DNA of 64,000 nt, from contig AP017605.1 in assembly GCA_002356515.1 (NCBI GenBank), forward strand, positions 5,193,020 to 5,257,019, written 5' to 3'. A program made the translations under genes and the position numbers. Below the pieces are notes generated by a model that was not told where the DNA came from, did not search any database, and saw nothing but the letters and a program-made list of their open reading frames with translations. Positions 1 through 64,000 of this stretch are shown piece after piece. The stretch's first letter is position 1. Each line of letters begins with the position of its first letter. This stretch comes from Mesorhizobium loti (GTDB taxonomy: Bacteria; Pseudomonadota; Alphaproteobacteria; Rhizobiales; Rhizobiaceae).

Positions 1-245
1 GGACAAACGGGTTTCCGTTCGTCCAGAGATCATGCTCAACAAGCAGAACCTTTCGGCGCTCCCGGCGAGCAGGTCAACATGCGCGTCTTGTCGCGCCTCG
101 TCTTGAAACGCAGGTGCCGGCAAAGAATGTCATTTAAGTGACACATGACAATGATGGTGTGCACCAACCGAGCGACTCGGCGCTCTGTCGAACTGTTGAA
201 AACGGCCACGATGCTGGCTGTCTTTTCTGGAGTGACCAGATCTCG
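1..245. other. Left edge, no confident gene
   Basis: A short frame is open from the window edge to about position 107 and could be the last residues of a gene that begins outside the window, but nothing in it is recognisable. Bases 1-24 can fold into a 10-bp stem with one mismatch (arms 1-10 and 15-24), possibly the end of the upstream transcript. No tRNA or clear promoter was seen. Confidence 0.3.
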
Positions 246-1397
246 ATGGAACTCACTCTTATAGCCGCCTCGCTTTCGACTGCTCTTATCCTTTCAAACG
301 CCGCCAGTATCCTGCTCGCCGCTTCACAACTGAAACAGCGCACTACCATCGCACGGCCAGCCGGCAAATCGCCGCCGGTGTCGATTGTCATCCCGTCGCG
401 CGGCGTCGAACCGTTCACGCATGAGACACTGGAGCGCGCCTTCTCGCTCGACTGGCCGCGCTACGAGCTGATCTTCTGCGTCGCCCATGCCGACGATCCG
501 GTGGTCAGTCTGATCAGACAAGCCATCGCCCGCTTCCCAAAGGTGCCGGCCCGGCTGTTGATCGGTGACGACCGCGTCAGCGCCAATCCCAAGCTCAACA
601 ATTGCGTCAAGGGCTGGGAAGCCGCGCGGCACAACTGGGTCGTCCTGGCCGACTCCAACGTGCTGATGCCGAGAGACTACATCCAGCATCTGATGGCGGC
701 GTGGCGGACGGATACCGGCCTTGTCTGCTCGACGCCGATTGGCTCACGGCCGGACGGCTTCTGGGCCGAGGTCGAATGCGCCTTCCTCAACACGCTGCAG
801 GCGCGCTGGCAGTATGCCGGCGAGGCGCTCGGCCTTGGCTTTGCCCAGGGTAAGAGCATGCTGTGGAACAAGCCGATGCTGGATGCCAATGGCGGCATTG
901 GAGCGCTGGCCGCCGAAATCGCCGAGGACGCCGCCGCGACCAAGCTGGTGAACAGCCTTGGCCTGCGCGTCAATCTCGTCGCCGCACCCTTCGAGCAGCC
1001 GCTCGGCCGGCGCAGGCTTGGCGAGATCTGGTCGCGCCAGGCCCGCTGGGCGAGGTTGCGCCGCGTCACCTTCCCGCTGTTCTTCGCTCCCGAGATCCTG
1101 ACCGGCGCGGTGGTGCCGCTGGCGCTTGCGCTGGTTGCGGCTGCCGGCGCCGGCTTGAGCCTGCCGCCAACGGCCATTGGCGTGCTGGCGGCCTTCTACC
1201 TTCCGGAATGTGCCCTGGCCTGGTCCAAGGGCTGGCACCTGTCGCCGCGCTCGGTCGCGGCAATCGTGGCGCGCGACCTGATCCTGCCGGCGATGTGGGC
1301 ACGCGGCTGGCTGGGCGGGGCCGTCGACTGGCGCGGCAATGCGATGACCATCGGAACCAAGGCGGCCGAACTGGAAGAGACGCCGTCGCGCGCCTGA
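246..1397 (+). CDS. Ceramide glucosyltransferase-like GT21/GT2 membrane glycosyltransferase
   Basis: Processive-type glycosyltransferase of the ceramide glucosyltransferase family, 383 aa from the ATG at 246. It should transfer a sugar from a nucleotide-sugar to a lipid acceptor at the cytoplasmic membrane. An N-terminal hydrophobic segment lies at about residues 3-27, and the GT-A domain starts at SIVIPSRG (about 46). The signature of the family is visible in order: D136 in ADSN, ED at 227-228 and RQARW at 264-268, the (Q/R)xxRW motif. Hydrophobic segments follow at about 285-330. The frame stays open upstream to 138, but the natural start is MELTLI just before the first membrane segment; a GGAG lies 13 nt upstream. 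Acceptor lipid and sugar cannot be told from sequence; glycosphingolipid or hopanoid glycosylation are the known roles of relatives. Confidence 0.8.
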   Translation: MELTLIAASLSTALILSNAASILLAASQLKQRTTIARPAGKSPPVSIVIPSRGVEPFTHETLERAFSLDWPRYELIFCVAHADDPVVSLIRQAIARFPKVPARLLIGDDRVSANPKLNNCVKGWEAARHNWVVLADSNVLMPRDYIQHLMAAWRTDTGLVCSTPIGSRPDGFWAEVECAFLNTLQARWQYAGEALGLGFAQGKSMLWNKPMLDANGGIGALAAEIAEDAAATKLVNSLGLRVNLVAAPFEQPLGRRRLGEIWSRQARWARLRRVTFPLFFAPEILTGAVVPLALALVAAAGAGLSLPPTAIGVLAAFYLPECALAWSKGWHLSPRSVAAIVARDLILPAMWARGWLGGAVDWRGNAMTIGTKAAELEETPSRA

Positions 1398-1430
1398 TCT
1401 TGGCGGCTCAGCGACGCGACCTGGACGCTC

Positions 1431-2621
1431 TTACTTGGCGGCCTTCAGCGCCTGCGCGATATCCTCCAGCAGATCGTCGGTATCCTCCAGACCGACCGAC
1501 AGCCTGAGCGTGCCTGGTCCGATGCCGAGTTCGGCGCGTGCCTCGTCGCTCAAATTCTTGTGCGTCGTCGTCGCCGGATGGGTGATCAGGCTCTTGGCGT
1601 CGCCAAGGTTGTTGGAGATCAGCACGATGTCGAGCGCGTTCTGCAGCGCGAAGGCCGCCTGCTTGCCGCCCTTGACGTCGAGGCAGATCAGCGTCGAGCC
1701 GCCCGACATCTGCTTCTTGACGATATCGGCCTGCGGATGGTCGGCTCGGCCGGGATAGATGACGCGGGCGATCTGCGGCTGCTCGGCGAGGAAATCGGCC
1801 ATCTTGCCGGCGCTCTCCGTCTGCTGGCGCACGCGCAGCGGCAGCGTCTCCAGGCCCTTCAGCAGCGTCCAGGCATTGAAGGGCGACAGGCTGGGGCCGG
1901 TGTGGCGGAAATAGTCGTGCAGGTTCTCGTCGATCCACTTCTTGTCCGAGAGGATGACACCGCCGAGACAGCGGCCCTGGCCATCGATGTGCTTGGTCGC
2001 CGAATAGACGACGATATGCGCGCCAAGCTGCAACGGCTTCTGCTGCAAAGGCGTGGCGAAGACATTGTCGACGACAAGCCGTGCGCCGATCGAGTTGGCC
2101 AGCGAAGCGACAGCGGCAATGTCGACCACTTCCAATGTCGGGTTGGTCGGGCTTTCCAGGAAGAACAGCTTGGTGTTTGGCCTGACTGCCTTTTCCCAGT
2201 TGGCGATGTCGGTGCCGTCGACCAACGTCGCCTCGATGCCGTAGCGAGGCGCCAGCGTTTCGACCACCCAGCGGCAGGAGCCGAACAGCGCGCGCGCCGC
2301 CACGATGTGGTCACCGGCCTTGACGCTGCACAGAAGCGCCGCCGTTACCGCCGCCATGCCCGATGCCGTGGCGCGTGCGTCCTCGGCGCCTTCCAGCGCG
2401 CACATCCGCTTTTCGAACATGTCGACGGTCGGATTGGCGTAGCGCGAATAGATGAAACCGGGTTCCTCGCCTTTGAAACGGGCTTCGGCGGCCTGGGCTG
2501 TCTGATAGACATAGCCCTGGGTCAGGTACATCGCCTCGGAGGTCTCGCCGAAGCCGGAACGCAGGGTTCCGCTGTGCACGAGGGCTGTCTGAGGCTTCCA
2601 GTTGCGCTTCTTGCTGCTCAT
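1431..2621 (-). CDS. metZ: O-succinylhomoserine sulfhydrylase
   Basis: PLP-dependent Cys/Met-metabolism enzyme (fold type I, 396 aa) that makes homocysteine from O-succinylhomoserine and sulfide in methionine synthesis. Visible family features are SRYANPTVDMFE (about 59-70), GMAAV (88-92), FLESPTNPTLEV (154-165), VVDNVFATP (183-191) and the PLP lysine K210 in YSATKHIDG. The full-length frame runs upstream to 2690, but that extension would translate a terminator hairpin. The start chosen is the ATG at 2621 (MSSKKRNW), downstream of the leader. The 5' leader carries a SAM-II riboswitch and an attenuator (separate entries), which supports the methionine assignment. It is transcribed away from dcd. 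Confidence 0.93.
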   Translation of the reverse strand: MSSKKRNWKPQTALVHSGTLRSGFGETSEAMYLTQGYVYQTAQAAEARFKGEEPGFIYSRYANPTVDMFEKRMCALEGAEDARATASGMAAVTAALLCSVKAGDHIVAARALFGSCRWVVETLAPRYGIEATLVDGTDIANWEKAVRPNTKLFFLESPTNPTLEVVDIAAVASLANSIGARLVVDNVFATPLQQKPLQLGAHIVVYSATKHIDGQGRCLGGVILSDKKWIDENLHDYFRHTGPSLSPFNAWTLLKGLETLPLRVRQQTESAGKMADFLAEQPQIARVIYPGRADHPQADIVKKQMSGGSTLICLDVKGGKQAAFALQNALDIVLISNNLGDAKSLITHPATTTHKNLSDEARAELGIGPGTLRLSVGLEDTDDLLEDIAQALKAAK

Positions 2622-2640
2622 CGCTCTTGTTCCAGACACA

Positions 2641-2670
2641 AAAAAACCGGCCGCGAAAGTCGCAACCGGT
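2641..2670 (-). terminator. Attenuator terminator in the metZ leader
   Basis: Read on the minus strand, an 11-bp hairpin (arms 2660-2670 and 2646-2656, two G.U pairs, 3-nt CUU loop) is followed by a run of six T (2646-2641). It lies between the SAM-II aptamer and the metZ ATG, so it would stop transcription before the gene. Its 3' arm (2649-2656) is exactly complementary to 2681-2688, which gives an alternative antiterminator helix. Confidence 0.85.
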
Positions 2671-2689
2671 CCATACGGCCTCGCGGCCA

Positions 2690-2748
2690 ACGGTCCTTTA
2701 GCGACTTGTTTAACGTGGCTGCAAGCCGACCGGCCAAATCACCACGGG
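2690..2748 (-). promoter_or_regulatory. SAM-II riboswitch (metA-type) upstream of metZ
   Basis: The minus strand contains the SAM-II core: P1 arm CGTGG (2746-2742), the conserved TGATTTGG directly after it, TTGCAG before the closing CCACG (2718-2714), then the conserved GTTAAA and GCTAAAGG. The pseudoknot can be drawn: CGGTC (2732-2728) in the loop pairs perfectly with GACCG (2695-2691). SAM-II is known from alphaproteobacterial methionine genes and switches expression off when S-adenosylmethionine is abundant. The order here is aptamer, antiterminator arm, terminator, metZ. Confidence 0.92.
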
Positions 2749-2756
2749 ATAACGAC

Positions 2757-2785
2757 CCTTTAGACCCGTACCACGCTTGCGTCAA
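2757..2785 (-). promoter_or_regulatory. metZ: Probable metZ promoter
   Basis: On the minus strand a TTGACG -35 box (2785-2780) stands 15-17 nt before a TCTAAA/TAAAGG -10 region (2764-2757). Transcription would start close to 2750, just ahead of the SAM-II aptamer. Inferred from match and position only. Confidence 0.45.
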
Positions 2786-2854
2786 TTGCCGGCTTCATTA
2801 AGAGGTTTGTACCAAGCAGGTTTCGCCAAAAGCCTGCCCTCTAGGAGCGAAGCC

Positions 2855-3949
2855 TTGCGGCAGACAGGCATTCTTCCCGATCAGGATATTGCGGCGCTGT
2901 TCCAGTCCGGCGCGCTGAAGTCGCCGCGCGCGCTCGATGCCGACCAGATCCAGCCGGCCAGCCTCGACCTCAGGCTCGGCGACAAGGCCTGGCGGGTGCG
3001 CGCCTCCTTCCTGCCGGGTCCGAACCACAAGGTTTCGGAAAAGCTCGACAGGCTGAAGCTGCACGAGATCAATCTGGCCGAAGGCGCGGTGCTGGAGACC
3101 GGCTGCGTCTATATAGTGCCGCTGCTCGAAAGCCTGGCATTGCCGGCCGAGATTTCCGCCTCCGCCAATCCGAAGAGCTCGACCGGACGGCTCGACATCT
3201 TCACCCGTGTCATGACCGACCGTGGCCACGAGTTCGACAAGATCGCTGCCGGCTACAACGGTCCGCTCTACCTGGAAGTCAGCCCGCGCACCTTCCCGAT
3301 CGTCGTGCGCACCGGTTCGCGCCTGTCGCAGATCCGCTTCCGCACCGGCAACGCGCTTCTCTCGGAAGCCGAATTGCATGAATTGCATCGCGCGCAGATG
3401 CTAGTCGCCACCGAACCGCCGAATATTTCGGGCGGCGGGATCGCGCTGTCGATCGACCTCAATGGCGACAGTGACGGGCTGGTCGGCTATCGCGGCAAGC
3501 ATCACACCGGCCTTGTCGATGTCGACAAGCGCGCGGCGCAGGATGTCGTCGATTTCTGGGAGCCGATCCACAAGAGCGGCGACGGCGAACTGGTGCTCGA
3601 TCCCGACGAGTTCTACATCCTCGTCAGCCAGGAAGCGGTGCATGTGCCGCCGCTCTATGCCGCCGAGATGACGCCCTTCGATCCGCTGGTCGGCGAATTC
3701 CGCGTCCATTACGCCGGCTTCTTCGATCCAGGCTTTGGCCATTCAGCGGCCGGCGGCACCGGCAGCCGGGCGGTGCTTGAAGTGCGCAGCCACGAAGTGC
3801 CGTTCATCCTCGACCATGGCCAGATCGTCGGCCGGCTGGTCTACGAGCACATGCTGAAGCGGCCGCAGGCGCTTTACGGCACCGATCTTGGCTCCAACTA
3901 CCAGGCGCAGGGCCTGAAACTCTCCAAGCATTTCCGCGCGGCGCGCTGA
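2855..3949 (+). CDS. dcd: 2'-deoxycytidine 5'-triphosphate deaminase, double-domain alphaproteobacterial form
   Basis: Deaminates dCTP to dUTP, feeding dUMP and thymidylate synthesis. The protein is 364 aa, about twice classical Dcd, as is usual in alphaproteobacteria where two dUTPase-like halves are fused. Recognisable parts are QIQPASLDLRLGD near the N-terminus, NPKSSTGRLDIFTRVMTDRG in the first half (substrate-binding SS-GR-D region), and FYILVSQEAVHVPP plus the GFFDPGFGH and VPFILDHGQIVGRL segments in the second half. I chose the TTG at 2855 because AGGAG sits 7 nt before it and MRQTGILPDQDI is the usual N-terminus; the frame is open back to another TTG at 2777, which would overlap the metZ promoter. 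Transcribed divergently from metZ. Confidence 0.88.
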   Translation: MRQTGILPDQDIAALFQSGALKSPRALDADQIQPASLDLRLGDKAWRVRASFLPGPNHKVSEKLDRLKLHEINLAEGAVLETGCVYIVPLLESLALPAEISASANPKSSTGRLDIFTRVMTDRGHEFDKIAAGYNGPLYLEVSPRTFPIVVRTGSRLSQIRFRTGNALLSEAELHELHRAQMLVATEPPNISGGGIALSIDLNGDSDGLVGYRGKHHTGLVDVDKRAAQDVVDFWEPIHKSGDGELVLDPDEFYILVSQEAVHVPPLYAAEMTPFDPLVGEFRVHYAGFFDPGFGHSAAGGTGSRAVLEVRSHEVPFILDHGQIVGRLVYEHMLKRPQALYGTDLGSNYQAQGLKLSKHFRAAR

Positions 3950-4038
3950 ACCCCGATTTACCGCGTACTTGCCCGCGCTGCGCATCATACTTGGCTGGCT
4001 TGTCGATCGCAGCGATGCGGGGCTCAAGGGACAAGAAA

Positions 4039-4257
4039 ATGCAGATTTCAAAATGGATCCTATCGGCGGCAGGCGCTGCCATGTTGGCGATGGCTGCCGG
4101 CTCTCTGACGGCGCAGGCCGCCGAGAAATTGAAAATCGGCACCGAGGGCGCCTATCCGCCGTTCAACACCATCACCTCGGACGGCAAGGTTGTCGGCTTC
4201 GATATCGACATCGCCAATGCGCTGTGCGCGCAGATGGCGACCTCTCCCTGCCAGTAG
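4039..4257 (+). pseudogene. Truncated periplasmic basic-amino-acid-binding protein
   Basis: The first 72 codons of an ABC transporter solute-binding protein of the lysine/arginine/ornithine family. There is a signal peptide with cleavage after LTAQAA, then EKLKIGTEGAYPPFN and GKVVGFDIDIANALCAQM, which are the first beta-alpha-beta units of the type II binding fold. After CAQM the similarity ends and a stop follows five residues later. Family members are about 250-260 aa, so three quarters of the protein, including most of the ligand site, is missing. No permease or ATPase genes follow; a palindromic intergenic repeat lies just downstream (from about 4290), so deletion at the repeat is possible. 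An expressed short secreted peptide cannot be excluded. Confidence 0.8.
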
Positions 4258-4289
4258 CCAAGAATAGCCTGCAGTCAAAGTTATCGATT

Positions 4290-4357
4290 GAGACGCTGGC
4301 GGGACAGCGCCCCCTCTGGCCTGCCGGTCATCTCCCCCACAAGGGAGGAGATCACGC
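4290..4357. repeat. Palindromic intergenic repeat, ATCTCC-type
   Basis: GC-rich stretch centred on an imperfect hairpin: ATCTCCC (about 4330) pairs with GGAGAT ending near 4352. I recognise this type as a dispersed intergenic repeat of rhizobial genomes from memory; copy number cannot be checked here. It separates the binding-protein remnant from gguC. Confidence 0.5.
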
Positions 4358-4359
4358 TC

Positions 4360-5352
4360 TCACAGCGCCTTCACCGCCACCTTCACCGGCTTTTCGATCT
4401 CGAGCGGGTTGCGCAGCGGCAGGCCGAAATCCCCGGCCTCGATCTCGAACACATCGCCGGCCTCGGTCTTGATGCCGTCGGCGAAGGACAGCGTCGCCGT
4501 GCCGAACATATGCACATGCACGTCGCCCGGCTGGCGGAACGCCGAATATTTGAAGTGATGGTGTTCGAGATTGGCAATGGTGTGCGACATGTTTGCTTCG
4601 CCCGACAGGAACGGCTTCTCCCACAGCGTGTTGCCGCCGCGCACGATGCGCGAGGTGCCGCGGATGTCGGAGGGCAGGTCGCCGATCAGGATCTCCGGGC
4701 CGAACGAGGCGTTGCGCAGCTTGGAATGGGCGAGGAAGAGATAGTTCACGCGCTCGGTTACATGGTCGGAAAATTCATTCGACAGGGTGAAGCCGACACG
4801 GAAGGGGGCGCCGTCATCGCCGATGACATAGATGCCGGCGATTTCAGGTTCCTCGCCGGCGTCCTTGGCGAAGGCCGGTGACAGCAGTGCGGCACCCGGC
4901 GCCACGGCCATCGTGCCGTTGCCCTTGTAGAACCATTCCGGCTGCACGCCGACCTGGCCTTTGGCGGGCTTGCCGCCCTCCAGCCCCATGCGGAACATCT
5001 TCATGGAATCGGTGAGCTGTTCCTCGCCATCGGTGCTGAGCTTCTTGTGCATGGAATCGCGCGTCGCCGCCGAGCCGAGATGGGTCAGTCCGGTGCCGGT
5101 CAGGTGCAGGTGAGCAGGATCGGGGTGATTGATCGGCGACAACAGCCGCCCCTTCTTGTAGGCGGCATCGAGATCGATCGTCTCGCCGAGCCCCTTGCGT
5201 TCGATCAGGGTGGCGAGGCCGACGCCGGTGCGGGCAGCCTCCATCGCCAGAGAGTAGACGCTGCGGGCGCCGTTGATGATCCGGGTCTTGCCGCCATTGC
5301 GGGCAACGACACGGATGGTCTCGGCGTCGTCGAGAATCTGCGAGATCAGCAT
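4360..5352 (-). CDS. gguC: GguC / AraD1-type FAH-superfamily protein
   Basis: 330-aa protein of the fumarylacetoacetate-hydrolase superfamily, matching GguC, the last gene of the Agrobacterium chvE-gguABC locus. FAH-type acidic residues are present in the C-terminal half (GFTLSNEFSDHV, FGPEILIGDLPSDIRG, HVHMFGTATLSFADG). GguC was long of unknown function; relatives are now often called AraD1-type and are thought to act on 2-keto-3-deoxy sugar acids, so a role in breaking down the sugar imported by ChvE-GguAB is reasonable but inferred. It lies 194 nt after gguB on the same strand with a stem-loop in between, so it may be the attenuated end of the operon. Start is the ATG at 5352. Confidence 0.85.
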   Translation of the reverse strand: MLISQILDDAETIRVVARNGGKTRIINGARSVYSLAMEAARTGVGLATLIERKGLGETIDLDAAYKKGRLLSPINHPDPAHLHLTGTGLTHLGSAATRDSMHKKLSTDGEEQLTDSMKMFRMGLEGGKPAKGQVGVQPEWFYKGNGTMAVAPGAALLSPAFAKDAGEEPEIAGIYVIGDDGAPFRVGFTLSNEFSDHVTERVNYLFLAHSKLRNASFGPEILIGDLPSDIRGTSRIVRGGNTLWEKPFLSGEANMSHTIANLEHHHFKYSAFRQPGDVHVHMFGTATLSFADGIKTEAGDVFEIEAGDFGLPLRNPLEIEKPVKVAVKAL

Positions 5353-5399
5353 GATCAGTCCTCTCTCATGTGTGGTTGCCTCTTGGCAAACCTTAACCT

Positions 5400-5422
5400 G
5401 CGCGGCTCGGACCTAGCCGCGC
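5400..5422 (-). other. Stem-loop between gguB and gguC
   Basis: A perfect 8-bp inverted repeat (arms 5400-5407 and 5415-5422) with a 7-nt loop lies in the 194-nt spacer between gguB and gguC. There is no T-run, so it is more likely an mRNA-stability or attenuation structure than a simple terminator. Nothing else is recognised in the spacer. Confidence 0.45.
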
Positions 5423-5546
5423 CACGGGTGAAATTCTTCGTCCGGATTGCGCTCGCGGGCTTGATCCCCTGGGGGGATTTCTTGATGCCGACAACTCGCC
5501 GGCAGCGCCGCGATCGTATGCCTCCTACTTGCCTCGCCTAAGCCTG

Positions 5547-6829
5547 TCAGGCCTTGTTCTTGTTGTAGACGTCGAAGATCACGGCGCCGAGCAGCACCAA
5601 GCCTTTGACCACCTGCTGCCAGTCGACATTGACGCCCATGATCGACATGCCGTTGTTCATCACGCCCATGATGAAGCCGCCGACCACGGCGCCGATGACC
5701 TGGCCGACGCCGCCCATTGCCGAGGCGCCGCCGATGAACACGGCAGCGATGACGTCGAGCTCCGAGCCGAGACCCGCAGCCGGCACGGCCTGGCCAAGAC
5801 GCGCCGCGATGATCAGACCGCCCAGCGCCGACAGCACGCCCATATTGATGAACACCCACAGCGTCAGCCGCTCGGTGTTGATGCCCGACAGCTGCGCCGC
5901 CTTGGGGTTGCCGCCCATCGCATAGATGCGGCGGCCGATGGTCATGCGCTTGGTGACGAAGACGAACAGCGAGATCAGCACGCCCATGACGAGCAGCACC
6001 ACCGGCAGGCCCCTGTAACTGGCGAACTCATAGACCAGGAACAGGGCCAGGGCGCTGGCGACCAGCGTCTTGACGACGAACAGGGGGAAGGGCTCGGCTT
6101 CATAGCCATGGCGCTCGCGCTTGCGCCGGGTGCGAAGCCCGAAATAGGCATAGGCCACCACGGCGATCACGCCGAGCACCACCGTCGTCATGTGCAGCGT
6201 CAGACCGCTGCCCAAGATGGTCTTGCCGGCGGCATTCACCGTCGGCGGGATCAGCGTCAGGGGGCCGATCACGTCCGGAATGAAGCCGGAGCTCAGTGCC
6301 TTGAAGTCGTCCGGAAGAGGCCCCACCGAGGATCCGCCGCCCAGCAGCGCCTGACAGATGCCGCGGAAGATCAGCATGCCGGCCAGCGTGACGATGAAGC
6401 TCGGTATCCGGTGATAGGCGATCCAGTAGCCTTGCGCCGCGCCGATCAGGCCGCCCACGATCAGGCAGAGGATCGAAACCACCAGCGGATTGCTGAGCGG
6501 TCCGAGCTGCCAGATGACCATCATGTTTGCCGCCAGCGCGCCGATGAAACCGGCGACCGATCCGACGCTGAGGTCGATATAGCCGGAAACGATGACCAGC
6601 AGCATGCCTAGCGCCATCACGATGATGAACGAGTTCTGCTGCACCAGATTGCTGAGGTTGACCGGCTTGAACAGCGTCCCCGACGTGGTGAACTGGAAGA
6701 ACAGCATGATGACGATCAGTGCGATAATCAGACCGTATTCGCGCAGGTTCGTCGTCAGCGCCGAGACGGCGATGCGTGGACGCTGTTCTTCGGCGACGTT
6801 GCCCTGCGGGGCGGGGGCAATTTCGGTGC

Positions 6830-6833
<4 letters not shown>
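5547..6833 (-). CDS. gguB: Sugar ABC transporter permease GguB
   Basis: 428-aa inner-membrane permease of the ribose/xylose family (BPD_transp_2), forming the channel with ATPase GguA and binding protein ChvE. It has about ten hydrophobic segments. Typical family blocks are the [16 protein letters not shown] segment, [26 protein letters not shown], and near the end [24 protein letters not shown], the cytoplasmic loop that docks to the ATPase. The start ATG at 6833 overlaps the gguA stop by 4 nt (ATGA), so the two are translationally coupled. Confidence 0.93.
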
Positions 6834-8362
<1,529 letters not shown>

Positions 8363-8390
8363 CAGATCAAGCTCCCAGACTTTCTTATTT

Positions 8391-8467
8391 TTACGCAATT
8401 CCCAAGGGGAAAGCGCTACGCTTTTTCCCAGGAAAACCGCTGCGCACTTTTCCTGGAATTGCTCTAG
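8391..8467. repeat. Palindromic intergenic repeat (GCAATTCC...GGAATTGC)
   Basis: Nested inverted repeats: outer arms GCAATTCC (8395-8402) and GGAATTGC (8455-8462), inner CCAGGAAAA facing TTTTCCTGG. This is the kind of REP-like element often found between genes in Mesorhizobium and relatives (recognised from memory). It lies inside the chvE-gguA spacer. Confidence 0.55.
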
Positions 8468-8502
8468 GCCGGCAGAAACAATACCGGGGTCGCTTGTGAA
8501 CG

Positions 8503-8533
8503 AAAAGGGGCCCTGCGTTGCGCAGGACCCCTG
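8503..8533 (-). terminator. Hairpin terminator between chvE and gguA
   Basis: On the minus strand, right after the chvE stop, an 11-bp hairpin (one G.U pair, 3-nt loop) is followed by TTTT. A strong structure here would let chvE be made in excess over the gguAB transport genes, a common arrangement for binding-protein operons. Confidence 0.75.
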
Positions 8534-8548
8534 ATTTTACAACCGAGA

Positions 8549-9619
8549 TTACTTCAGGTCTTCGGCCTTGATGTAGCCGGAGTCGACGACCAGCTTCTGG
8601 TAGTTCGACTTATCGACTTCATGCGGCGTCAACAGGATCGAGGGAACGACCTTGACGTCGTTGTTGTAGGTCTTTTCGTCGAGGCCGTCGGGCTTGCCGC
8701 CCGAGAGCACCTTGTCGACCAGCTGGACAGTGGCCTTGGCGAGGTCGCGGGTGTCCTTGAACACGGTCGAGTACTGTTCGCCCGTGATGATCAGCTTGAC
8801 CGAGGCGGTCTCGGCGTCCTGACCGGTGACGATCGGCCAGGGCTGTGCGTCCGTGCCGTAACCAACGGCGCGGAGCGAGGCGGTGATGCCGCGCGACAGG
8901 CCGTCATAGGGCGACAGAACGCCATCGACACGGCTGCCGTCCGAGTAATTGGCCGAAAGCAGGTTGTCCATGCGCGCCTGGGCGGTAGCCGCCAGCCAGC
9001 GCAGCGTGCCGACCTTGTCCATGCCGGTCTGGCCCGACTTGATCTTGATCGAGCCATCGTCGATCAGCGGCTGAAGGACGGAAATCGCGCCATTGTAGAA
9101 GAAGAAGGCGTTGTTGTCGTCGGGCGAGCCGCCGAACAGTTCGACGTTCCACGGCTTGGTGTTCGGGAAGCGCTCCTTGAGGCCTTTGACCAGCGAATTG
9201 GCCTGGATCACGCCGACGCCGAAATTGTCGAAGGTGGTGTAGTAGTCGACATTCTTGGTCTTCTTGATCAGGCGGTCATAGGCGACGACGACGACGCCCG
9301 CGTCAGCGGCCTTCTGCAGCGCATCCGACAAAGTGGTGCCGTCGATCGAGGCGATGATCAGCGCCTTCGGGCCCTTGGTGATTTCGTTTTCCAGCTGGCT
9401 GAGCTGGTTGGGGATGTCGTCCTGCGCATACTGCAGGTCGACGGTGTAGCCGAGAGCCTCGAGCTGGGACTTGACGGCGTCGCCGTCATTGATCCAGCGC
9501 TGCGAAGTCTTGGTCGGCATCAGCACGCCGACAAGACCCTTGTCGGCTGCATGCGCCGAGTAGGTCATGGCAGCGATGCCAAGCGCCGCGACTGCGGCCA
9601 GTGTCTTGATGATTTTCAC
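8549..9619 (-). CDS. chvE: Periplasmic multiple sugar-binding protein ChvE
   Basis: Type I periplasmic binding protein, 356 aa, matching ChvE (about 354 aa), which binds galactose, glucose, arabinose and other aldoses and, in Agrobacterium, also signals to VirA. Signal peptide is residues 1-24, ending SAHA before [11 protein letters not shown]. Typical sugar-binding segments are [50 protein letters not shown] and [14 protein letters not shown]. The frame is open upstream to 9751, but the GTG at 9619 is the right start: it opens the signal peptide and has a GGGAGAG just before it. A terminator follows the gene. gbpR is divergent. No vir genes are in this window. Confidence 0.94.
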
Positions 9620-9849
9620 GTAACTCTCCCTGGTTGATGGACGCAGCACCCCGGGGGTCGCGGGCCGCGCAATCGTGCAGAAGCGCCAAGGCACTGCTGC
9701 CGTCATATCGATCTCCGGTATCCTCCCATGGCCCCGAGCCGCTGATTTCAATCGATACGATTTTTATCGTCGGCGACCGTTGCGTCTCGGAACGCGCTGA
9801 CGTTGTGACCCTTTTGCCATAACTGTCAAATGCGATCTTTGATGGTTGC

Positions 9850-9867
9850 TATACCGAGAGTGGTATA
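9850..9867. promoter_or_regulatory. Candidate GbpR operator between chvE and gbpR
   Basis: A perfect inverted repeat TATACC-N6-GGTATA (9850-9855 and 9862-9867) lies in the 312-nt divergent spacer 9620-9931. It has the form of a LysR-type T-N11-A box. It sits 65 nt before the gbpR start, so autoregulation as well as control of chvE is possible. Nothing else in the spacer was recognised with confidence. Confidence 0.5.
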
Positions 9868-9931
9868 TGGTATGAGGCGTCACAGATTGCTGGCAAATGC
9901 CAGAGGGTTGCGAGTGGAGGCTGGGAAGACA

Positions 9932-10921
9932 ATGGCGGCGCTACGGAATTCGTCTTCAATTTCAAACGGTTACAATGAAACTCCGGGTGATGGCGAAACC
10001 CTGCTGCGCAGTGGTCTCAGCCTGCGTCACATGCGCATGATCGTCGCGCTCGACGACCACGGTCGGGTGAGCGCGGCGGCGCAGGTCATGAACATTTCAC
10101 AGCCGGCGGCATCGCGCATGATCGCCGAGATGGAGGCGGTGCTCGAGGTCAAGCTGTGCGAGAGGCTGCCGCGCGGCATCACGCTGACGCCCTACGGCAA
10201 GGCGCTGGCCAGGCGTGCGCGCTCGATCCTGCTGGAGATGCGCGAGGTCGACCGCGAGATTTCCGAGCTCAAGGCGGGCAAGGGCGGCTCCGTGTTTCTC
10301 GGTGCCGTGACGGCGCCGGCGATCGAGCTGGCGGTGCCGGCGATCCGGGAAATCCGCCGCATCTATCCACGCATCGAGATCACCATGCAGGTCGAGACCT
10401 CCAATGTGCTGGCGCGCGAACTGATCGCCACGCGCCATGATTTCATTATCGCCCGCATCCCCGACGACCTCAATCCGCGGCTGTTCGAATCGCGTGTCAT
10501 CGGCGTCGAGAAAGCCTGCCTGATCGTACGCCGTGGCCACCCGCTCACCAGGGGCAGCGTGGTGCGGCTGGAAGACACCGCCGCCTATGACTGGGTCTTC
10601 CAGTCGGGCGGCTCGCCCTTGCGCCAGGCGATGGAGAGCAATTTCCTCAACCGCAACATCGCGCTGCCGGACCGGATCCTCAACACCAGTTCGCTGCTCC
10701 TGACGCTGGTCATGGTCGCGCAGTCCGACGCCATCGCGCCGGTTTCGGTGCAGGTGGCGAAATTCATCCAGAATCCCGACGGGCTCGCCGGCGCCATCGA
10801 CGTCGTCCAGACCGAGTTCGACATCGAGGTCAGGCCCTACAGCCTGATCACGGTCAGGAATCGCGTACTGTCGCCGGCCGCCAAGATGCTGCACGATTTC
10901 ATCCTGCGCGAAGTGGGCTGA
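9932..10921 (+). CDS. gbpR: LysR-family regulator GbpR
   Basis: LysR-type transcription factor, 329 aa from the ATG at 9932. The helix-turn-helix is in the N-terminal third (LRHMRMIVALDDHGRVSAAA, then NISQPAASRMIAEME), followed by the periplasmic-binding-like effector domain. In Agrobacterium GbpR is divergent from chvE and activates it in response to sugars; the same divergent arrangement here supports the name. The frame is open back to 9830, but that would place the candidate operator inside the gene. GGAG lies 12-15 nt before the chosen ATG, so the exact start is uncertain. Confidence 0.88.
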   Translation: MAALRNSSSISNGYNETPGDGETLLRSGLSLRHMRMIVALDDHGRVSAAAQVMNISQPAASRMIAEMEAVLEVKLCERLPRGITLTPYGKALARRARSILLEMREVDREISELKAGKGGSVFLGAVTAPAIELAVPAIREIRRIYPRIEITMQVETSNVLARELIATRHDFIIARIPDDLNPRLFESRVIGVEKACLIVRRGHPLTRGSVVRLEDTAAYDWVFQSGGSPLRQAMESNFLNRNIALPDRILNTSSLLLTLVMVAQSDAIAPVSVQVAKFIQNPDGLAGAIDVVQTEFDIEVRPYSLITVRNRVLSPAAKMLHDFILREVG

Positions 10922-11027
10922 TGGAACAACAAGTGCACTGGCGCGTTCACGCCCAATCGGCATTCTCGCTGGAGCCCGTTTTGGGCGAGGGAACGAGGTG
11001 CCGATGTCAACAACTCGGGAGGTTTTG

Positions 11028-11369
11028 ATGGAACGTCGGTTGTTTCTCACTGGAATGCTAGGCGTTGCGGGGGCTGTGGCGTTTGGGGGCGTAGTCGGAC
11101 CCGGCCGCGCGGTTGCCGGTATTCCCCAGGGCAACGGAATTCTCGATGAACTGGACAAGCCGGATCCGGCTGTCTTCGAAGGCGATGACGGGGTCGAGGT
11201 CGAGCAGGTCTCCCATCGTCGTTGGCATCATCGCTACTACGGAGATCGCTATTATGGAGGCAGACGGCGCCGCCGCGGTTGGAGACGGGTTTGCCGTCGC
11301 TATTGGCGCCATGGCCGCCGTCATGTGCGTTGCTGGCGCGAGCGGGTTTGGCTCGGCGTCTGGCTGTGA
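11028..11369 (+). CDS. Small exported Arg/aromatic-rich protein, unknown function
   Basis: 113 aa with a twin-arginine-like leader (MERRLFLTG, then a hydrophobic stretch to about residue 35), a short acidic spacer (LDELDKPDPAVFEGDDGVEVEQ) and a tail of about 50 residues made almost only of Arg, His, Trp, Tyr and Gly. The start ATG at 11028 follows GGGAGG 6 nt upstream. I know similar genes in Mesorhizobium that are automatically labelled protamine-like; that is a composition label, not a function. The acidic middle may balance the basic tail. It could bind nucleic acid, polyanionic surface polymer or metal; nothing here decides. Two stem-loops follow the gene. Confidence 0.7.
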   Translation: MERRLFLTGMLGVAGAVAFGGVVGPGRAVAGIPQGNGILDELDKPDPAVFEGDDGVEVEQVSHRRWHHRYYGDRYYGGRRRRRGWRRVCRRYWRHGRRHVRCWRERVWLGVWL

Positions 11370-11387
11370 CGAACCGTTGACGAAAGG

Positions 11388-11409
11388 CCGGCCACCGCAG
11401 CGTGGCCGG
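11388..11409 (+). terminator. Stem-loop after the Arg-rich gene
   Basis: Perfect 8-bp inverted repeat (CCGGCCAC and GTGGCCGG) with a 6-nt loop, 18 nt after the stop. It lacks a T-run, so termination is plausible but not certain. Confidence 0.45.
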
Positions 11410-11455
11410 TATCGTCACTGCGTAGATTTTCAGGATCCAAGGCTTGCGTCTTGCA

Positions 11456-11479
11456 ATCGGTGCCGGGGTTGGCACCGAT
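11456..11479. other. Second perfect 9-bp stem-loop
   Basis: ATCGGTGCC (11456-11464) and GGCACCGAT (11471-11479) around a 6-nt loop, in the spacer before the sulfotransferase gene. It has no T-run. With the stem-loop at 11388 it is the only structure I see in 11370-11655. Confidence 0.45.
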
Positions 11480-11655
11480 CATCCAACCGTGACGGAATGG
11501 GCCACCCACTTAGCCTAGGATCGGCTGGGTGAAATCATATTAGACTTTACTAATTGATTGCTGTCAGGCAGACCATGCCGAGGGCCTATCAAGGAGCAGA
11601 ATCATATCCCGTAACGTCGACGACATGTTTACAGACCAGAGGTGATCCGGCCCGC

Positions 11656-12417
11656 ATGAAAGGTGTGGCGATACTGACAGAAGCCCGCAGCGGCTCCGAA
11701 TGGCTCGGCAGCCTGGCAAACAGCACCGGAACATTGGGGCAGTCGGCCGAATGGCTCGATACGGACACGCTGGGATGCAGGCCGAAATCCTTCGACGAAC
11801 TCCTGTCCGCCGTGATCGATCGCGGCGGGACCGAAAATGGCAGGTTCGCTGTAAAGCTGTTTCCACGGCACCTTCACTGGTCGCAGGCCAAATATGGAGC
11901 CGACTTCCTCGCTGAATGCGTCCGACGCCATGCCATGGGTTTGATCCTGCTGGAACGGCGGGACCGCCTTCGCCAGGCGATCTCCTATTGCCGGGCAAAG
12001 GCGTCAGGTCGTTGGAGAAGCACGATGGACGGCGCGGATATGGTCCCGCAATACGACTTCGCCGGTATCTGCCAGGCCTATTTCCTGATTGGGCAGAGCT
12101 ATGCCTTCTGGGAGGCCTATCTGCACATGGCCGATCTGCCCTACGACCATTTGTTTTATGAAGATCTCCTGGACGACCCTCGTCCTTACGTCGCATCGGT
12201 GGCCCGGCAGTTGTCTGTTGAAATGCCAAATGGCGAGTTCAAGACGAATTTGCGCCTACAGCGCGACAGCAGCACCGAAGAGTGGGCCGAGCGGTTCCAG
12301 AGCGACGCCAAATCCAAGGGCCTGCTGGCGCATCTCCCCAAGAAGGTGGCGCCGCGAAATATCAAAAACCTCGCCCGGTTCCTTCTCAAGAAGCAGATGC
12401 GTATCGGCCAGGCTTAG
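11656..12417 (+). CDS. Stf0-type sulfotransferase
   Basis: 253-aa protein resembling the Stf0 (trehalose 2-sulfotransferase) family, which moves a sulfuryl group from PAPS to a carbohydrate. The N-terminal AILTEARSGSEWLGSL corresponds to the PAPS 5'-phosphosulfate loop, and LILLERRDRLRQAISYCRA to the 3'-phosphate-binding R...S region (RRDRLRQAIS). LPYDHLFYEDLLDDPRPYV matches the conserved helix before the C-terminal part. The ATG at 11656 is chosen because the PAPS loop starts about ten residues later, as in the family; the frame is open to a TTG at 11554. It stands alone between the Arg-rich gene and tRNA-Gly. The acceptor is unknown; surface glycans or nodulation-factor-like lipochitooligosaccharides are possible, but no nod genes are here. 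Confidence 0.75.
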   Translation: MKGVAILTEARSGSEWLGSLANSTGTLGQSAEWLDTDTLGCRPKSFDELLSAVIDRGGTENGRFAVKLFPRHLHWSQAKYGADFLAECVRRHAMGLILLERRDRLRQAISYCRAKASGRWRSTMDGADMVPQYDFAGICQAYFLIGQSYAFWEAYLHMADLPYDHLFYEDLLDDPRPYVASVARQLSVEMPNGEFKTNLRLQRDSSTEEWAERFQSDAKSKGLLAHLPKKVAPRNIKNLARFLLKKQMRIGQA

Positions 12418-12494
12418 ATATGCCTGACCAATGCCGTGCCGAACCCTGCTATGTGGACATGTTTCCAGCGCCGACCAAATCTTAGGCGAGAGGT

Positions 12495-12568
12495 TGGAGC
12501 GGGTAGCGGGAATCGAACCCGCGCGTTCAGCTTGGGAAGCTGACAGGCTACCATTACATCATACCCGC
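12495..12568 (-). tRNA. tRNA-Gly (anticodon CCC)
   Basis: Complete 74-nt cloverleaf on the minus strand. The acceptor stem pairs GCGGGTA (12568-12562) with TACCCGC (12505-12499), with discriminator U and an encoded CCA (12497-12495). The anticodon stem TCAGC/GCTGA encloses the loop TTCCCAA, giving anticodon CCC. The T-arm has GCGGGTTCGATTCCCGC. It lies between the sulfotransferase and the polysaccharide cassette and could be an integration site, although no integrase is present. Confidence 0.97.
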
Positions 12569-12666
12569 GCGAGCCCTCGTTACCATGAGGGTCGGCCTTC
12601 GGGCAATCGCAAAGCGGCTCTCGAAACACACTCTTTCAGCGGTTCCCTCAGCGCTGGCCTGCGTTT

Positions 12667-14553
12667 TTATTTTGCCTTCGCGACTTTGTTGCTGGCGGCA
12701 AAGCTTGGCCAGTACTTCGAGATGGCGAGCGTCGCTCCGGCGGACGAGAAGTGGCCGTAGTCGAAGTAGAGAAACTGCCTGGTGCCGGCATCGGCATAGG
12801 AACAACCGGCCGCGTCGCACAGATAGGCCAGCGGGTCGATGAAATGCGCCCCTTTGACGAATGGCAGCACCTGTTTGTTGATGTCCGGATCCATGGCCAT
12901 CGGCCAGGATGTGCTCGCGACATGCTCCCGTTTTGCGAAGAAAGCGATTTTCTGGACGTCGGCGATGAATTCCGGAGACTGACCGATGACATAGACCTTG
13001 ACGCCCATGTCGCGCAGCCGGTCGACCGTCTTCTGCAGGCCGTCGAAGCCTCTGGCCTGGTAGTCGGTCCAGCGGCCGCTCAGGATCACGGCCTGGATGT
13101 TGGCCTCGCGGACGATCGACAGCGCCCGTTCGTTGAAGCGTGTGCAGGCCGGCCGAGCATAGGAGAAGTAGCTCAGGTTGGGTGGGCAGCCGGCATAGGT
13201 GTACTGGATGACATTGGCCTGGATCTTCTCGGCATTGGCTTCCAGCCCCGACACATAATGCGCGGCGAAGGAATCGCCCCACAGCAGCACATTGGTGGCA
13301 AAGCCATGCGTGCGGGTGCAGTCGGCGAGGTTCCAGTCCTCGATTCGATTCGCGCCCTCGTTGAAACAGACGCCGTTGCGCCAGTCGCCCACCAGGACCC
13401 GTTGCGTCGAGAAGTCCGGGAACCGTTGCGGAAAACCCTTGCCCAGCACACCGACCACGCCGCCGATGCACAGCAAGGCGATCGCCGTCGCCGAGAAGGC
13501 GAAGATCGGCAGCGGGGCGGTGAACGCCCGCTTCTGGCGGAAGGGTTGCTCGACATACTTCCACGAGAATGTCGCCAGGGCGACGCTCGCCACCACCATC
13601 GCCATGATCGTCGGCACGTCGATGGCTTTCAGCGAGAGATAGTGGACGAACGAATTGATCGGCCAGTGAACGAGGTAGAGCGAATAGGAGATGAGCCCGA
13701 CCCAGACCAGCGGGGTGAGCCGAAGCACCTGCGTGGCGACCGGCACCGGCCTGTCGGCGTGGGGCTGGCCCGCATAGATGAGCAGCGCCGTTCCGATGCA
13801 GGGAAACAGGGCATTGTAGCCCGGAAACGGATCGCTCTCCGAAATCGTCAGAAAGCCGAAGGCGATCAGGCCAAAACCGGTGAGGCCAATCAGTTCCGTC
13901 AGCGGACGGCTGGCAAGCGCCGTCGGCTTTCTCAGCATCAGCATGGCGCCCAGCGCCAGTTCCCAGATGCGCGTCGGCAACAGGTAGAAGCCGGCGGTCG
14001 GCGCCAGCGTGGTCGCCATGACCGCCAGGGCAAAGCTGGCGATAGCGATCGGCAGCAATATCGTCAGCCAGCGCTTCGCGGCGTATTGGTAGATCAGATA
14101 CACCAGGATCGGCGCGAAGATGTAATACTGCTCCTCGACCGAAAGCGACCATGTGTGCAGCAGCGGCCGCAATTCCGCGTCGATGGAAAAATAGTTGGTC
14201 GTTTTCCAGAAATAGATGTTCGACCAGAAGGTCGAGGCCGCGATCACGCTCAGACTGTATTCGTGCAGGTCGGACGGCAGAAGGATGAACCAGGCGGCGA
14301 TGCTCGCAAGCAGGATGACGAAGGTGAGCGCTGGCAGGATCCGCCGCGCGCGGCGCCAGTAGAAGCGGCCGATCGAGAACTGGCCGCGTTCCAGATCGTC
14401 GAGCAGGCTGCCGCTGATCAGATAGCCCGATATGACGAAGAAGATGTCGACGCCGGTGAAGCCGCCGGGAATGGCGGACACGCCGAAATGGAAGAGCACC
14501 ACGGGCAGCACCGCAACAGCGCGCAAGCCATCGATGTCGCGCCTGTAGTTCAT
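12667..14553 (-). CDS. OafA/YrhL-type acyltransferase with C-terminal SGNH domain
   Basis: 628-aa integral membrane acyltransferase 3 protein. The N-terminal half (about 1-360) has the ten-helix domain with the RRDIDGLRAVAVL start, the H-containing LFHFG segment, FFVISGYLISG, and R-R-ARRILPAL. The C-terminal half (about 400-628) is an SGNH hydrolase-like domain with GDSFAAHYVSG (nucleophile loop), and a DPLAYLCDAAGC plus YFDYGHFSSAGA (D and H of the catalytic site). This architecture acetylates O-antigen or other surface sugars. Start is the ATG at 14553 (MNYRRDIDG); earlier codons are open but not conserved in type. It follows three genes of a gtr-like cassette on the same strand, so it probably modifies the same polymer. 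Confidence 0.88.
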   Translation of the reverse strand: MNYRRDIDGLRAVAVLPVVLFHFGVSAIPGGFTGVDIFFVISGYLISGSLLDDLERGQFSIGRFYWRRARRILPALTFVILLASIAAWFILLPSDLHEYSLSVIAASTFWSNIYFWKTTNYFSIDAELRPLLHTWSLSVEEQYYIFAPILVYLIYQYAAKRWLTILLPIAIASFALAVMATTLAPTAGFYLLPTRIWELALGAMLMLRKPTALASRPLTELIGLTGFGLIAFGFLTISESDPFPGYNALFPCIGTALLIYAGQPHADRPVPVATQVLRLTPLVWVGLISYSLYLVHWPINSFVHYLSLKAIDVPTIMAMVVASVALATFSWKYVEQPFRQKRAFTAPLPIFAFSATAIALLCIGGVVGVLGKGFPQRFPDFSTQRVLVGDWRNGVCFNEGANRIEDWNLADCTRTHGFATNVLLWGDSFAAHYVSGLEANAEKIQANVIQYTYAGCPPNLSYFSYARPACTRFNERALSIVREANIQAVILSGRWTDYQARGFDGLQKTVDRLRDMGVKVYVIGQSPEFIADVQKIAFFAKREHVASTSWPMAMDPDINKQVLPFVKGAHFIDPLAYLCDAAGCSYADAGTRQFLYFDYGHFSSAGATLAISKYWPSFAASNKVAKAK

Positions 14554-14674
14554 TCGGCTGGTCCGTGTGGTGCGGTCGGCGGTATTGGTGCGGCGCAACT
14601 TGCTGTGCTGCTCATGCGGCAACGTCCTGATACTGTGAAAAATGCCGGTTCGTTGGTCGCACAGGCTCATCCTC

Positions 14675-14702
14675 TGTTGCACAACTTTGCTGCACTGCAA
14701 CA
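14675..14702. promoter_or_regulatory. Inverted repeat upstream of the acyltransferase gene
   Basis: Perfect 7-bp arms TGTTGCA (14675-14681) and TGCAACA (14696-14702) around 14 nt, 122 nt before the acyltransferase start, in the 214-nt spacer. It could be an operator or an RNA stem-loop at the end of the upstream gene. Nothing else in the spacer stands out. Confidence 0.3.
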
Positions 14703-14767
14703 TGAGTGTCAAGGCGGGAAAACCGACGGTTCGATTGGCGAACCCGATTGGCACAGGCGCCGAAAAA

Positions 14768-16258
14768 TCAGGCGCCGGGCAGGTAGATCACGGCGTCGTT
14801 GTCCGCATAGGCCCGTTTCCAGCCCAACTCAGTGAAAAAGGGAATGCGGGTGTCGTCGGCCGTAAGCAATGCCCAGCCGATGGCATATTTCTTCAACTGG
14901 GCCTCGAGCAGCGGTTTTCCGTCGCTGTGCCCCGTCGCGTCGTCGGTTTTCGTGAACCCGCCCAGGAACAACTGGTCCGTCCTGCCGTCGATGTAGGTCT
15001 TGATGCCGTGGAAAATCAGCGTGCCGCCGAAATTGTAGGAGTTCAGCACGTTACCTGTGAGCTGGTGATCCCTGGCGAATGCGAGGGCGCCAGTGGCGGA
15101 TGTCTTTGGGCTCGGCGCCACCTGATAGGCATTGCCGAGGAACACGACCGCGCCGACCAGCAAGACGGCTATGGCGCCGCAGATCATATGGAACCGGCTG
15201 GCGAAGAGTTTTTCCAGCCCGTCACGCCTTTCCGCCAACCAGGCCGTGGTCGACAGCGAAGGGTATTGCTGTGCGATCTCGGCCGCGATCACCAGGGGGA
15301 TCAACAGGAAGGGCAGATACACAAATCGCAGATGGGCGAGATAGACATGCAAGGCGAAAACGATGAATAACGCTTTGGCCCAGCCGATCCGCGGCCTCGA
15401 TACCAATAGCCCGAACAGCGCCAACAGCATCGCCGCTTCCTGGAAGACCTGCTCCTGGGCATTGAACGCTTGCCACTCCAGGATAAGGGGCACCGCCTCG
15501 TTGCCATAGGCCACCGTGAACGTCGCCAGGATGGCTTTCACGCCATAGGGATGCAGCAGGCTGACCAGTGGGCAGAGCAGACCGAAAGCCACCCATTTTG
15601 CCAGGATGACGGGTTTCGACAGGCCCGAGCGCGCCAGGAGAGCGAGCCCGGCAAAGGCGGCGATGACGAAACTCAGGGTGAACGTGGCATGCAGGTTGGC
15701 CCACAAGACGACAAGTAGCAGCAGCCACAAAGGCGGAGCCTTCTCCTCCTGCGCGGCACGAAACAGCATTGCTGTCCAGACGACGATGATTGGCAAGGTG
15801 AAGACGTGGGGGCGTGCCGTGTAGATTGAAGCGATCAGGAAGGCCGCTGCAAAGGCCAGCGCTATCGCCAGTATCGGCTTCAGCCATGCGCTGAGGAACC
15901 ATGCCATCAGGAAGACGGTCAGGCCGACCGTGGCGATGATCAGCGTGACGACGCCATTCCAGCCGCCCGCACGGTAGGCAAGGGCCAGAAAGACCTGCCC
16001 CAGCCATTCCTTGGCGATCCAGGGTTGGCCGGCGAACGTATAGGAATAGGGGTCGACGGCCGGAAACGTCCGGTTTTCCAGGAAGTCCAGTCCGACCTTC
16101 ACCTGCCACCAATTGTCGGGATCCTGCAGGATTGCGCCGGCAAAGGTGGTGAGCACAGAGGCCACGACACAGGCGCCGAGAAGGCAGAATATCAGCCTGA
16201 TGCGTTGCGCGTCCCCGAGCGAAGGTGTCGCCGTCGCGATTGCTGTGGCCTGGTTCAT
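14768..16258 (-). CDS. GT-C-like polytopic membrane protein, probable lipid-linked-sugar glycosyltransferase
   Basis: 496 aa with about 11-12 predicted membrane segments and a hydrophilic C-terminal domain (about 400-496). The first extracytoplasmic loop carries DPDNWWQVKVG and then PWIAKEWLGQV; an acidic residue followed by aromatic residues in this loop is typical of GT-C glycosyltransferases that use polyprenyl-phosphate sugars. It lies directly after gtrA-like and gtrB-like genes, the place taken by the serotype-specific Gtr transferase in O-antigen glucosylation clusters. The family itself is uncharacterised, so the role is inferred from topology and neighbours. Start ATG at 16258. The junction with the gtrA-like gene contains a 53-bp tandem duplication. 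Confidence 0.65.
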   Translation of the reverse strand: MNQATAIATATPSLGDAQRIRLIFCLLGACVVASVLTTFAGAILQDPDNWWQVKVGLDFLENRTFPAVDPYSYTFAGQPWIAKEWLGQVFLALAYRAGGWNGVVTLIIATVGLTVFLMAWFLSAWLKPILAIALAFAAAFLIASIYTARPHVFTLPIIVVWTAMLFRAAQEEKAPPLWLLLLVVLWANLHATFTLSFVIAAFAGLALLARSGLSKPVILAKWVAFGLLCPLVSLLHPYGVKAILATFTVAYGNEAVPLILEWQAFNAQEQVFQEAAMLLALFGLLVSRPRIGWAKALFIVFALHVYLAHLRFVYLPFLLIPLVIAAEIAQQYPSLSTTAWLAERRDGLEKLFASRFHMICGAIAVLLVGAVVFLGNAYQVAPSPKTSATGALAFARDHQLTGNVLNSYNFGGTLIFHGIKTYIDGRTDQLFLGGFTKTDDATGHSDGKPLLEAQLKKYAIGWALLTADDTRIPFFTELGWKRAYADNDAVIYLPGA

Positions 16259-16336
16259 GTCGCAGCTCCGGGTGACTGCGTGCCCGTCACAATTGCTGTG
16301 GCCCGGTTCATGTCGCGGCTCCGGGCAATTTCGCGT
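16231..16336. repeat. 53-bp imperfect tandem duplication at a gene junction
   Basis: The segment 16239-16272 is repeated at 16292-16325 with only two mismatches in 34 nt (offset 53), and similarity extends more weakly across the full period. Each copy contains the ATGA that serves as stop of the GtrA-like gene (copy at about 16308) and as start of the GT-C-like gene (copy at about 16258). Confidence 0.85.
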
Positions 16337-16769
16337 TCGTCACGGCCAGGGTGTCAGGGTCGTCCGCGCCTCCGACAAAGACGAACCGGGCCGAGCCAAG
16401 ATAAAAGATGATCGAGTAGAGGCAATTTCCCGCCAGATGGACAAACGGGTTCTCGATGAAGCCCGCAGACATGGCGGCGATCACGACGCCCAGATTGGCG
16501 CCATAGGCGACGACAAAGGTGATCGCGTATCGTGCGACGGCGCCTGGGCGAAAGCCGCCGGCACGTCCGAACGTCCATTGGCGATTGAGGAAGAAGCCAA
16601 GGGTGAGGCCTGCGGCATAGCCTGCCGCATTGGAAACGATATCGCCGAGGCCCAGCGCAAGCCCTGCCAGGATCAGCGAATATCCAAGCGCCGTGTTGAG
16701 AAGCCCGACGGCGCCGAAGCGCAACATCCGCCCGATATCAAACGGAAGCGCCGACCACATTCTGCCCAC
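16308..16769 (-). CDS. GtrA-family membrane protein
   Basis: 153 aa with four membrane segments. The GtrA pattern is clear: RMLRFGAVGLLNTALGYSL at the start, NAAGYAAGLTLGFFLNRQWTF in the middle (the conserved FxxNRxWTF), and LAGNCLYSIIFYLGSARFVF at the end. GtrA proteins are thought to flip polyprenyl-phosphate-linked sugar across the inner membrane. It starts at a GTG (16769) with AGGA 5-6 nt upstream; an ATG three codons later is the alternative. It lies 32 nt after the GtrB-like gene. Its 3' end is inside the tandem duplication. Confidence 0.88.
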   Translation of the reverse strand: MGRMWSALPFDIGRMLRFGAVGLLNTALGYSLILAGLALGLGDIVSNAAGYAAGLTLGFFLNRQWTFGRAGGFRPGAVARYAITFVVAYGANLGVVIAAMSAGFIENPFVHLAGNCLYSIIFYLGSARFVFVGGADDPDTLAVTNAKLPGAAT

Positions 16770-16801
16770 GCCATTCCTGTTGCATCCGCTCGACCTTCGC
16801 C

Positions 16802-17830
16802 TTAGCCACGCGCGGCTCTTTTCGCCATCTCCTGCAGGCGATGGACGGGCAGGTTGCTGTCCTTGGCGGGCTGGTCGCGCGAAACGATTTCGCTGACGAA
16901 ATAGAGCGGCCGCCGCTTCGTCTCCATATACATGCGGCCGAGATACTCGCCGAAGATGCCGAGCACCAGGAGTTGGACGCTGCCCAGGATCAGCATGATC
17001 GCGGCAAGGCTCGTCCAGCCGGGCACCACGTTACCCCTGGACCATTCGAGCAGCGTATAGCCAAGCACGACCAGGCCGAGCAGACCAAACATCATGCCCA
17101 GCATCGAGGCAAACCGCAAAGGCACGATCGAAAAGCTGGTCATCGCATCGACCGCCAGCAGAACCATCTTCTTCAGCGGATAGTGTGTGGTGCCGGCAAA
17201 GCGCCGGTGCCGCTCGTAAGGGAAGGCGACCTGCTTCAACCCTATCCAACTCACCATGCCGCGAATGAACCTGTAGCGTTCGGGCATCGCGTTCAGATGG
17301 TCGAGCGCCCGGCGGCTCATAAGCCGGAAGTCTCCGGAGTCCGGCGCGATCTCGACATCGACCATCCGGCCGAGCAAGCGGTAGAACATCGAGGCGGAAG
17401 CCCGCTTGAACCAGCTTTCGCCGTCGCGCTTCACCCTCTGGCCATAGACGACGTCGAAGCCTTCATCCATCTTCGCCATCATCGCGCCAAGCAGTTCGGG
17501 CGGATCCTGGAGATCGGCATCGAGAATGAGGATGCGCTCGCCGCGGCAGAACTCCAGCCCCGCGCTCAAGGCGATCTGGTGGCCGTAATTGCGGGCAAGG
17601 TCGATGGCGACCACATGGTCGTCCTTTTCGGCCAGTTCGAAAATGGCCTCGCGGGTGCCGTCGGTCGCCCCGTCGATGACAAGCACGATCTCGTAGGAGG
17701 GGCTTTGCTCGAGGCATACGGCGCTGACGCGTCGGTGAAGCTCGGCCACGCCGTCGCGCTCATTGTAGCATGGCACGACGACCGACAGCGTGATTGCGCG
17801 GTGCGCGCCGATTTTTCCCGTTCCCACCAA
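16802..17830 (-). CDS. GtrB-like polyprenyl-phosphate sugar transferase (GT2)
   Basis: 342-aa family 2 glycosyltransferase of the dolichol-phosphate-mannose synthase/GtrB type. The GT-A domain has SVVVPCYNE (16-24), LVIDGATDGT, and the ILILDADLQDPPELL metal-binding motif, then SGDFRLMSRRAL. Two C-terminal membrane helices follow (about 235-260 and 270-295), as in bactoprenol glucosyl transferases. It would load a sugar from UDP- or GDP-sugar onto undecaprenyl phosphate on the inner face, for flipping by the GtrA-like protein and use by the GT-C-like protein. Start is TTG 17830 with GGGAG 7 nt upstream; the next codon is GTG and is an equally possible start. Confidence 0.9.
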   Translation of the reverse strand: MVGTGKIGAHRAITLSVVVPCYNERDGVAELHRRVSAVCLEQSPSYEIVLVIDGATDGTREAIFELAEKDDHVVAIDLARNYGHQIALSAGLEFCRGERILILDADLQDPPELLGAMMAKMDEGFDVVYGQRVKRDGESWFKRASASMFYRLLGRMVDVEIAPDSGDFRLMSRRALDHLNAMPERYRFIRGMVSWIGLKQVAFPYERHRRFAGTTHYPLKKMVLLAVDAMTSFSIVPLRFASMLGMMFGLLGLVVLGYTLLEWSRGNVVPGWTSLAAIMLILGSVQLLVLGIFGEYLGRMYMETKRRPLYFVSEIVSRDQPAKDSNLPVHRLQEMAKRAARG

Positions 17831-17935
17831 AGCCTGGCTCCCGCTCTTGGAATGGCAATAGCGGCAATTGGTTAGAAAACAGATAAGCCAGGGATCGACA
17901 TGCGGTCATCGGCCGACGCGATGGACTCGGCACGG

Positions 17936-19366
17936 TCAAGAGCGCACCGGCAATTCCATGCGGATGCGGGCGCCGCGCCATGAACCCGTCAGGATGCGGA
18001 TCGTGCCGTCATGCAGCAGTGCGATCTGCCGGGCAAGATTCAGGCCCAGCCCCGCCCCGCGCGACTGCGGCTGCAAGCGATAGAAGGGCTCGAAGACGTT
18101 CTCGCACTCTTCCGCGGGAATTCCCGGCCCTTCGTCGCGTACCTCGATGCCGCCGGTCCCGTCGATGGCGATCGTGATCGTGCCGCTGCCACCGCCATGC
18201 TCGATTGCGTTGCGCACGAGGTTGGCGAGCGCCCGCTCTATCTGCAGCACATTGACCTCTATCCGGGCCTTGTTGGGCGATGGCTCGAAGGCAAGGTCAT
18301 AGCCGGCCTCGATGGCGAGCGGGGCGAAGTCGGCGGCGACCCGGCTGACGAGATCGTCGAGGTCGACGATCTCGCGCTGGTCCGACGGCCTGTCGAGCAG
18401 CTGATGGTCGAGCAGTTGCTGGGCAAGGTGCGACAGGCGCTCGATGTCGCGCAGCAGCCGCGCGCTCTGCGGCTCCTGCTTCAAGAGTTCGGCGCGTGTG
18501 CGCAGGATGGCGATCGGCGTGCGCAGTTCATGCGCCGCGTCGGTGAGGAAGCGGTTGTGGCGGTCATAGCCCTGGGCGAGGCGGGCAAGCGCCTCGTTGA
18601 AGGCGTGCACCAGCGGCGCGATTTCCTGCGGCACCTGCTTGACCGGCAGTTGCATGGCGCGAGTGCCGATGTCGATGCGCGCCGCTTGGCGGACCGTTTC
18701 GACAAGGCCAGCAAAGGAGCGGCGTACCACGGCTGGCGTCGTCACCAGCGTCGTCGCGCCCATGACGAGGATTATCGGCAAAAGCAGGATCGCGATCACG
18801 AGCGCGAGTGCCGGCAGGGCGCGCTCCCAGTTCCTGCTGCCGTCCGGATTTCGGGCGACTTCGACGGTGGCCGAAATGTTGATTTCGAGGCCGTCGGTCT
18901 GCTGGCGCGACGACTGCGTCGCGGCGATGATCTGCACCGTGCCGGCTCTGGTCGAAGCGTTTTCGATATAGGCTTCCGGCCGCATGTCCTTGTCGGAGAA
19001 TCCGATCGTGGCATGATCGGCCTCGCCAAGCAGGGCGCCGAAGCTCTTGGTGTAGATGTCGGGTATGTTGCCGGAGCGGACGCTCTCGCCGCTGCCATCG
19101 CGAACGATGTACCAGACATTGGGGAAGCCTTCGCGAAACGCGGTGAGTTCTTCCGTATCACGCACGATCAACCTGCCGTCCCTGTCTCGGTCGACGGCAT
19201 CCTTGACCGCGGCGACGGCGGCCTCGTTGTCGATCAAAAGGCGCGGATTGGCGATCCAAAGGGCTGCCGCGCAAAGCACGATGAAGATCAGCAGCGTCGC
19301 CGCCTGCAGCAGGATCAGCCGCCGGACCAGGATCCATTGCAGCGAGCCTGTGCGGACCTTCTTCAC
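17936..19366 (-). CDS. EnvZ/OmpR-type sensor histidine kinase
   Basis: 476 aa: first membrane helix at about 12-38, a periplasmic sensor domain of about 140 residues (40-182), second helix at about 183-208, HAMP-like linker, dimerisation domain with H279 in HELRTP, and a catalytic domain with N-box N386 (LVRNAIEH), G1 box DEGPGIP (411-417) and G2 GAGLGLNLA (437-445). The signal is unknown. The start overlaps the stop of the response regulator gene by 4 nt (ATGA), so they form a coupled pair. Confidence 0.93.
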   Translation of the reverse strand: MKKVRTGSLQWILVRRLILLQAATLLIFIVLCAAALWIANPRLLIDNEAAVAAVKDAVDRDRDGRLIVRDTEELTAFREGFPNVWYIVRDGSGESVRSGNIPDIYTKSFGALLGEADHATIGFSDKDMRPEAYIENASTRAGTVQIIAATQSSRQQTDGLEINISATVEVARNPDGSRNWERALPALALVIAILLLPIILVMGATTLVTTPAVVRRSFAGLVETVRQAARIDIGTRAMQLPVKQVPQEIAPLVHAFNEALARLAQGYDRHNRFLTDAAHELRTPIAILRTRAELLKQEPQSARLLRDIERLSHLAQQLLDHQLLDRPSDQREIVDLDDLVSRVAADFAPLAIEAGYDLAFEPSPNKARIEVNVLQIERALANLVRNAIEHGGGSGTITIAIDGTGGIEVRDEGPGIPAEECENVFEPFYRLQPQSRGAGLGLNLARQIALLHDGTIRILTGSWRGARIRMELPVRS

Positions 19367-20037
19367 GAGGCCGCCCGCAACAGATAGCCGAGGTTGCGGA
19401 TCGCCCGGATCTCGATGCCGGCGGCGACATCGTCGAGCTTGCGGCGCAGCCGCGAAATGTGGGCATCGAGCGCATTGGAACCGATCTCGTCGTCCAGCGC
19501 GTAGACGGCCTCCTCCAGCGCGCTGCGCATGATGGTTCGGCCCGGCCGGCGGATCAGCGTTTCGAGCACCAGCCTCTCGCGCCGGGGCAGATCGAGCGCC
19601 TGGTCCTCGACCAGCGCCTCGCGGTGGCGGAAATCATAGGTGAGGCGGCCGACCATCGTCTGGTTGGCGCGGGAAGTGAACGAGCGCCGGTGCAGGGCAT
19701 GCAGCCGCGCGACCAGTTCCACCGTGGCGAAGGGCTTGACCATGTAGTCGTCGGCGCCGGCATCGAGCCCGGCGACGCGGTCATCCAGCCCGCTCATCGC
19801 CGTCAGCGCGATGACGGGCACATCCAGATGCAAGGCACGCAGGCGCGGTATGAGGCTGAGGCCGTCGCCATCCGGCAGCCGGCGGTCCAGCACCACGGCG
19901 TCGTGATAGCCCAGACGCGCCACCGCCTCGGCATCGGCCAATGTCGCGGCATGGTCGACGATGATGTCCAGGCGCTCGAGCGCGGCCTTCAGCACGGAGG
20001 CCATTTCCGGTTCGTCCTCGATCAACAGGACGCGCAT
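19363..20037 (-). CDS. OmpR/PhoB-type response regulator
   Basis: 224 aa: receiver domain (about 1-118) with acidic pocket E7-D8, phosphoacceptor D51 in VVLDRRLPDGDG and K in MVKPF, then a winged-helix DNA-binding domain ending with ALDAHISRLRRKLDD and RNLGYLLR. The frame is open far upstream, but the ATG at 20037 has a strong AAGGAG 7-8 nt before it and begins the receiver fold. Partner of the kinase encoded next to it. Targets are unknown. Confidence 0.95.
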   Translation of the reverse strand: MRVLLIEDEPEMASVLKAALERLDIIVDHAATLADAEAVARLGYHDAVVLDRRLPDGDGLSLIPRLRALHLDVPVIALTAMSGLDDRVAGLDAGADDYMVKPFATVELVARLHALHRRSFTSRANQTMVGRLTYDFRHREALVEDQALDLPRRERLVLETLIRRPGRTIMRSALEEAVYALDDEIGSNALDAHISRLRRKLDDVAAGIEIRAIRNLGYLLRAAS

Positions 20038-20080
20038 AAATATTCTCCTTTGTCCGCGGCCGGTCGGGGGCCGCGGCCAT

Positions 20081-20473
20081 TCATTCGCATTCCAGCTTGG
20101 GCTGGCGGAAATTGGTGATGAACCAGCGGCCGCCGGAAGCGCGGGCGTAGAATGTGTAGAAGCATTCCTGACGCTCGATATAGCCGGGCGTCTCGGTCTC
20201 TTCATAGACGGTTCCGTGTTTTGTCTGGCGAACCTCGCCGCTCGATGTCCCGGAAACCGCTGACATCGACACCTTGCGCCACTGATAGGCGCGTTCGCCC
20301 TGGCCGAGATCGACGATCGCCGTTGGGGGACCATAATCCAGGACGACCGATTCGACCGGCTGTCCGACATAATTCTTCATGATGTCGGAGGCACAGCCCG
20401 CCAGCGCGAGCGCGATTGCGATGAAGACGATCTTCGGAGCCCGTATCAGGAGGCCGGCGCCACGCGTGGTCAT
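20081..20473 (-). CDS. Small lipoprotein, unknown function
   Basis: 130 aa from the ATG at 20473. A lipoprotein signal with lipobox LALAGC ends near residue 28, followed by SDIMKNYVGQPVESVVLDYGPPTAIVDLG, a pattern of small alphaproteobacterial lipoproteins (SmpA/OmlA-like N-terminal segment). A Cys and aromatic residues near the C-terminus (QECFYTFYA, WFITNFRQPKLECE) could form a disulfide. The start is uncertain, because an upstream ATG at 20491 is also in frame. It is transcribed with the two-component genes, 43 nt ahead of the regulator. Confidence 0.65.
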   Translation of the reverse strand: MTTRGAGLLIRAPKIVFIAIALALAGCASDIMKNYVGQPVESVVLDYGPPTAIVDLGQGERAYQWRKVSMSAVSGTSSGEVRQTKHGTVYEETETPGYIERQECFYTFYARASGGRWFITNFRQPKLECE

Positions 20474-20658
20474 ATCGGAACAGATTCCCATCATGAAGAT
20501 TACGCGGGACCTAGATCGCGAAGATTGCATCGACATTGCAACGGGCGCGGAAAGCAGGTCCGGTGCCGAAAAAAGCCGGCCATCCGGTGCCGGCGCGCAT
20601 CGAAACACAGGGTTTACGCGATGACCCTGCGGCCACCGCGCAATCCAGTTCGCCCGTT

Positions 20659-21282
20659 CTAGAACCGGTAATTGATGCCGGCCTTCAGTTCATGGCTACC
20701 GATCGTCGTCTTGGAGGTGCCAAGAGCCGATGTCGTCTCGACGCCGGGGGTGCGGACATAGTCGTACTCGACCTTGGCGGACAGCCCGCCGGCAAAGCCC
20801 TGTTCGATGCCGGCGCCAAGGAGATAACCGACCTTCCATCCGTCGGCGTTGCTGACGTTGTCGCTCTTGTCGAATTTGGTCAGTGCAACACCGCCGGTTC
20901 CAAACAGCAGCGTCTGGTCGAAGCTCACGCCTGCCTTGGCCTTGGCGGCCCCGCGCCATTTCTCCTTGATCTTGCCGCCATGGACGTCGTGTTCGGCGCC
21001 GCCAAGATAGGAACCCTCAATCTCGGCGCCAAGAACGGCGGGACCCATTTGCTGGTTGTAGCCGGCCTGAACGCCGCCAGCGAAGCCGTTCCGATCAGCG
21101 AACGGATTGGGCATCTTCGTGAACGCCGTGCCGCCATGGACGCCGACATAGGCGCCGCTCCACTGGAAGGCGGGGGGATCATTGTAGGTCGGTGAAAGGT
21201 CGGCGGCCATCGCCGGCCCGAGAAGGCAGATGCCAAGGACACCGGCCGTCAGGACGATCTTTGCTTGAGAGGACACGAGCAT
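20659..21282 (-). CDS. Omp25/Omp31-type outer-membrane beta-barrel protein
   Basis: 207 aa from ATG 21282: signal peptide ending LLGPAMA, then ADLSPTYNDPPAFQWSGAYVGVHGG, the standard N-terminus of rhizobial and Brucella Omp25/31-like porins, alternating strands such as GGVQAGYNQQ and VLGAEIEGSY, and the C-terminal signature HELKAGINYRF ending in Phe for barrel insertion. The size fits an eight-stranded barrel. GGAG stands only 2-3 nt before the chosen ATG, so an earlier start is possible. Role: structural or small-molecule surface protein, not defined. Confidence 0.85.
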   Translation of the reverse strand: MLVSSQAKIVLTAGVLGICLLGPAMAADLSPTYNDPPAFQWSGAYVGVHGGTAFTKMPNPFADRNGFAGGVQAGYNQQMGPAVLGAEIEGSYLGGAEHDVHGGKIKEKWRGAAKAKAGVSFDQTLLFGTGGVALTKFDKSDNVSNADGWKVGYLLGAGIEQGFAGGLSAKVEYDYVRTPGVETTSALGTSKTTIGSHELKAGINYRF

Positions 21283-21751
21283 TACTCCAACACAAACGCG
21301 CATCCGGCAAATCGGTACGCAGGTTAACTCCCGGGGAGCCTGACCGTTGGGGTGGTCGGGCTCCGATTTGGTGTCTTCCAGGGATGGCTGCACAGTCCTG
21401 AAACTGGCGTTCGCCAGCTGTGGTAGGGGGTCAGAGCGCCGCGCAACCAGTCACCTGAAAGACGCCGACTGTCTCGCAGGTGAAAATTGCACGCACATTG
21501 CGCAAAATTGAAAAAGACGATTTTGTGCTTTATTTTCAATAAATTAAAATGATCTTGTTTACCCATATTTAAGAATTCGGAACGTGTTCACCACTCGGTC
21601 AGATGCTCGAGCAATGCGGACCATGGCAGTCGGCAGGTAGCCGCGGCGTGTCAGGTTTCGCGCACAGACCGTGCTGGCTTGATGGATGGCCGTCAAGCAC
21701 GTATCTATGGGCCGTGCCCATGAGTCCGGGCATCTCAATTGGGAGACGGCC
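21283..21751. other. Spacer with an AT-rich block, no gene seen
   Basis: 469 nt between the divergent beta-barrel and DUF6460 genes. Positions about 21490-21580 are strongly AT-rich compared with the surroundings and probably hold promoter elements for the outer-membrane protein gene. Short open frames here have no recognisable content. No RNA gene was identified. Confidence 0.4.
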
Positions 21752-22015
21752 TTGTCCGCACTGACGCGCTTTCTCGGCGACTCGCCGCTCAGGGTGATCC
21801 TGAAGCTGCTGGTGGTGTCGTTCCTCGTCGGCCTTGTCATGAATGCCTTCGGCTGGTCGCCGATGGATGTGTTCTACAGCATCCAAAGGTTCTTCATCGA
21901 CCTCTGGAACCTGGGCTTCCACGCCATCGACCGCTTCCTCGGCTATATCCTGCTCGGTGCCGCGATCGTCGTGCCGGCCTTCATCCTGCTCAGGATCGCC
22001 AACTATCGGAAGTGA
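21752..22015 (+). CDS. Small membrane protein, DUF6460-like
   Basis: 87 aa with two hydrophobic helices (about 13-33 and 61-82) separated by an aromatic-rich amphipathic stretch (FYSIQRFFIDLWNLGFHAIDRFLGY). I recognise it as the small integral membrane family often labelled DUF6460 in rhizobia; function unknown. The TTG at 21752 is preferred because GGGAG is 6 nt upstream and the protein then begins MSALTRFLGDSPLR, as its relatives do. The frame is open back to 21686. It converges with the HDAC-like gene, 4 nt away. Confidence 0.75.
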   Translation: MSALTRFLGDSPLRVILKLLVVSFLVGLVMNAFGWSPMDVFYSIQRFFIDLWNLGFHAIDRFLGYILLGAAIVVPAFILLRIANYRK

Positions 22016-22019
22016 ACTG

Positions 22020-22922
22020 TCAGGTATAGCTGGAGGCGACCTCGAACAGGATGGCGTGCCGCTCCGCAAGGGCGGGCACGTCGGTGGAATAGCCGCCACC
22101 GATGACGCCGCAGACCGGAATACCAAGCGCACGAAAATGCCTGATGGCCATCTCATCGCGGGCGCGCAGGCCGTCATCGGAAAGCGCCAGCCTGCCGAGC
22201 CGGTCCTCGGCATGGACGTCGACACCCGCATTGTAGAAGACGATGTCCCAGCGCGCCCGTGCCGACAACTCCGGCAGGATGGCGGCCAGCCTTTCGAGAT
22301 AGGCGGCATCGCCCGTGCCGTCGGGCAGCGCGATATCGAGGTCGGAGGCGATTTTGCGCACAGGGTAGTTGCGATCGCCGTGCATGGAGAAGGTGAACAC
22401 GCGAGGCTTGTCGCGCAGAATATCCGCCGTGCCGTCGCCCTGATGCACGTCGAGATCGACGACCAGGATGTTTTGGGCGGCACCCTCTGCGAGCAACACC
22501 AGCGCGGCGACGGCGACGTCGTTGAAGGTGCAGAAGCCGGCACCTTGCGCGCGCCGCGCATGATGGCTGCCGCCGGCGGTGTTGCAGGCAATGCCGTGGC
22601 GCAAGGCAAGCCGCGCCGCCAGCACCGTGCCGCCGGCGGCAAGCTGCGCGCGCAGCGAAACGCGGGGGCCGACCGGAAAGCCGATCTCGCGTTCGATTTT
22701 TTCCGGCACCAAACAGCTGATGACCTGGTCGACATAGTCGCCCGCATGGGCAAGTTTCAGCCATGACGCCGGCGCGGGGTCCGCTGTGTTGAGCACCCCG
22801 GGACCGGCCAGGCCACGTGCGCGCAAGGCCTCCATCAGCAGCGGATACTTGCTCATCGGGAAGCGATGGTTGGTGGCGAAGCCGGCGTCGTAGTCGGGGT
22901 GGTGGACGATCTGCAGGGGCAT
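22020..22922 (-). CDS. Histone-deacetylase-family amidohydrolase
   Basis: 300-aa zinc-dependent deacetylase-like enzyme (class II-type HDAC/acetylpolyamine amidohydrolase superfamily). Active-site elements are visible: GGSHHARRAQGAGFCTFND (tandem His), VVDLDVHQGDGT (zinc ligands D and H), YNAGVDVHAEDRLG (third ligand D), and the GGGYS loop near the C-terminus where the transition-state Tyr sits. Bacterial members deacetylate acetylated polyamines or small amides rather than histones. The substrate here is unknown. Start ATG 22922. The MATE transporter gene is divergent. Confidence 0.9.
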   Translation of the reverse strand: MPLQIVHHPDYDAGFATNHRFPMSKYPLLMEALRARGLAGPGVLNTADPAPASWLKLAHAGDYVDQVISCLVPEKIEREIGFPVGPRVSLRAQLAAGGTVLAARLALRHGIACNTAGGSHHARRAQGAGFCTFNDVAVAALVLLAEGAAQNILVVDLDVHQGDGTADILRDKPRVFTFSMHGDRNYPVRKIASDLDIALPDGTGDAAYLERLAAILPELSARARWDIVFYNAGVDVHAEDRLGRLALSDDGLRARDEMAIRHFRALGIPVCGVIGGGYSTDVPALAERHAILFEVASSYT

Positions 22923-23054
22923 GAACGGGATCCGGCGGCTTCGCGCCAGACCGGGATTTCGGTTGGCCGTCGCGGGAAGAGTGATTGCGCGGTGGCCGGA
23001 AAATGGGGCACATCGGCTCTTCGATCAAGCCGCAATCAGCAAGGCAGCAATCCT

Positions 23055-24395
23055 TTGGACAAGGGTGCAACCCCAGCCGACGCCAGATCTTTTATCGTCA
23101 CCAACCGCTCGGTGCTCGCCATCGCGGTGCCGATGACGCTCGCCTATCTGACCACGCCGATGCTTGGCCTGGTCGACACGGCTGTTGTCGGACAGTTCGG
23201 CGACGCGGCTCTTCTCGGCGGCCTTGCGGCGGGCGCGCTTGTTTTCGACGTCGTCTTCACCAGCTTCAATTTCCTGCGTTCGGGCACCACCGGCCTCGTC
23301 GCCCAGGCTTTCGGGCGTGGCGACGCGCTCGAGGAACAGGCGGTGTTCTGGCGCGCCGTTCTGATCGCGGTCGTTGCCGGCATCGTGCTGGCGGCACTTT
23401 CGCCGCTGATCGCCATCGGCGGCCAGTGGTTCATGGGCGCTGAACCGCGCGTCAGCGAGGCGATGGGCGTCTACATCGGGATCAGGCTGCTTGCCGCACC
23501 GTTCTCGCTGATCAACTACGCCATTCTCGGCTATGTCCTGGGGCGTGGCGAGGGTGGGCTCGGCCTTGTGCTGCAACTGGTGTTGAACGGCATCAACATC
23601 GCGCTCTGCTTCCTGCTTGGCCTGGAACTTGGCTGGGGCGTTGCAGGCGTCGCTTGGGCAACCGTCACGGGCGAATTCCTGGCCATGCTGCTGGGTCTTG
23701 CCATCGTGGTCCGCCGCTTTCGCGCGAGCCCGCCCTTGCCGCGCCATCGGCTGCTCGACATGGCCGCCTTCCTGCGCATGCTGTCGCTCAACCGCGATAT
23801 CATGATCCGCTCGTTCTCACTGCTTGCCGCCTTCGCGCTGTTCACCCGCCAGGGTGCGCAGTTCGGCACGGTGACGCTGGCTGCCAATGCGGTGTTGATG
23901 AACTTCTTCCTCGTCGCCGGCTATTTCCTCGACGGTTTTGCCACCGCCGCCGAACAGCTCGCCGGCCGTGCCGTCGGCGCGCGTGCCGAGCAGCCTTTCC
24001 GGCAGGCGGTGCGGTTGACCCTGTTCTGGGGTTTCGGACTGGCCGGCGCCGCGACCCTTGTGCTGCTCTCGGCCGGCGCCAATCTGGTCGCCACCGTCAC
24101 GACATCGCAGGAGGTCCGCTCGGTCGCCGACATCTATCTGCCCTGGGCGGCGTTCACCGCGCTGAGCGGCGTGCTGGCGTTCCAGATGGACGGCGTCTTC
24201 ATCGGCGCGACCTGGTCGCGCGACATGCGCAACATGATGTTGCTGTCCTTCATGGTCTTTGCCGTCGCTTTGCTGACGCTCGCGCCCGCCTTCGGCAATC
24301 ACGGCCTGTGGGCGGCGCTGCACGTGTTCCTGCTGGCGCGCGGCCTCAGCCTGCTGGCGATCCTGCAGCTAAGGGTGCGCACGGCGTTCAGCTGA
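23055..24395 (+). CDS. MATE-family efflux transporter (DinF-like)
   Basis: 446-aa multidrug and toxin extrusion protein with twelve hydrophobic segments in two halves. The start of helix 1, AIAVPMTLAYLTTPMLGLVDTAVVGQFG, is the MATE hallmark, and SFNFLRSGTTGLVAQAFGRGD is the typical loop after helix 2. It exports organic cations or similar compounds using a Na+ or H+ gradient. The frame is open to 22866 but overlaps the divergent gene; a TTG at 23055 with AAGG ten nt upstream gives the standard family length, so I chose it with moderate certainty. Confidence 0.88.
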   Translation: MDKGATPADARSFIVTNRSVLAIAVPMTLAYLTTPMLGLVDTAVVGQFGDAALLGGLAAGALVFDVVFTSFNFLRSGTTGLVAQAFGRGDALEEQAVFWRAVLIAVVAGIVLAALSPLIAIGGQWFMGAEPRVSEAMGVYIGIRLLAAPFSLINYAILGYVLGRGEGGLGLVLQLVLNGINIALCFLLGLELGWGVAGVAWATVTGEFLAMLLGLAIVVRRFRASPPLPRHRLLDMAAFLRMLSLNRDIMIRSFSLLAAFALFTRQGAQFGTVTLAANAVLMNFFLVAGYFLDGFATAAEQLAGRAVGARAEQPFRQAVRLTLFWGFGLAGAATLVLLSAGANLVATVTTSQEVRSVADIYLPWAAFTALSGVLAFQMDGVFIGATWSRDMRNMMLLSFMVFAVALLTLAPAFGNHGLWAALHVFLLARGLSLLAILQLRVRTAFS

Positions 24396-25467
24396 GTGGC
24401 TTGGGCGCCCATCGATCGAGATGGCTGTCGCGCAGTTCGCGAATGGACTTCAGCCGCTCGGTTTCGGCAAATTGCGCCATCGCGGCGACGATCCGACCCG
24501 GAAGCGCCGGCCCGGCATAGATCATGCTGGTGTAGAGCTGCACCAGATCGGCCCCGGCGCGGATCTTCTCCAGTGCCGCATCGGCAGAATCGACGCCGCC
24601 GACCCCGACGATGGCGATATCCGAGCCAAGCAGCTTGCGCATCTTCGCCAGCACGATGGTCGAGCGTTCGAACAGCGGTTTTCCCGAAAGCCCACCGGTC
24701 TCGCCGGCGGCGCCAGTGCTGCGCAATGCCGGCCGCGAAATGGTGGTGTTGGAGACGATGATGCCGTCGATCCGTTTTTCAACGACCTCGGCGGCGATGT
24801 CCTCCAGTTCGGCTTCGACCAGATCCGGCGCAATCTTCAGGAAGACCGGCGGCTGGGCTGCGGCTGACGCGCGCGCGGCCATGACACGCGACAAAAGTTC
24901 GCCGAGCTGCTCGCGCGCCTGCATGTTGCGCAGGCCGGGCGTGTTGGGCGAGGAGATGTTGACCGTCAAATAGTTGGCATAGGCGGCAAAGCGCGCGACC
25001 CCGCGCTCATAGTCACTGACGCGATCGGTGCTGTCCTTGTTGGCGCCGATGTTGACGCCGACAATGCCGGGACGTCCCTGGCGCGCGGCAAGGCGCTTTT
25101 CGGCCGCTGCGTGGCCCTCATTGTTGAAGCCCAGCCGGTTGATCACTGCTTCGTCCGCCGTCAGTCGGAAAATGCGCGGCTTCGGATTGCCGGCCTGCGG
25201 CAGCGGCGTGACGGTGCCGACCTCGGCAAAGCCGAAGCCGAGGCCAAGCAGCGCGTCGGGCACCTCGGCGTTCTTGTCGTAGCCGGCCGCCATGCCGAGC
25301 GGGTTGGGGAAATCGAGGCCGCAAAGGCTGACCTTCAGCCTGATGTCGCGCACCGCCCGCGCGCCGACCGGCAATCCGCAACGCAGTGCGGCGATCGACA
25401 TCCCATGCGCGGTTTCCGGATCGAATGTGAAAAGCAGTTTTTGGCCAAGCCGGTCGAACAGACTCAT
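24388..25467 (-). CDS. pyrD: Dihydroorotate dehydrogenase (quinone), class 2
   Basis: 359-aa membrane-associated flavoenzyme oxidising dihydroorotate to orotate with quinone in pyrimidine synthesis. FMN and substrate motifs are present: NPLGMAAGYDKNAE, NRLGFNNEG, NIGANKDS, NISSPNTPGLR (with the class 2 catalytic Ser region), VFLKIAPDL, SNTTISRP and VGVGGV...GADLVQLYTS. The N-terminal helix MSLFDRLGQKLLFTFDPETAH is the class 2 membrane-binding part. The start overlaps the stop of the DUF952 gene by 4 nt (ATGA). The 3' end overlaps the convergent MATE gene by 8 nt. Confidence 0.95.
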   Translation of the reverse strand: MSLFDRLGQKLLFTFDPETAHGMSIAALRCGLPVGARAVRDIRLKVSLCGLDFPNPLGMAAGYDKNAEVPDALLGLGFGFAEVGTVTPLPQAGNPKPRIFRLTADEAVINRLGFNNEGHAAAEKRLAARQGRPGIVGVNIGANKDSTDRVSDYERGVARFAAYANYLTVNISSPNTPGLRNMQAREQLGELLSRVMAARASAAAQPPVFLKIAPDLVEAELEDIAAEVVEKRIDGIIVSNTTISRPALRSTGAAGETGGLSGKPLFERSTIVLAKMRKLLGSDIAIVGVGGVDSADAALEKIRAGADLVQLYTSMIYAGPALPGRIVAAMAQFAETERLKSIRELRDSHLDRWAPKPLS

Positions 25468-25814
25468 TCGGCCTCCAGCGGCGGGAACTGGTGCGCGCCG
25501 TCGGCGCCAAGCGGCAGCGGCTTGACCCACTTGACGGTGTTCAACTCCAGCACGTCGTAGAGATGCGGAAACAGTGCGCCGCCGCGCGAAACCTCGTATT
25601 TCAGGGCAGGCCCCAGGCTGGCCTCGTCGATGGCCACCAGCAGCAGGTCCGTCTGGCCGGCAAAATGCTTTGCCGCGGTTTCCCGGACCTGCGCTGCCGT
25701 GGAGAAATGGATGAAGCCGTCGGCGACGTCGATCGGCGCGCCGGTAAAGCGGCCGCCGGCTTCGGCCTCGCGCCAAAGCGCTTGCGGGGTTATCTTGTAG
25801 ATAATCTGAGACAT
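25464..25814 (-). CDS. DUF952 family protein
   Basis: 116-aa small cytoplasmic protein of the DUF952 family: IYKITPQALWREAEAGGRFTG, then DVADGFIHFSTAAQV (the conserved GFIHxS), then a LLLVAIDE strand and GGALFPHLYDVL. It is fused or adjacent to pyrD in many alphaproteobacteria; function unknown. Four-nt overlap with pyrD indicates translational coupling. Start ATG 25814 without a strong ribosome-binding site. Confidence 0.87.
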   Translation of the reverse strand: MSQIIYKITPQALWREAEAGGRFTGAPIDVADGFIHFSTAAQVRETAAKHFAGQTDLLLVAIDEASLGPALKYEVSRGGALFPHLYDVLELNTVKWVKPLPLGADGAHQFPPLEAE

Positions 25815-25921
25815 GGTTGCGCTATAGTCCGAACCAGTCGTGCGGGGAAGGCCACGCCAAGGGTCTTCCCCATTTCCGGCGCAAACATGCGATATTTCAG
25901 GCTTTGGCCATGGAGGACAAC

Positions 25922-26356
25922 ATGCGTCTGCAACACATCTTGATCCCCGCCGCGCTGGTTTCACTGGTCGCGGCCTCCGCCTCTTCGGAAGAAACCGACC
26001 GCTATCGACTGGAAAAATCCGCCAACGGCTATGTCCGCATGGACACGCAGACCGGCGCAATGTCGATCTGCGAGGAACGTTCGGGCCAGCTCGTCTGCAA
26101 GGTGGCGGCCGACGAACGCGCCGCTTTCCAGGACGAAATCGACCGCCTGCAAACCTCGATGAAGGCGATGGACGAGCGCGTCACCAAGCTTGAGAATTCG
26201 CTGTCCGCCCGGCTCGAATCGAAACTGCCGAGCGAGGAGGATTTCAACAAGACGATGAGCTACATGGAGCGCTTCCTGAAGGGCTTCATGGGCATCGTCA
26301 AGGATATGGACAAGGACAACGGTGGCGGCGCCCAGCTCAATTCGGAGAAGACCTGA
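25922..26356 (+). CDS. Exported coiled-coil protein, unknown function
   Basis: 144 aa with a signal peptide (cleavage near ASASSEE), a small domain with two Cys (MSICEERSGQLVCKVAADE), a coiled coil at about 75-105 (DEIDRLQTSMKAMDERVTKL and onward), and an amphipathic Met/Phe-rich C-terminus (SYMERFLKGFMGIVKDM). ATG 25922 is preferred over the one at 25910 because GGAGG lies 6 nt before it. Probably a periplasmic protein; no family known to me. A palindromic repeat follows. Confidence 0.72.
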   Translation: MRLQHILIPAALVSLVAASASSEETDRYRLEKSANGYVRMDTQTGAMSICEERSGQLVCKVAADERAAFQDEIDRLQTSMKAMDERVTKLENSLSARLESKLPSEEDFNKTMSYMERFLKGFMGIVKDMDKDNGGGAQLNSEKT

Positions 26357-26361
26357 GCTTC

Positions 26362-26406
26362 CTACAGCGCCGCGCGTCCTTTTGGACGCGCAAAGGACGC
26401 TGTAGT
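26362..26406. repeat. Palindromic intergenic repeat (CTACAGCG...GCTGTAG)
   Basis: Inner perfect arms GCGCGTCC and GGACGCGC around TTTT, outer arms CTACAGCG and CGCTGTAG. From memory, this is a widespread intergenic palindrome in Rhizobium and Mesorhizobium. It may also act as a terminator for the preceding gene. Confidence 0.6.
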
Positions 26407-26538
26407 ACTTTGATCTTGCGAAGTAGGGAAAACGCGGCGCGCTGGTTTTGCCGCTTGAAAACAGCGCGCCGCCCCTCATAATCGTCCGACTGGTCCCGAA
26501 AAGCTCAAAAATCATCGACGGGATTCGGGGAGGAACAT

Positions 26539-27198
26539 TTGCCGCCAGGCTATTCTTTCGTCATCGCCGACGATCATCCGCTGTTTCGCGGTGCTCTGCG
26601 CGAAGCGCTTGCCGGCATCGGCAATGTCGCTGTCATTCACGAGGCTGGTGATTTCGAAAGCGCAAAGGCATTGGTCGTGGCCAATGAGGATGTCGATCTG
26701 GTACTGCTCGATTTGTCGATGCCGGGCGCCAGCGGCCTCTCCGGCCTGATTTCGCTGCGCGGTATCCATCCTGCGGTGCCGCTTATCGTGGTCTCGGCGC
26801 ATGACGATCCGGCGACCATCAGGCGCGCGCTCGATCTTGGCGCCTCCGGCTTCATCTCCAAATCGGCCAGCATGGAGGAGATCCGCAACGCCGTGCAATC
26901 GGTGCTGGCCGGCGACATCGCCGCGCCCGTCGGTGTCGATCTCGGCGTCGAGCGCGATCCAGAGATATCGGACCTGATCAAGCGCCTGCAGGCGCTGACG
27001 CCGCAGCAGACCCGCGTGCTCGGTATGCTGGCCGAGGGTCTGCTCAACAAGCAGATCGCCTATGAGCTCGGCGTTTCCGAGGCGACCATCAAGGCGCACG
27101 TTTCTGCCATCCTGCAGAAGCTTGGCGTCGACAGCCGCACCCAGGCGGTGATCCTTTTGTCCAAGATCGGCAGCGACCCGTTGCAGACCAACAGCTGA
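26539..27198 (+). CDS. NarL/LuxR-type response regulator
   Basis: 219 aa: receiver domain with D11-D12, phosphoacceptor D58 (LVLLDLSMPGASG) and K in ISKSAS, then a C-terminal LuxR helix-turn-helix (LTPQQTRVLGMLAEGLLNKQIA, SEATIKAHVSAILQKLGV). A TTG start at 26539 is supported by GGGAGG about 6-9 nt upstream. No kinase gene is adjacent. The large hybrid kinase at 33255-36764 is a candidate partner, since related kinases in other bacteria work with LuxR-type regulators, but this is inference from distance and type only. Confidence 0.92.
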   Translation: MPPGYSFVIADDHPLFRGALREALAGIGNVAVIHEAGDFESAKALVVANEDVDLVLLDLSMPGASGLSGLISLRGIHPAVPLIVVSAHDDPATIRRALDLGASGFISKSASMEEIRNAVQSVLAGDIAAPVGVDLGVERDPEISDLIKRLQALTPQQTRVLGMLAEGLLNKQIAYELGVSEATIKAHVSAILQKLGVDSRTQAVILLSKIGSDPLQTNS

Positions 27199-27215
27199 GT
27201 GCCTGCGTCGTCCGC

Positions 27216-28724
27216 TCAATCGGAACACTCAACCTCTTTTCGCACAGGCCGGGCGTTGAAGCTCGCGAAGCTGATGGCGGCCATGATCCAGACGCCGATG
27301 CCGCCATAGAGCATCACCCAGCCAAAGCCGTTGCGCAAGGCATTGTGGACGACGGAATCGGCAAGATCGGTATTGGGGTTTCCTGCCGCGATGCCGTCGG
27401 CGAACAGACGCAGCTGGTTGGCGTCGAGGTCGGGCAGTGCAACGCTCAGATGCGCCAGCACGCCACTCGCCAGGATGAAGCCCATCACCGCTATGTTCAC
27501 CGCCAGTGAAACCATGCGGGCGCTCATGTCGATGCCGGACGCCATGCCCGCCCGGTCGCTTGAAACGGAGCCCGTTGTCGTGTTGGTGACGGGCGTATTG
27601 GTGATGCCAAGACCGGTTCCAGCGATCAGGCAGCCGGGCAGCATCGTCAGCCAGTCTGGCCGCGCGGCGGCGCTGCCGAACTTCATCAGGATGAAACCGA
27701 CGCCGATGATGACGAGCCCGGCCGGAATGATGACGCCGGGCTGGTAGCGCAGCGAAAGCCGCTCCGCCAAGGGCGGCATGGCGAGTGTCGGCAGCGTGTA
27801 GGCGAGCAGGGCAAGGCCGGTGGCGACGCTGTCATAGCCGAGCCCGGCATGGAACCAGATCGGCAGGTAGATCATGAACGGCCAATAGGAGAGGTTCATC
27901 GCCGCCGAGCCGACGATCGCGCCGGAAAACGGCCGGATCCGGAAGACCGAGAAGTCGAACATCGGCCGCTGGCTGATCCGCTCGGTGATGAGGAAGGCGA
28001 TGAAGCTCGCAATCGAGATGCCGAGGATCGCCAGCGCCGCCGGACTGGCGAAACCGAGATCCGGTCCCTGCGTGATGTAGAAGACGAGACAGAAGACTGA
28101 TGGCGACAGCGTCACGATGCCCGCCAGGTCGAGCTTGCCCGCCTGTGGGTCCTTCGATTCATGGACGCCGGTCAAAGCCAGTACGAAGGCCACGGCCGCT
28201 GCCGGCACGTGGATGAGGAACACCCATTCCCAGCTCGAGACCGCGACGATGCCACCGCCGATGATGGGTCCGAAGCCGAGGCCAACACCGAAGATGACGC
28301 CCCACCAGCCCCAGGCGACGGCGCGCTCGCGCCCTTCCCTGAATTCGGAAGACAGCACGGCGAGCTGGCAGATCAGCATCGCGCCGCCGCTCAAACCTTG
28401 CAGGAACCGGGCGACGATCAAGGTCGATACGTCGTCCGCCAGGCCGCAGATCAGCGACGTCAGACCGAAGACGGCGATGGAAACCAGGAAGACGCGCTTG
28501 CGTCCGTAGCGGTCGGCGATGGTGCCGACCGCCATCAGCACGGTCGTGACCGCGATCGTGTATGCGTTCATCACCCATTGCAATTGCCTGAAGTCGGCAT
28601 GCAGCTCTTGCTCCAATGTCGGCAGGATGGTGGGAACGCTTGAAATCTCCAGCCCGAACATCAGGCATGCCAGGCATGCGGCAGACAGAACGACGATGCC
28701 GCGACGGGTCAGGGCAGTGGGCAT
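27216..28724 (-). CDS. MFS drug exporter, DHA2 (EmrB/QacA) family
   Basis: 502 aa with 14 predicted helices, as in DHA2 proton-driven exporters. Family motifs: WVMNAYTIAVTTVLMAVGTIADRYGRKRVF (motif A), LIVARFLQGLSGGA (motif B) and GVGLGFGPIIGGGI (motif C of antiporters). Start ATG 28724 with AAAGG 7 nt upstream (a TTG two codons earlier is in frame). A LysR-type gene is divergent and probably regulates it. Substrate unknown. Confidence 0.9.
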   Translation of the reverse strand: MPTALTRRGIVVLSAACLACLMFGLEISSVPTILPTLEQELHADFRQLQWVMNAYTIAVTTVLMAVGTIADRYGRKRVFLVSIAVFGLTSLICGLADDVSTLIVARFLQGLSGGAMLICQLAVLSSEFREGRERAVAWGWWGVIFGVGLGFGPIIGGGIVAVSSWEWVFLIHVPAAAVAFVLALTGVHESKDPQAGKLDLAGIVTLSPSVFCLVFYITQGPDLGFASPAALAILGISIASFIAFLITERISQRPMFDFSVFRIRPFSGAIVGSAAMNLSYWPFMIYLPIWFHAGLGYDSVATGLALLAYTLPTLAMPPLAERLSLRYQPGVIIPAGLVIIGVGFILMKFGSAAARPDWLTMLPGCLIAGTGLGITNTPVTNTTTGSVSSDRAGMASGIDMSARMVSLAVNIAVMGFILASGVLAHLSVALPDLDANQLRLFADGIAAGNPNTDLADSVVHNALRNGFGWVMLYGGIGVWIMAAISFASFNARPVRKEVECSD

Positions 28725-28859
28725 GATCAAACCTTTCGACTTCTTGGGCAGGACGAGTCGGTATGACGGCCGCCCCGCTCAACCCAGACTAGGTCAGGCT
28801 TGATCATTTTAGAATTGCATGGTTGGCTATTTCAGAGACAACAATATGAGATAACTGAC

Positions 28860-29768
28860 ATGACGCTGGACGTAGATGCGGTGAAAGCTTTCGTCGCCGT
28901 CGCCGAGTTGCGCAGTTTTACACGCGCGGCCGAGGCGCTTGGCAGCACGCAAGGCGCAATCAGTGTCAAGCTGAAGCGGCTTGAGGATCGGGTGGGGCAG
29001 AAGCTGATCGAGCGGACGCCGCGACTGGTGCGCCTTTCAGCGCGTGGTGCGGTGTTCCTCGAACCGGCGCGCGATCTGCTCGCCGCGCACGACCGTGCCG
29101 TCGCCAGCCTCGCCGCTGTTCGCCGCCACTTTCGGCTGGGCATTGCCACCCATGTCGGCGGTGCCGAAGTGCCGACCTTGCTGGCGCGCCTCAATGCGCA
29201 TGATCCCGCCTTGACCATCGAGGTGCGGCTCGACGACACGCGCGAGTTGATCGCTGCGTTCGATCGTGGCGACCTCGATGCCGCGATCGTCCGGCGCGAG
29301 GACGACCGCCGCGACGGCGAGGTGCTGGCGCCCGAACATTTCGGCTGGTATGCCACGCCGGATTTCGTCTACCGCGCCGGCGAGCCACTGCGGCTGGCGG
29401 CCTCCGCGCCTTCCTGTAGCATCCGCGACGTCATCACCGGCACGCTCGATGCGGTTGGAATACCGTGGACGCAGGTTTTCCTCGGCTGCGGCTCCTTCGC
29501 CGTTGCCGAGGCCGTTTCCGCCGGCCTCGCCGCCGGGGCCTTCTCGTCTCGCCTGGTTCCGCCCGGCACCATCGAGGTCAGCCGAAAGTTCGGCCTGCCG
29601 CCGCTGCCAGCGTCGGAGATCATGCTCTTGTCCACGCTCTCGGACGCTCAATCGCGCGATGCGTTGCGCACCCTTGCCATGGCGTTTCGCGAGCATCGTC
29701 CATCGCCGGCAGCCAACGGCGCGAAGCCCCGGTTCCGCAATTCGCAGATGGTGGACAGCTCCGTCTGA
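28860..29768 (+). CDS. LysR-family transcriptional regulator
   Basis: 302 aa: N-terminal winged HTH (VDAVKAFVAVAELRSFTRAA, STQGAISVKLKRLEDRVG) and a C-terminal effector-binding domain. It lies divergent from the MFS exporter with a 135-nt spacer, the classical arrangement for a regulator controlling its neighbour. ATG at 28860 gives the standard N-terminus (MTLDVDAVKAF). Inducer unknown. Confidence 0.9.
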   Translation: MTLDVDAVKAFVAVAELRSFTRAAEALGSTQGAISVKLKRLEDRVGQKLIERTPRLVRLSARGAVFLEPARDLLAAHDRAVASLAAVRRHFRLGIATHVGGAEVPTLLARLNAHDPALTIEVRLDDTRELIAAFDRGDLDAAIVRREDDRRDGEVLAPEHFGWYATPDFVYRAGEPLRLAASAPSCSIRDVITGTLDAVGIPWTQVFLGCGSFAVAEAVSAGLAAGAFSSRLVPPGTIEVSRKFGLPPLPASEIMLLSTLSDAQSRDALRTLAMAFREHRPSPAANGAKPRFRNSQMVDSSV

Positions 29769-29810
29769 GGCTGTCGACCCGCGTCTGCGCGATGACGCCG
29801 AACGAGTGTC

Positions 29811-31081
29811 TCAGCGATAGTTTTCGACGGCTGAGCCCAGTTGCGGCGCGGCATCATCCTCGGTCGGCCGCGAAGGGTTCCGCGCCCCGCCGATTGCCGC
29901 GCCAAGGCCGAGCGATGCGATCGCCACCAGCGGAATGCCGGCGATCCAGGGCAGTCGCGGCGCCAGTGCGTAAAGCGCCGTGCCGATCGATGGCCCCAGC
30001 GAATCCTTGAGGTCGACCGCCACCGAAGAAGCCGCCATGTAGGAGGCGCGCCGTGCGGACGGCGCCAGCGCATTGACGGCGGTCGGCACCAGCGGTCCGA
30101 CCAGCATCTGCGCGATCGAGCACAGGCTGACGGCTCCGATCAGCGTCAGCATTGAAGGCGAGGCGGCCAGCAGCGCGAAGGCGAGTATAGTCGCGAGGCC
30201 GGCACCGACTGTCAGCCAGAGAGCCGACCGTGCCTCGACCAACCGGCTGACCAGCATCTGCAGGCTGACTGTCAGCGCGGCGGCGTAGGCGAACAGCGCG
30301 CCGACGCCCGATGGTGTCAGCGTCCCGGCATCGTGCGCGTAGAGCGGGATCACCGCCTCGATCCAGTTGCCGGCGACCTCGAAGAGCACGACCAGAGCAG
30401 CAGCTTCGCCAGCCGGCCGTCGCGGAACGCCGGCAGCAGCGCGGACAGGCCCTCCTCTTCATCGTCCTCACCGTCGTGGCGGTCATCACCGGTGCCGACG
30501 CCGATCGTCTCACTCAGGGCGAAGAGCATCGCGATGCCACCCAGCACAAGCGTGGTACCGCCGGCAAGAAACACGCTGCGCAGCGACACGAGCGCTAGCA
30601 AGGCGCCGCAGGCCGGTCCAAGGATCTGCCCGGCGCTTGAACTCACGCGCGCCAGGCTGAACCAGCGCGGATGCGTCGATGGCGGGGTCACGTCGGCGAT
30701 CGCGGCCAGAATCGTCGGATGAAGCACCGATTCGCACATGCCGGTCAGAAGCAGCACGATTGCGGTGACGGTGACGCCATGCACGAAGAACAGGGCCAGG
30801 AAGCCGGCCCCGACGCCGAGCGACGAGGCTATCAGCACCGGTCGCCGGCCGACCCGGTCGGCGATGCCGCCGATCAGTGGTGCCGCCAGCAACTCGCCGC
30901 CGGCATAGCAGCCGAACAGCAGGCCGATCGCGCCGACGGGAATGCCCGCCTCGCTACTCGCCCAGAGCGGAAAGAAAGGCATCAGCGCGCCATCGGCGAA
31001 ACCCGCACAGAAGAAGAGCAGAAGCCCCAACAGGGCCGGGCGAGGGGCAGCGCGAAAGGAGGAAAGAAGCGTGTTGATCAT
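29811..31081 (-). pseudogene. MFS transporter split by a frameshift
   Basis: Two adjoining frames together make one 12-helix MFS transporter of about 420 aa. The first (31081 to about 30395) has helices 1-6 with GGIADRVGRRPVLIASS (motif A), and the second (about 30400-29811) continues with FEVAGNWIEAVIPLYAHDAG and helices 7-12. The break lies at about 30392-30402 in a CTG-rich tract. Restoring one G there (CTGCTGCTGCTG instead of CTGCTGCTCTG) joins the frames in phase as KLLLLVVLFEV. This is either a slippage mutation or a sequencing error. Between the halves is an acidic loop (DDRHDGEDDEEEG). Confidence 0.82.
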
Positions 31082-31221
31082 GGCGTCACCTGCGCATGGA
31101 GGCCCGACTGTCGTAGACGGTCTGGAAGATTGCGCGTTGGTTGACGTAAACGCCTACGGTCGCCAGCAGCGACAGGAAGGTTTGAGCCGCATGGTTGAAA
31201 CCCATGCGGCGATGGAAGCGT

Positions 31222-31878
31222 TCAGCCGAGCCGCACGGACAGTTCGACGTCCTCGCCAAACGGCGTGGACATGCAGCCCGATGCCGGCGAGCGTACCCGC
31301 TCCAGATATTCAGGCGAGAAGTCGGCATTGTCGGCGATGACCAGCGCGCCGGGCCTGAGCCGGCTCTCGACCAGGCTAAGGATCTCCGGATAGATCGCCT
31401 TGGCGCCATCGAGCAGCAAAAGGTCGATCGTCTCAGGCAGGTCGGCGCTCAGCGTCTCAAGCGCGTCTCCCTCGCGGATCTCCACCAGGTCGATGAGGCC
31501 GCCCTCGGTCAGATTGGCCTTGGCCCGCATCACCTTGGACGGTTCGAATTCGGTGGTGATCAGGCGGCCGCCGCCATTGTCCCTGAGCGCCGCCGCAAGA
31601 TAGAGCGCCGAGATGCCGAACGAGGTGCCGAACTCGATGATGACGCGCGCGCCGCTGCTGCGCGCCAGCATGTAGAGCAGCGTGCCGGTCTCCGGCGAGA
31701 TCGCCAGCCAGAGGTCCTTCAGCCGTCCGTAGAAATCGACATATTCGGTCTTGCTGTTGAGCAGGCGCGCCCGCTCTTCTTGCGAGAGCGCGGCCACCGC
31801 CGGACTGGTCGTGGCATTGGCTTCCTTGAACAGGCGGGCGAGCAGGGGGCCCAGCGGGGCGTTGGTCAGCGTCGTCAT
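31222..31878 (-). CDS. Class I SAM-dependent O-methyltransferase
   Basis: 218-aa methyltransferase of the catechol/caffeoyl-CoA O-methyltransferase type (Methyltransf_24/3). The SAM site is VIIEFGTSFGISALYLAAAL (motif I), with TTEFEPSK (acidic residue for the ribose), GDALETL and IDLLLLDGAKAIYPEIL (motif with the metal/substrate Asp), then GALVIADNADF. Start ATG 31878 with GGAGAG 5 nt upstream. The divergent TetR gene probably controls it. Substrate unknown. Confidence 0.88.
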   Translation of the reverse strand: MTTLTNAPLGPLLARLFKEANATTSPAVAALSQEERARLLNSKTEYVDFYGRLKDLWLAISPETGTLLYMLARSSGARVIIEFGTSFGISALYLAAALRDNGGGRLITTEFEPSKVMRAKANLTEGGLIDLVEIREGDALETLSADLPETIDLLLLDGAKAIYPEILSLVESRLRPGALVIADNADFSPEYLERVRSPASGCMSTPFGEDVELSVRLG

Positions 31879-31972
31879 GAAAACTCTCCGGTCGAAAATG
31901 ACTGCGTTCTTGTGTCGGGCTGAAAATACGAATAATCCTTCAGGTTTCCAATTCGCATTGCCGAGCCGAGAC

Positions 31973-32605
31973 ATGACCGGACGCCCAAGCCATTCGATTT
32001 CCTCACGAAAACAGCCCAAACAGGCTCGCGCCGCGGACCTTGTTGAGGCGATTTTGCAGGCTGCTGCTCAGGTTTTGGCGAGCGAAGGCGCGCAGCGTTT
32101 CACCACCACGCGCGTGGCCGAAAAGGCCGGCGTCAGTGTCGGCTCGCTCTATCAGTATTTCCCCAACAAGGCCGCACTTCTGTTCAGGCTGCAGAGCGAT
32201 GAATGGCGGCAGACGGGCGGCCTGCTGCGCACCATACTCGAGGATGATCGGAAACCGCCGCTCGAACGGCTGCGTGCCCTTGTCCACGCCTTCATCCGCT
32301 CCGAATGCGAAGAGGCCGAGGTGCGCGTGGCACTCAATGACGCCGCCCCTCTCTATCGCGACGCACCGGAGGCGCACGAGGCGAGAGCCTCGGGGGAACG
32401 CACCGTCCAGACCTTTCTGCGGGAGGCATTGCCCGAGGCCCCGGAGGCCGTCCGCGCCCTGGCCGGCGATCTGATCAAAACGACACTCAGCGCGGTGGGG
32501 AAGGATTTTTCGGAAAGCCCGCGAACACCGGCCGAGATCGAAACCTATGCCGATGCGATGGCCGACATGTTCTGCGCTTACCTCGAAAGTCTCGGACATC
32601 GCTGA
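31973..32605 (+). CDS. TetR-family transcriptional regulator
   Basis: 210 aa: TetR HTH (ILQAAAQVLASEGAQRFTTTRVAEKAGVSVGSLYQYFPNKAALL, about 27-70) and an all-helical ligand/dimerisation domain. Start ATG 31973 (MTGRPSHS). Divergent from the O-methyltransferase gene with a 94-nt spacer. Weak inverted repeats in the spacer (for example CTGAA 31920 and TTCAG 31943) are possible operators but not convincing. Confidence 0.9.
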   Translation: MTGRPSHSISSRKQPKQARAADLVEAILQAAAQVLASEGAQRFTTTRVAEKAGVSVGSLYQYFPNKAALLFRLQSDEWRQTGGLLRTILEDDRKPPLERLRALVHAFIRSECEEAEVRVALNDAAPLYRDAPEAHEARASGERTVQTFLREALPEAPEAVRALAGDLIKTTLSAVGKDFSESPRTPAEIETYADAMADMFCAYLESLGHR

Positions 32606-32728
32606 GGCGATGATAGCTCGCTATTTGGCGGCCGCACCCAGGGGGTGATCCAGTAGCGATCCGCTACAGCCGGTGGGATAGTGATTCCACGACGATGAAC
32701 CGCCCAGGCGCGGCTCGGCGTCAATCTT

Positions 32729-33208
32729 TCACTGGAGTGGATCGACCCGCTTCGCGTCGATAACTGAGTAGGTCGCGTCCGCTTCTTTCCCCGATCCTCG
32801 TCGCCCAATTTCTTCGATAAGAACATTTGCAAACGAAGCGCCCGCTCCTAACACGACCCAGAGCGGCACACCGATAGCTGTTCCAAGCGCGGCAATTCCG
32901 GCACTCTGGGTTCCAAAGAGGGCAATTCCTGCGGCGGCTCCTGCAACCCCTAGTCGCCCGGTACGGCTGCGATTGTCCCAGCCAACCTGTTTTGTTTTGA
33001 GAGCTATAATCTTCATCGTCGCCCAAACAACACGACTCTTCAGTGTCGCGCCAATCGCCGCCTTGGCTTTTTTCGACTTGGGGAGGTCTGACGATCGAAT
33101 ATCAAGAAGGTCATTGGCCCACGCCCGAAGGGCCAGAAGCTCCGAAGGCGAAGCGGTATCCGTGATTAACGTTGCAAACTGCCTGCCTGTCGGCTCATCT
33201 TCTGCCAT
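32729..33208 (-). CDS. Hypothetical protein with a glycine-zipper membrane segment
   Basis: 159 aa. The first 90 residues are charged and helical (PKSKKAKAAIGATLKSRVVWATMKIIALK), and residues about 88-140 are a Gly/Ala-rich hydrophobic hairpin (GVAGAAAGIALFGTQSAGIAALG, GVPLWVVLGAGASFANVLI), with a short polar tail. The coding sequence is visibly less GC-rich than its neighbours and uses codons rare around it, which suggests recent acquisition. No family is known to me. The ribosome-binding site is weak. Glycine-zipper hairpins of this type occur in membrane-inserting proteins, but there is no partner gene pointing to toxin or defence use. Confidence 0.6.
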   Translation of the reverse strand: MAEDEPTGRQFATLITDTASPSELLALRAWANDLLDIRSSDLPKSKKAKAAIGATLKSRVVWATMKIIALKTKQVGWDNRSRTGRLGVAGAAAGIALFGTQSAGIAALGTAIGVPLWVVLGAGASFANVLIEEIGRRGSGKEADATYSVIDAKRVDPLQ

Positions 33209-33254
33209 CGCGACTTCGTTCTGTCAGGGTTTCAAATTCTCAACCTCTGTACGG

Positions 33255-36200
33255 TTATTCAGCGGCCGATGCCAGCGGCCTGACCCTGGCCATCATCGAG
33301 CGCAACACCGCCGGTTTCAACGGCTTGTTGATCACCGGAATATCGAGCCCGCTTGCTGCCGCCCGCACTTCGTTGGAACGGTCTGCAGTGACCAGCACGG
33401 CCGGCAGGTCGTCGCCATGGATGGCGCGCAACCTGGCAATGATGTCGAGACCGGTTTCGCCGTCGAGATGATAGTCGGCAAGCACGATGTCCGGTCGGTG
33501 TGGCTCGGCGTTCTCCAGATCGCGTGAGCCGGACACCGTGTCGACCTTGCATCCCCAGCCTTCGAGCAGCGACCTCATCCCGTCGAGGATGCGGGCGTCG
33601 TTGTCGATGCAGAGCACATGCAGTCCGGCAAGCGAAGCCGCGGCCCGGGCGGGAGCCTTGCTTTCGACCTCGCGTCGCGGCTCCTGCACCGCCGCGACGG
33701 GCAGGATGACGGAAAAGCGCGTACCTCTGCCCGGATTGGAGAAGATGCGGATTTCGAGCCTGAGCACCCGGGCAATGCGGTCGACGATGGAGAGGCCGAG
33801 ACCAAGACCCTCGGCCTCGCGCGCGCCTTCATCCAACCGGGTGAACTCATGGAAGACGGTGTTCAGCTTGTCGCCGGCAATGCCGATGCCGGTGTCGATC
33901 ACCTGGATTTCCGCCAGTTCGCCGCGCCGCCTGACGCCGACCAGGATGCGGCCGTGCCGTGTGTATTTGATGGCGTTGGAAACGAGATTCTGGATCAGGC
34001 GGCGCAGCAGATTGCGGTCGGTCACCACCGTCAGAGACGACGGCATGATCGTCAGGCTTAGCTTTTTCTCCGCCGCCATTGGGCGAAAATCATTGCCGAT
34101 CTGGCGCAGCAATCCGTCGAGGTTGAAGGCGGTATCGTCCGGCTTCATCGCGCCGGCATCGAGGCGCGAAATGTCGAGCACGGCGCCCAAAATGGTCTCG
34201 ACCGATTCCAGGGAGGACTCGATGTTGACCGCCGCCTTGCCGGCCGGGCCCTTGCCGGCCTTCTCGATCAGCGACGAGCAATAGAGCCGGGCGGCGTTCA
34301 GCGGCTGCAGGATGTCGTGGCCGGCAGCGGCGAGGAAGCGCGTCTTGCCGAGATTGGCCTCCTCGGCCAGCATCTGCGCCTGCGCCAGTTCCTCGTTGAC
34401 CCGGGTCAACTCCTCATTGACCCTAGTCAGTTCGATAGTGCGGGTCTTGACCCGCTGTTCCAGCGATTCATTGGCGCGCTTCAGCGCCAGATCCTGCTCG
34501 ACACGCCCCGAAATGTCGGCATAGGTGGCGACGATGCCGCCATCCGGCATCTCGTTGGAGCGCAGCTCCAGGATGCGGCCGCTGGTCTTCAGCTCCATCT
34601 GCCAGGGGCTGACAAAGCTGGTCAGCCGGTTGAGCATCGTCACGCGCTGGTCGGTGGGGATGTCGCCGCGCTCGGCGAGATGGCGCAGGATCTGGTCGAG
34701 CGAGACGCCGACCTGGCCCATCTCGTCGGGCAGGTCGAACAGCGTCCGGTATTGGCGGTTCCAGCAGATCAGGCGGAAGTCGCGATCGAAGACGGTGATG
34801 CCTTGCTCCATCTGGTCGAGCGCGATCTGCAGCAGGTCGCGATTGTGCTGCAGCGCCTCGGTGGCGTCGTCGAGCAGGCGGAAGGCGTCCCGGGATTCGC
34901 GGTCATGGCGCCGAAACAGCAGCGACAGGATCAGCCGCGCCGAGGAGGAGCCGACGGCACTGGCCAGAAGCTGCTCGGAGAAGCGAATGACGTCCATGCT
35001 CGCCTGCTCCTTGCCGAGCAGCGTGGTGCCGTTGGTCTTCTCGAACGACTGGAACGAGCGCTCGGTGCGCTCGACGCCGAGGTAGCGACCGATCGTGTCC
35101 TTGAGGTCGTTGACGGTGATGGCGGTGCGGAAGCGGCGCAGGCTCGGCATCGGGCCGGCATCCCTTGGCACGAAGATCGACGCCTGGATGCGTTCCAGCG
35201 GCACCGACGCGCGCGACAGCGAGCCAAGGACGAAAAACAGCGTGTTGATCGACAGGCTCCACAACACGCCATGGTTCAGCGGTTCGGCCACGGTGCCGAA
35301 CAGCGCCTGCGGCCGCAGCGCCTCGAAACCGAACAGCCCGTGCACGAGGATGTCGGCATCGGGCGCGACAAACGACGGCAGGAGCAACGTGTAGCCCCAG
35401 ACGAGGATGCCGGCGACCATGCCGAGTGCGGCACCCCTGCCGTTGGCGCCGCGCCAGATCAGCCCGCCGATCAGCGCCGGCGCGAACTGCGCGATGGCCG
35501 CGAAGGACATCAGCCCGATCGACGACAGCCGCGCTGAGTTGGTGCTCTCGCGATAGTAGAGGAAGGCGATGAACAACAGGATGAAGATCGCCCCGCGCCG
35601 CACATTGAGGATCAGCGTCGACCAGTCTTCATTCTCGGAAGTCGAGGTCTTGAGCAGGCGGCGCACGAACAGCGGAATGACGAGGTCGTTGGAGATCATG
35701 ATCGACAGCGCCACGCTTTCGACGATCACCATCGCTGTTGCCGCCGACAGCCCGCCGATGAAGGCCGCCATGGCGAGCACGTCGTGGCCGCTGAACAGCG
35801 GCAGCGACAGCACGTAGAGATCGCTGCTGGTCCCGGTGCCGACCAGCGACAGGCCGGCAAAGGCGATCGGCAGCACGAACAGGTTGATCGCCACGAGGTA
35901 GAGCGGAAACACCCAGGTCGCGGTGCGCAATTCGGCCTCGCCGCGGTTTTCGACGATGGTGACGTAGAACTGCCGCGGCAGCATGATGATGGCAAAGCCG
36001 CTCAACCCCGTCAGCACCAGCCAGGTGGCGAGCGAGGTGTTGTAGCCCATCGCCTGGCGCACCTGCGCATTCTCAGCCAGCTTTGCGAACATGTCGCCCG
36101 GGCCGCCGAAGATCAGGAAGGTGACCATCAGGCCGATCGCCAGGAAGGCGGCGAGCTTGACCAAGGTTTCGACCGCCACCGCCAGCACCAGCCCGTCCTG

Positions 36201-36764
36201 GTGCTCGGTGGCGTCGGCATGACGGGTGCCGAACAGCACGGCAAACAGCGCCAGCAGCATGGCGACGACCAGCGAGATGTCGCTGACGAACGGGTCGAAG
36301 GAAGGCGGCGACCCCGTATAGTGCTCGACCATCAGGCTGACCGAACCGGAGATCGCCTTCAGCTGCAGCGCGATATAGGGCACCGCGCCGATGGTGGCGA
36401 TCAGCGTGGCGATCGCCGCGACCGTGAAACTTTTGCCGTAGCGCGCGCCGAGGAAGTCGGCGATCGAGGTGATCTTCTCGTTCTTGGCCAGCCGCACGAT
36501 GCGGTTGAGCAGCGGAAAACCGAATACGAACACCAGCACCGGGCCGGTATAAATGCCGAGGAATTCGAGACCGCGTTCGGAGGAGAGACCGACCGAGCCG
36601 AAGAAGGTCCAGGACGTGCAATAGATGGCCAGGCTGAGCGCATAGATGAAAGGCCGCGCTCGGCTCGACCCGGATGTCGCCGAGCGGCGGTCGCCCAGGC
36701 TGGCGATTGCGAACAGCAGCGTCACATAGGCGATCGCGATGATGACGATGAACAAGCCCTGCAC
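33255..36764 (-). CDS. Hybrid histidine kinase with Na+/solute-symporter-like sensor, PAS and receiver
   Basis: About 1169 aa. Residues 1 to about 480 form a sodium:solute symporter-like domain with 12-13 helices ([42 protein letters not shown]). A linker and PAS domain follow ([22 protein letters not shown]), then a coiled coil, the phosphoacceptor His in [16 protein letters not shown], ATPase boxes [10 protein letters not shown] and [14 protein letters not shown], and a C-terminal receiver ([12 protein letters not shown], phosphoacceptor D in [13 protein letters not shown] in VINKPLKP). This is the NahK/ErcS-like or CbrA-like architecture. I prefer the GTG at 36764 (VQGLFIV), with GGAGG about 10 nt upstream; a TTG at 36815 is also open. 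Receiver and kinase in one chain suggest feedback or phosphorelay to an unlinked phosphotransfer protein. Confidence 0.9.
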
Positions 36765-37026
36765 GCCTGGATTTTCCTCCTTTGCCGTCTTTCTATCCGG
36801 CTTGTCCGAACGCAATCACAGCTTGGCGCTGGAGTCCATTGCGGCTTTGGCAGCATGGTTGTGGTGCAAGATTCAGGAGGGAGGCCGAGGTGCCGTGACG
36901 GAAGGACAAAGCGGTTGCTTTCTCCTTTTTGCCCATGTTGCAACCGCAGGTTTTTGTTATGTTGCCGCCGGGTCGATGCCGCAAGGACGGAACGGCAGCG
37001 CGACCGGTCATGACAAGGAGGGTCGA

Positions 37027-37446
37027 ATGCTGAAAGAATTTCAGGAATTCATTTCCAAGGGCAACGTGATGGACTTGGCTGTCGGCGTCATCATCGGCGC
37101 TGCGTTCGGCAAGATCGTCACTTCGCTGGTCGACGATGTCATCATGCCTTTCATTGGCGCGCTCGGAGGGGTCGATTTCAACAACTACTTCATTGGCCTG
37201 TCGCACAATGTCACGGCCACCAACCTGGAAGATGCGCGCAAGCAAGGTGCGGTCTTTGCTTACGGCAGCTTCATCACCGTGGCGCTGAACTTCCTGATCA
37301 TAGCCTTTGTCATTTTCCTGATGGTCAAGGGGGTGAACAACCTGCGCCGGCGGCTCGAGCGCGAGAAGCCTGCTGCCCCAGCCGCACCGCCGCCCGCCGA
37401 TGTCGCGCTGCTCACCGAAATCCGCGATCTGCTTGCGAAGCGATAA
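37027..37446 (+). CDS. mscL: Large-conductance mechanosensitive channel
   Basis: 139-aa MscL: short N-terminal amphipathic helix, first pore helix [29 protein letters not shown], periplasmic loop with the [21 protein letters not shown] insertion, second helix [23 protein letters not shown] and a cytoplasmic C-terminal helix ([15 protein letters not shown]). It is an osmotic safety valve forming a pentamer. ATG 37027 is supported by AAGGAGG upstream. A strong terminator follows. Confidence 0.96.
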
Positions 37447-37468
37447 TTCAGCCAGCCATTGCTGGACC

Positions 37469-37498
37469 AAAACCCCGGTCGTTCGCGGCTGGGGTTTT
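37469..37498 (+). terminator. Terminator after mscL
   Basis: AAAACCCC (37469-37476) and GGGGTTTT (37491-37498) enclose further pairing and a TTCG tetraloop, with more T after it. The A-run on the other side makes it potentially bidirectional. Confidence 0.85.
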
Positions 37499-37550
37499 CT
37501 GTTTTCGCATCTGGTAAAGAGCGGCAACCCAAGGGAAAACGGATTTGTCC

Positions 37551-38717
37551 ATGAGCCTGATCGACAGCTTTCGCGCCGAAGCCCGCGCCGCGCCGGAAAG
37601 CGGCATTGTCGCCGTCGTCAACTACGGCCGCCTGCGCGAGGGTCTGATCCCGCTCTGGGCCGGTGAGGGCGACCTGCCGACGCCCGCCTTCATCACCGAT
37701 GCCGCGTCGAAGGCGCTGGCCGGCGGCGAGACGTTCTACACCTGGCAGCGGGGCATCCCTGACCTCAGGCAGGCGCTTGCCCGCTATTACGCCAGGCATT
37801 TCGGCAAGACCTTTCCGGAGGAGCAATTCATCGTCACCGGATCCGGCATGCATGCCATCCAGCTGGCGCTGACCGCTCTCGCTGGTGCCGGCGACGAGGC
37901 GATCTATCTGTCGCCGGCCTGGCCGAATTTCGACGCTGCCGCCGCCCTGTCAGGGGCCGTTCCGGTCGCGGTCACGCTCGATCATTCCGGCAATGGCTGG
38001 TCCTGCGACGTCGAGAAGATTGCCGCGGCGATCACCCCGCGCACCAGGGCGCTGTTCATCAACACGCCGTCGAACCCGACCGGCTGGACCGCCGATCACG
38101 AGACCTTGCAGGCGATCCTCGACCTTGCTCGCGCCAAAAGCCTCTGGATCATCGCCGACGAGATCTATTCGCTGTTCCACTACGGCCATGGCCGCGCGCC
38201 GTCCTTCCTCGACATTGCGACGGCGGAAGACCGCATCCTGTTCGTCAACTCCTTTTCCAAGAACTGGGCGATGACCGGCTGGCGCGTCGGCTGGATCAAG
38301 ACGCATCCGAGCCTGCAGCAGGTGTTCGAGAACCTGATCCAGTATTCGAACTCGGGCGTTGCCCAGTTCATGCAGCGTGGCGCGATCGCCGCGCTCGACG
38401 AGGGCGATGGTTTCGTCGTCGAACAGGTGGAGCGAGCAAGGAAGGCGCGCGACCTGGTCTGCGGCATTCTCGGCGCCACCGGTCGCGCTGGGTTCACCGT
38501 GCCGCAGGGCGCCTTCTATCTGTTCTTCACCGTCGACGGCATTACCGATTCCCGTGCCGCCGCCTTTGACATCGTCGACAAGGCCAATGTCGGCCTGGCG
38601 CCCGGCACCGCCTTCGGTCCCGGCGGCGAAGCCTTCCTACGACTGTGCTTCCATCGTCGCCTCGACCAGGTCGAGGAAGCGGCGCACCGGCTGGCGAAAT
38701 GGATGAAGACGATTTGA
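37551..38717 (+). CDS. Class I/II PLP-dependent aminotransferase
   Basis: 388-aa fold type I aminotransferase. Landmarks: YTWQRGIPDLRQALARYY, FIVTGSGMHAIQLAL (phosphate-binding), LFINTPSNPTGW (the conserved Asn-Pro-Thr-Gly), WIIADEIYSLFHY (Asp for the PLP nitrogen), FSKNWAMTGWRVGW (PLP Lys and Arg), and C-terminal FLRLCF (substrate carboxylate Arg). ATG 37551 is used; a TTG two codons earlier is in frame and is better placed relative to AAGGGA. Substrate is not determined. Confidence 0.88.
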   Translation: MSLIDSFRAEARAAPESGIVAVVNYGRLREGLIPLWAGEGDLPTPAFITDAASKALAGGETFYTWQRGIPDLRQALARYYARHFGKTFPEEQFIVTGSGMHAIQLALTALAGAGDEAIYLSPAWPNFDAAAALSGAVPVAVTLDHSGNGWSCDVEKIAAAITPRTRALFINTPSNPTGWTADHETLQAILDLARAKSLWIIADEIYSLFHYGHGRAPSFLDIATAEDRILFVNSFSKNWAMTGWRVGWIKTHPSLQQVFENLIQYSNSGVAQFMQRGAIAALDEGDGFVVEQVERARKARDLVCGILGATGRAGFTVPQGAFYLFFTVDGITDSRAAAFDIVDKANVGLAPGTAFGPGGEAFLRLCFHRRLDQVEEAAHRLAKWMKTI

Positions 38718-38786
38718 GCCGCTGAAGTCCGAATTGAAACCGCGCCGGCGAGCCAGAAGCCGCCGAAGTAGAGTTTCAAAATGGCT

Positions 38787-40064
38787 TCAGCCGCCCGACT
38801 TGGGCACCAGCAGCGGAACGATCCGATCGCTCTTGGCCACGGCGGGGCGTCCTGCCGAGCCGTAGGGAATGCCGAGCGCATCCCAGGTCTCGACCAGCGC
38901 GTCCTGCAGTCCCGCGATCAGTTGATCCGAATGGAACGGCGTCGGCGTGATGCGCAGCCGCTCGGTGCCGCGCGGCACGGTCGGGTAGTTGATCGGCTGG
39001 ATGTAGATGCCATGTACGCCGAGCAGGCGGTCGCTGGCCATCTTGCAGAGTTCCGGATCGCCAACCAGCACCGGCACGATGTGGGTCGGAGAGTCCATCA
39101 CCGGCAGGCCGGCCGCCGACAGGATCTGCTTGGTCCGCGCTGCCTGCTGCTGCTGGGCGTCACGCTCGGCCTGCGAGCGCTTGAGATGGCGGATCGAGGT
39201 GGTGGCCGCGGCGGCGATCGCCGGCGGCAGCGCCGTGGTGAAGATGAAGCCCGGCGCATAGGAGCGCACCGCGTCGATCACGGCACTGGTGCCGGTGATG
39301 TAGCCGCCCAGCGTGCCGAACGCCTTGGCGAGCGTGCCTTCGATGATGTCGATGCGGTCGGCCAGGCCCTCGCGCTCGGTGATGCCGCCGCCGCGCGGTC
39401 CGTACATGCCCACCGCATGGACCTCGTCGATATAGGTCATGGCATTGTAGCGCTCGGCGAGCTCGACGATCTCCCTGATCGGCGCGATGTCGCCATCCAT
39501 CGAATAGACGCTTTCGAAGACGATCAGCTTGGCGCGCTCGCGTCCCGCCGCCTGCAGCAGGCTTTCCAGATGCGCGACGTCATTGTGCCGGAAGATCTTC
39601 TTCTCGGCACCTGAGCGCCGCACGCCTTCGATCATCGAGGCGTGGTTCAGCTCGTCCGAGATGATCAGGCAATTGGGCAGAAGCCGAGCAATGGTCGAGA
39701 TCGAGGCTTCGTTGGAGACGAAGCCGGAGGTGAAGACCAGGGCGGCGTCCTTGCCGTGCAGGTCGGCAAGCTCATGCTCGAGCTCGACCAGCGGGTTGGA
39801 GGTGCCGGAAATGTTGCGGGTGCCGCCGGCGCCCGAACCCATCCGGCCTGCCGCTTCCTGGAACGCGGCGATGACATCGGGGTGCTGGCCCATGCCGAGA
39901 TAATCGTTGGAGCACCAGACGGTGATTTCCTCGGCGCGGCCGTTGGAGCGCCATATGGCGCGCGGAAACTTGCCCGCGATACGCTCGAGGTCGGCGAAGA
40001 CACGATAGCGCCGCTCCGCATGGAGCTGGTCGATCGCTTCCTCGAAGAACCGCTGGTAGTTCAT
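38787..40064 (-). CDS. hemA: 5-aminolevulinate synthase
   Basis: 425-aa PLP enzyme that condenses glycine and succinyl-CoA to 5-aminolevulinate, the committed step of haem and vitamin B12 synthesis in alphaproteobacteria. Motifs: [60 protein letters not shown] and the PLP lysine K247 in [13 protein letters not shown]. The C-terminal HIVPVLVGD and [19 protein letters not shown] blocks are typical. The ATG at 40064 begins the usual [17 protein letters not shown]. It stands alone, divergent from galE. Confidence 0.97.
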
Positions 40065-40342
40065 GTCGGCTTCCCAATTTTGCGCGGGATCATAATCATT
40101 GGCCTATTGGTCGTCCACCGGGCCGTTTTGGTCAAAATGCCACGCCCCGCACCTGTTCCTAACGCTGGCCGATCGTGGCCTATTCCCATTCCACGACACG
40201 CTCTGTGGATCACTTTTGTTTCAGCATGATGCCACATTTGGTGAACGCCGGTTACCGAGGGTTCTAATGGCCATGCGGCGGGCTTTCCAGTAGAGCGGGG
40301 TTTGAGACAGTTTCCGATAAATCTTGAGATGCGAGGACGCTG

Positions 40343-41338
40343 ATGACGGTTTTGGTGACAGGCGGTGCCGGCTATATCGGCAGCCACATGGTCTGGGAAT
40401 TGCTGGATGCCGGCGAAAGCGTGGTCGTGCTCGACCGGCTTTCCACCGGCTTCGAATGGGCGGTGGCGCCGGAGGCAAAGCTGGTGGTCGGCGATGTCGC
40501 CGACAAGGAATTGGTCGGTTCGATCATCAGGGACAACCATGTCGATGCGATCATCCATTTCGCCGGTTCGATCGTGGTGCCGGAATCGGTCGCCGACCCG
40601 CTCGCCTATTACGAAAACAACACCTCGAAGACGCGCACGCTGATCGAAACCGCGGTGCGCGAGGGCGTGCCGCATTTCATCTTTTCCTCGACCGCCGCCG
40701 TCTATGGCGGCGCCGGGCTGGAGCCGGTGCGCGAGGATGCCCGCCTGGCACCGGAATCGCCCTATGGCCTGTCCAAGCTGATGAGCGAGTGGATGTTGCG
40801 CGATGCCGGCCTCGCGCACGATATCCGCTACACTGCGTTGCGCTATTTCAACGTCGCCGGCGCCGACCCCAAGGGCCGCACCGGCCAGTCGACCCCGGGC
40901 GCCACCCATCTGATCAAGGTCGCCTGCGAGACCGCGCTCGGCAAGCGCCCGTTCATGCAGGTGTTCGGCACCGACTACCCGACGCCGGACGGCACCTGCA
41001 TGCGCGACTACATCCATGTCAGCGATCTGGCGGCGGCGCATCGCCTGGCCCTGCAGCGGCTGCGCGCCGGGGGACAAAGCCTCGTCGCCAATTGCGGCTA
41101 CAGCCATGGCTATTCGGTGCTCGAGGTGATCGACAGCGTTCGGCGCGCCTTCGGCCGCGATTTCGAGGTCAAGATGGGCGACCGGCGCCCCGGCGACGCC
41201 GCTGCCGTGGTCGCCAATTCGGACCTTGCCCGGGCGGAACTTGGCTGGACGCCGCAACGCGACGACCTCGACCAGATCGTTGCTGATGCGCTTGCCTGGG
41301 AACGCATCCTGACCAGCAAGAACTCCGCGCGCGGCTGA
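40343..41338 (+). CDS. galE: UDP-glucose 4-epimerase
   Basis: 331-aa extended short-chain dehydrogenase that interconverts UDP-glucose and UDP-galactose for surface polysaccharide synthesis. NAD-binding GGAGYIGSH (7-15), catalytic SST (115-117) and YGLSK (Y141, K145), then NVAGADPKGRTGQS and DYIHVSDLA, are all typical of GalE. Start ATG 40343, with GAGGAC a few nt upstream. The hemA gene is divergent with 278 nt between; no clear regulatory site seen there. Confidence 0.94.
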   Translation: MTVLVTGGAGYIGSHMVWELLDAGESVVVLDRLSTGFEWAVAPEAKLVVGDVADKELVGSIIRDNHVDAIIHFAGSIVVPESVADPLAYYENNTSKTRTLIETAVREGVPHFIFSSTAAVYGGAGLEPVREDARLAPESPYGLSKLMSEWMLRDAGLAHDIRYTALRYFNVAGADPKGRTGQSTPGATHLIKVACETALGKRPFMQVFGTDYPTPDGTCMRDYIHVSDLAAAHRLALQRLRAGGQSLVANCGYSHGYSVLEVIDSVRRAFGRDFEVKMGDRRPGDAAAVVANSDLARAELGWTPQRDDLDQIVADALAWERILTSKNSARG

Positions 41339-41442
41339 GCCAAGACCCCAAGGGCTCGTAAGCCGCGCGGTGACGCGCTATGGAAGGCATTCGCGGCGAA
41401 GCGTGGAGGCGCTGGCCGCAGAGAGCTTTTTTGGGGGATGGC

Positions 41443-42693
41443 ATGAAGATAGTGGTGCTCGGGGCCGGCGTTGTCGGTACGGCGGCCGCCTATTACCTGG
41501 CGGCCGACGGTCACGAGGTCACCGTGATCGAGCGGCATCCTGCGCCGGCGCGCGGCACCAGCCAGTCCAATGCAGGCCTGGTTTCTCCGGGCGATGCCAC
41601 CGCCTGGGCCTCTCCAGCGGCGCTGAAGACGTTCCTGCGCGCGCTCTGGAACCATGATCTCGGCATCAAGGTGCGGCTGCGCTTCGATCCCTATTTCCTC
41701 GCCTGGAGCCTGCGTTTCCTGCGCCAGTGCACGGTGGCCCGGCTGCGCACCAACAGTGAGGTCAAATTGCGCCTGGCGCTCTATTCGCGCGAGTGCATCA
41801 ACGCCATCTCCGCCGACACTGGCATCCACTATGACGAGCGCAAGAAAGGCATTCTCTATTTCTTCCGCTCGCAGCACAGCCTCGACACCGGCACCGACAA
41901 TTACCGCTATCTGGCCGAGCATGGCCTGCCGATCGAGATTGTTGGCCGCGACCGGCTGGTCGAGCTGGAACCAGGCCTTGCCGGGGTTAAGGAGAAGATC
42001 GCCGGCGGCGTCTATTCGCCGATCGACCAGACCGGCGATTCCAGAATGTTCGTCGACAATCTCGCCGCCTATATCAGCGAAAAGCTTGGCGTCAAATTCC
42101 TGTTCGACACCACGGTCGAGGGCCTCGATATCGACGGCGACCGCGTGCGTGCGGTGATGACCTCGGCTGGTCCGATTGCAGGCGACGCCGTGGTCATTTC
42201 GATGGGGCCGGAAAGCGGCCTGCTTGGCCGCCGTTACGGCATCGACCTGCCGGTCTATCCGGTGAAGGGCTATACCGCGACGATTCCGCTGGAAGACGAG
42301 AGCAAGGGGCCAACCATGGGCGGCGCCGACGAGGACCAGTTGATGGCCTATTCCAGGCTGGGTAACCGATTGCGGCTGGCGTCGACCGCCGAATTCACCG
42401 GCTTCGACCGAACCCACAAGCCCAGCGACTTCGCCACCATGTTCAGGACCGCCAAGGATCTGTTCCCCGGCGCCTTCGACGAGAAGAAAGCTGTACTGTG
42501 GGCAGGCCTACGGCCAATGATGCCGAACTCGGTGCCGGTCATCGGCCAGGCGCGCTACAAAAACCTTTATCTCGACACCGGCCACGGCCATGTCGGCTGG
42601 ACCATGGCCTGCGGCTCGGGGAAATTTCTGGCCGACCTCGTTGCCGGCCGCAAGCCCGAGATCGACCCGCAGGGATTGGTCTACAGGGGATAA
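41443..42693 (+). CDS. dadA: D-amino-acid dehydrogenase (small subunit type)
   Basis: 416-aa FAD-dependent oxidoreductase of the DadA family, which deaminates D-amino acids and passes electrons to the respiratory chain. The FAD site is VVLGAGVVGTAAAYYLAADGHEVTVIER at the N-terminus; TSQSNAGLVSPGDATAWASP is the DadA signature; YPVKGYTATIPL and GLRPMMPNSVPVIG, then GHGHVGWTMACGSG, complete the domain. ATG 41443 has GGGGGA close upstream. Two nt separate it from the racemase/arginase fusion gene, so both are made together and a D-amino acid made by the racemase domain could be its substrate. Confidence 0.92.
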   Translation: MKIVVLGAGVVGTAAAYYLAADGHEVTVIERHPAPARGTSQSNAGLVSPGDATAWASPAALKTFLRALWNHDLGIKVRLRFDPYFLAWSLRFLRQCTVARLRTNSEVKLRLALYSRECINAISADTGIHYDERKKGILYFFRSQHSLDTGTDNYRYLAEHGLPIEIVGRDRLVELEPGLAGVKEKIAGGVYSPIDQTGDSRMFVDNLAAYISEKLGVKFLFDTTVEGLDIDGDRVRAVMTSAGPIAGDAVVISMGPESGLLGRRYGIDLPVYPVKGYTATIPLEDESKGPTMGGADEDQLMAYSRLGNRLRLASTAEFTGFDRTHKPSDFATMFRTAKDLFPGAFDEKKAVLWAGLRPMMPNSVPVIGQARYKNLYLDTGHGHVGWTMACGSGKFLADLVAGRKPEIDPQGLVYRG

Positions 42694-42695
42694 AG

Positions 42696-44522
42696 ATGTC
42701 GGGACCGCAAGTCGCCATCGACCTTGGCCGCATCGAGCGTAACGCCCGCACCATCGTCGGCCGCTGCGCCCTGTCTGGCATCAAGGTGTTCGGCGTCACC
42801 AAGGGTGTGTGCGGCATGCCGCAAGTGGCGCGCGCCATGCTGCGCGGCGGCGTTGTTGGCATTGCCGAATCGCGGTTCGAAAACATCCGCCGGCTGCGCG
42901 ACAGCGGCATCAATGCGCCGATCATGCTGCTGCGCAGCCCGCCCATGGCACGCATCGAGGAGGTGGTGCGCACCGTCGACATTAGCCTGCAATCGGAACT
43001 CGCCACCATCCGCGAGATCTCGCGCATCGCCGAGCGCATGGGCCGCGTGCACGACATCATGCTGATGATCGATCTCGGCGATCTCCGCGAAGGCATCTGG
43101 CCGAGCGACCTGATCCCCACTGTCGAGCGGATCCTTGAGTTCAAGGGCGTGCGCATCGCCGGCATCGGCACCAATCTCGGCTGCTTCGGCGCCATCATGC
43201 CGACGCCGGAGAATCTCGGCCAGCTCGTCGCCCATGCCTACAAGACCGAGCGCCTGTCCGGCAAAAGCCTCGACTGGATTTCCGGCGGCGCCTCGTCATC
43301 GCTCACGCTGCTGCTCGAAGGCAAGCTCCCGGCCGGCATCAACAATCTCAGGGTCGGCGAGGCGATCCTGCAAGGCGGCGTCGAGACCTTCCGCGATGTG
43401 CCATGGCCGGAACTTGAGCCGGATGCCTGCCGCCTGACCAGCGACATCATCGAGGTCAAGCTCAAGCCGTCGCGGCCGATCGGCGAGTCCGGCTACGATG
43501 CTTTCGGCAACCAGCCGGTCTTCCCCGACGAGGGCGACAGGCTGCGCGCCATCGCCAATATCGGCCGCGAGGACGTGCTGGTCGAAGGGCTGACGCCGAT
43601 CGCCAAGGGGATTCGCGTGCTCGGCGCCTCCAGCGACCATCTGCTGCTCGACGTGCAGGACGCCGAACCGCGGCCCACTGTCGGCGACCGCGTCGCCTTC
43701 CGCATGAGCTATGGTGCCATGCTGCTGGCGATGACGTCGGAGTATGTCGAGAAGGCGCCGATGCATGACGTCGCCGACTTTTCAGGCCGCAAGATGGTGT
43801 CGATCTCGGCCGAACAGGAGGCCGGCGGCATCCTCGCCCGCGAGGGAACCGGCGCGCGGCTGGAAGCGATGAATTTCGACGTCGTGGAACTCGCCGATGT
43901 CGAGCGGCCGCCCTCCGGCTTGATCCGGCTGAGTGCTGGCGCTGATCGCCGCATCGCCCACAAGGCGCTGGCGGCGACGGCGCGCGCGACGCATTCCTTC
44001 GGCCTGATCTGGATCGATTCCATCGCCGCTCTGATGCCCGAGGACGAAGAGGGCATTGATCTGCCGGAGGCCTCGGTGCTGGCGCGCGCGCTCGGCCTTG
44101 ACCACAAGGCCGGCTCGCTGCAGCCGCAGCTGTCGCCCGAAAATGTCGTCATCGTCGGCCTGCGCCATGCCGATCCGGCCGAAGCGCGGGTGTTGAAGGA
44201 TTCGCGCGTTTCGGCCTTCACCATGACCGATATCGACGCCATGGGCATGCGCGACCTGATGCATGAGGCGATCCGCATAGCCACATCGGGCACGCAAGGT
44301 TTTCATGTCAGCTATTCGCCGACGGCCACCGAATTCGCCGGCTGGGCGGCCGGCTCCGGCGGGCTGACGGTGCGCGAGACGCATCAGGCGATGGAGGCGA
44401 TCGCGCTCTCCGGTGGCTTGCTGTCCATGGATGTTTCTGGCCTGGTCGCGGATCTGGAGCCTCGGATCGGCACCGACACGGTCAACTTTGTCATGTCTGC
44501 CTTCGGCAAGCGGATCCTGTGA
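42696..44522 (+). CDS. Ornithine-racemase-like domain fused to a degenerate arginase domain
   Basis: 608 aa in two parts. Residues 1-355 are a fold type III PLP racemase: PLP lysine K36 in VTKGVCGMP, GISGGASSSLT-type phosphate loop (ISGGASSSL, 195-203), LRVGEAILQG (218-227), KPSRPIGESGYDAFGNQPVF (257-276), and SSDHLLLDV. The KPS-PIGE-G-DAFGN-PVF block is like clostridial ornithine racemase rather than alanine racemase. Residues about 365-608 have the ureohydrolase (arginase) layout (VSISAEQEAGGILAREG, IWIDSIAAL, FTMTDIDAMGMRDLM, GGLTVRETHQAMEAIA, SMDVSGLV), but the metal ligands are gone: DAHAD-type is DSIAA (441-445) and the D-D-DP-type motif is SYSPTATEF (539-547). The start at 42696 has AGGGG upstream. 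Racemase probably active; arginase part probably structural, regulatory or ligand-sensing (inference). Confidence 0.85.
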   Translation: MSGPQVAIDLGRIERNARTIVGRCALSGIKVFGVTKGVCGMPQVARAMLRGGVVGIAESRFENIRRLRDSGINAPIMLLRSPPMARIEEVVRTVDISLQSELATIREISRIAERMGRVHDIMLMIDLGDLREGIWPSDLIPTVERILEFKGVRIAGIGTNLGCFGAIMPTPENLGQLVAHAYKTERLSGKSLDWISGGASSSLTLLLEGKLPAGINNLRVGEAILQGGVETFRDVPWPELEPDACRLTSDIIEVKLKPSRPIGESGYDAFGNQPVFPDEGDRLRAIANIGREDVLVEGLTPIAKGIRVLGASSDHLLLDVQDAEPRPTVGDRVAFRMSYGAMLLAMTSEYVEKAPMHDVADFSGRKMVSISAEQEAGGILAREGTGARLEAMNFDVVELADVERPPSGLIRLSAGADRRIAHKALAATARATHSFGLIWIDSIAALMPEDEEGIDLPEASVLARALGLDHKAGSLQPQLSPENVVIVGLRHADPAEARVLKDSRVSAFTMTDIDAMGMRDLMHEAIRIATSGTQGFHVSYSPTATEFAGWAAGSGGLTVRETHQAMEAIALSGGLLSMDVSGLVADLEPRIGTDTVNFVMSAFGKRIL

Positions 44523-45899
44523 TCAGCCCCGTGCTTCGACCGCCGTGCGCCAGGCGCTGACATAGTCCGCCCAGGCCGGGTCGGTTGGCGGCTCTGTTCT
44601 TTCGCCCTTGCCGTGCGTCGTTACCTGATCCGATGCCAGCAATGCCGCGCCAATGCTGGTGCCGGTGGCGGCCTCCGATGCGATGACGCTGCGTGCGGTT
44701 GCTGCTGCCAGCATGCCGACGAACAGCCGGTTGCGGGCGAACGGTCCTTCGACGGTGGTTGGGCCGTCGGCGCCGATCAGCTCGAGGCAGGTCGCCGTCA
44801 TCAGCGCCAGATAGAAGGAGATGGCGGCGAAGCGCTGGCCGTTGCTGATGCCATCGGCATTGAGCCATGTTGCGGTCTGGTGTGGGAACGGCCCTGACCC
44901 TTGCTGGGTCGAAGGCAGCAGCAACGTCTTTCGCCCCCGCACGGCACCGATATCGTCTTCGGTCCAGTTCTCCGGCTGCCCTTCCGTCAGCAGCGAAAAC
45001 TCTCGGCCACCCATGAAACGGGCCGAGGGGACGGGGTCGCCCAGCGCATTGACATTGACCAGCGTATCGCGCGCCGGATCGAGGTCGACCATCTTGCCGC
45101 CCACGGCCATCGACACCACCCAGGTCCCGGTCGAAACGATCGAGAAGGGCGGTGTGTCGGAGAGAAGATGCGGCAGCAGCGAGGCGTTGGAATCGTGCAG
45201 GCCGCAGAGGACGGGCGTTTGCGGATCAAGCCCCGTCCGCCTGGCGATCTCCGGCAAGATCGGCCCGAGACAGTCATTCGCCGGCCGCATCGGCACCATC
45301 AGCCGGTCCCATCCCATTGCGTCCACCAGTGACGAATAGTCGTACCACCAAGGGTTCCACAGGTCAGTGTGGCAGCCGAGCGATGTTATCTCGTTGGCTG
45401 CGACGCCGGTCAGGCGCAGCGCCCAATATTGCGGATACATCAGCATCGCCGTGGCCCTGGCGAACTCCGCCGGAAAGCACTTCTGTTGCCAGAAGACCTG
45501 CGCGCCGAGATTGAGGCCGAGCGGCAGACGCGGCGTGCCGGTTTCAGTGAAGGGCGGACGGATCGCGTCATACTCCGCAGTCAACCTGTCGGGGCCGTCG
45601 AACTCATAGTCGAGGACAGGCAAAACGAGTTCACCCGAAGCGTCGACCAGCGCGCCCGTCGCGCCGTGGGTGGTGATCGAAATGGCGTCGATGCGCTGTT
45701 CGCCGTTGAGGCTGGCCAGGCTGTCTAGGATGAACGTCCACAGCGCCTCGACATCGTGATGCGGGTAGGGCGCCCGGCGCAGCGGCGCATTGGCCATGCG
45801 GCGCAGCGCCACCTCGCTCAGCGTAACGAGATCGACCAGCGCCACCTTGGCGTTGGTCTTGCCGATGTCGATGACGGCGATGTGGCGCAGAGCACTCAT
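44523..45899 (-). CDS. rhaK: Rhamnulokinase-type FGGY sugar kinase
   Basis: 458-aa FGGY-family carbohydrate kinase, last gene of the rhaRSTPQUK operon. ATP and sugar motifs: [16 protein letters not shown] at the N-terminus, [37 protein letters not shown] (catalytic Asp region) and IVSTGTWVV (phosphate 2). It phosphorylates L-rhamnulose. In Rhizobium leguminosarum RhaK is also needed for full rhamnose transport. The ATG at 45899 overlaps the rhaU stop by 4 nt; a longer open frame upstream is not coding. It converges with the racemase/arginase gene, whose stop is adjacent. Confidence 0.92.
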
Positions 45900-46213
45900 G
45901 CCATATGGAACATTGTTTCCAGGGGCACTGCCACCGGCTCGTTGTCCGGCTTCGTCTCCATGAGGTCGGCCATATGGGCCCACCAGCGCTGCATCACCGG
46001 ATGCCTGGGCAGGTCGGCCATGCCATGGTCGTCGCGCCGCCACAGCACGCCGAACAGGATGTTGGTTTCCTCATCGAGATGGATGGAATAATCCGAAACG
46101 CCGGCCTGCTTGAGCAGCGCGACCAGCGCCGGCCAGATCTCGTCGTGGCGCTTCTTGTACTCGGCCCTCATGCCGGGCTTGAGCTTCATCTTGAACGCGT
46201 ATTTCTCCGGCAT
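45896..46213 (-). CDS. rhaU: L-rhamnose mutarotase
   Basis: 105-aa RhaM/RhaU mutarotase that interconverts alpha and beta anomers of L-rhamnose. Family features: [25 protein letters not shown] (His near the start), [32 protein letters not shown]. The ATG at 46213 shares its A with the rhaQ stop (TGATG); a GTG one codon upstream is the alternative. Four-nt overlap with rhaK downstream. Confidence 0.95.
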
Positions 46214-47208
46214 CACCTGTTACCACGCAGCCGCCGCCAGACGATCGGCAGGGCGATGACGATGATCAGCAGCAGGCCAATGAAGATCGACATGACGATG
46301 CCGGGCACGTTGAGCAGGCCGAGCCCGAAGGTCACCAGCCCCATGATGAAGGCGGCGAGCACGACGCCGACAATGCTGCCGGCGCCGCCCAGAATGCTGA
46401 CGCCGCCGAGCACCACCATGGTGATGACTTCGAGCTCATAACCCTGCGCGATCGACGGCCTTGTCGAACCGAGCCGCGACGTGATCAGCACCGAGGCGAT
46501 GCCCGACATCAGCCCGGTCAGGCAGAACAGGATGAATTTGATGCGGCCGACGCGCACGCCGGAAAACTGCGCCGCGACCGGATTGTTGCCGATGGCAAAG
46601 ACGCGGCGGCCGAAACTCGTCCGGTGCAGCAGGAACCAGTAGACGATTGCTGCGATGAGGAAGAGCACCAGTTCGAACGACACCACCCACCAGACATAAC
46701 CCTGGCCGAAGAAGGCAAAGCTTTCCGGATAGCCCTTGTAGGCCTGGTCGCCGAGGATGATGAAGGCGATACCGCGAAACAGGCTCATCGTGCCGATGGT
46801 GACGACGATCGACGGCAGCCCAAGCCTTGTCACCAAGAGCCCGTTGAAGGCGCCGCAGCCGAGCCCGACGACGATGCCGATCGCCACCAGCACCGGCGTG
46901 CCGGCGCCGGCCTGCACCGCCATGCCCATCATCGTCGAGGTGAGTGCGATGATGGCGGCGACCGAGAGGTCGATCTCGCCCGAAATGATCAGCAGCGCCA
47001 TGGCAAAGGCGATCAGGCCCTTCTCGGTGAAATTGTAGGTCAGGTCCGACAGCGAATAGGGGTCGAGGAAATAGGGCGAGGCAAAGCTGTTGATGGCGAA
47101 GATGGCGACGGCCACCACGACCAGCAGCGCTTCCCAGGAAAAGATCGCTGAAGAGAGCGGCTTGTCGAGCCGGTCGGGAATATGGCGCGGGGCAGGGATG
47201 TCGGTCAT
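46213..47208 (-). CDS. rhaQ: Rhamnose ABC transporter permease RhaQ
   Basis: 331-aa permease of the ribose/rhamnose importer family with about ten helices: [38 protein letters not shown] and the ATPase-docking loop [17 protein letters not shown]. It pairs with RhaP to form the channel. ATG 47208 overlaps the rhaP stop (ATGA). Confidence 0.94.
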
Positions 47209-48182
47209 GCCGCCTCCATTTTTCTCAGGATGATGCGGCCCTGCTGGCGTTCGCCGCGTGCGTTGAGCACGACGGCCAGGATGATGGCGCTGCCCGAAAT
47301 CGCCATCTGCCAGAACGGCGAGATGTTGATGACCGGCAGCGCATTGGAGATGATGCCGAGGAACAGCGCGCCGAGCACCGCGCCACCGACCGAGCCGATG
47401 CCGCCGGCGATCGAGATGCCGCCGATGACGCAAGCGGCGATGATGTTGAGTTCATAGCCGTTGGCGACCTCGACCGAGGCGATCACATAGCGCGAGATCC
47501 AGAGATAGCCGGCCAGCCCACCGATCATGCCGGAGATGCAGAAGACGATGAATTTCGTCCGGCCGACATCGATGCCGGTATAGACCGATGCCGTCGGATT
47601 GACGCCGATCGCATAGATCGAGCGGCCAAGCGCCGTGCGCGTCATGAGGATGAAGAACAGCCCGATGACCAGGATGGCGATCCACGACAGCACCGGAATG
47701 CCAAGGAAGGCGGCGCGCTGGAAGCCGATGAAATCCGGGCTCATCTTGTCGGCATTGACCCAGGCGCCGCCGGACAGCACGAAGGTGGCGCCGCGATAGA
47801 TGGTGAGTGTGCCCAGCGTCACCACGATCGAAGGGATGTTCAGCCGCCACACCAGCAGGCCGTTGATGGCCCCAAGCACCAGCCCGACGATGAGCGCGAT
47901 GACGATCAGCAGCGGGATCGGGATCGCCGGATGCGCGGCATTCAGCATCGCCACCACCATGCCGGTGAAGCACAGGTTCGAGGCCATCGACAGGTCGATC
48001 GAGCGGGTCAGGATGACGACCATCTGTCCCAGCGCCAGGATCATCAGGATCGAGGTGTCGTTGAACACCTGGCGCAGATTGCCGGGGTCGGCAAAGGCTG
48101 GGAAACGTGTCGAGATCAGGCCGATCAGCACAATGATGGCCGCGGCCAGCCAGATCTCCCGGTATTTCAGAAAAGCCTTCAT
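47205..48182 (-). CDS. rhaP: Rhamnose ABC transporter permease RhaP
   Basis: 325-aa permease of the same family: VILTRSIDLSMASNLCFTG, LNIPSIVVTLGTLTIYRGA, and the docking loop ACVIGGISIAGGIGSVGG. About ten membrane segments. Start ATG 48182 overlaps the rhaT stop by 4 nt; the end overlaps rhaQ likewise, so the transporter genes are translated as one chain. Confidence 0.94.
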   Translation of the reverse strand: MKAFLKYREIWLAAAIIVLIGLISTRFPAFADPGNLRQVFNDTSILMILALGQMVVILTRSIDLSMASNLCFTGMVVAMLNAAHPAIPIPLLIVIALIVGLVLGAINGLLVWRLNIPSIVVTLGTLTIYRGATFVLSGGAWVNADKMSPDFIGFQRAAFLGIPVLSWIAILVIGLFFILMTRTALGRSIYAIGVNPTASVYTGIDVGRTKFIVFCISGMIGGLAGYLWISRYVIASVEVANGYELNIIAACVIGGISIAGGIGSVGGAVLGALFLGIISNALPVINISPFWQMAISGSAIILAVVLNARGERQQGRIILRKMEAA

Positions 48183-49720
48183 GCCGCGATCCCCGCTGCC
48201 GTCCGGACCAGCGTCTCGGCGTCCAGCCCCTTATTGTCATAGACCGCCGCGACAAGGCCTTCGCGCATGACGACGACGCGGTCGGACATGCCGAGAATCT
48301 CGGGTAGTTCCGACGACACCATGATCACAGACAGGCCCTGCGCGACGAGCTCGGCCATGAAGCCGTGCACGGCGGCCTTGGAACCAATGTCGATGCCCTT
48401 GGTCGGCTCGTCGAGGATGATCACCTTGGGCGCGGTCGCCAGCCATTTGGCGATGACGATTTTCTGCTGGTTACCGCCCGACAGCGTGCCGACATCCTGG
48501 CTGAGCGAGGAGGCGCGCAGATCCAGCCGCTCGGTGTAGGAGCGGGCAAGCGCGAACTCTTCCGACAGTCGCAGCAGGCCTGACTTGGAGGTGCGCTTGA
48601 GCGACGGCAGCGAGACGTTCTGGAAGATCGGCAGGCCGATCACCACGCCTTGCTTGCCGCGTTCCTCGGGCACGTAGACGATGCCGGCCTCGATCGAATC
48701 CGCCGCCGATTTCGGCGCGATCGCCTTGCCGTCCAGCGTGATCGTGCCGCCTGACGTGCGGGTGATGCCTGAAATCGCTTGCATAACCTCGCTGCGCCCG
48801 GCGCCGACCAGACCGTAGAAGCCGAGGATCTCGCCCTTGTGCAACTCGAAGCCGATGTCGTTGAACTCGGTCGGGTGCGACAGGCCGGCGACGGAGAGCA
48901 CCGGCGCGCCGATCTCGGCCTTGCGCTGCGGAAAGATATGATCGACGGAGCGGCCGACCATCATGCGCACGATCTGGCTCTGGCTGGCGTCCTTGATCAG
49001 GCCTTCGCCAACCATCTCGCCATCGCGGAACACCGTGTAGCGGTCGGCGATCCGATAGATCTCGTCGAACTTGTGGCTGATGAACAGGATCGCCTTGCCC
49101 TCGCTCTTGAGGAATTCGATCAGCAGGAAGAGCTCCTCGATCTCCTTCATCGATAGGGCGGCGGTCGGCTCGTCCATGATGACGATCTGGGCGTCGATCG
49201 ACATGGCGCGGGCAACGGCGACCAGATGCTTGTTGGCGATGCCGAGGTCCTTCAACCGCGCATCGGCGTCGATGTGGCCGGCATGCATAGTGTCGAGCAC
49301 TTCGCGCGCATTTTTGCGCATGGTGCGCCAGTCGATGGTGCCGAAACGCGATCGCGGCGCATGGCCGAGAAAGATGTTTTCGGCGACGCTCAGATCGTCG
49401 AACAGCACGGTTTCCTGATGGATGGCGGTGACGCCATGGCCGAAGGCGGCATGCGCGCTGGGCAGAGTGACGGCCTGGCCGTCAATGCCGATCGTGCCGG
49501 CGTCTGGTTGGTAGATGCCGGTCATGATCTTGACCAGCGTCGACTTGCCGGCGCCGTTCTCGCCGATCAGTGCCGTCACCTGGCCGGGATAGAGCGACAG
49601 GCTGACATTGTGCAGCGCGCGCACGCCGGGAAAGCTTTTTGAGATGCCGGACAGCGTCAGGCGTGGCGTGGAGGCCAAAGGCCCTTCCTTCACCGTGCCG
49701 TTGTGGGCTGTCGTGTCCAT
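48179..49720 (-). CDS. rhaT: Rhamnose ABC transporter ATPase RhaT
   Basis: 513 aa with two ABC domains. First: Walker [10 protein letters not shown] near residue 54, signature-like region, Walker B IVIMDEPTAALS. Second: GLVGAGRSE degenerate Walker A, signature [14 protein letters not shown], Walker B VIILDEPTKGID. It powers RhaPQ. ATG 49720 (MDTTAHNG) is chosen; earlier in-frame codons are out of character (Arg/Ser-rich). An 85-nt spacer with a stem-loop separates it from rhaS. Confidence 0.94.
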   Translation of the reverse strand: MDTTAHNGTVKEGPLASTPRLTLSGISKSFPGVRALHNVSLSLYPGQVTALIGENGAGKSTLVKIMTGIYQPDAGTIGIDGQAVTLPSAHAAFGHGVTAIHQETVLFDDLSVAENIFLGHAPRSRFGTIDWRTMRKNAREVLDTMHAGHIDADARLKDLGIANKHLVAVARAMSIDAQIVIMDEPTAALSMKEIEELFLLIEFLKSEGKAILFISHKFDEIYRIADRYTVFRDGEMVGEGLIKDASQSQIVRMMVGRSVDHIFPQRKAEIGAPVLSVAGLSHPTEFNDIGFELHKGEILGFYGLVGAGRSEVMQAISGITRTSGGTITLDGKAIAPKSAADSIEAGIVYVPEERGKQGVVIGLPIFQNVSLPSLKRTSKSGLLRLSEEFALARSYTERLDLRASSLSQDVGTLSGGNQQKIVIAKWLATAPKVIILDEPTKGIDIGSKAAVHGFMAELVAQGLSVIMVSSELPEILGMSDRVVVMREGLVAAVYDNKGLDAETLVRTAAGIAA

Positions 49721-49758
49721 GGTCGTATCAAGCCCTGAAAGAAAGGTCCGTTTAAAGG

Positions 49759-49784
49759 CGCGGCGGGACGTGAGCCCCGCCGCG
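49759..49784 (-). other. Stem-loop between rhaS and rhaT
   Basis: Perfect 9-bp GC-rich inverted repeat CGCGGCGGG (49759-49767) and CCCGCCGCG (49776-49784) directly after rhaS, without a T-run. Such structures protect the 3' end of binding-protein mRNA or partially terminate, giving more RhaS than transporter. Confidence 0.6.
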
Positions 49785-49805
49785 ACAGCTTGAGAGGGTC
49801 CGAGA

Positions 49806-50801
49806 TCAATAGATCTTGGAGAACTTCTCGATGTTGGTCTTGTCGAACTGGAAGGGCGGAGCCATCGCAGCCGAGTTCGAGTCGTCGAGCGTGACCTTGC
49901 CGACACGGCCGATCGACAGCGTGGCGCCTGGCTTGGCCTCTTCCTTCTTCACCGCCAGATCATGGGCGAGGTAGACGGCCGAGTAGCCGAGGTCGATCGG
50001 GTTCCAAAGAGCCACGGCCTGTGAAGCGCCGTTGTCGATGAACTTCTTGAACTCGGACGGTAGCGCGAGACCGGTGACATTGACCTTGCCGATCAGCTTC
50101 TCGTCGGTGACGACCTGGGCGGCGGCAACGACGCCGACGGTGGTCGGCGCGATGATCGCCTTGAGGTTCGGATAGGACTTCAGCAGGCCCTTGGCTTCGT
50201 CGGTGCTCTTGGCCGAGTCGTCATCGCCATAGACGGTGGCGACGAGCTTGATCTTGGGGAACTTCTCCGGCAGGATTTTCTTGGCCGCGTCGATCCAGGC
50301 ATTCTGGTTGGTCGCGGTCGAGGAGGCCGACAGGATGGCGACGTCGCCGCCTTCCGGCAGATAGTCGGCGGCAAGCTTGATGATGGTCTCGCCGATCAGG
50401 CCGGTGTCGGACGGGTTGAGGTGAAGCTGGCGGCCTTCCTTGGCGACGCCCGAATCCCAGGAGATGACGGTGATGCCGCGCTCCATGGCCTTCTTCAGCA
50501 CCGGCACCAGCGCGTCGGCGTCATTGGCCGAAATGGCGATGGCGTTGACCTTCTGCGCGATCAGCGAGTTGACCACTTCGATCTGCGCTTCGGCGGTCGC
50601 CTTGGTCGGGCCGGTGTAGATGATGTCGACATCGCCGAGTTCCTTGGCCGCCTCTTCGGCGCCCTTGTTGGCGGCATCGAAGAAGCCGTTGCCGAGCGAC
50701 TTCACCACCAGTGCGATCTTGACGTTTTCGGCATAGGCTGCGTTCACGAACATGGCGGCGGAAAACGCCGCTGTAACCATCAATTTCTTCAGAAAGCTCA
50801 T
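49806..50801 (-). CDS. rhaS: Periplasmic rhamnose-binding protein RhaS
   Basis: 331-aa type I periplasmic binding protein, signal peptide ending MFVNAAYA, then ENVKIALVVKSLGNGFFDAANKGAEEAAKEL. Ligand-site segments include YTGPTKATAEAQIEVV, NAIAISANDADALVPVLKKA, VISWDSGVA, ILSASSTATNQNAWIDA, IAPTTVGVVAAAQVV and VALWNPIDLGYSAVYLA, characteristic of the rhizobial RhaS family. It starts at ATG 50801, 55 nt after rhaR. Confidence 0.94.
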   Translation of the reverse strand: MSFLKKLMVTAAFSAAMFVNAAYAENVKIALVVKSLGNGFFDAANKGAEEAAKELGDVDIIYTGPTKATAEAQIEVVNSLIAQKVNAIAISANDADALVPVLKKAMERGITVISWDSGVAKEGRQLHLNPSDTGLIGETIIKLAADYLPEGGDVAILSASSTATNQNAWIDAAKKILPEKFPKIKLVATVYGDDDSAKSTDEAKGLLKSYPNLKAIIAPTTVGVVAAAQVVTDEKLIGKVNVTGLALPSEFKKFIDNGASQAVALWNPIDLGYSAVYLAHDLAVKKEEAKPGATLSIGRVGKVTLDDSNSAAMAPPFQFDKTNIEKFSKIY

Positions 50802-50856
50802 CGAATATCCTCCCTTGAGCGTTGCATTCCATCGTCGCTGCGGGCGTGAGGGTGTC

Positions 50857-51660
50857 TCAGGCCTGCAGTGAAGATTCTTCCTTTGCCGACTTGCGGGCGA
50901 CGATCAGCGTCACGCCTGCGGTCTCCAACATCTTGGCTTCACGATCGTCGATACCGTCATCGGTGATGACGGTGGCGATGCGCGACAGTCCGCACAGGAT
51001 CAGGCTGGAGCGCTTGCGGAATTTCGAGGAGTCGACCAGCACCACCAGCTCGTCGGCCTGGTCGATCAGTTTCTGCTCCGCCTGGATCAGCAGCGGGTCG
51101 CCTTCCATCAGGCCGAGCGGCCCCAGCCCTTGCGCGCCCATGAACATGCGGCGCGCGTAGAAATTGCGCGTCACGTCATTGTCGAAGGGCGACAGGATGA
51201 TGTTCTGCTCGCGATAGATCGTGCCGCCCGACAGCATCACCGTGTTCTTGGAGTGCTTGAGCAGATGCTCGGCGATCGGGAATGAATTGGTGAAGATCGG
51301 CATGCGGCGGCCGGTCAGGAAATGCACCATCTGAAAGGTGGTGGTGCCGCCATTGATGATGATCGGCTCGCCATCCCCGCACAATTCGACAGCCTCGCGG
51401 GCGATCGCCCGCTTTTGCGAAGCGTTGATCGTTTCGTTGACGGAAAAGGGCCGGCCGGCCAGGCCGATGAATTGCGGTGGCGAGATCGCCTCGGCGCCGC
51501 CGCGCACCCGGCGCAGGCGCTTTTGCACATGAAGAGCCGCGATGTCGCGCCGGATCGTCGCCTCGGACGACTCCGTCAGGTCGACCATCTCCTGCACCGT
51601 CACCACAGGCTTTTCCTGGACGGCGGACAGAATGATCCTGTGGCGCTCTTTTTCGTGCAT
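50857..51660 (-). CDS. rhaR: DeoR-family repressor RhaR of the rhamnose operon
   Basis: 267 aa: N-terminal DeoR HTH (HRIILSAVQEKPVVTVQEMVDLTESSEATIRRDIAAL) and the C-terminal sugar-phosphate-sensing domain (IIINGGTTTFQM, TNSFPIAEHL, LSGGTIYREQ, VDSSKFRKRSSLILCGL). In R. leguminosarum RhaR represses the operon. ATG 51660 follows GGGAGGAACC; an in-frame start at 51681 is less likely. It is first in the operon and divergent from rhaD, so one control region can serve both directions. Confidence 0.92.
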   Translation of the reverse strand: MHEKERHRIILSAVQEKPVVTVQEMVDLTESSEATIRRDIAALHVQKRLRRVRGGAEAISPPQFIGLAGRPFSVNETINASQKRAIAREAVELCGDGEPIIINGGTTTFQMVHFLTGRRMPIFTNSFPIAEHLLKHSKNTVMLSGGTIYREQNIILSPFDNDVTRNFYARRMFMGAQGLGPLGLMEGDPLLIQAEQKLIDQADELVVLVDSSKFRKRSSLILCGLSRIATVITDDGIDDREAKMLETAGVTLIVARKSAKEESSLQA

Positions 51661-51704
51661 GGTTCCTCCCTGCCTGGCCATCTAGGCACTCAAAACGAGC
51701 AGTG

Positions 51705-51775
51705 TCAATCATTTCCGATCATATAATTTCATTGTGCAGTGCAATATGATTGATGTTGATCGTTTGTGATTGACA
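51705..51775. promoter_or_regulatory. Divergent rhaR/rhaD control region with inverted repeats
   Basis: TCAATCAT (51705-51712) and ATGATTGA (51746-51753) form a perfect 8-bp inverted repeat; a further TGATTGAC lies at 51767-51774. A TTGACA -35 box for the rhaD direction is at 51770-51775, so a repressor on the repeats would cover the promoter. The stretch is AT-rich against its surroundings. Confidence 0.55.
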
Positions 51776-51844
51776 AGCGGGCTGCTTGCGTAGACATTCC
51801 CGGCAAAATGGACCGCGGCTTTTTGCGTCCCAGGGAGGATAACT

Positions 51845-53947
51845 ATGCTCGACAAGCGCTCCGGCTCGCGCCTTGCCAATCTGTGGGATGATGCGAAAGC
51901 CAAGGGGATGAGCGACCCCGAGCTTCTGGTCTATCGTTCCAACACACTCGGCTCCGACAAGCGCGTCACCAATTATGGCGGCGGCAACACCTCCTCCAAG
52001 ATCCAGCAGAAGGATCCGCTCAGCGGCGAGACCGTCGAAGTGCTCTGGGTCAAGGGCTCCGGTGGCGACAGCGCGTCGATCAAGCTCGATGGCTTCGCCA
52101 CGCTCTACATGGACAAATTGCGCGCGCTGAAAGGCCTTTATCGCGGCGTCGAGCATGAGGACGAGATGGTGGGATACCTGCCCCACTGCACGTTCAACCT
52201 CAATCCGCGCGCGGCCTCGATCGACACGCCGCTGCACGCCTATGTGCCGAAGCCTTTCGTCGACCACATGCATCCCGATGCCATCATCGCGATTGCCGCG
52301 GCGAAGGATTCCAAAGCGCTGACCAAGGAGATTTTCGGCGACGCCATCGGCTGGCTGCCGTGGAAGCGTCCGGGCTTCGAGCTTGGCCTGTGGCTGGAGA
52401 AGTTCTGCACGGAAAATCCCGCCGCCAAGGGTGTCATCCTGGAAAGCCATGGCCTGTTCACCTGGGGCGACACGCCCAAGGAATGCTACGAGACGACGAT
52501 TTCGGTGATCAACCAGGCGATCGAGTGGTTCGAGCGCCGTGCCGAGGGCCTGGCGATCTTCGGCGGCGAAGTGGTCAAGTCGCTCGATGCCAAGGAGCGC
52601 CGTGCCATCGCGGCGAAACTGATGCCGAAAATTCGCGGCCTGATCTCGGAAAAGAGCCACAAGCTCGGCCATTTCGACGATTCCGCCGCCGTGCTCGAAT
52701 TCGTCAACTCCAGAGATTTGCGGCCGCTGGCGGCACTCGGCACCTCATGCCCCGACCATTTCCTGCGCACCAAGATCCGGCCGCTGGTCATTGAGTTCGA
52801 TCCGGCAAAGCCTGATGTCGATGCGGTGATCGCCCGCCTCGCCGACGACATCGCCGAATACCGTGTCGGCTACCAGGCCTATTACGACAGCTGCAAGCAT
52901 CCGGACTCGCCGGCCATTCGCGATCCCAATGCCGTGGTCTATCTGATGCCCGGCGTCGGCATGTTCACCTTCGCCGGCGACAAGGCGACGGCGCGCATCT
53001 CGGGCGAATTCTACGTCAACGCCATCAACGTCATGCGCGGCGCCTCGACTGTCTCGTCCTATGTCGGCCTGCCGGCGCAGGAAGCCTTCGACATCGAATA
53101 CTGGCTGCTCGAGGATCTCAAATTGCAGCGCATGCCGAAGCCGAAGTCGCTTGCCGGCCAGATCGCGCTGGTCACCGGCGGCGCCGGCGGCATCGGCCGC
53201 GCGACGGCCAACCGGTTGCTGCGCGAAGGCGCCTGCGTCGTGCTGGCTGACATCGATGAAACAGCGCTCGCCAGCGCCAATGAGGAGCTGGCCAAGGCCT
53301 ATGGCAAGGATTTTGTCCGCCCCGTGGTCATCAACGTCACCTCGGAAGACCAGGTCATCGCCGGCTTTGCCGAGACGGCGGTCGAGTTCGGCGGCATCGA
53401 CATTCTGGTGTCGAATGCCGGTCTCGCTTCCTCGGCGCCGATCGAGGAGACGTCGCTGGCGCTGTGGAACAAGAACATGGATATCCTGTCCACGGGCTAT
53501 TTCCTGGTCTCGCGGGAAGCATTTCGGCTGTTCAGGGTCCAAAAAATCGGCGGCAATGTCGTCTTCGTCGCCTCCAAGAACGGCCTTGCCGCTTCGCCCA
53601 ACGCCGCAGCCTATTGCACCGCCAAGGCCGCCGAAATCCATCTGGCGCGATGCCTTGCGCTAGAGGGCGCGGAAGCGCAGATCAGGGTCAATGTCGTCAA
53701 TCCGGACGCGGTGCTGCGCGGTTCGAAAATCTGGACCGGCGAGTGGAAGGAACAGCGCGCCGCCGCCTACAAGATGTCCACGGACGATCTGGAAGAACAT
53801 TACCGCTCGCGCTCGATGCTGAAGCGCTCGGTCTTCCCGGAAGACATCGCCGAGGCGATCTATTTCTTCGCCTCCGACATGTCGGCCAAATCGACCGGCA
53901 ACATCATCAACGTCGACGCCGGCAACGCGCAGAGCTTTACGCGATAG
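51845..53947 (+). CDS. rhaD: Bifunctional rhamnulose-1-phosphate aldolase / L-lactaldehyde-type dehydrogenase
   Basis: 700 aa with two enzymes in one chain. The N-terminal part (about 1-400) is a class II aldolase (YGGGNTSSKI near 43-52, HCTFNLNPRA and DHMHPDAIIAIAAA with metal-binding His, ILESHGLFTWGDTPKECYE). The C-terminal part (about 430-700) is a short-chain dehydrogenase (VTGGAGGIGRATANRLL NAD site, NAGLASSAPIEE, Y-x-x-x-K in AAYCTAKAAEIHLAR, NVDAGN at the end). It cleaves rhamnulose-1-phosphate to DHAP and L-lactaldehyde, and probably oxidises or reduces the lactaldehyde. Start ATG 51845 with GGGAGGA. Known rhizobial rha genes have the same fusion. Confidence 0.94.
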   Translation: MLDKRSGSRLANLWDDAKAKGMSDPELLVYRSNTLGSDKRVTNYGGGNTSSKIQQKDPLSGETVEVLWVKGSGGDSASIKLDGFATLYMDKLRALKGLYRGVEHEDEMVGYLPHCTFNLNPRAASIDTPLHAYVPKPFVDHMHPDAIIAIAAAKDSKALTKEIFGDAIGWLPWKRPGFELGLWLEKFCTENPAAKGVILESHGLFTWGDTPKECYETTISVINQAIEWFERRAEGLAIFGGEVVKSLDAKERRAIAAKLMPKIRGLISEKSHKLGHFDDSAAVLEFVNSRDLRPLAALGTSCPDHFLRTKIRPLVIEFDPAKPDVDAVIARLADDIAEYRVGYQAYYDSCKHPDSPAIRDPNAVVYLMPGVGMFTFAGDKATARISGEFYVNAINVMRGASTVSSYVGLPAQEAFDIEYWLLEDLKLQRMPKPKSLAGQIALVTGGAGGIGRATANRLLREGACVVLADIDETALASANEELAKAYGKDFVRPVVINVTSEDQVIAGFAETAVEFGGIDILVSNAGLASSAPIEETSLALWNKNMDILSTGYFLVSREAFRLFRVQKIGGNVVFVASKNGLAASPNAAAYCTAKAAEIHLARCLALEGAEAQIRVNVVNPDAVLRGSKIWTGEWKEQRAAAYKMSTDDLEEHYRSRSMLKRSVFPEDIAEAIYFFASDMSAKSTGNIINVDAGNAQSFTR

Positions 53948-53957
53948 CCGCTTCGCC

Positions 53958-53985
53958 CTTCTCCCCGTCACTATACGGGGAGAAG
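53958..53985. repeat. Palindromic repeat after rhaD (CTTCTCCCCGT hairpin)
   Basis: Perfect 11-bp inverted repeat (53958-53968 and 53975-53985) with a 6-nt loop, followed by GTGCCGGCAGGCGGATGAGGG, a tail I know from dispersed repeats in rhizobial genomes. It lies 10 nt after the rhaD stop and may attenuate transcription into rhaI. Confidence 0.65.
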
Positions 53986-54042
53986 GTGCCGGCAGGCGGA
54001 TGAGGGGCAGCGCTGCCCGAACATATTGGGAGGAATAGCAGT

Positions 54043-55335
54043 TTGTCCGAAACCATCATCTCGGCCGACCTCGTCGCCAGCCACAACACCGCGCGTAAGC
54101 CCGACCTCGAGCGCGACTACGCCTCGCTCGGCGAGCGCCTCGACCGCCGGGGCATCGCCATCGACGCTATCCGCGGCAAGGTGGAAAAATTCGCGGTTGC
54201 CATACCGTCCTGGGGCGTCGGCACCGGCGGCACGCGCTTTGCCCGCTTTCCCGGCGCCGGCGAGCCGCGCGACATCTTCGACAAGATCGAGGACTGCGCT
54301 GTCATCAGCCAGTTGACGCAGGCGACGCCGACCGTTTCCTTGCACATTCCGTGGGACAAGGCCGATCCGAACCGGCTCAAACAGGCGGCCTCGCGCTTCG
54401 GCCTCGGCTTCGATGCCATGAACTCCAACACCTTCTCCGACGCCAAGGACCAGAAGCTCTCCTACAAATTCGGCTCGCTCTCGCATGCCGATGCCGGCAC
54501 GCGGCGTCAGGCGGTCGAACACAATCTCGAATGCATCGAGATCGGCAAGACGCTCGGCTCCAAGGCATTGACGGTGTGGATCGGCGACGGCTCGAACTTT
54601 CCCGGCCAGGTCAATTTCGCCAAGGCGTTCGAGCGCTATCTCGACGCCATGAAGCAAGTCTATGCCGGGCTGCCCGCTGACTGGAAGCTGTTCACCGAAC
54701 ATAAGATGTACGAACCGGCCTTCTATTCCACGGTCGTACAGGACTGGGGCACCAACTACCTCATCGCCAAGGAATTGGGCGACAAGGCCTTCTGCCTCGT
54801 CGACCTCGGCCACCACGCGCCCAACGTCAACATCGAGATGATCGTGTCGCGGCTGATCCAGTTCAAGAAACTCGGCGGCTTCCACTTCAACGATTCGAAA
54901 TATGGCGATGACGACCTCGACGCCGGCTCGATCGATCCCTACCGGCTGTTCCTGGTCTTCAACGAACTGGTCGATGCCGAACTGTCCGGCGCCGAGGGTT
55001 TCGATCCCGCTCACATGCTCGACCAGAGCCACAACGTCACCGATCCGATCGAAAGCCTGATGCTGTCGGCGGTCGAGGTGCAGCGCGCCCATGCGCAGGC
55101 GCTGCTGGTCGACCGCAAGGCGCTGGAAGGTTTTCAGGAGGCCAACGACGCGCTGATGGCGACGCAAACCCTGAAGGCGGCCTACCGCACCGATGTCGAG
55201 CCGATCCTGGCCATGGCGCGGCTGAACGCCGGCGGCGCCATCGATCCGGTCGCCGCCTACCGCGCGGCGGGCTACCGGGCCAAGGTCGCGGCCGAGCGGC
55301 CGGCGGTTGCCGGTGGCTCGGGCGGAATTGTCTGA
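54043..55335 (+). CDS. rhaI: L-rhamnose isomerase (rhizobial type)
   Basis: 430-aa xylose-isomerase-like TIM-barrel isomerase converting L-rhamnose to L-rhamnulose. Metal and substrate segments: LHIPWDKADP, GFDAMNSNTFSD, WIGDGSNFPGQ (Asp), FTEHKMYEPAFYST (Glu, Lys), CLVDLGHHAPNVNIE (Asp, His), FHFNDSKYGDDDLDAGSIDP (His, Asp). TTG start at 54043 with GGGAGGA 8-9 nt upstream. It is separated from rhaD by 95 nt with a palindromic repeat. The C-terminus is a long Ala/Gly tail. Confidence 0.94.
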   Translation: MSETIISADLVASHNTARKPDLERDYASLGERLDRRGIAIDAIRGKVEKFAVAIPSWGVGTGGTRFARFPGAGEPRDIFDKIEDCAVISQLTQATPTVSLHIPWDKADPNRLKQAASRFGLGFDAMNSNTFSDAKDQKLSYKFGSLSHADAGTRRQAVEHNLECIEIGKTLGSKALTVWIGDGSNFPGQVNFAKAFERYLDAMKQVYAGLPADWKLFTEHKMYEPAFYSTVVQDWGTNYLIAKELGDKAFCLVDLGHHAPNVNIEMIVSRLIQFKKLGGFHFNDSKYGDDDLDAGSIDPYRLFLVFNELVDAELSGAEGFDPAHMLDQSHNVTDPIESLMLSAVEVQRAHAQALLVDRKALEGFQEANDALMATQTLKAAYRTDVEPILAMARLNAGGAIDPVAAYRAAGYRAKVAAERPAVAGGSGGIV

Positions 55336-55434
55336 CACGCCTGACATCTGAATTGATGCGTCTGGCCCACCGTTGCTGGTGGACTCGGCCACTGCAACGG
55401 GTTCTTCTAGGCATCCGCGCCAGGAGAACCCGCC

Positions 55435-57174
<1,740 letters not shown>

Positions 57175-57223
57175 TCCCAGGTGGATTCTCGGATAGCGCC
57201 GGCTCACGGTAGGGCCGGGGTCA

Positions 57224-57568
57224 TCAGGTAACCAGCGTGACGGTCGATGCGATCAGCATCAGCGCGGCGATGCCGACGAACAGCGCGTAGATGCGCGGCC
57301 GGTCGAGCAGAAGCGCGTTTCCGGAGATCCAGGCCGAGGTGGCGCCGCCGAGCGCGAAGAGGAAGCCGTTGCGATGGCCAAAGGTCATCGATGCGGCCAT
57401 CAGTCCGCCAATGATTAGAGCGCCGAACACGATGATCACGGCGACCGCGTACTTCTCGAAATCGTTGCCGCCGCCCATGGCTGGCCCGATCGCATTCAGA
57501 TTGGACAGGTCGTCTGGATCGAAAGGGTTCGTCGACCCGTATTCGTCTTGACCGATCGATTCTCGCAT
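57224..57568 (-). CDS. Small three-helix membrane protein, unknown function
   Basis: 114 aa with a hydrophilic acidic N-terminus (about 1-38) and three hydrophobic segments (AVAVIIVFGALIIGGLMAAS, GFLFALGGATSAWISGNALLL, IYALFVGIAALMLIASTVTLV). ATG 57568 with GGAG 8 nt upstream. No family recognised. It converges with ggt. Confidence 0.65.
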   Translation of the reverse strand: MRESIGQDEYGSTNPFDPDDLSNLNAIGPAMGGGNDFEKYAVAVIIVFGALIIGGLMAASMTFGHRNGFLFALGGATSAWISGNALLLDRPRIYALFVGIAALMLIASTVTLVT

Positions 57569-57571
57569 CAC

Positions 57572-57892
57572 TCATTCTCCGCTGACCGGCAACAAACCAT
57601 CAACACTTGCCGAGTGCAACCCGATCGCACGCCCCTCTCCGTGTTGGCCGTCATCTTCAACACGTTCCGGCGGCGCTTGTCACCGCTTTTTCGGGGCACC
57701 CGGCTCGAATGCAACACCCGCCCGCGCTCTGACGGCACGCCGTGATCTCATTTCCATATAGGCCCCGTTCTCGGGGAAAAGATGATGCCGCCGATCAATT
57801 CGACGCCCGCATGCGCCACGCGGCTGCGGCGGGGAGTCGCAGCATCCAGGCATGCGACAGCGAGATTGTTGATATCCGGTTGCATCTTAAAT
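57572..57892. other. Spacer upstream of fhuD, no gene seen
   Basis: The spacer between the small membrane protein and fhuD. I see no convincing gene or RNA in 57572-57892; short open frames here lack features. The right end carries the palindrome described separately. Confidence 0.4.
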
Positions 57893-57924
57893 GTTGACTA
57901 TGAAAATCATGTTTTATAGTCAAC
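57893..57924 (+). promoter_or_regulatory. Palindromic operator/promoter immediately before fhuD
   Basis: GTTGACTAT (57893-57901) and ATAGTCAAC (57916-57924) are perfect 9-bp inverted arms around an AT-rich 14-nt centre, in a GC-rich region. The left arm includes a -35-like TTGACT and the right arm a TATAGT, so a bound regulator would occlude the promoter. The position in front of an iron-siderophore operon suggests an iron-responsive regulator (RirA, Irr or Fur type), but the sequence does not match a consensus I can name. Confidence 0.6.
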
Positions 57925-57928
57925 CGAC

Positions 57929-58903
57929 ATGGGCCGCTCGAGGCCGTCGTCCGCAAACAGGCACGCCACGTTGGAAACAGACCAGGAAGCCCGGCCCGGA
58001 GGGACAGCCAAACCCGCGCGCGGCTGCATAAGCCGACGCGGCACTTTTGCGCTGTTCGCATTGCCCTTGGCCGTACTCATGCCGCGGGCGGCCGCGGCGA
58101 AGCCTTTGCGCATCGTCTGCCTGGACGACGGGCTGGCGGAGACCTTGCTGATGCTCGGCGTTACGCCAATCGCCGTCGCCGACCATGAAGTCTGGGAGAA
58201 GTGGGTGGTCGAGCCGCCACTGCCGCCTGAAGTTGCCGATATCGGCACGATCCTGGAGCCCAATCTCGAATTCCTGCAGCAGCTTCGCCCCGACATCATC
58301 CTCTCCACTCCCTATCTCGACGGCATCAAGCCGCTGCTCGAACGCGTCGCGCCGGTGACGACGATCGGCATCTACACGCCGGACGGCCAGCCCTATCGGC
58401 GTGCAATCGAGGCGACCCGGCAACTCGCGGCACTGGTCGGCAAGGAAAGCGAAGGCGAAGCGCTGATCGCGGCGACGGAAGCCTGTTTCGCCGATGTCAG
58501 GCAGAGGCTGGAACCGCTTTCGGCGCGGCCGATCTACGCCGTCAGCTTTCTCGATCCCCGCAATGTGCGCGTCTATGGCGAGAAAAGCCTGTTTCAGGCG
58601 GTGTTCGACCGCATCGGCATCCGCAACGCCTGGACCGGCGAGACAAATTACTGGGGATTTTCGACCGTCGGCATCGACGGCCTGGCGACGTCGAGTGACG
58701 CGCGCCTTGCCTATCTCGAGCCCCTGCCGGAAGGGGCGGGCGGCACGCTGACCGAAAGCCCGGTCTGGAACGCCATGCCTTTCGTGCGCAACCGCTCGAT
58801 CATGCGCCTTGCCCCAGCGTTGATGTTTGGCGCGCTGCCTTCGGCGAGCCGCTTTGCCCGGCTGCTGGCCGCGGCGCTGACGGCGGAGCGCGCCGGTGGC
58901 TGA
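57929..58903 (+). CDS. fhuD: Ferric-hydroxamate-type periplasmic binding protein FhuD
   Basis: 324 aa from ATG 57929: a type III (long-helix) periplasmic siderophore-binding protein. Signal region SRRGTFALFALPLAVLMPRAAAA resembles a twin-arginine leader, following about 34 polar residues. Then PLRIVCLDDGLAETLLMLGVTPIAVA, DIGTILEPNLEFLQQLRPDIIL (binding fold), and SFLDPRNVRVYGEKSLFQAVFDRIGIRNAW. The start is uncertain: the ATG at 57929 is only 4 nt past the palindrome and has no ribosome-binding site, so the message may be leaderless, or a later TTG (57971) may be used. Stop overlaps the fhuB start. Confidence 0.85.
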   Translation: MGRSRPSSANRHATLETDQEARPGGTAKPARGCISRRGTFALFALPLAVLMPRAAAAKPLRIVCLDDGLAETLLMLGVTPIAVADHEVWEKWVVEPPLPPEVADIGTILEPNLEFLQQLRPDIILSTPYLDGIKPLLERVAPVTTIGIYTPDGQPYRRAIEATRQLAALVGKESEGEALIAATEACFADVRQRLEPLSARPIYAVSFLDPRNVRVYGEKSLFQAVFDRIGIRNAWTGETNYWGFSTVGIDGLATSSDARLAYLEPLPEGAGGTLTESPVWNAMPFVRNRSIMRLAPALMFGALPSASRFARLLAAALTAERAGG

Positions 58904-60944
58904 GCAGCAAGCAATCTTGTCCGGCGACACCAGCCTCGTTCCCGGTCGTGGGGCGACGGCTCGCCTATCAGACAAATATCCCCTGGGCGCGATTCTGCTT
59001 TGCGTCGTGCTTCTTGGCGCTGCAGCCGTAGCGACCCTCTCGAACCTCGTCGTGCAATTGCCGCCGGCGCTCTGGTTCGATGCGCTCGCCAGCCCCGATA
59101 TCGACGACATGCGGCAGGTGCTCGTCCACTATGCCTTCCTGCCCAGGCTCGCCGTCAGCCTTCTCTGCGGCGCGGCCCTCGGATTGGCCGGGACGGTGCT
59201 GCAACAGGTCCTGCGCAACCCGCTCGCCTCGCCCGAAACCATCGGCGTCTCGGCCGGCGCCCATCTGGCGCTGGCGCTGGCGACGCTGCTTGCGCCGTCG
59301 CTGCTTGCCTACGGCCGCGAATGGGTGGCGCTTGCCGGCGCCTTCACCGCCGTTGCCGCGGTCTTCGCGCTGTCCTGGCACAAGGGCCTGTCGCCGCTCT
59401 CGGTCGTGCTCGCCGGGCTCGTCGTCAGCCTCTATGCCGGCGCCATTGGTGCCGCCCTGGTGGTGCTGCGGCATGAATGGCTGGCGAGCCTATTCATCTG
59501 GGGCGCCGGCTCGCTCGGCCAGCAGGACTGGTCGAAGACGCTGTGGCTCTTGCCGCGCCTGGGCGGTGCCGCGCTGCTGATCGGGCTGATGGTGCGGCCG
59601 TTGACCTTGCTTGGCCTCGACGATGAAGGCGCGCGCAGCCTGGGCGTCCCGCTCGGCGCCTATCGCTTCGCCGGACTGGCGGCGGCGGTCGCGCTCATCG
59701 CCTTTGTCGTCGCCGCCGTCGGCGTCATCGGTTTTGTCGGCCTCGCCGCCGCGACCCTTGCCCGCATCGGCGGCGCCCGGCGGCTCGGCCAGCAACTGGT
59801 GATGGCGTCGCTCATCGGCGCCGCCTTGCTGTGGGCTGCCGACCAGGGCGTGCAGATCGCGACCGGCCCGCAAGGTGACCTGCTGCCGACCGGCGCCATG
59901 ACCGCGCTTCTCGGCGCGCCGCTGCTGCTGTGGCTGCTGCCGCGCCTGGCGCTCGGGCTGGAAACGCCGGCGCTCGGTTCGGAGCGCCTGCCGCGCGCTC
60001 GCCACTCCGCCCTCGTGCTGGCGGTTATCGGCGGCGTCCTGCTTCTGCTGCTCGGGCTGGCCCTGCTTTATGCGCCGGGGCCGCATGGCTGGGCATTCGC
60101 GTTTGGCGACCAGTTGCAACCCTTGTTGTCCTGGCGGCTGCCCCGAGTGTCCGCCGCGCTGGCCGCCGGCGCCATGCTGGCGCTGGCTGGCCTGATGATG
60201 CAGCGTCTCACCGGCAATCCGATGGCCAGCCCAGAAGTGCTTGGCATCAGCGCCGGCGCCGCGCTCGGCATGATGGTGGCGCTGTTTTCGCTGTCAGATG
60301 CCGGCCGCCCAGTGCAGACCGCCGCCGCCACCATCGGTGCCTTCGCTGCCCTCTTGGTCACGCTGGCGATCGGCCGCCGCGCCGCCTACGCGCCGGAGCG
60401 GCTGCTGCTTGCCGGCGTCGCTCTGACCGCCCTGTTCGACGCGCTGATCCTGGTGCTCACCGCCACCGGTGACCCGCGCGCCATGCTTTTGCTCAACTGG
60501 CTCACCGGCTCGACCTATGGCGTCGACGCGAACTCGGCGCTTTTGACCTCGACGATCGCCTTTTGCCTGTTCCTGGCAGCGCCACTGTTCATGCGCTGGC
60601 TGGACATGCTGCCGCTCGGATCCGCCACGGTGCAAAGCCTCGGCGTCAACCTCAGGGCGACGCGGCTTCTGGTGCTTCTGATGGTGGCAGCGCTCACTGC
60701 CGCGTCGACGCTGGTTGTCGGGCCGTTGACCTTCATCGGCCTGATGGCGCCGCACCTGGCGCGGCGCCTTGGCCTGTCGCGCGCGCTGCCGCAAGCCGTC
60801 GGCGCGGTGCTCGTCGGCGCGCTGATCATGGTCTGCGCCGACTGGGTCGGCCGCACCGCCATCTTTCCGCGCCAGATCCCGGCCGGCCTCGTCGCCACGC
60901 TGATCGGCGGCCCGGTGCTGATGTGGCTGTTGCGCCGCCGCTGA
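58896..60944 (+). CDS. fhuB: Ferric-hydroxamate ABC permease FhuB (fused double permease)
   Basis: 682-aa protein with two FecCD-type permease halves in one chain, about 20 helices, as in FhuB. Each half has its docking loop (AGTVLQQVLRNPLASPETIGVSAGAH, and LAGLMMQRLTGNPMASPEVLGISAGAA) and a GLIAPH-type segment (FIGLMAPHLARRLG in the second half). GTG 58896 overlaps the fhuD stop by 8 nt. It would form the channel for the siderophore delivered by FhuD, but no ATPase gene follows in this window. Confidence 0.93.
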   Translation: MAEQQAILSGDTSLVPGRGATARLSDKYPLGAILLCVVLLGAAAVATLSNLVVQLPPALWFDALASPDIDDMRQVLVHYAFLPRLAVSLLCGAALGLAGTVLQQVLRNPLASPETIGVSAGAHLALALATLLAPSLLAYGREWVALAGAFTAVAAVFALSWHKGLSPLSVVLAGLVVSLYAGAIGAALVVLRHEWLASLFIWGAGSLGQQDWSKTLWLLPRLGGAALLIGLMVRPLTLLGLDDEGARSLGVPLGAYRFAGLAAAVALIAFVVAAVGVIGFVGLAAATLARIGGARRLGQQLVMASLIGAALLWAADQGVQIATGPQGDLLPTGAMTALLGAPLLLWLLPRLALGLETPALGSERLPRARHSALVLAVIGGVLLLLLGLALLYAPGPHGWAFAFGDQLQPLLSWRLPRVSAALAAGAMLALAGLMMQRLTGNPMASPEVLGISAGAALGMMVALFSLSDAGRPVQTAAATIGAFAALLVTLAIGRRAAYAPERLLLAGVALTALFDALILVLTATGDPRAMLLLNWLTGSTYGVDANSALLTSTIAFCLFLAAPLFMRWLDMLPLGSATVQSLGVNLRATRLLVLLMVAALTAASTLVVGPLTFIGLMAPHLARRLGLSRALPQAVGAVLVGALIMVCADWVGRTAIFPRQIPAGLVATLIGGPVLMWLLRRR

Positions 60945-60965
60945 TTTTGTCCCTGTGAGATATTC

Positions 60966-61865
60966 GTGTCCAAGTCGACGCCAGCCTCGATCGCCGACAC
61001 CACCGTCCACGATCTCCTGTCCAGCGCGGGCGGCGACCCCTGGCGGGTCTTCATCCATGTGCCGTCCGGGCCGGCGCCCGAGGCCGGCTGGCCGGTGCTC
61101 TACTTGACCGACGGCAACGCCGTCATCGGCACGGCGGTCGACGCCATGCGTGCGCAGGCCTTCTATCCCTTGGGCACCAATGTCGGCTGGGGCGTCATTG
61201 TCGCCATCGGCTATCCCGTCGACGGCGCTTATGACCCACTGCGCCGCTCCTGGGACCTCGGCCCGCCGCCGGGCAAGACCTATCCGCCCTTCTATGAGGG
61301 CACATCAGAAGTCAGGACCGGCGGGGCAGGGCAATTCCTGGCCTTCATCGAGGATGAGCTGAAGCCGTGGGTCGCCAGTCGGACCAGGATCGACGAGACG
61401 CGCCAGGCGCTTTACGGCCATTCCTTCGGCGGCCTGTTCGCACTCTACGCGTTGTTCACCCGCCCGCTTTCGTTCCGCACCTTTATCGCCGCCAGCCCCG
61501 CCATTTATTGGGAAGACCGCGCCATCGACCGCTTTCTCGAAGGCTTCGAGGCGGCCGTCCCCGATGGCCTGACGGCCGATGTGATCCTGTCGGCCGGCGA
61601 GTACGAGACCGAGAAGCTGGCGCCGTTCCAAATCGGCGCGGAGGACGAGGAAAAGCGCCTGCAGCAGAAGAAGCTGACACGCACAGGTGATTTCGCGCGG
61701 GCAATGGCCGAGCGCCTCGACGCTCTGCCTGGGATCCGCGCGAGCTTCGAGCTGCATGCCGGCGAAAACCACATGTCGATCCTGCCGGTGACGGTCAACC
61801 GTGCGGTGCAGGCTGCCTTCGCGGTGAGGGAAAGGAATACCGTCCTTGAACGCCTGCCTCGGTAA
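60966..61865 (+). CDS. Siderophore esterase-like alpha/beta hydrolase (Fes/IroE type)
   Basis: 299-aa serine hydrolase of the esterase D/enterochelin-esterase family. Nucleophile Ser in YGHSFGGLFALYALF, preceding AAS.AIYW segment, and catalytic His in GENHMSILPV near the C-terminus. Located 21 nt after fhuB, it most likely hydrolyses an imported ester-type siderophore to release iron. GTG start at 60966. The last ten residues (ERNTVLERLPR) differ from the second, duplicated copy of this tail at 62541-62708. Cytoplasmic, no signal peptide. Confidence 0.85.
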   Translation: MSKSTPASIADTTVHDLLSSAGGDPWRVFIHVPSGPAPEAGWPVLYLTDGNAVIGTAVDAMRAQAFYPLGTNVGWGVIVAIGYPVDGAYDPLRRSWDLGPPPGKTYPPFYEGTSEVRTGGAGQFLAFIEDELKPWVASRTRIDETRQALYGHSFGGLFALYALFTRPLSFRTFIAASPAIYWEDRAIDRFLEGFEAAVPDGLTADVILSAGEYETEKLAPFQIGAEDEEKRLQQKKLTRTGDFARAMAERLDALPGIRASFELHAGENHMSILPVTVNRAVQAAFAVRERNTVLERLPR

Positions 61866-61886
61866 GACGGTAGGCACCGCGCGCCG

Positions 61887-62375
61887 TCATTCCTGTGAAG
61901 GGGGGGCGCTCAATCGACGATAGGGGACGCCATCGAAGCTTGCCGTCACAAAATCCGTGACGGACATCTTGCGCTTGCGTCCGTCGCTGCAGGCGTAAAC
62001 CGGCCAACCGGCATCGCTGCATTCGCTGGCAGCGCAGATACGCGCCAGGCAGTTACCGATAGTCAATCGGAAGCCGCCCTTGCCGACGAAGCCTTGCAAC
62101 AAGCTGCCGTCCGCCGCGCGCCATGTCCGCGCACGGAATTCCGCCCGCAAAAGCGATGGTTCGAGAGAGACCGCAAGATTGGTTTCGCCGGGACGCCCTG
62201 TGAGCTGCAGACGGAAGCGCGCCATTGCAGTCGCGTATGCGGTCACAAGATCTGGTTCGTGAAAATAGGCGATCGGCAGGTTGGAGCGGTCAAGCAGATG
62301 AGACATGCGCTCGCCTGCCTCTACCGGCCTCAGCAAGACAACAAAGGTAAGAAAGGCGAAGCAAGCTCGCGACAT
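61887..62375 (-). CDS. Small secreted Cys-containing protein, unknown function
   Basis: 162 aa from ATG 62375: signal peptide (MSRACFAFLTFVVLLRPVEA), then a compact domain with four Cys in the C-terminal half (GNCLARICAASECSDAGWPVYAC), likely two disulfides, and a basic end. No family known to me; IalB-like proteins have a loosely similar Cys pattern but no clear match. The frame extends upstream to 62642 but that part is antisense to the esterase-tail remnant. It lies in the interval between the two copies of the esterase tail. Confidence 0.6.
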   Translation of the reverse strand: MSRACFAFLTFVVLLRPVEAGERMSHLLDRSNLPIAYFHEPDLVTAYATAMARFRLQLTGRPGETNLAVSLEPSLLRAEFRARTWRAADGSLLQGFVGKGGFRLTIGNCLARICAASECSDAGWPVYACSDGRKRKMSVTDFVTASFDGVPYRRLSAPPSQE

Positions 62376-62540
62376 TTTCCAGCAGCCACATCGATCTCGG
62401 CCTGCCGGTTTTGCCCCGGTTGCCCGTCCAGTAACATCCCGCCAATCGTCGCCCTGCGCAAGCCGCTTGCTGGGGCAGTCCATAAGGCGGCCGCGTGTGC
62501 AATTCGCAAGGCCACCGAGGTTAAAGCGCTTGGAGTCGAA

Positions 62541-62708
62541 GAGTTGACCCGCCTCGGCGAATTTGCGCGGGCGATAGCCGAGCGCCTCGATAGACTGCCT
62601 GGCGTGCGCGCGAGTTTCGAACTGCATGCCGGCGAGAACCACATGTCGATCCTGCCGGTGACGGTCAACCGCGCTGTGCAGGCGGCGTTCGCGGTGAGAG
62701 GCCGCTAG
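62541..62708 (+). pseudogene. Duplicated C-terminal fragment of the siderophore esterase gene
   Basis: Translates to ELTRLGEFARAIAERLDRLP, VRASFELHAGENHMSILPV and TVNRAVQAAFAVRGR, nearly identical to the last part of the esterase (about 61673-61826), including the catalytic His motif, and high identity at DNA level by eye. There is no nucleophile elbow or start upstream, so it is not a working enzyme. It ends in its own stop, overlapping the convergent gene by 4 nt. Probably the remnant of a tandem esterase copy. Confidence 0.8.
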
Positions 62709-63814
62709 GCGCCCGCGGCCTTGATCCTCAAAATCATGTCTTCCTGTTTTGCGGCCATGTCCGCGTCCATCGCGCCAAAGCGAAGGGTGCAGCGGAAAAT
62801 CCCTTCCGGAGCGATGCGAACGAGGCGGCCTCTTTCCTCGGCCGCGCGATAGCCATCGGGTTCGGCAGTTGCCGGCAGCACAAGGCCGAGCGCGTCCTGG
62901 TCGCGGCCGCGCGTGATCCAGCGCACGGCATAATTCAGTTCATCAGGGCAAAAGCTGACGAAATCCGCTGTCTGGTCAGGGTGGACCTGCAATGCGTGCG
63001 CCCAGCCCTCTGCATCCGCCCTTGCCTTCATTGTCAACACGAGTTCGGGGTCGATCGGCTCGCCCTTGGTCAGCAGACGATGCCGCGAGGGATCGGCGAC
63101 TATGGCATCGCGGTAGGCAAGGTAGCTTTCGCTCGGCGCGAAAAAGGGCGGAAGCACCTGGCGCACGATGATGTCGGCGCGGTCGTCGACCACGCTGTCG
63201 ACCAGACGACCGTCATCTACCGGTCTGAAATTGATGTGCGCCAGATACATCAAATTCATGGGCGAGCGCTTCAGGTTGGTGATGGCGATGTCGACGGCAA
63301 CGCCGGTGGCGTCGCGCTGCAGCCGCACGGTCGGTTGCGTCACATAGTCGTGGCTGAAGGCGACAGTCTGGCGGCAGCGCCCGGTCAGGGCCATGAACGG
63401 CCCTTCGGCATTGTCCCCGATGATCAGCTGGACATCCCCATAGGGTGCATTGGGCAGGTCGCCATGCAACGGATGGCGGTCGTCCGGACCCGGATTGCCC
63501 ATAGCGGTCGCGCCACAGTGAATGAAGAATGCGCCGTAGTTGGAGAGATAGTCCCGGGTCGCAACCGGCTCGTCGAACATCGAGCGCATGGTCAGCGAGC
63601 GGTTGAGGAACGTTGCGTCCCAAATCTGCTGCCCCTGGAACGGCAGCATGACGATTTCGCCCTTCGCGTTGCTGATGCGAAGACCGGCAACGCCGGATCG
63701 ATAGCGAAAGGCGGTGGCGACAAGCCCGCGATATCGCGCCACGGTGGTTTCCAGCGGACCAAACTGTTCGGGCACGAGATCGACGAAGACATGATCGGAA
63801 TATTCGTAATGCAT
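62705..63814 (-). CDS. DUF4432-like aldose-epimerase-fold protein
   Basis: 369-aa protein of the galactose-mutarotase superfamily, DUF4432 type. Consistent features are IVMLPFQGQQIWDATF, NYGAFFIHCGATAMGNPG, HPLHGDLPNAPYGDVQLII (conserved His-Gly), SPMNLMYLAHINF and the C-terminal VRIAPEGIFRCTLRFGAMDA. Homologues are near sugar catabolism genes, but the substrate is unknown. ATG 63814 is supported by AGAGG 8 nt upstream. No partner gene is on this strand within the window. Confidence 0.75.
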   Translation of the reverse strand: MHYEYSDHVFVDLVPEQFGPLETTVARYRGLVATAFRYRSGVAGLRISNAKGEIVMLPFQGQQIWDATFLNRSLTMRSMFDEPVATRDYLSNYGAFFIHCGATAMGNPGPDDRHPLHGDLPNAPYGDVQLIIGDNAEGPFMALTGRCRQTVAFSHDYVTQPTVRLQRDATGVAVDIAITNLKRSPMNLMYLAHINFRPVDDGRLVDSVVDDRADIIVRQVLPPFFAPSESYLAYRDAIVADPSRHRLLTKGEPIDPELVLTMKARADAEGWAHALQVHPDQTADFVSFCPDELNYAVRWITRGRDQDALGLVLPATAEPDGYRAAEERGRLVRIAPEGIFRCTLRFGAMDADMAAKQEDMILRIKAAGA

Positions 63815-64000
63815 TGTTTCGACCTCTATCTGCCGCAAGCGCGCATGCCGATAGTCGCAGGAAGTGCCTGGAAATCAACGGCGGTGAGCCTCGGATGCTC
63901 CGCCATACCGGCTGACGCTCTCGACCGGGCGGCCCGGCAGTTTGGAGATCGCCGGACAATTTCCTCGAATGTTGGGTGCTGGCCCGAGCTTGGCGAATTC
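63815..64000. other. Right edge, no gene seen
   Basis: The last 186 nt hold no recognisable gene, RNA or strong structure. Confidence 0.3.

Follow-up and report, generated by a model that had tools for sequence, protein, structure and literature searches.

A racemase fused to a metal-less arginase domain in Mesorhizobium loti: a candidate basic-amino-acid racemase with a possible assembly module

Introduction

What does an arginase domain do once it has lost its metal site and been joined, in a single chain, to an amino acid racemase? The question is raised by a 64,000-nucleotide stretch of Mesorhizobium loti DNA (the window), in which a gene for such a protein lies directly behind dadA. Few pseudo-ureohydrolases have a known function. 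A first-pass annotation of the locus, made from the letters alone, had described an ornithine racemase fused to a metal-less arginase and suggested that the second domain might act as a sensor or a scaffold. Pseudo-arginases and racemases of this kind are each already known; a description of their fusion, or of one with a selectively kept interface, was not found in the literature that we searched by title and start of abstract, which comprised papers outside subscription.

Results

The features on which the analysis turns are the following.

41443..42693, + strand: dadA, D-amino acid dehydrogenase; likely start codon at 41443, within a longer ORF from 41380
42696..44522, + strand: racemase/pseudo-arginase fusion gene, a single ORF of 608 amino acids
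42696..43769, + strand: PLP racemase domain, residues 1-358, ornithine-racemase-like, of alanine racemase fold
42801..42803, + strand: codon of K36, the expected PLP-binding lysine, K in 82/82 fusions
43770..43790, + strand: linker, residues 359-365, with pLDDT below 50 at 358-364
43791..44519, + strand: pseudo-arginase domain, residues 366-608
44016..44030, + strand: D441-A445 (DSIAA), replacing DAHAD; among 82 fusions D441 is found in 80, H443 in 2 and D445 in 2
44235..44237, + strand: D514, aligned with subunit-interface D199 of Bacillus caldovelox arginase, which we take to be human D204; D in 82/82 fusions
44310..44336, + strand: S539-F547 (SYSPTATEF), replacing the SxDxDxxDP ligand motif; D541 in 2/82 and D543 in 10/82 fusions
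44373..44378, + strand: R560-E561, aligned with trimer-contact residues R249-E250 of 1cev, presumably human R255-E256; 82/82 fusions
44394..44396, + strand: E567, aligned with E256 of 1cev, presumably human E262, the interface partner of Arg308; 82/82 fusions

The proposal that one 608-residue chain joins a racemase to an arginase-fold domain was borne out by the sequence and by a structure model, in which the two halves adopt an alanine-racemase fold and an arginase fold at a pTM of only 0.60. The placement of dadA also held, with a gap of 2 nt before the fusion gene, and the two genes are probably co-transcribed. Taken from 41380, the DadA reading frame scores 458 bits with NF001933 (cut-off 383) and 251 bits with Pfam DAO, and the protein is 70% identical to the DadA of Shinella. 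The labels of the window neighbours galE, hemA and rhaK were assigned by eye. Two annotated records name the fusion gene only as alanine racemase. The genome of the window has one copy of the fusion and a separate arginase with all of its ligands (L002).

The best NCBIfam match of the racemase half is the Orr model, NF040742 (racem_Orr). The protein shares with that family the same PLP domain (residues 4-353), the PLP lysine K36 and the alanine racemase fold, but its 392.1 bits lie below the cut-off of 480, as do the scores of all five fusions scanned (342-456 bits), and it carries an extra domain of 240 residues. Sampled fused and stand-alone proteins also separate on the tree of the racemase half, where 19 fused representatives lie on one side of a branch and 13 stand-alone rows on the other (100/100), or 16 rows once clostridial, fusobacterial and other ones are added (95/93). 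A single fusion event appears likely rather than certain from these trees, which are rooted at the midpoint and in which three of the added rows are long.

A search of other genomes found the same fusion in proteobacteria and spirochaetes: in Mesorhizobium, Aminobacter, Pseudaminobacter, Labrys, Shinella, Taklimakanibacter, a Burkholderiaceae MAG and four Spirochaetes MAGs, with three more divergent examples (L022, L023 and L141). The scan, with one genome per species, kept the best 80 of 139 relatives, a set rich in rhizobia in which distant and stand-alone forms are under-sampled; 78 of these 80 match from residue 1 or 3 to 607 or 608, and the remaining two are cut off by contig ends. Frameshifts interrupt two of the 78, both in draft Mesorhizobium genomes (L071 and L103), and may reflect either an error of sequencing or a real loss. 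Full fusions are uncommon, being present in 7 of 297 sampled genomes of the order and 4 of 398 of the phylum. Matches came from 13 of 199 genomes in the family sample: six with one-piece fusions, six with stand-alone racemases and one (G043) with the two halves at contig ends; G031 and G156 were recognised as one-piece fusions only by reading their ORFs.

The C-terminal domain passes the arginase-fold model Pfam PF00491 (57.9 bits against a gathering score of 22) and stays below the cut-off of the arginase equivalog TIGR01229 (71.4 against 227.6). Only one of six metal ligands is left in the window protein, and the reported disappearance of the binuclear metal site from a retained fold was thus confirmed. 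The loss is conserved in all 82 fusions compared, a set from which two frame-shifted and two truncated copies were left out: 64 proteins keep one ligand of six and 18 keep two, mostly D441 alone. Homologues with intact ligands, beside which this gene would look merely damaged, were sought, and none of the 82 keeps more than two of the six; the window gene is not a damaged copy. The first ligand His is present in four fusions only (L092, L098, L100 and L105), perhaps as a remnant of stepwise ligand loss. Position 582, aligned with the catalytic Glu277, is Gly in 77/82 fusions, and entropy is high at 443, 445 and 541 among 19 representatives to which the relatives were reduced. Arginase chemistry would not be expected from this domain, because its metal ligands are gone.

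The residues aligned with arginase subunit contacts behave differently from the ligands. D514, R560, E561 and E567 are all present in 82/82 fusions, and among the 19 representatives (below 85% identity) they fall within the 14 invariant positions of 239 in the domain, a coincidence with a post hoc hypergeometric probability of 7.6e-6. By alignment, the dead domain has thus kept residues that correspond to arginase subunit contacts; the mapping is to 1cev, with residue numbers counted by eye. By the same correspondence they would be D204, R255, E256 and E262 of the human enzyme. As controls, seven of seven chosen true arginases (that of the window genome and six of 18 arginase-part records) show all ligands (HDHDDD) together with D/R/E/E, whereas four of four agmatinase-family proteins, likewise HDHDDD, read WIQR, VRER, RHER and RPER at the four positions, keeping 0, 2, 1 and 1 of them and the R-E pair in one protein. 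Some of the retention could serve folding, since all four residues are an ancestral trait of arginases.

Accounts of known arginases give these positions their meaning. The text of PMC7925462 available to us describes bonds from Arg308 to Glu262 in mammalian arginase I, and in the rat enzyme also to Asp204 of the neighbouring subunit, and states that the B. caldovelox enzyme, which has no Arg308 and ends at Met299, holds free L-arginine at that interface. The same enzyme is described as a hexamer, and such arginases as trimers or dimers of trimers, in a portion of PMC6988801. Studies cited by title in PMC11271267 concern Glu256 and Asp204 in the oligomers of arginase and an allosteric site for arginine in the B. 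caldovelox enzyme; a passage of that paper also cites mutation of E278 as breaking the B. caldovelox hexamer. In the alignment, read by eye, E278 falls on P589, which varies among the fusions, and this counts against an assembly role. At the C-terminal end, residue 608 aligns with 299 of 1cev and 309 of human 1wva, and Ile607 sits about where Arg308 would be; the missing Arg308 is not special to the fusion, because bacterial arginases in general lack it. The domain therefore resembles RocF-type arginases (B. caldovelox 1cev, B. subtilis 6dkt, T. thermophilus 2ef5) in fold, end point and D/R/E/E, and differs from them in the lost ligands and E277 equivalent, its shorter length and the attached racemase; it would descend from a bacterial arginase of that type.

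Both halves are constrained. The racemase half has a median dN/dS of 0.093 and the C domain one of 0.102 (1478/1485 pairs, 55 colinear genes), values at which the arginase half is, by its codons, under purifying selection like the racemase half. Identity to six closer relatives is 41-69% in the C domain and 71-85% in the racemase half.

The gene neighbourhood was compared at 85 loci. DadA is encoded with the fusion at 74 of them, and also at L110, where the fusion is cut by a contig end; the 10 loci without dadA include L060, L108 and L109, each with less than 1 kb of upstream DNA. At L082 and L083 (also L019 and L020), from M. camelthorni and M. alhagi, galE and the fusion have no dadA between them. 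The window's own galE-dadA-fusion type, without aruI or speB at the locus, accounts for 56/85, and aruI-like and speB-like genes occur at 16 loci each. At eight loci (Shinella, Labrys, Rhizobium and Sinorhizobium) the order is permease, USP, speB, aruI, aldehyde dehydrogenase, ATP-grasp, C45 acyltransferase, dadA, fusion and ridA, and in the Burkholderiaceae MAG it is speB, aruI, aldehyde dehydrogenase, dadA, fusion and ridA. Genes for DadA, a 2-ketoarginine decarboxylase, an aldehyde dehydrogenase and a guanidinobutyrase stand beside the racemase at these eight full ten-gene loci and at L018, L096 and L104; of these four D-arginine catabolic genes, the window locus has dadA alone. It looks like a shortened form of the full operon, because intermediates exist (speB-aruI-dadA-fusion at L080 and galE-speB-dadA-fusion at L078).

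The AruI of Shinella passes NF005712, 5-guanidino-2-oxopentanoate decarboxylase (737 against a cut-off of 500), and the best PDB match of its SpeB is the guanidinobutyrase 3nio (511 bits; second match 303). Elsewhere in the window genome, a decarboxylase scores above the NF005712 cut-off at 774 bits, and the best counterpart of Shinella SpeB there (48%) matches guanidinopropionase 3nip (481 bits) better than guanidinobutyrase (323). Upstream of the decarboxylase gene (L139 8046-9626, in the region L139 6533-9626 of C1 near 4794045) lies an ORF whose product, judged by eye, looks like an arginine deiminase or dimethylarginine hydrolase.

Other features of the operons were seen in passing. Two extra genes lie between the aldehyde dehydrogenase gene and dadA at L016 (6214-8691) and its equivalents in Labrys, Shinella and Aestuariivirga. 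The ATP-grasp-type protein of the operon, named biotin carboxylase, scores 766 bits with NF005096 (cut-off 684), and the C45 autoproteolytic acyltransferase 173 against 85. On a plasmid labelled Roseateles (L018, NZ_CP084753.1; Betaproteobacteria, organism unverified), nine of ten operon proteins are 91-97% identical to those of Shinella and the tenth 85%, which may mean a mistaken label or a recent transfer. At L095, from Shinella lacus, the fusion and ridA are present; the 10 kb upstream gave no tblastn match to any other operon gene at a coverage of half the query or more.

Discussion

Our reading of these results is that the protein is a basic-amino-acid racemase, for which arginine is the likely substrate in this lineage, and that its pseudo-arginase domain is a module for oligomer assembly and possibly a sensor of arginine; we give this a probability of about one half.

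As to the substrate, arginine is probably more likely than ornithine here, because full operons of relatives carry a guanidinobutyrase-like SpeB, a 5-guanidino-2-oxopentanoate decarboxylase, DadA and a Rid-family gene, and because the window protein misses the Orr cut-off; the decarboxylase above the NF005712 cut-off elsewhere in the window genome speaks for it as well. Against arginine count the 56 of 85 loci that carry neither aruI nor speB, the closeness of the window genome's SpeB counterpart to guanidinopropionase, and the lack of dadA beside the fusion in M. camelthorni and M. alhagi. The neighbourhood suggests an arginine racemase feeding D-arginine catabolism. The racemase half would convert L-arginine to D-arginine, which DadA would oxidise by way of iminoarginine to 2-ketoarginine. 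Relatives that have the full operon would then decarboxylate 2-ketoarginine, oxidise the aldehyde to 4-guanidinobutyrate and cleave this with guanidinobutyrase to GABA and urea. The first steps would match those of Pseudomonas, where, in the part of PMC5619798 available to us, D-arginine dehydrogenase (DauA) releases iminoarginine and Rid2 and Rid3, though not RidA or Rid1, deaminate it to 2-ketoarginine. In that account, unlike here, DauB returns 2-ketoarginine to L-arginine, whereas in the rhizobial type the racemase would supply the D-arginine; and the operon gene is assigned to the Rid family as a whole rather than to a subfamily such as Rid2 or Rid3.

An alternative is that the whole family are ornithine racemases, or racemases of broad range over ornithine, lysine and arginine, that a separate ureohydrolase handles the guanidino compounds, and that the C domain is a structural addition only. 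Orr is, after all, the best-matching family of the five fusions scanned. At the spirochaete locus L105 the fusion comes immediately after Ord, OrtB, OraE and GlmL-related genes of D-ornithine fermentation, the OraE (D-ornithine 4,5-aminomutase) scoring 1269 bits against 800 and the GlmL-related protein 546, under the ornithine-specific cut-off of 600 and over that of the GlmL family; with OraE, OrtB and Ord adjoining the fusion, ornithine is favoured there. At L111 an NhaC-type antiporter gene lies directly upstream, with arginine deiminase and ornithine carbamoyltransferase genes beyond on the other strand. For the proteobacterial fusions, however, the neighbours point to arginine: the SpeB and decarboxylase of the full operons, judged from their families, would act on guanidino compounds and not on ornithine products. 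We regard this alternative as rather unlikely. The ornithine substrate of the first-pass annotation probably does not hold for this lineage and is favoured for L105, and the most cautious description is of a basic-amino-acid racemase that more likely acts on arginine here and on ornithine in at least one spirochaete. In that Spirochaetales MAG (L105 3266-11890), the fusion takes the place in which one might expect a stand-alone ornithine racemase.

As to the second domain, the notion of a sensor or scaffold was a reasonable one, which the interface-aligned residues kept throughout the 82 fusions strengthen and make specific. Enzymes of the alanine-racemase fold are dimers. On our preferred reading, the pseudo-arginase domain would tie such dimers into a larger oligomer, with dimer contacts in the racemase half and trimer contacts in the arginase half building a hexamer or larger body. 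The domain may also sense arginine at the subunit interface, a possibility raised because free L-arginine sits at the same interface in B. caldovelox arginase; that arginine bound there would regulate the racemase is a guess by analogy. A more explicit version, in which free L-arginine held by D514 and E567 would stabilise pseudo-arginase trimers binding racemase dimers, so that racemisation would be switched on when arginine is plentiful, is tentative and on balance doubtful.

A different role would be that of an adaptor, in which the C domain joins an active ureohydrolase (guanidinobutyrase, SpeB-like or true arginase) in a mixed complex. The precedent is MetCb of metformin hydrolase, which in the portion of PMC11271267 available to us has lost five of six ligands and serves as the binder in a heterohexamer with MetCa; it shares with the fusion the arginase fold, the loss of most ligands and, on our reading, a role in complex assembly, although it is an unfused, separate subunit paired with an active ureohydrolase. 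At L023 (7988-10679) and L141 (7849-10676) the gene immediately upstream of the fusion encodes an agmatinase-family ureohydrolase with intact ligands, and at L078 a ureohydrolase gene stands one gene further away, before dadA; at L022 the nearest is about 7 kb away. The true arginase of the window genome shares all four contact residues. The four agmatinase-family proteins compared lack the full set, however, and loci of the Mesorhizobium type have no ureohydrolase gene nearby, yet their C domain is under purifying selection, which makes an adaptor improbable. A heterocomplex with SpeB was ranked low, as the full interface set is missing in SpeB kin and most loci do not have the gene.

That the C domain is the decaying remnant of an accidentally fused arginase, with no present role, might be read from its eroded ligands, its lower conservation and the two frame-shifted draft copies; it is nevertheless very improbable, since neutral decay is rejected by a dN/dS of about 0.10, the domain is full-length in 78 of the best 80 loci (of 139), two of them frame-shifted, and 14 positions are invariant across proteobacteria and spirochaetes. 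A new catalytic activity at a remodelled pocket, with which the changed catalytic positions, intact fold and strong constraint would agree, is just as remote, because the former ligand and E277-equivalent positions vary or are non-catalytic (G582 in 77/82).

A further arginase fold without a manganese cluster is the arginase-like protein of Trypanosoma brucei, which reportedly, by the title of Hai's 2015 paper, evolved that state; we know of no fusion of it to a racemase.

In the fusion family, a dead arginase is joined to an enzyme whose substrates belong to the same field, and is maintained in distant bacteria, with its chemistry erased and its subunit-contact residues kept, which opens the question of a dead enzyme surviving as an assembly or sensor part to ordinary mutagenesis. 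The neighbourhood of the gene suggests, for rhizobia and their relatives, a route of arginine breakdown that is led by a racemase.
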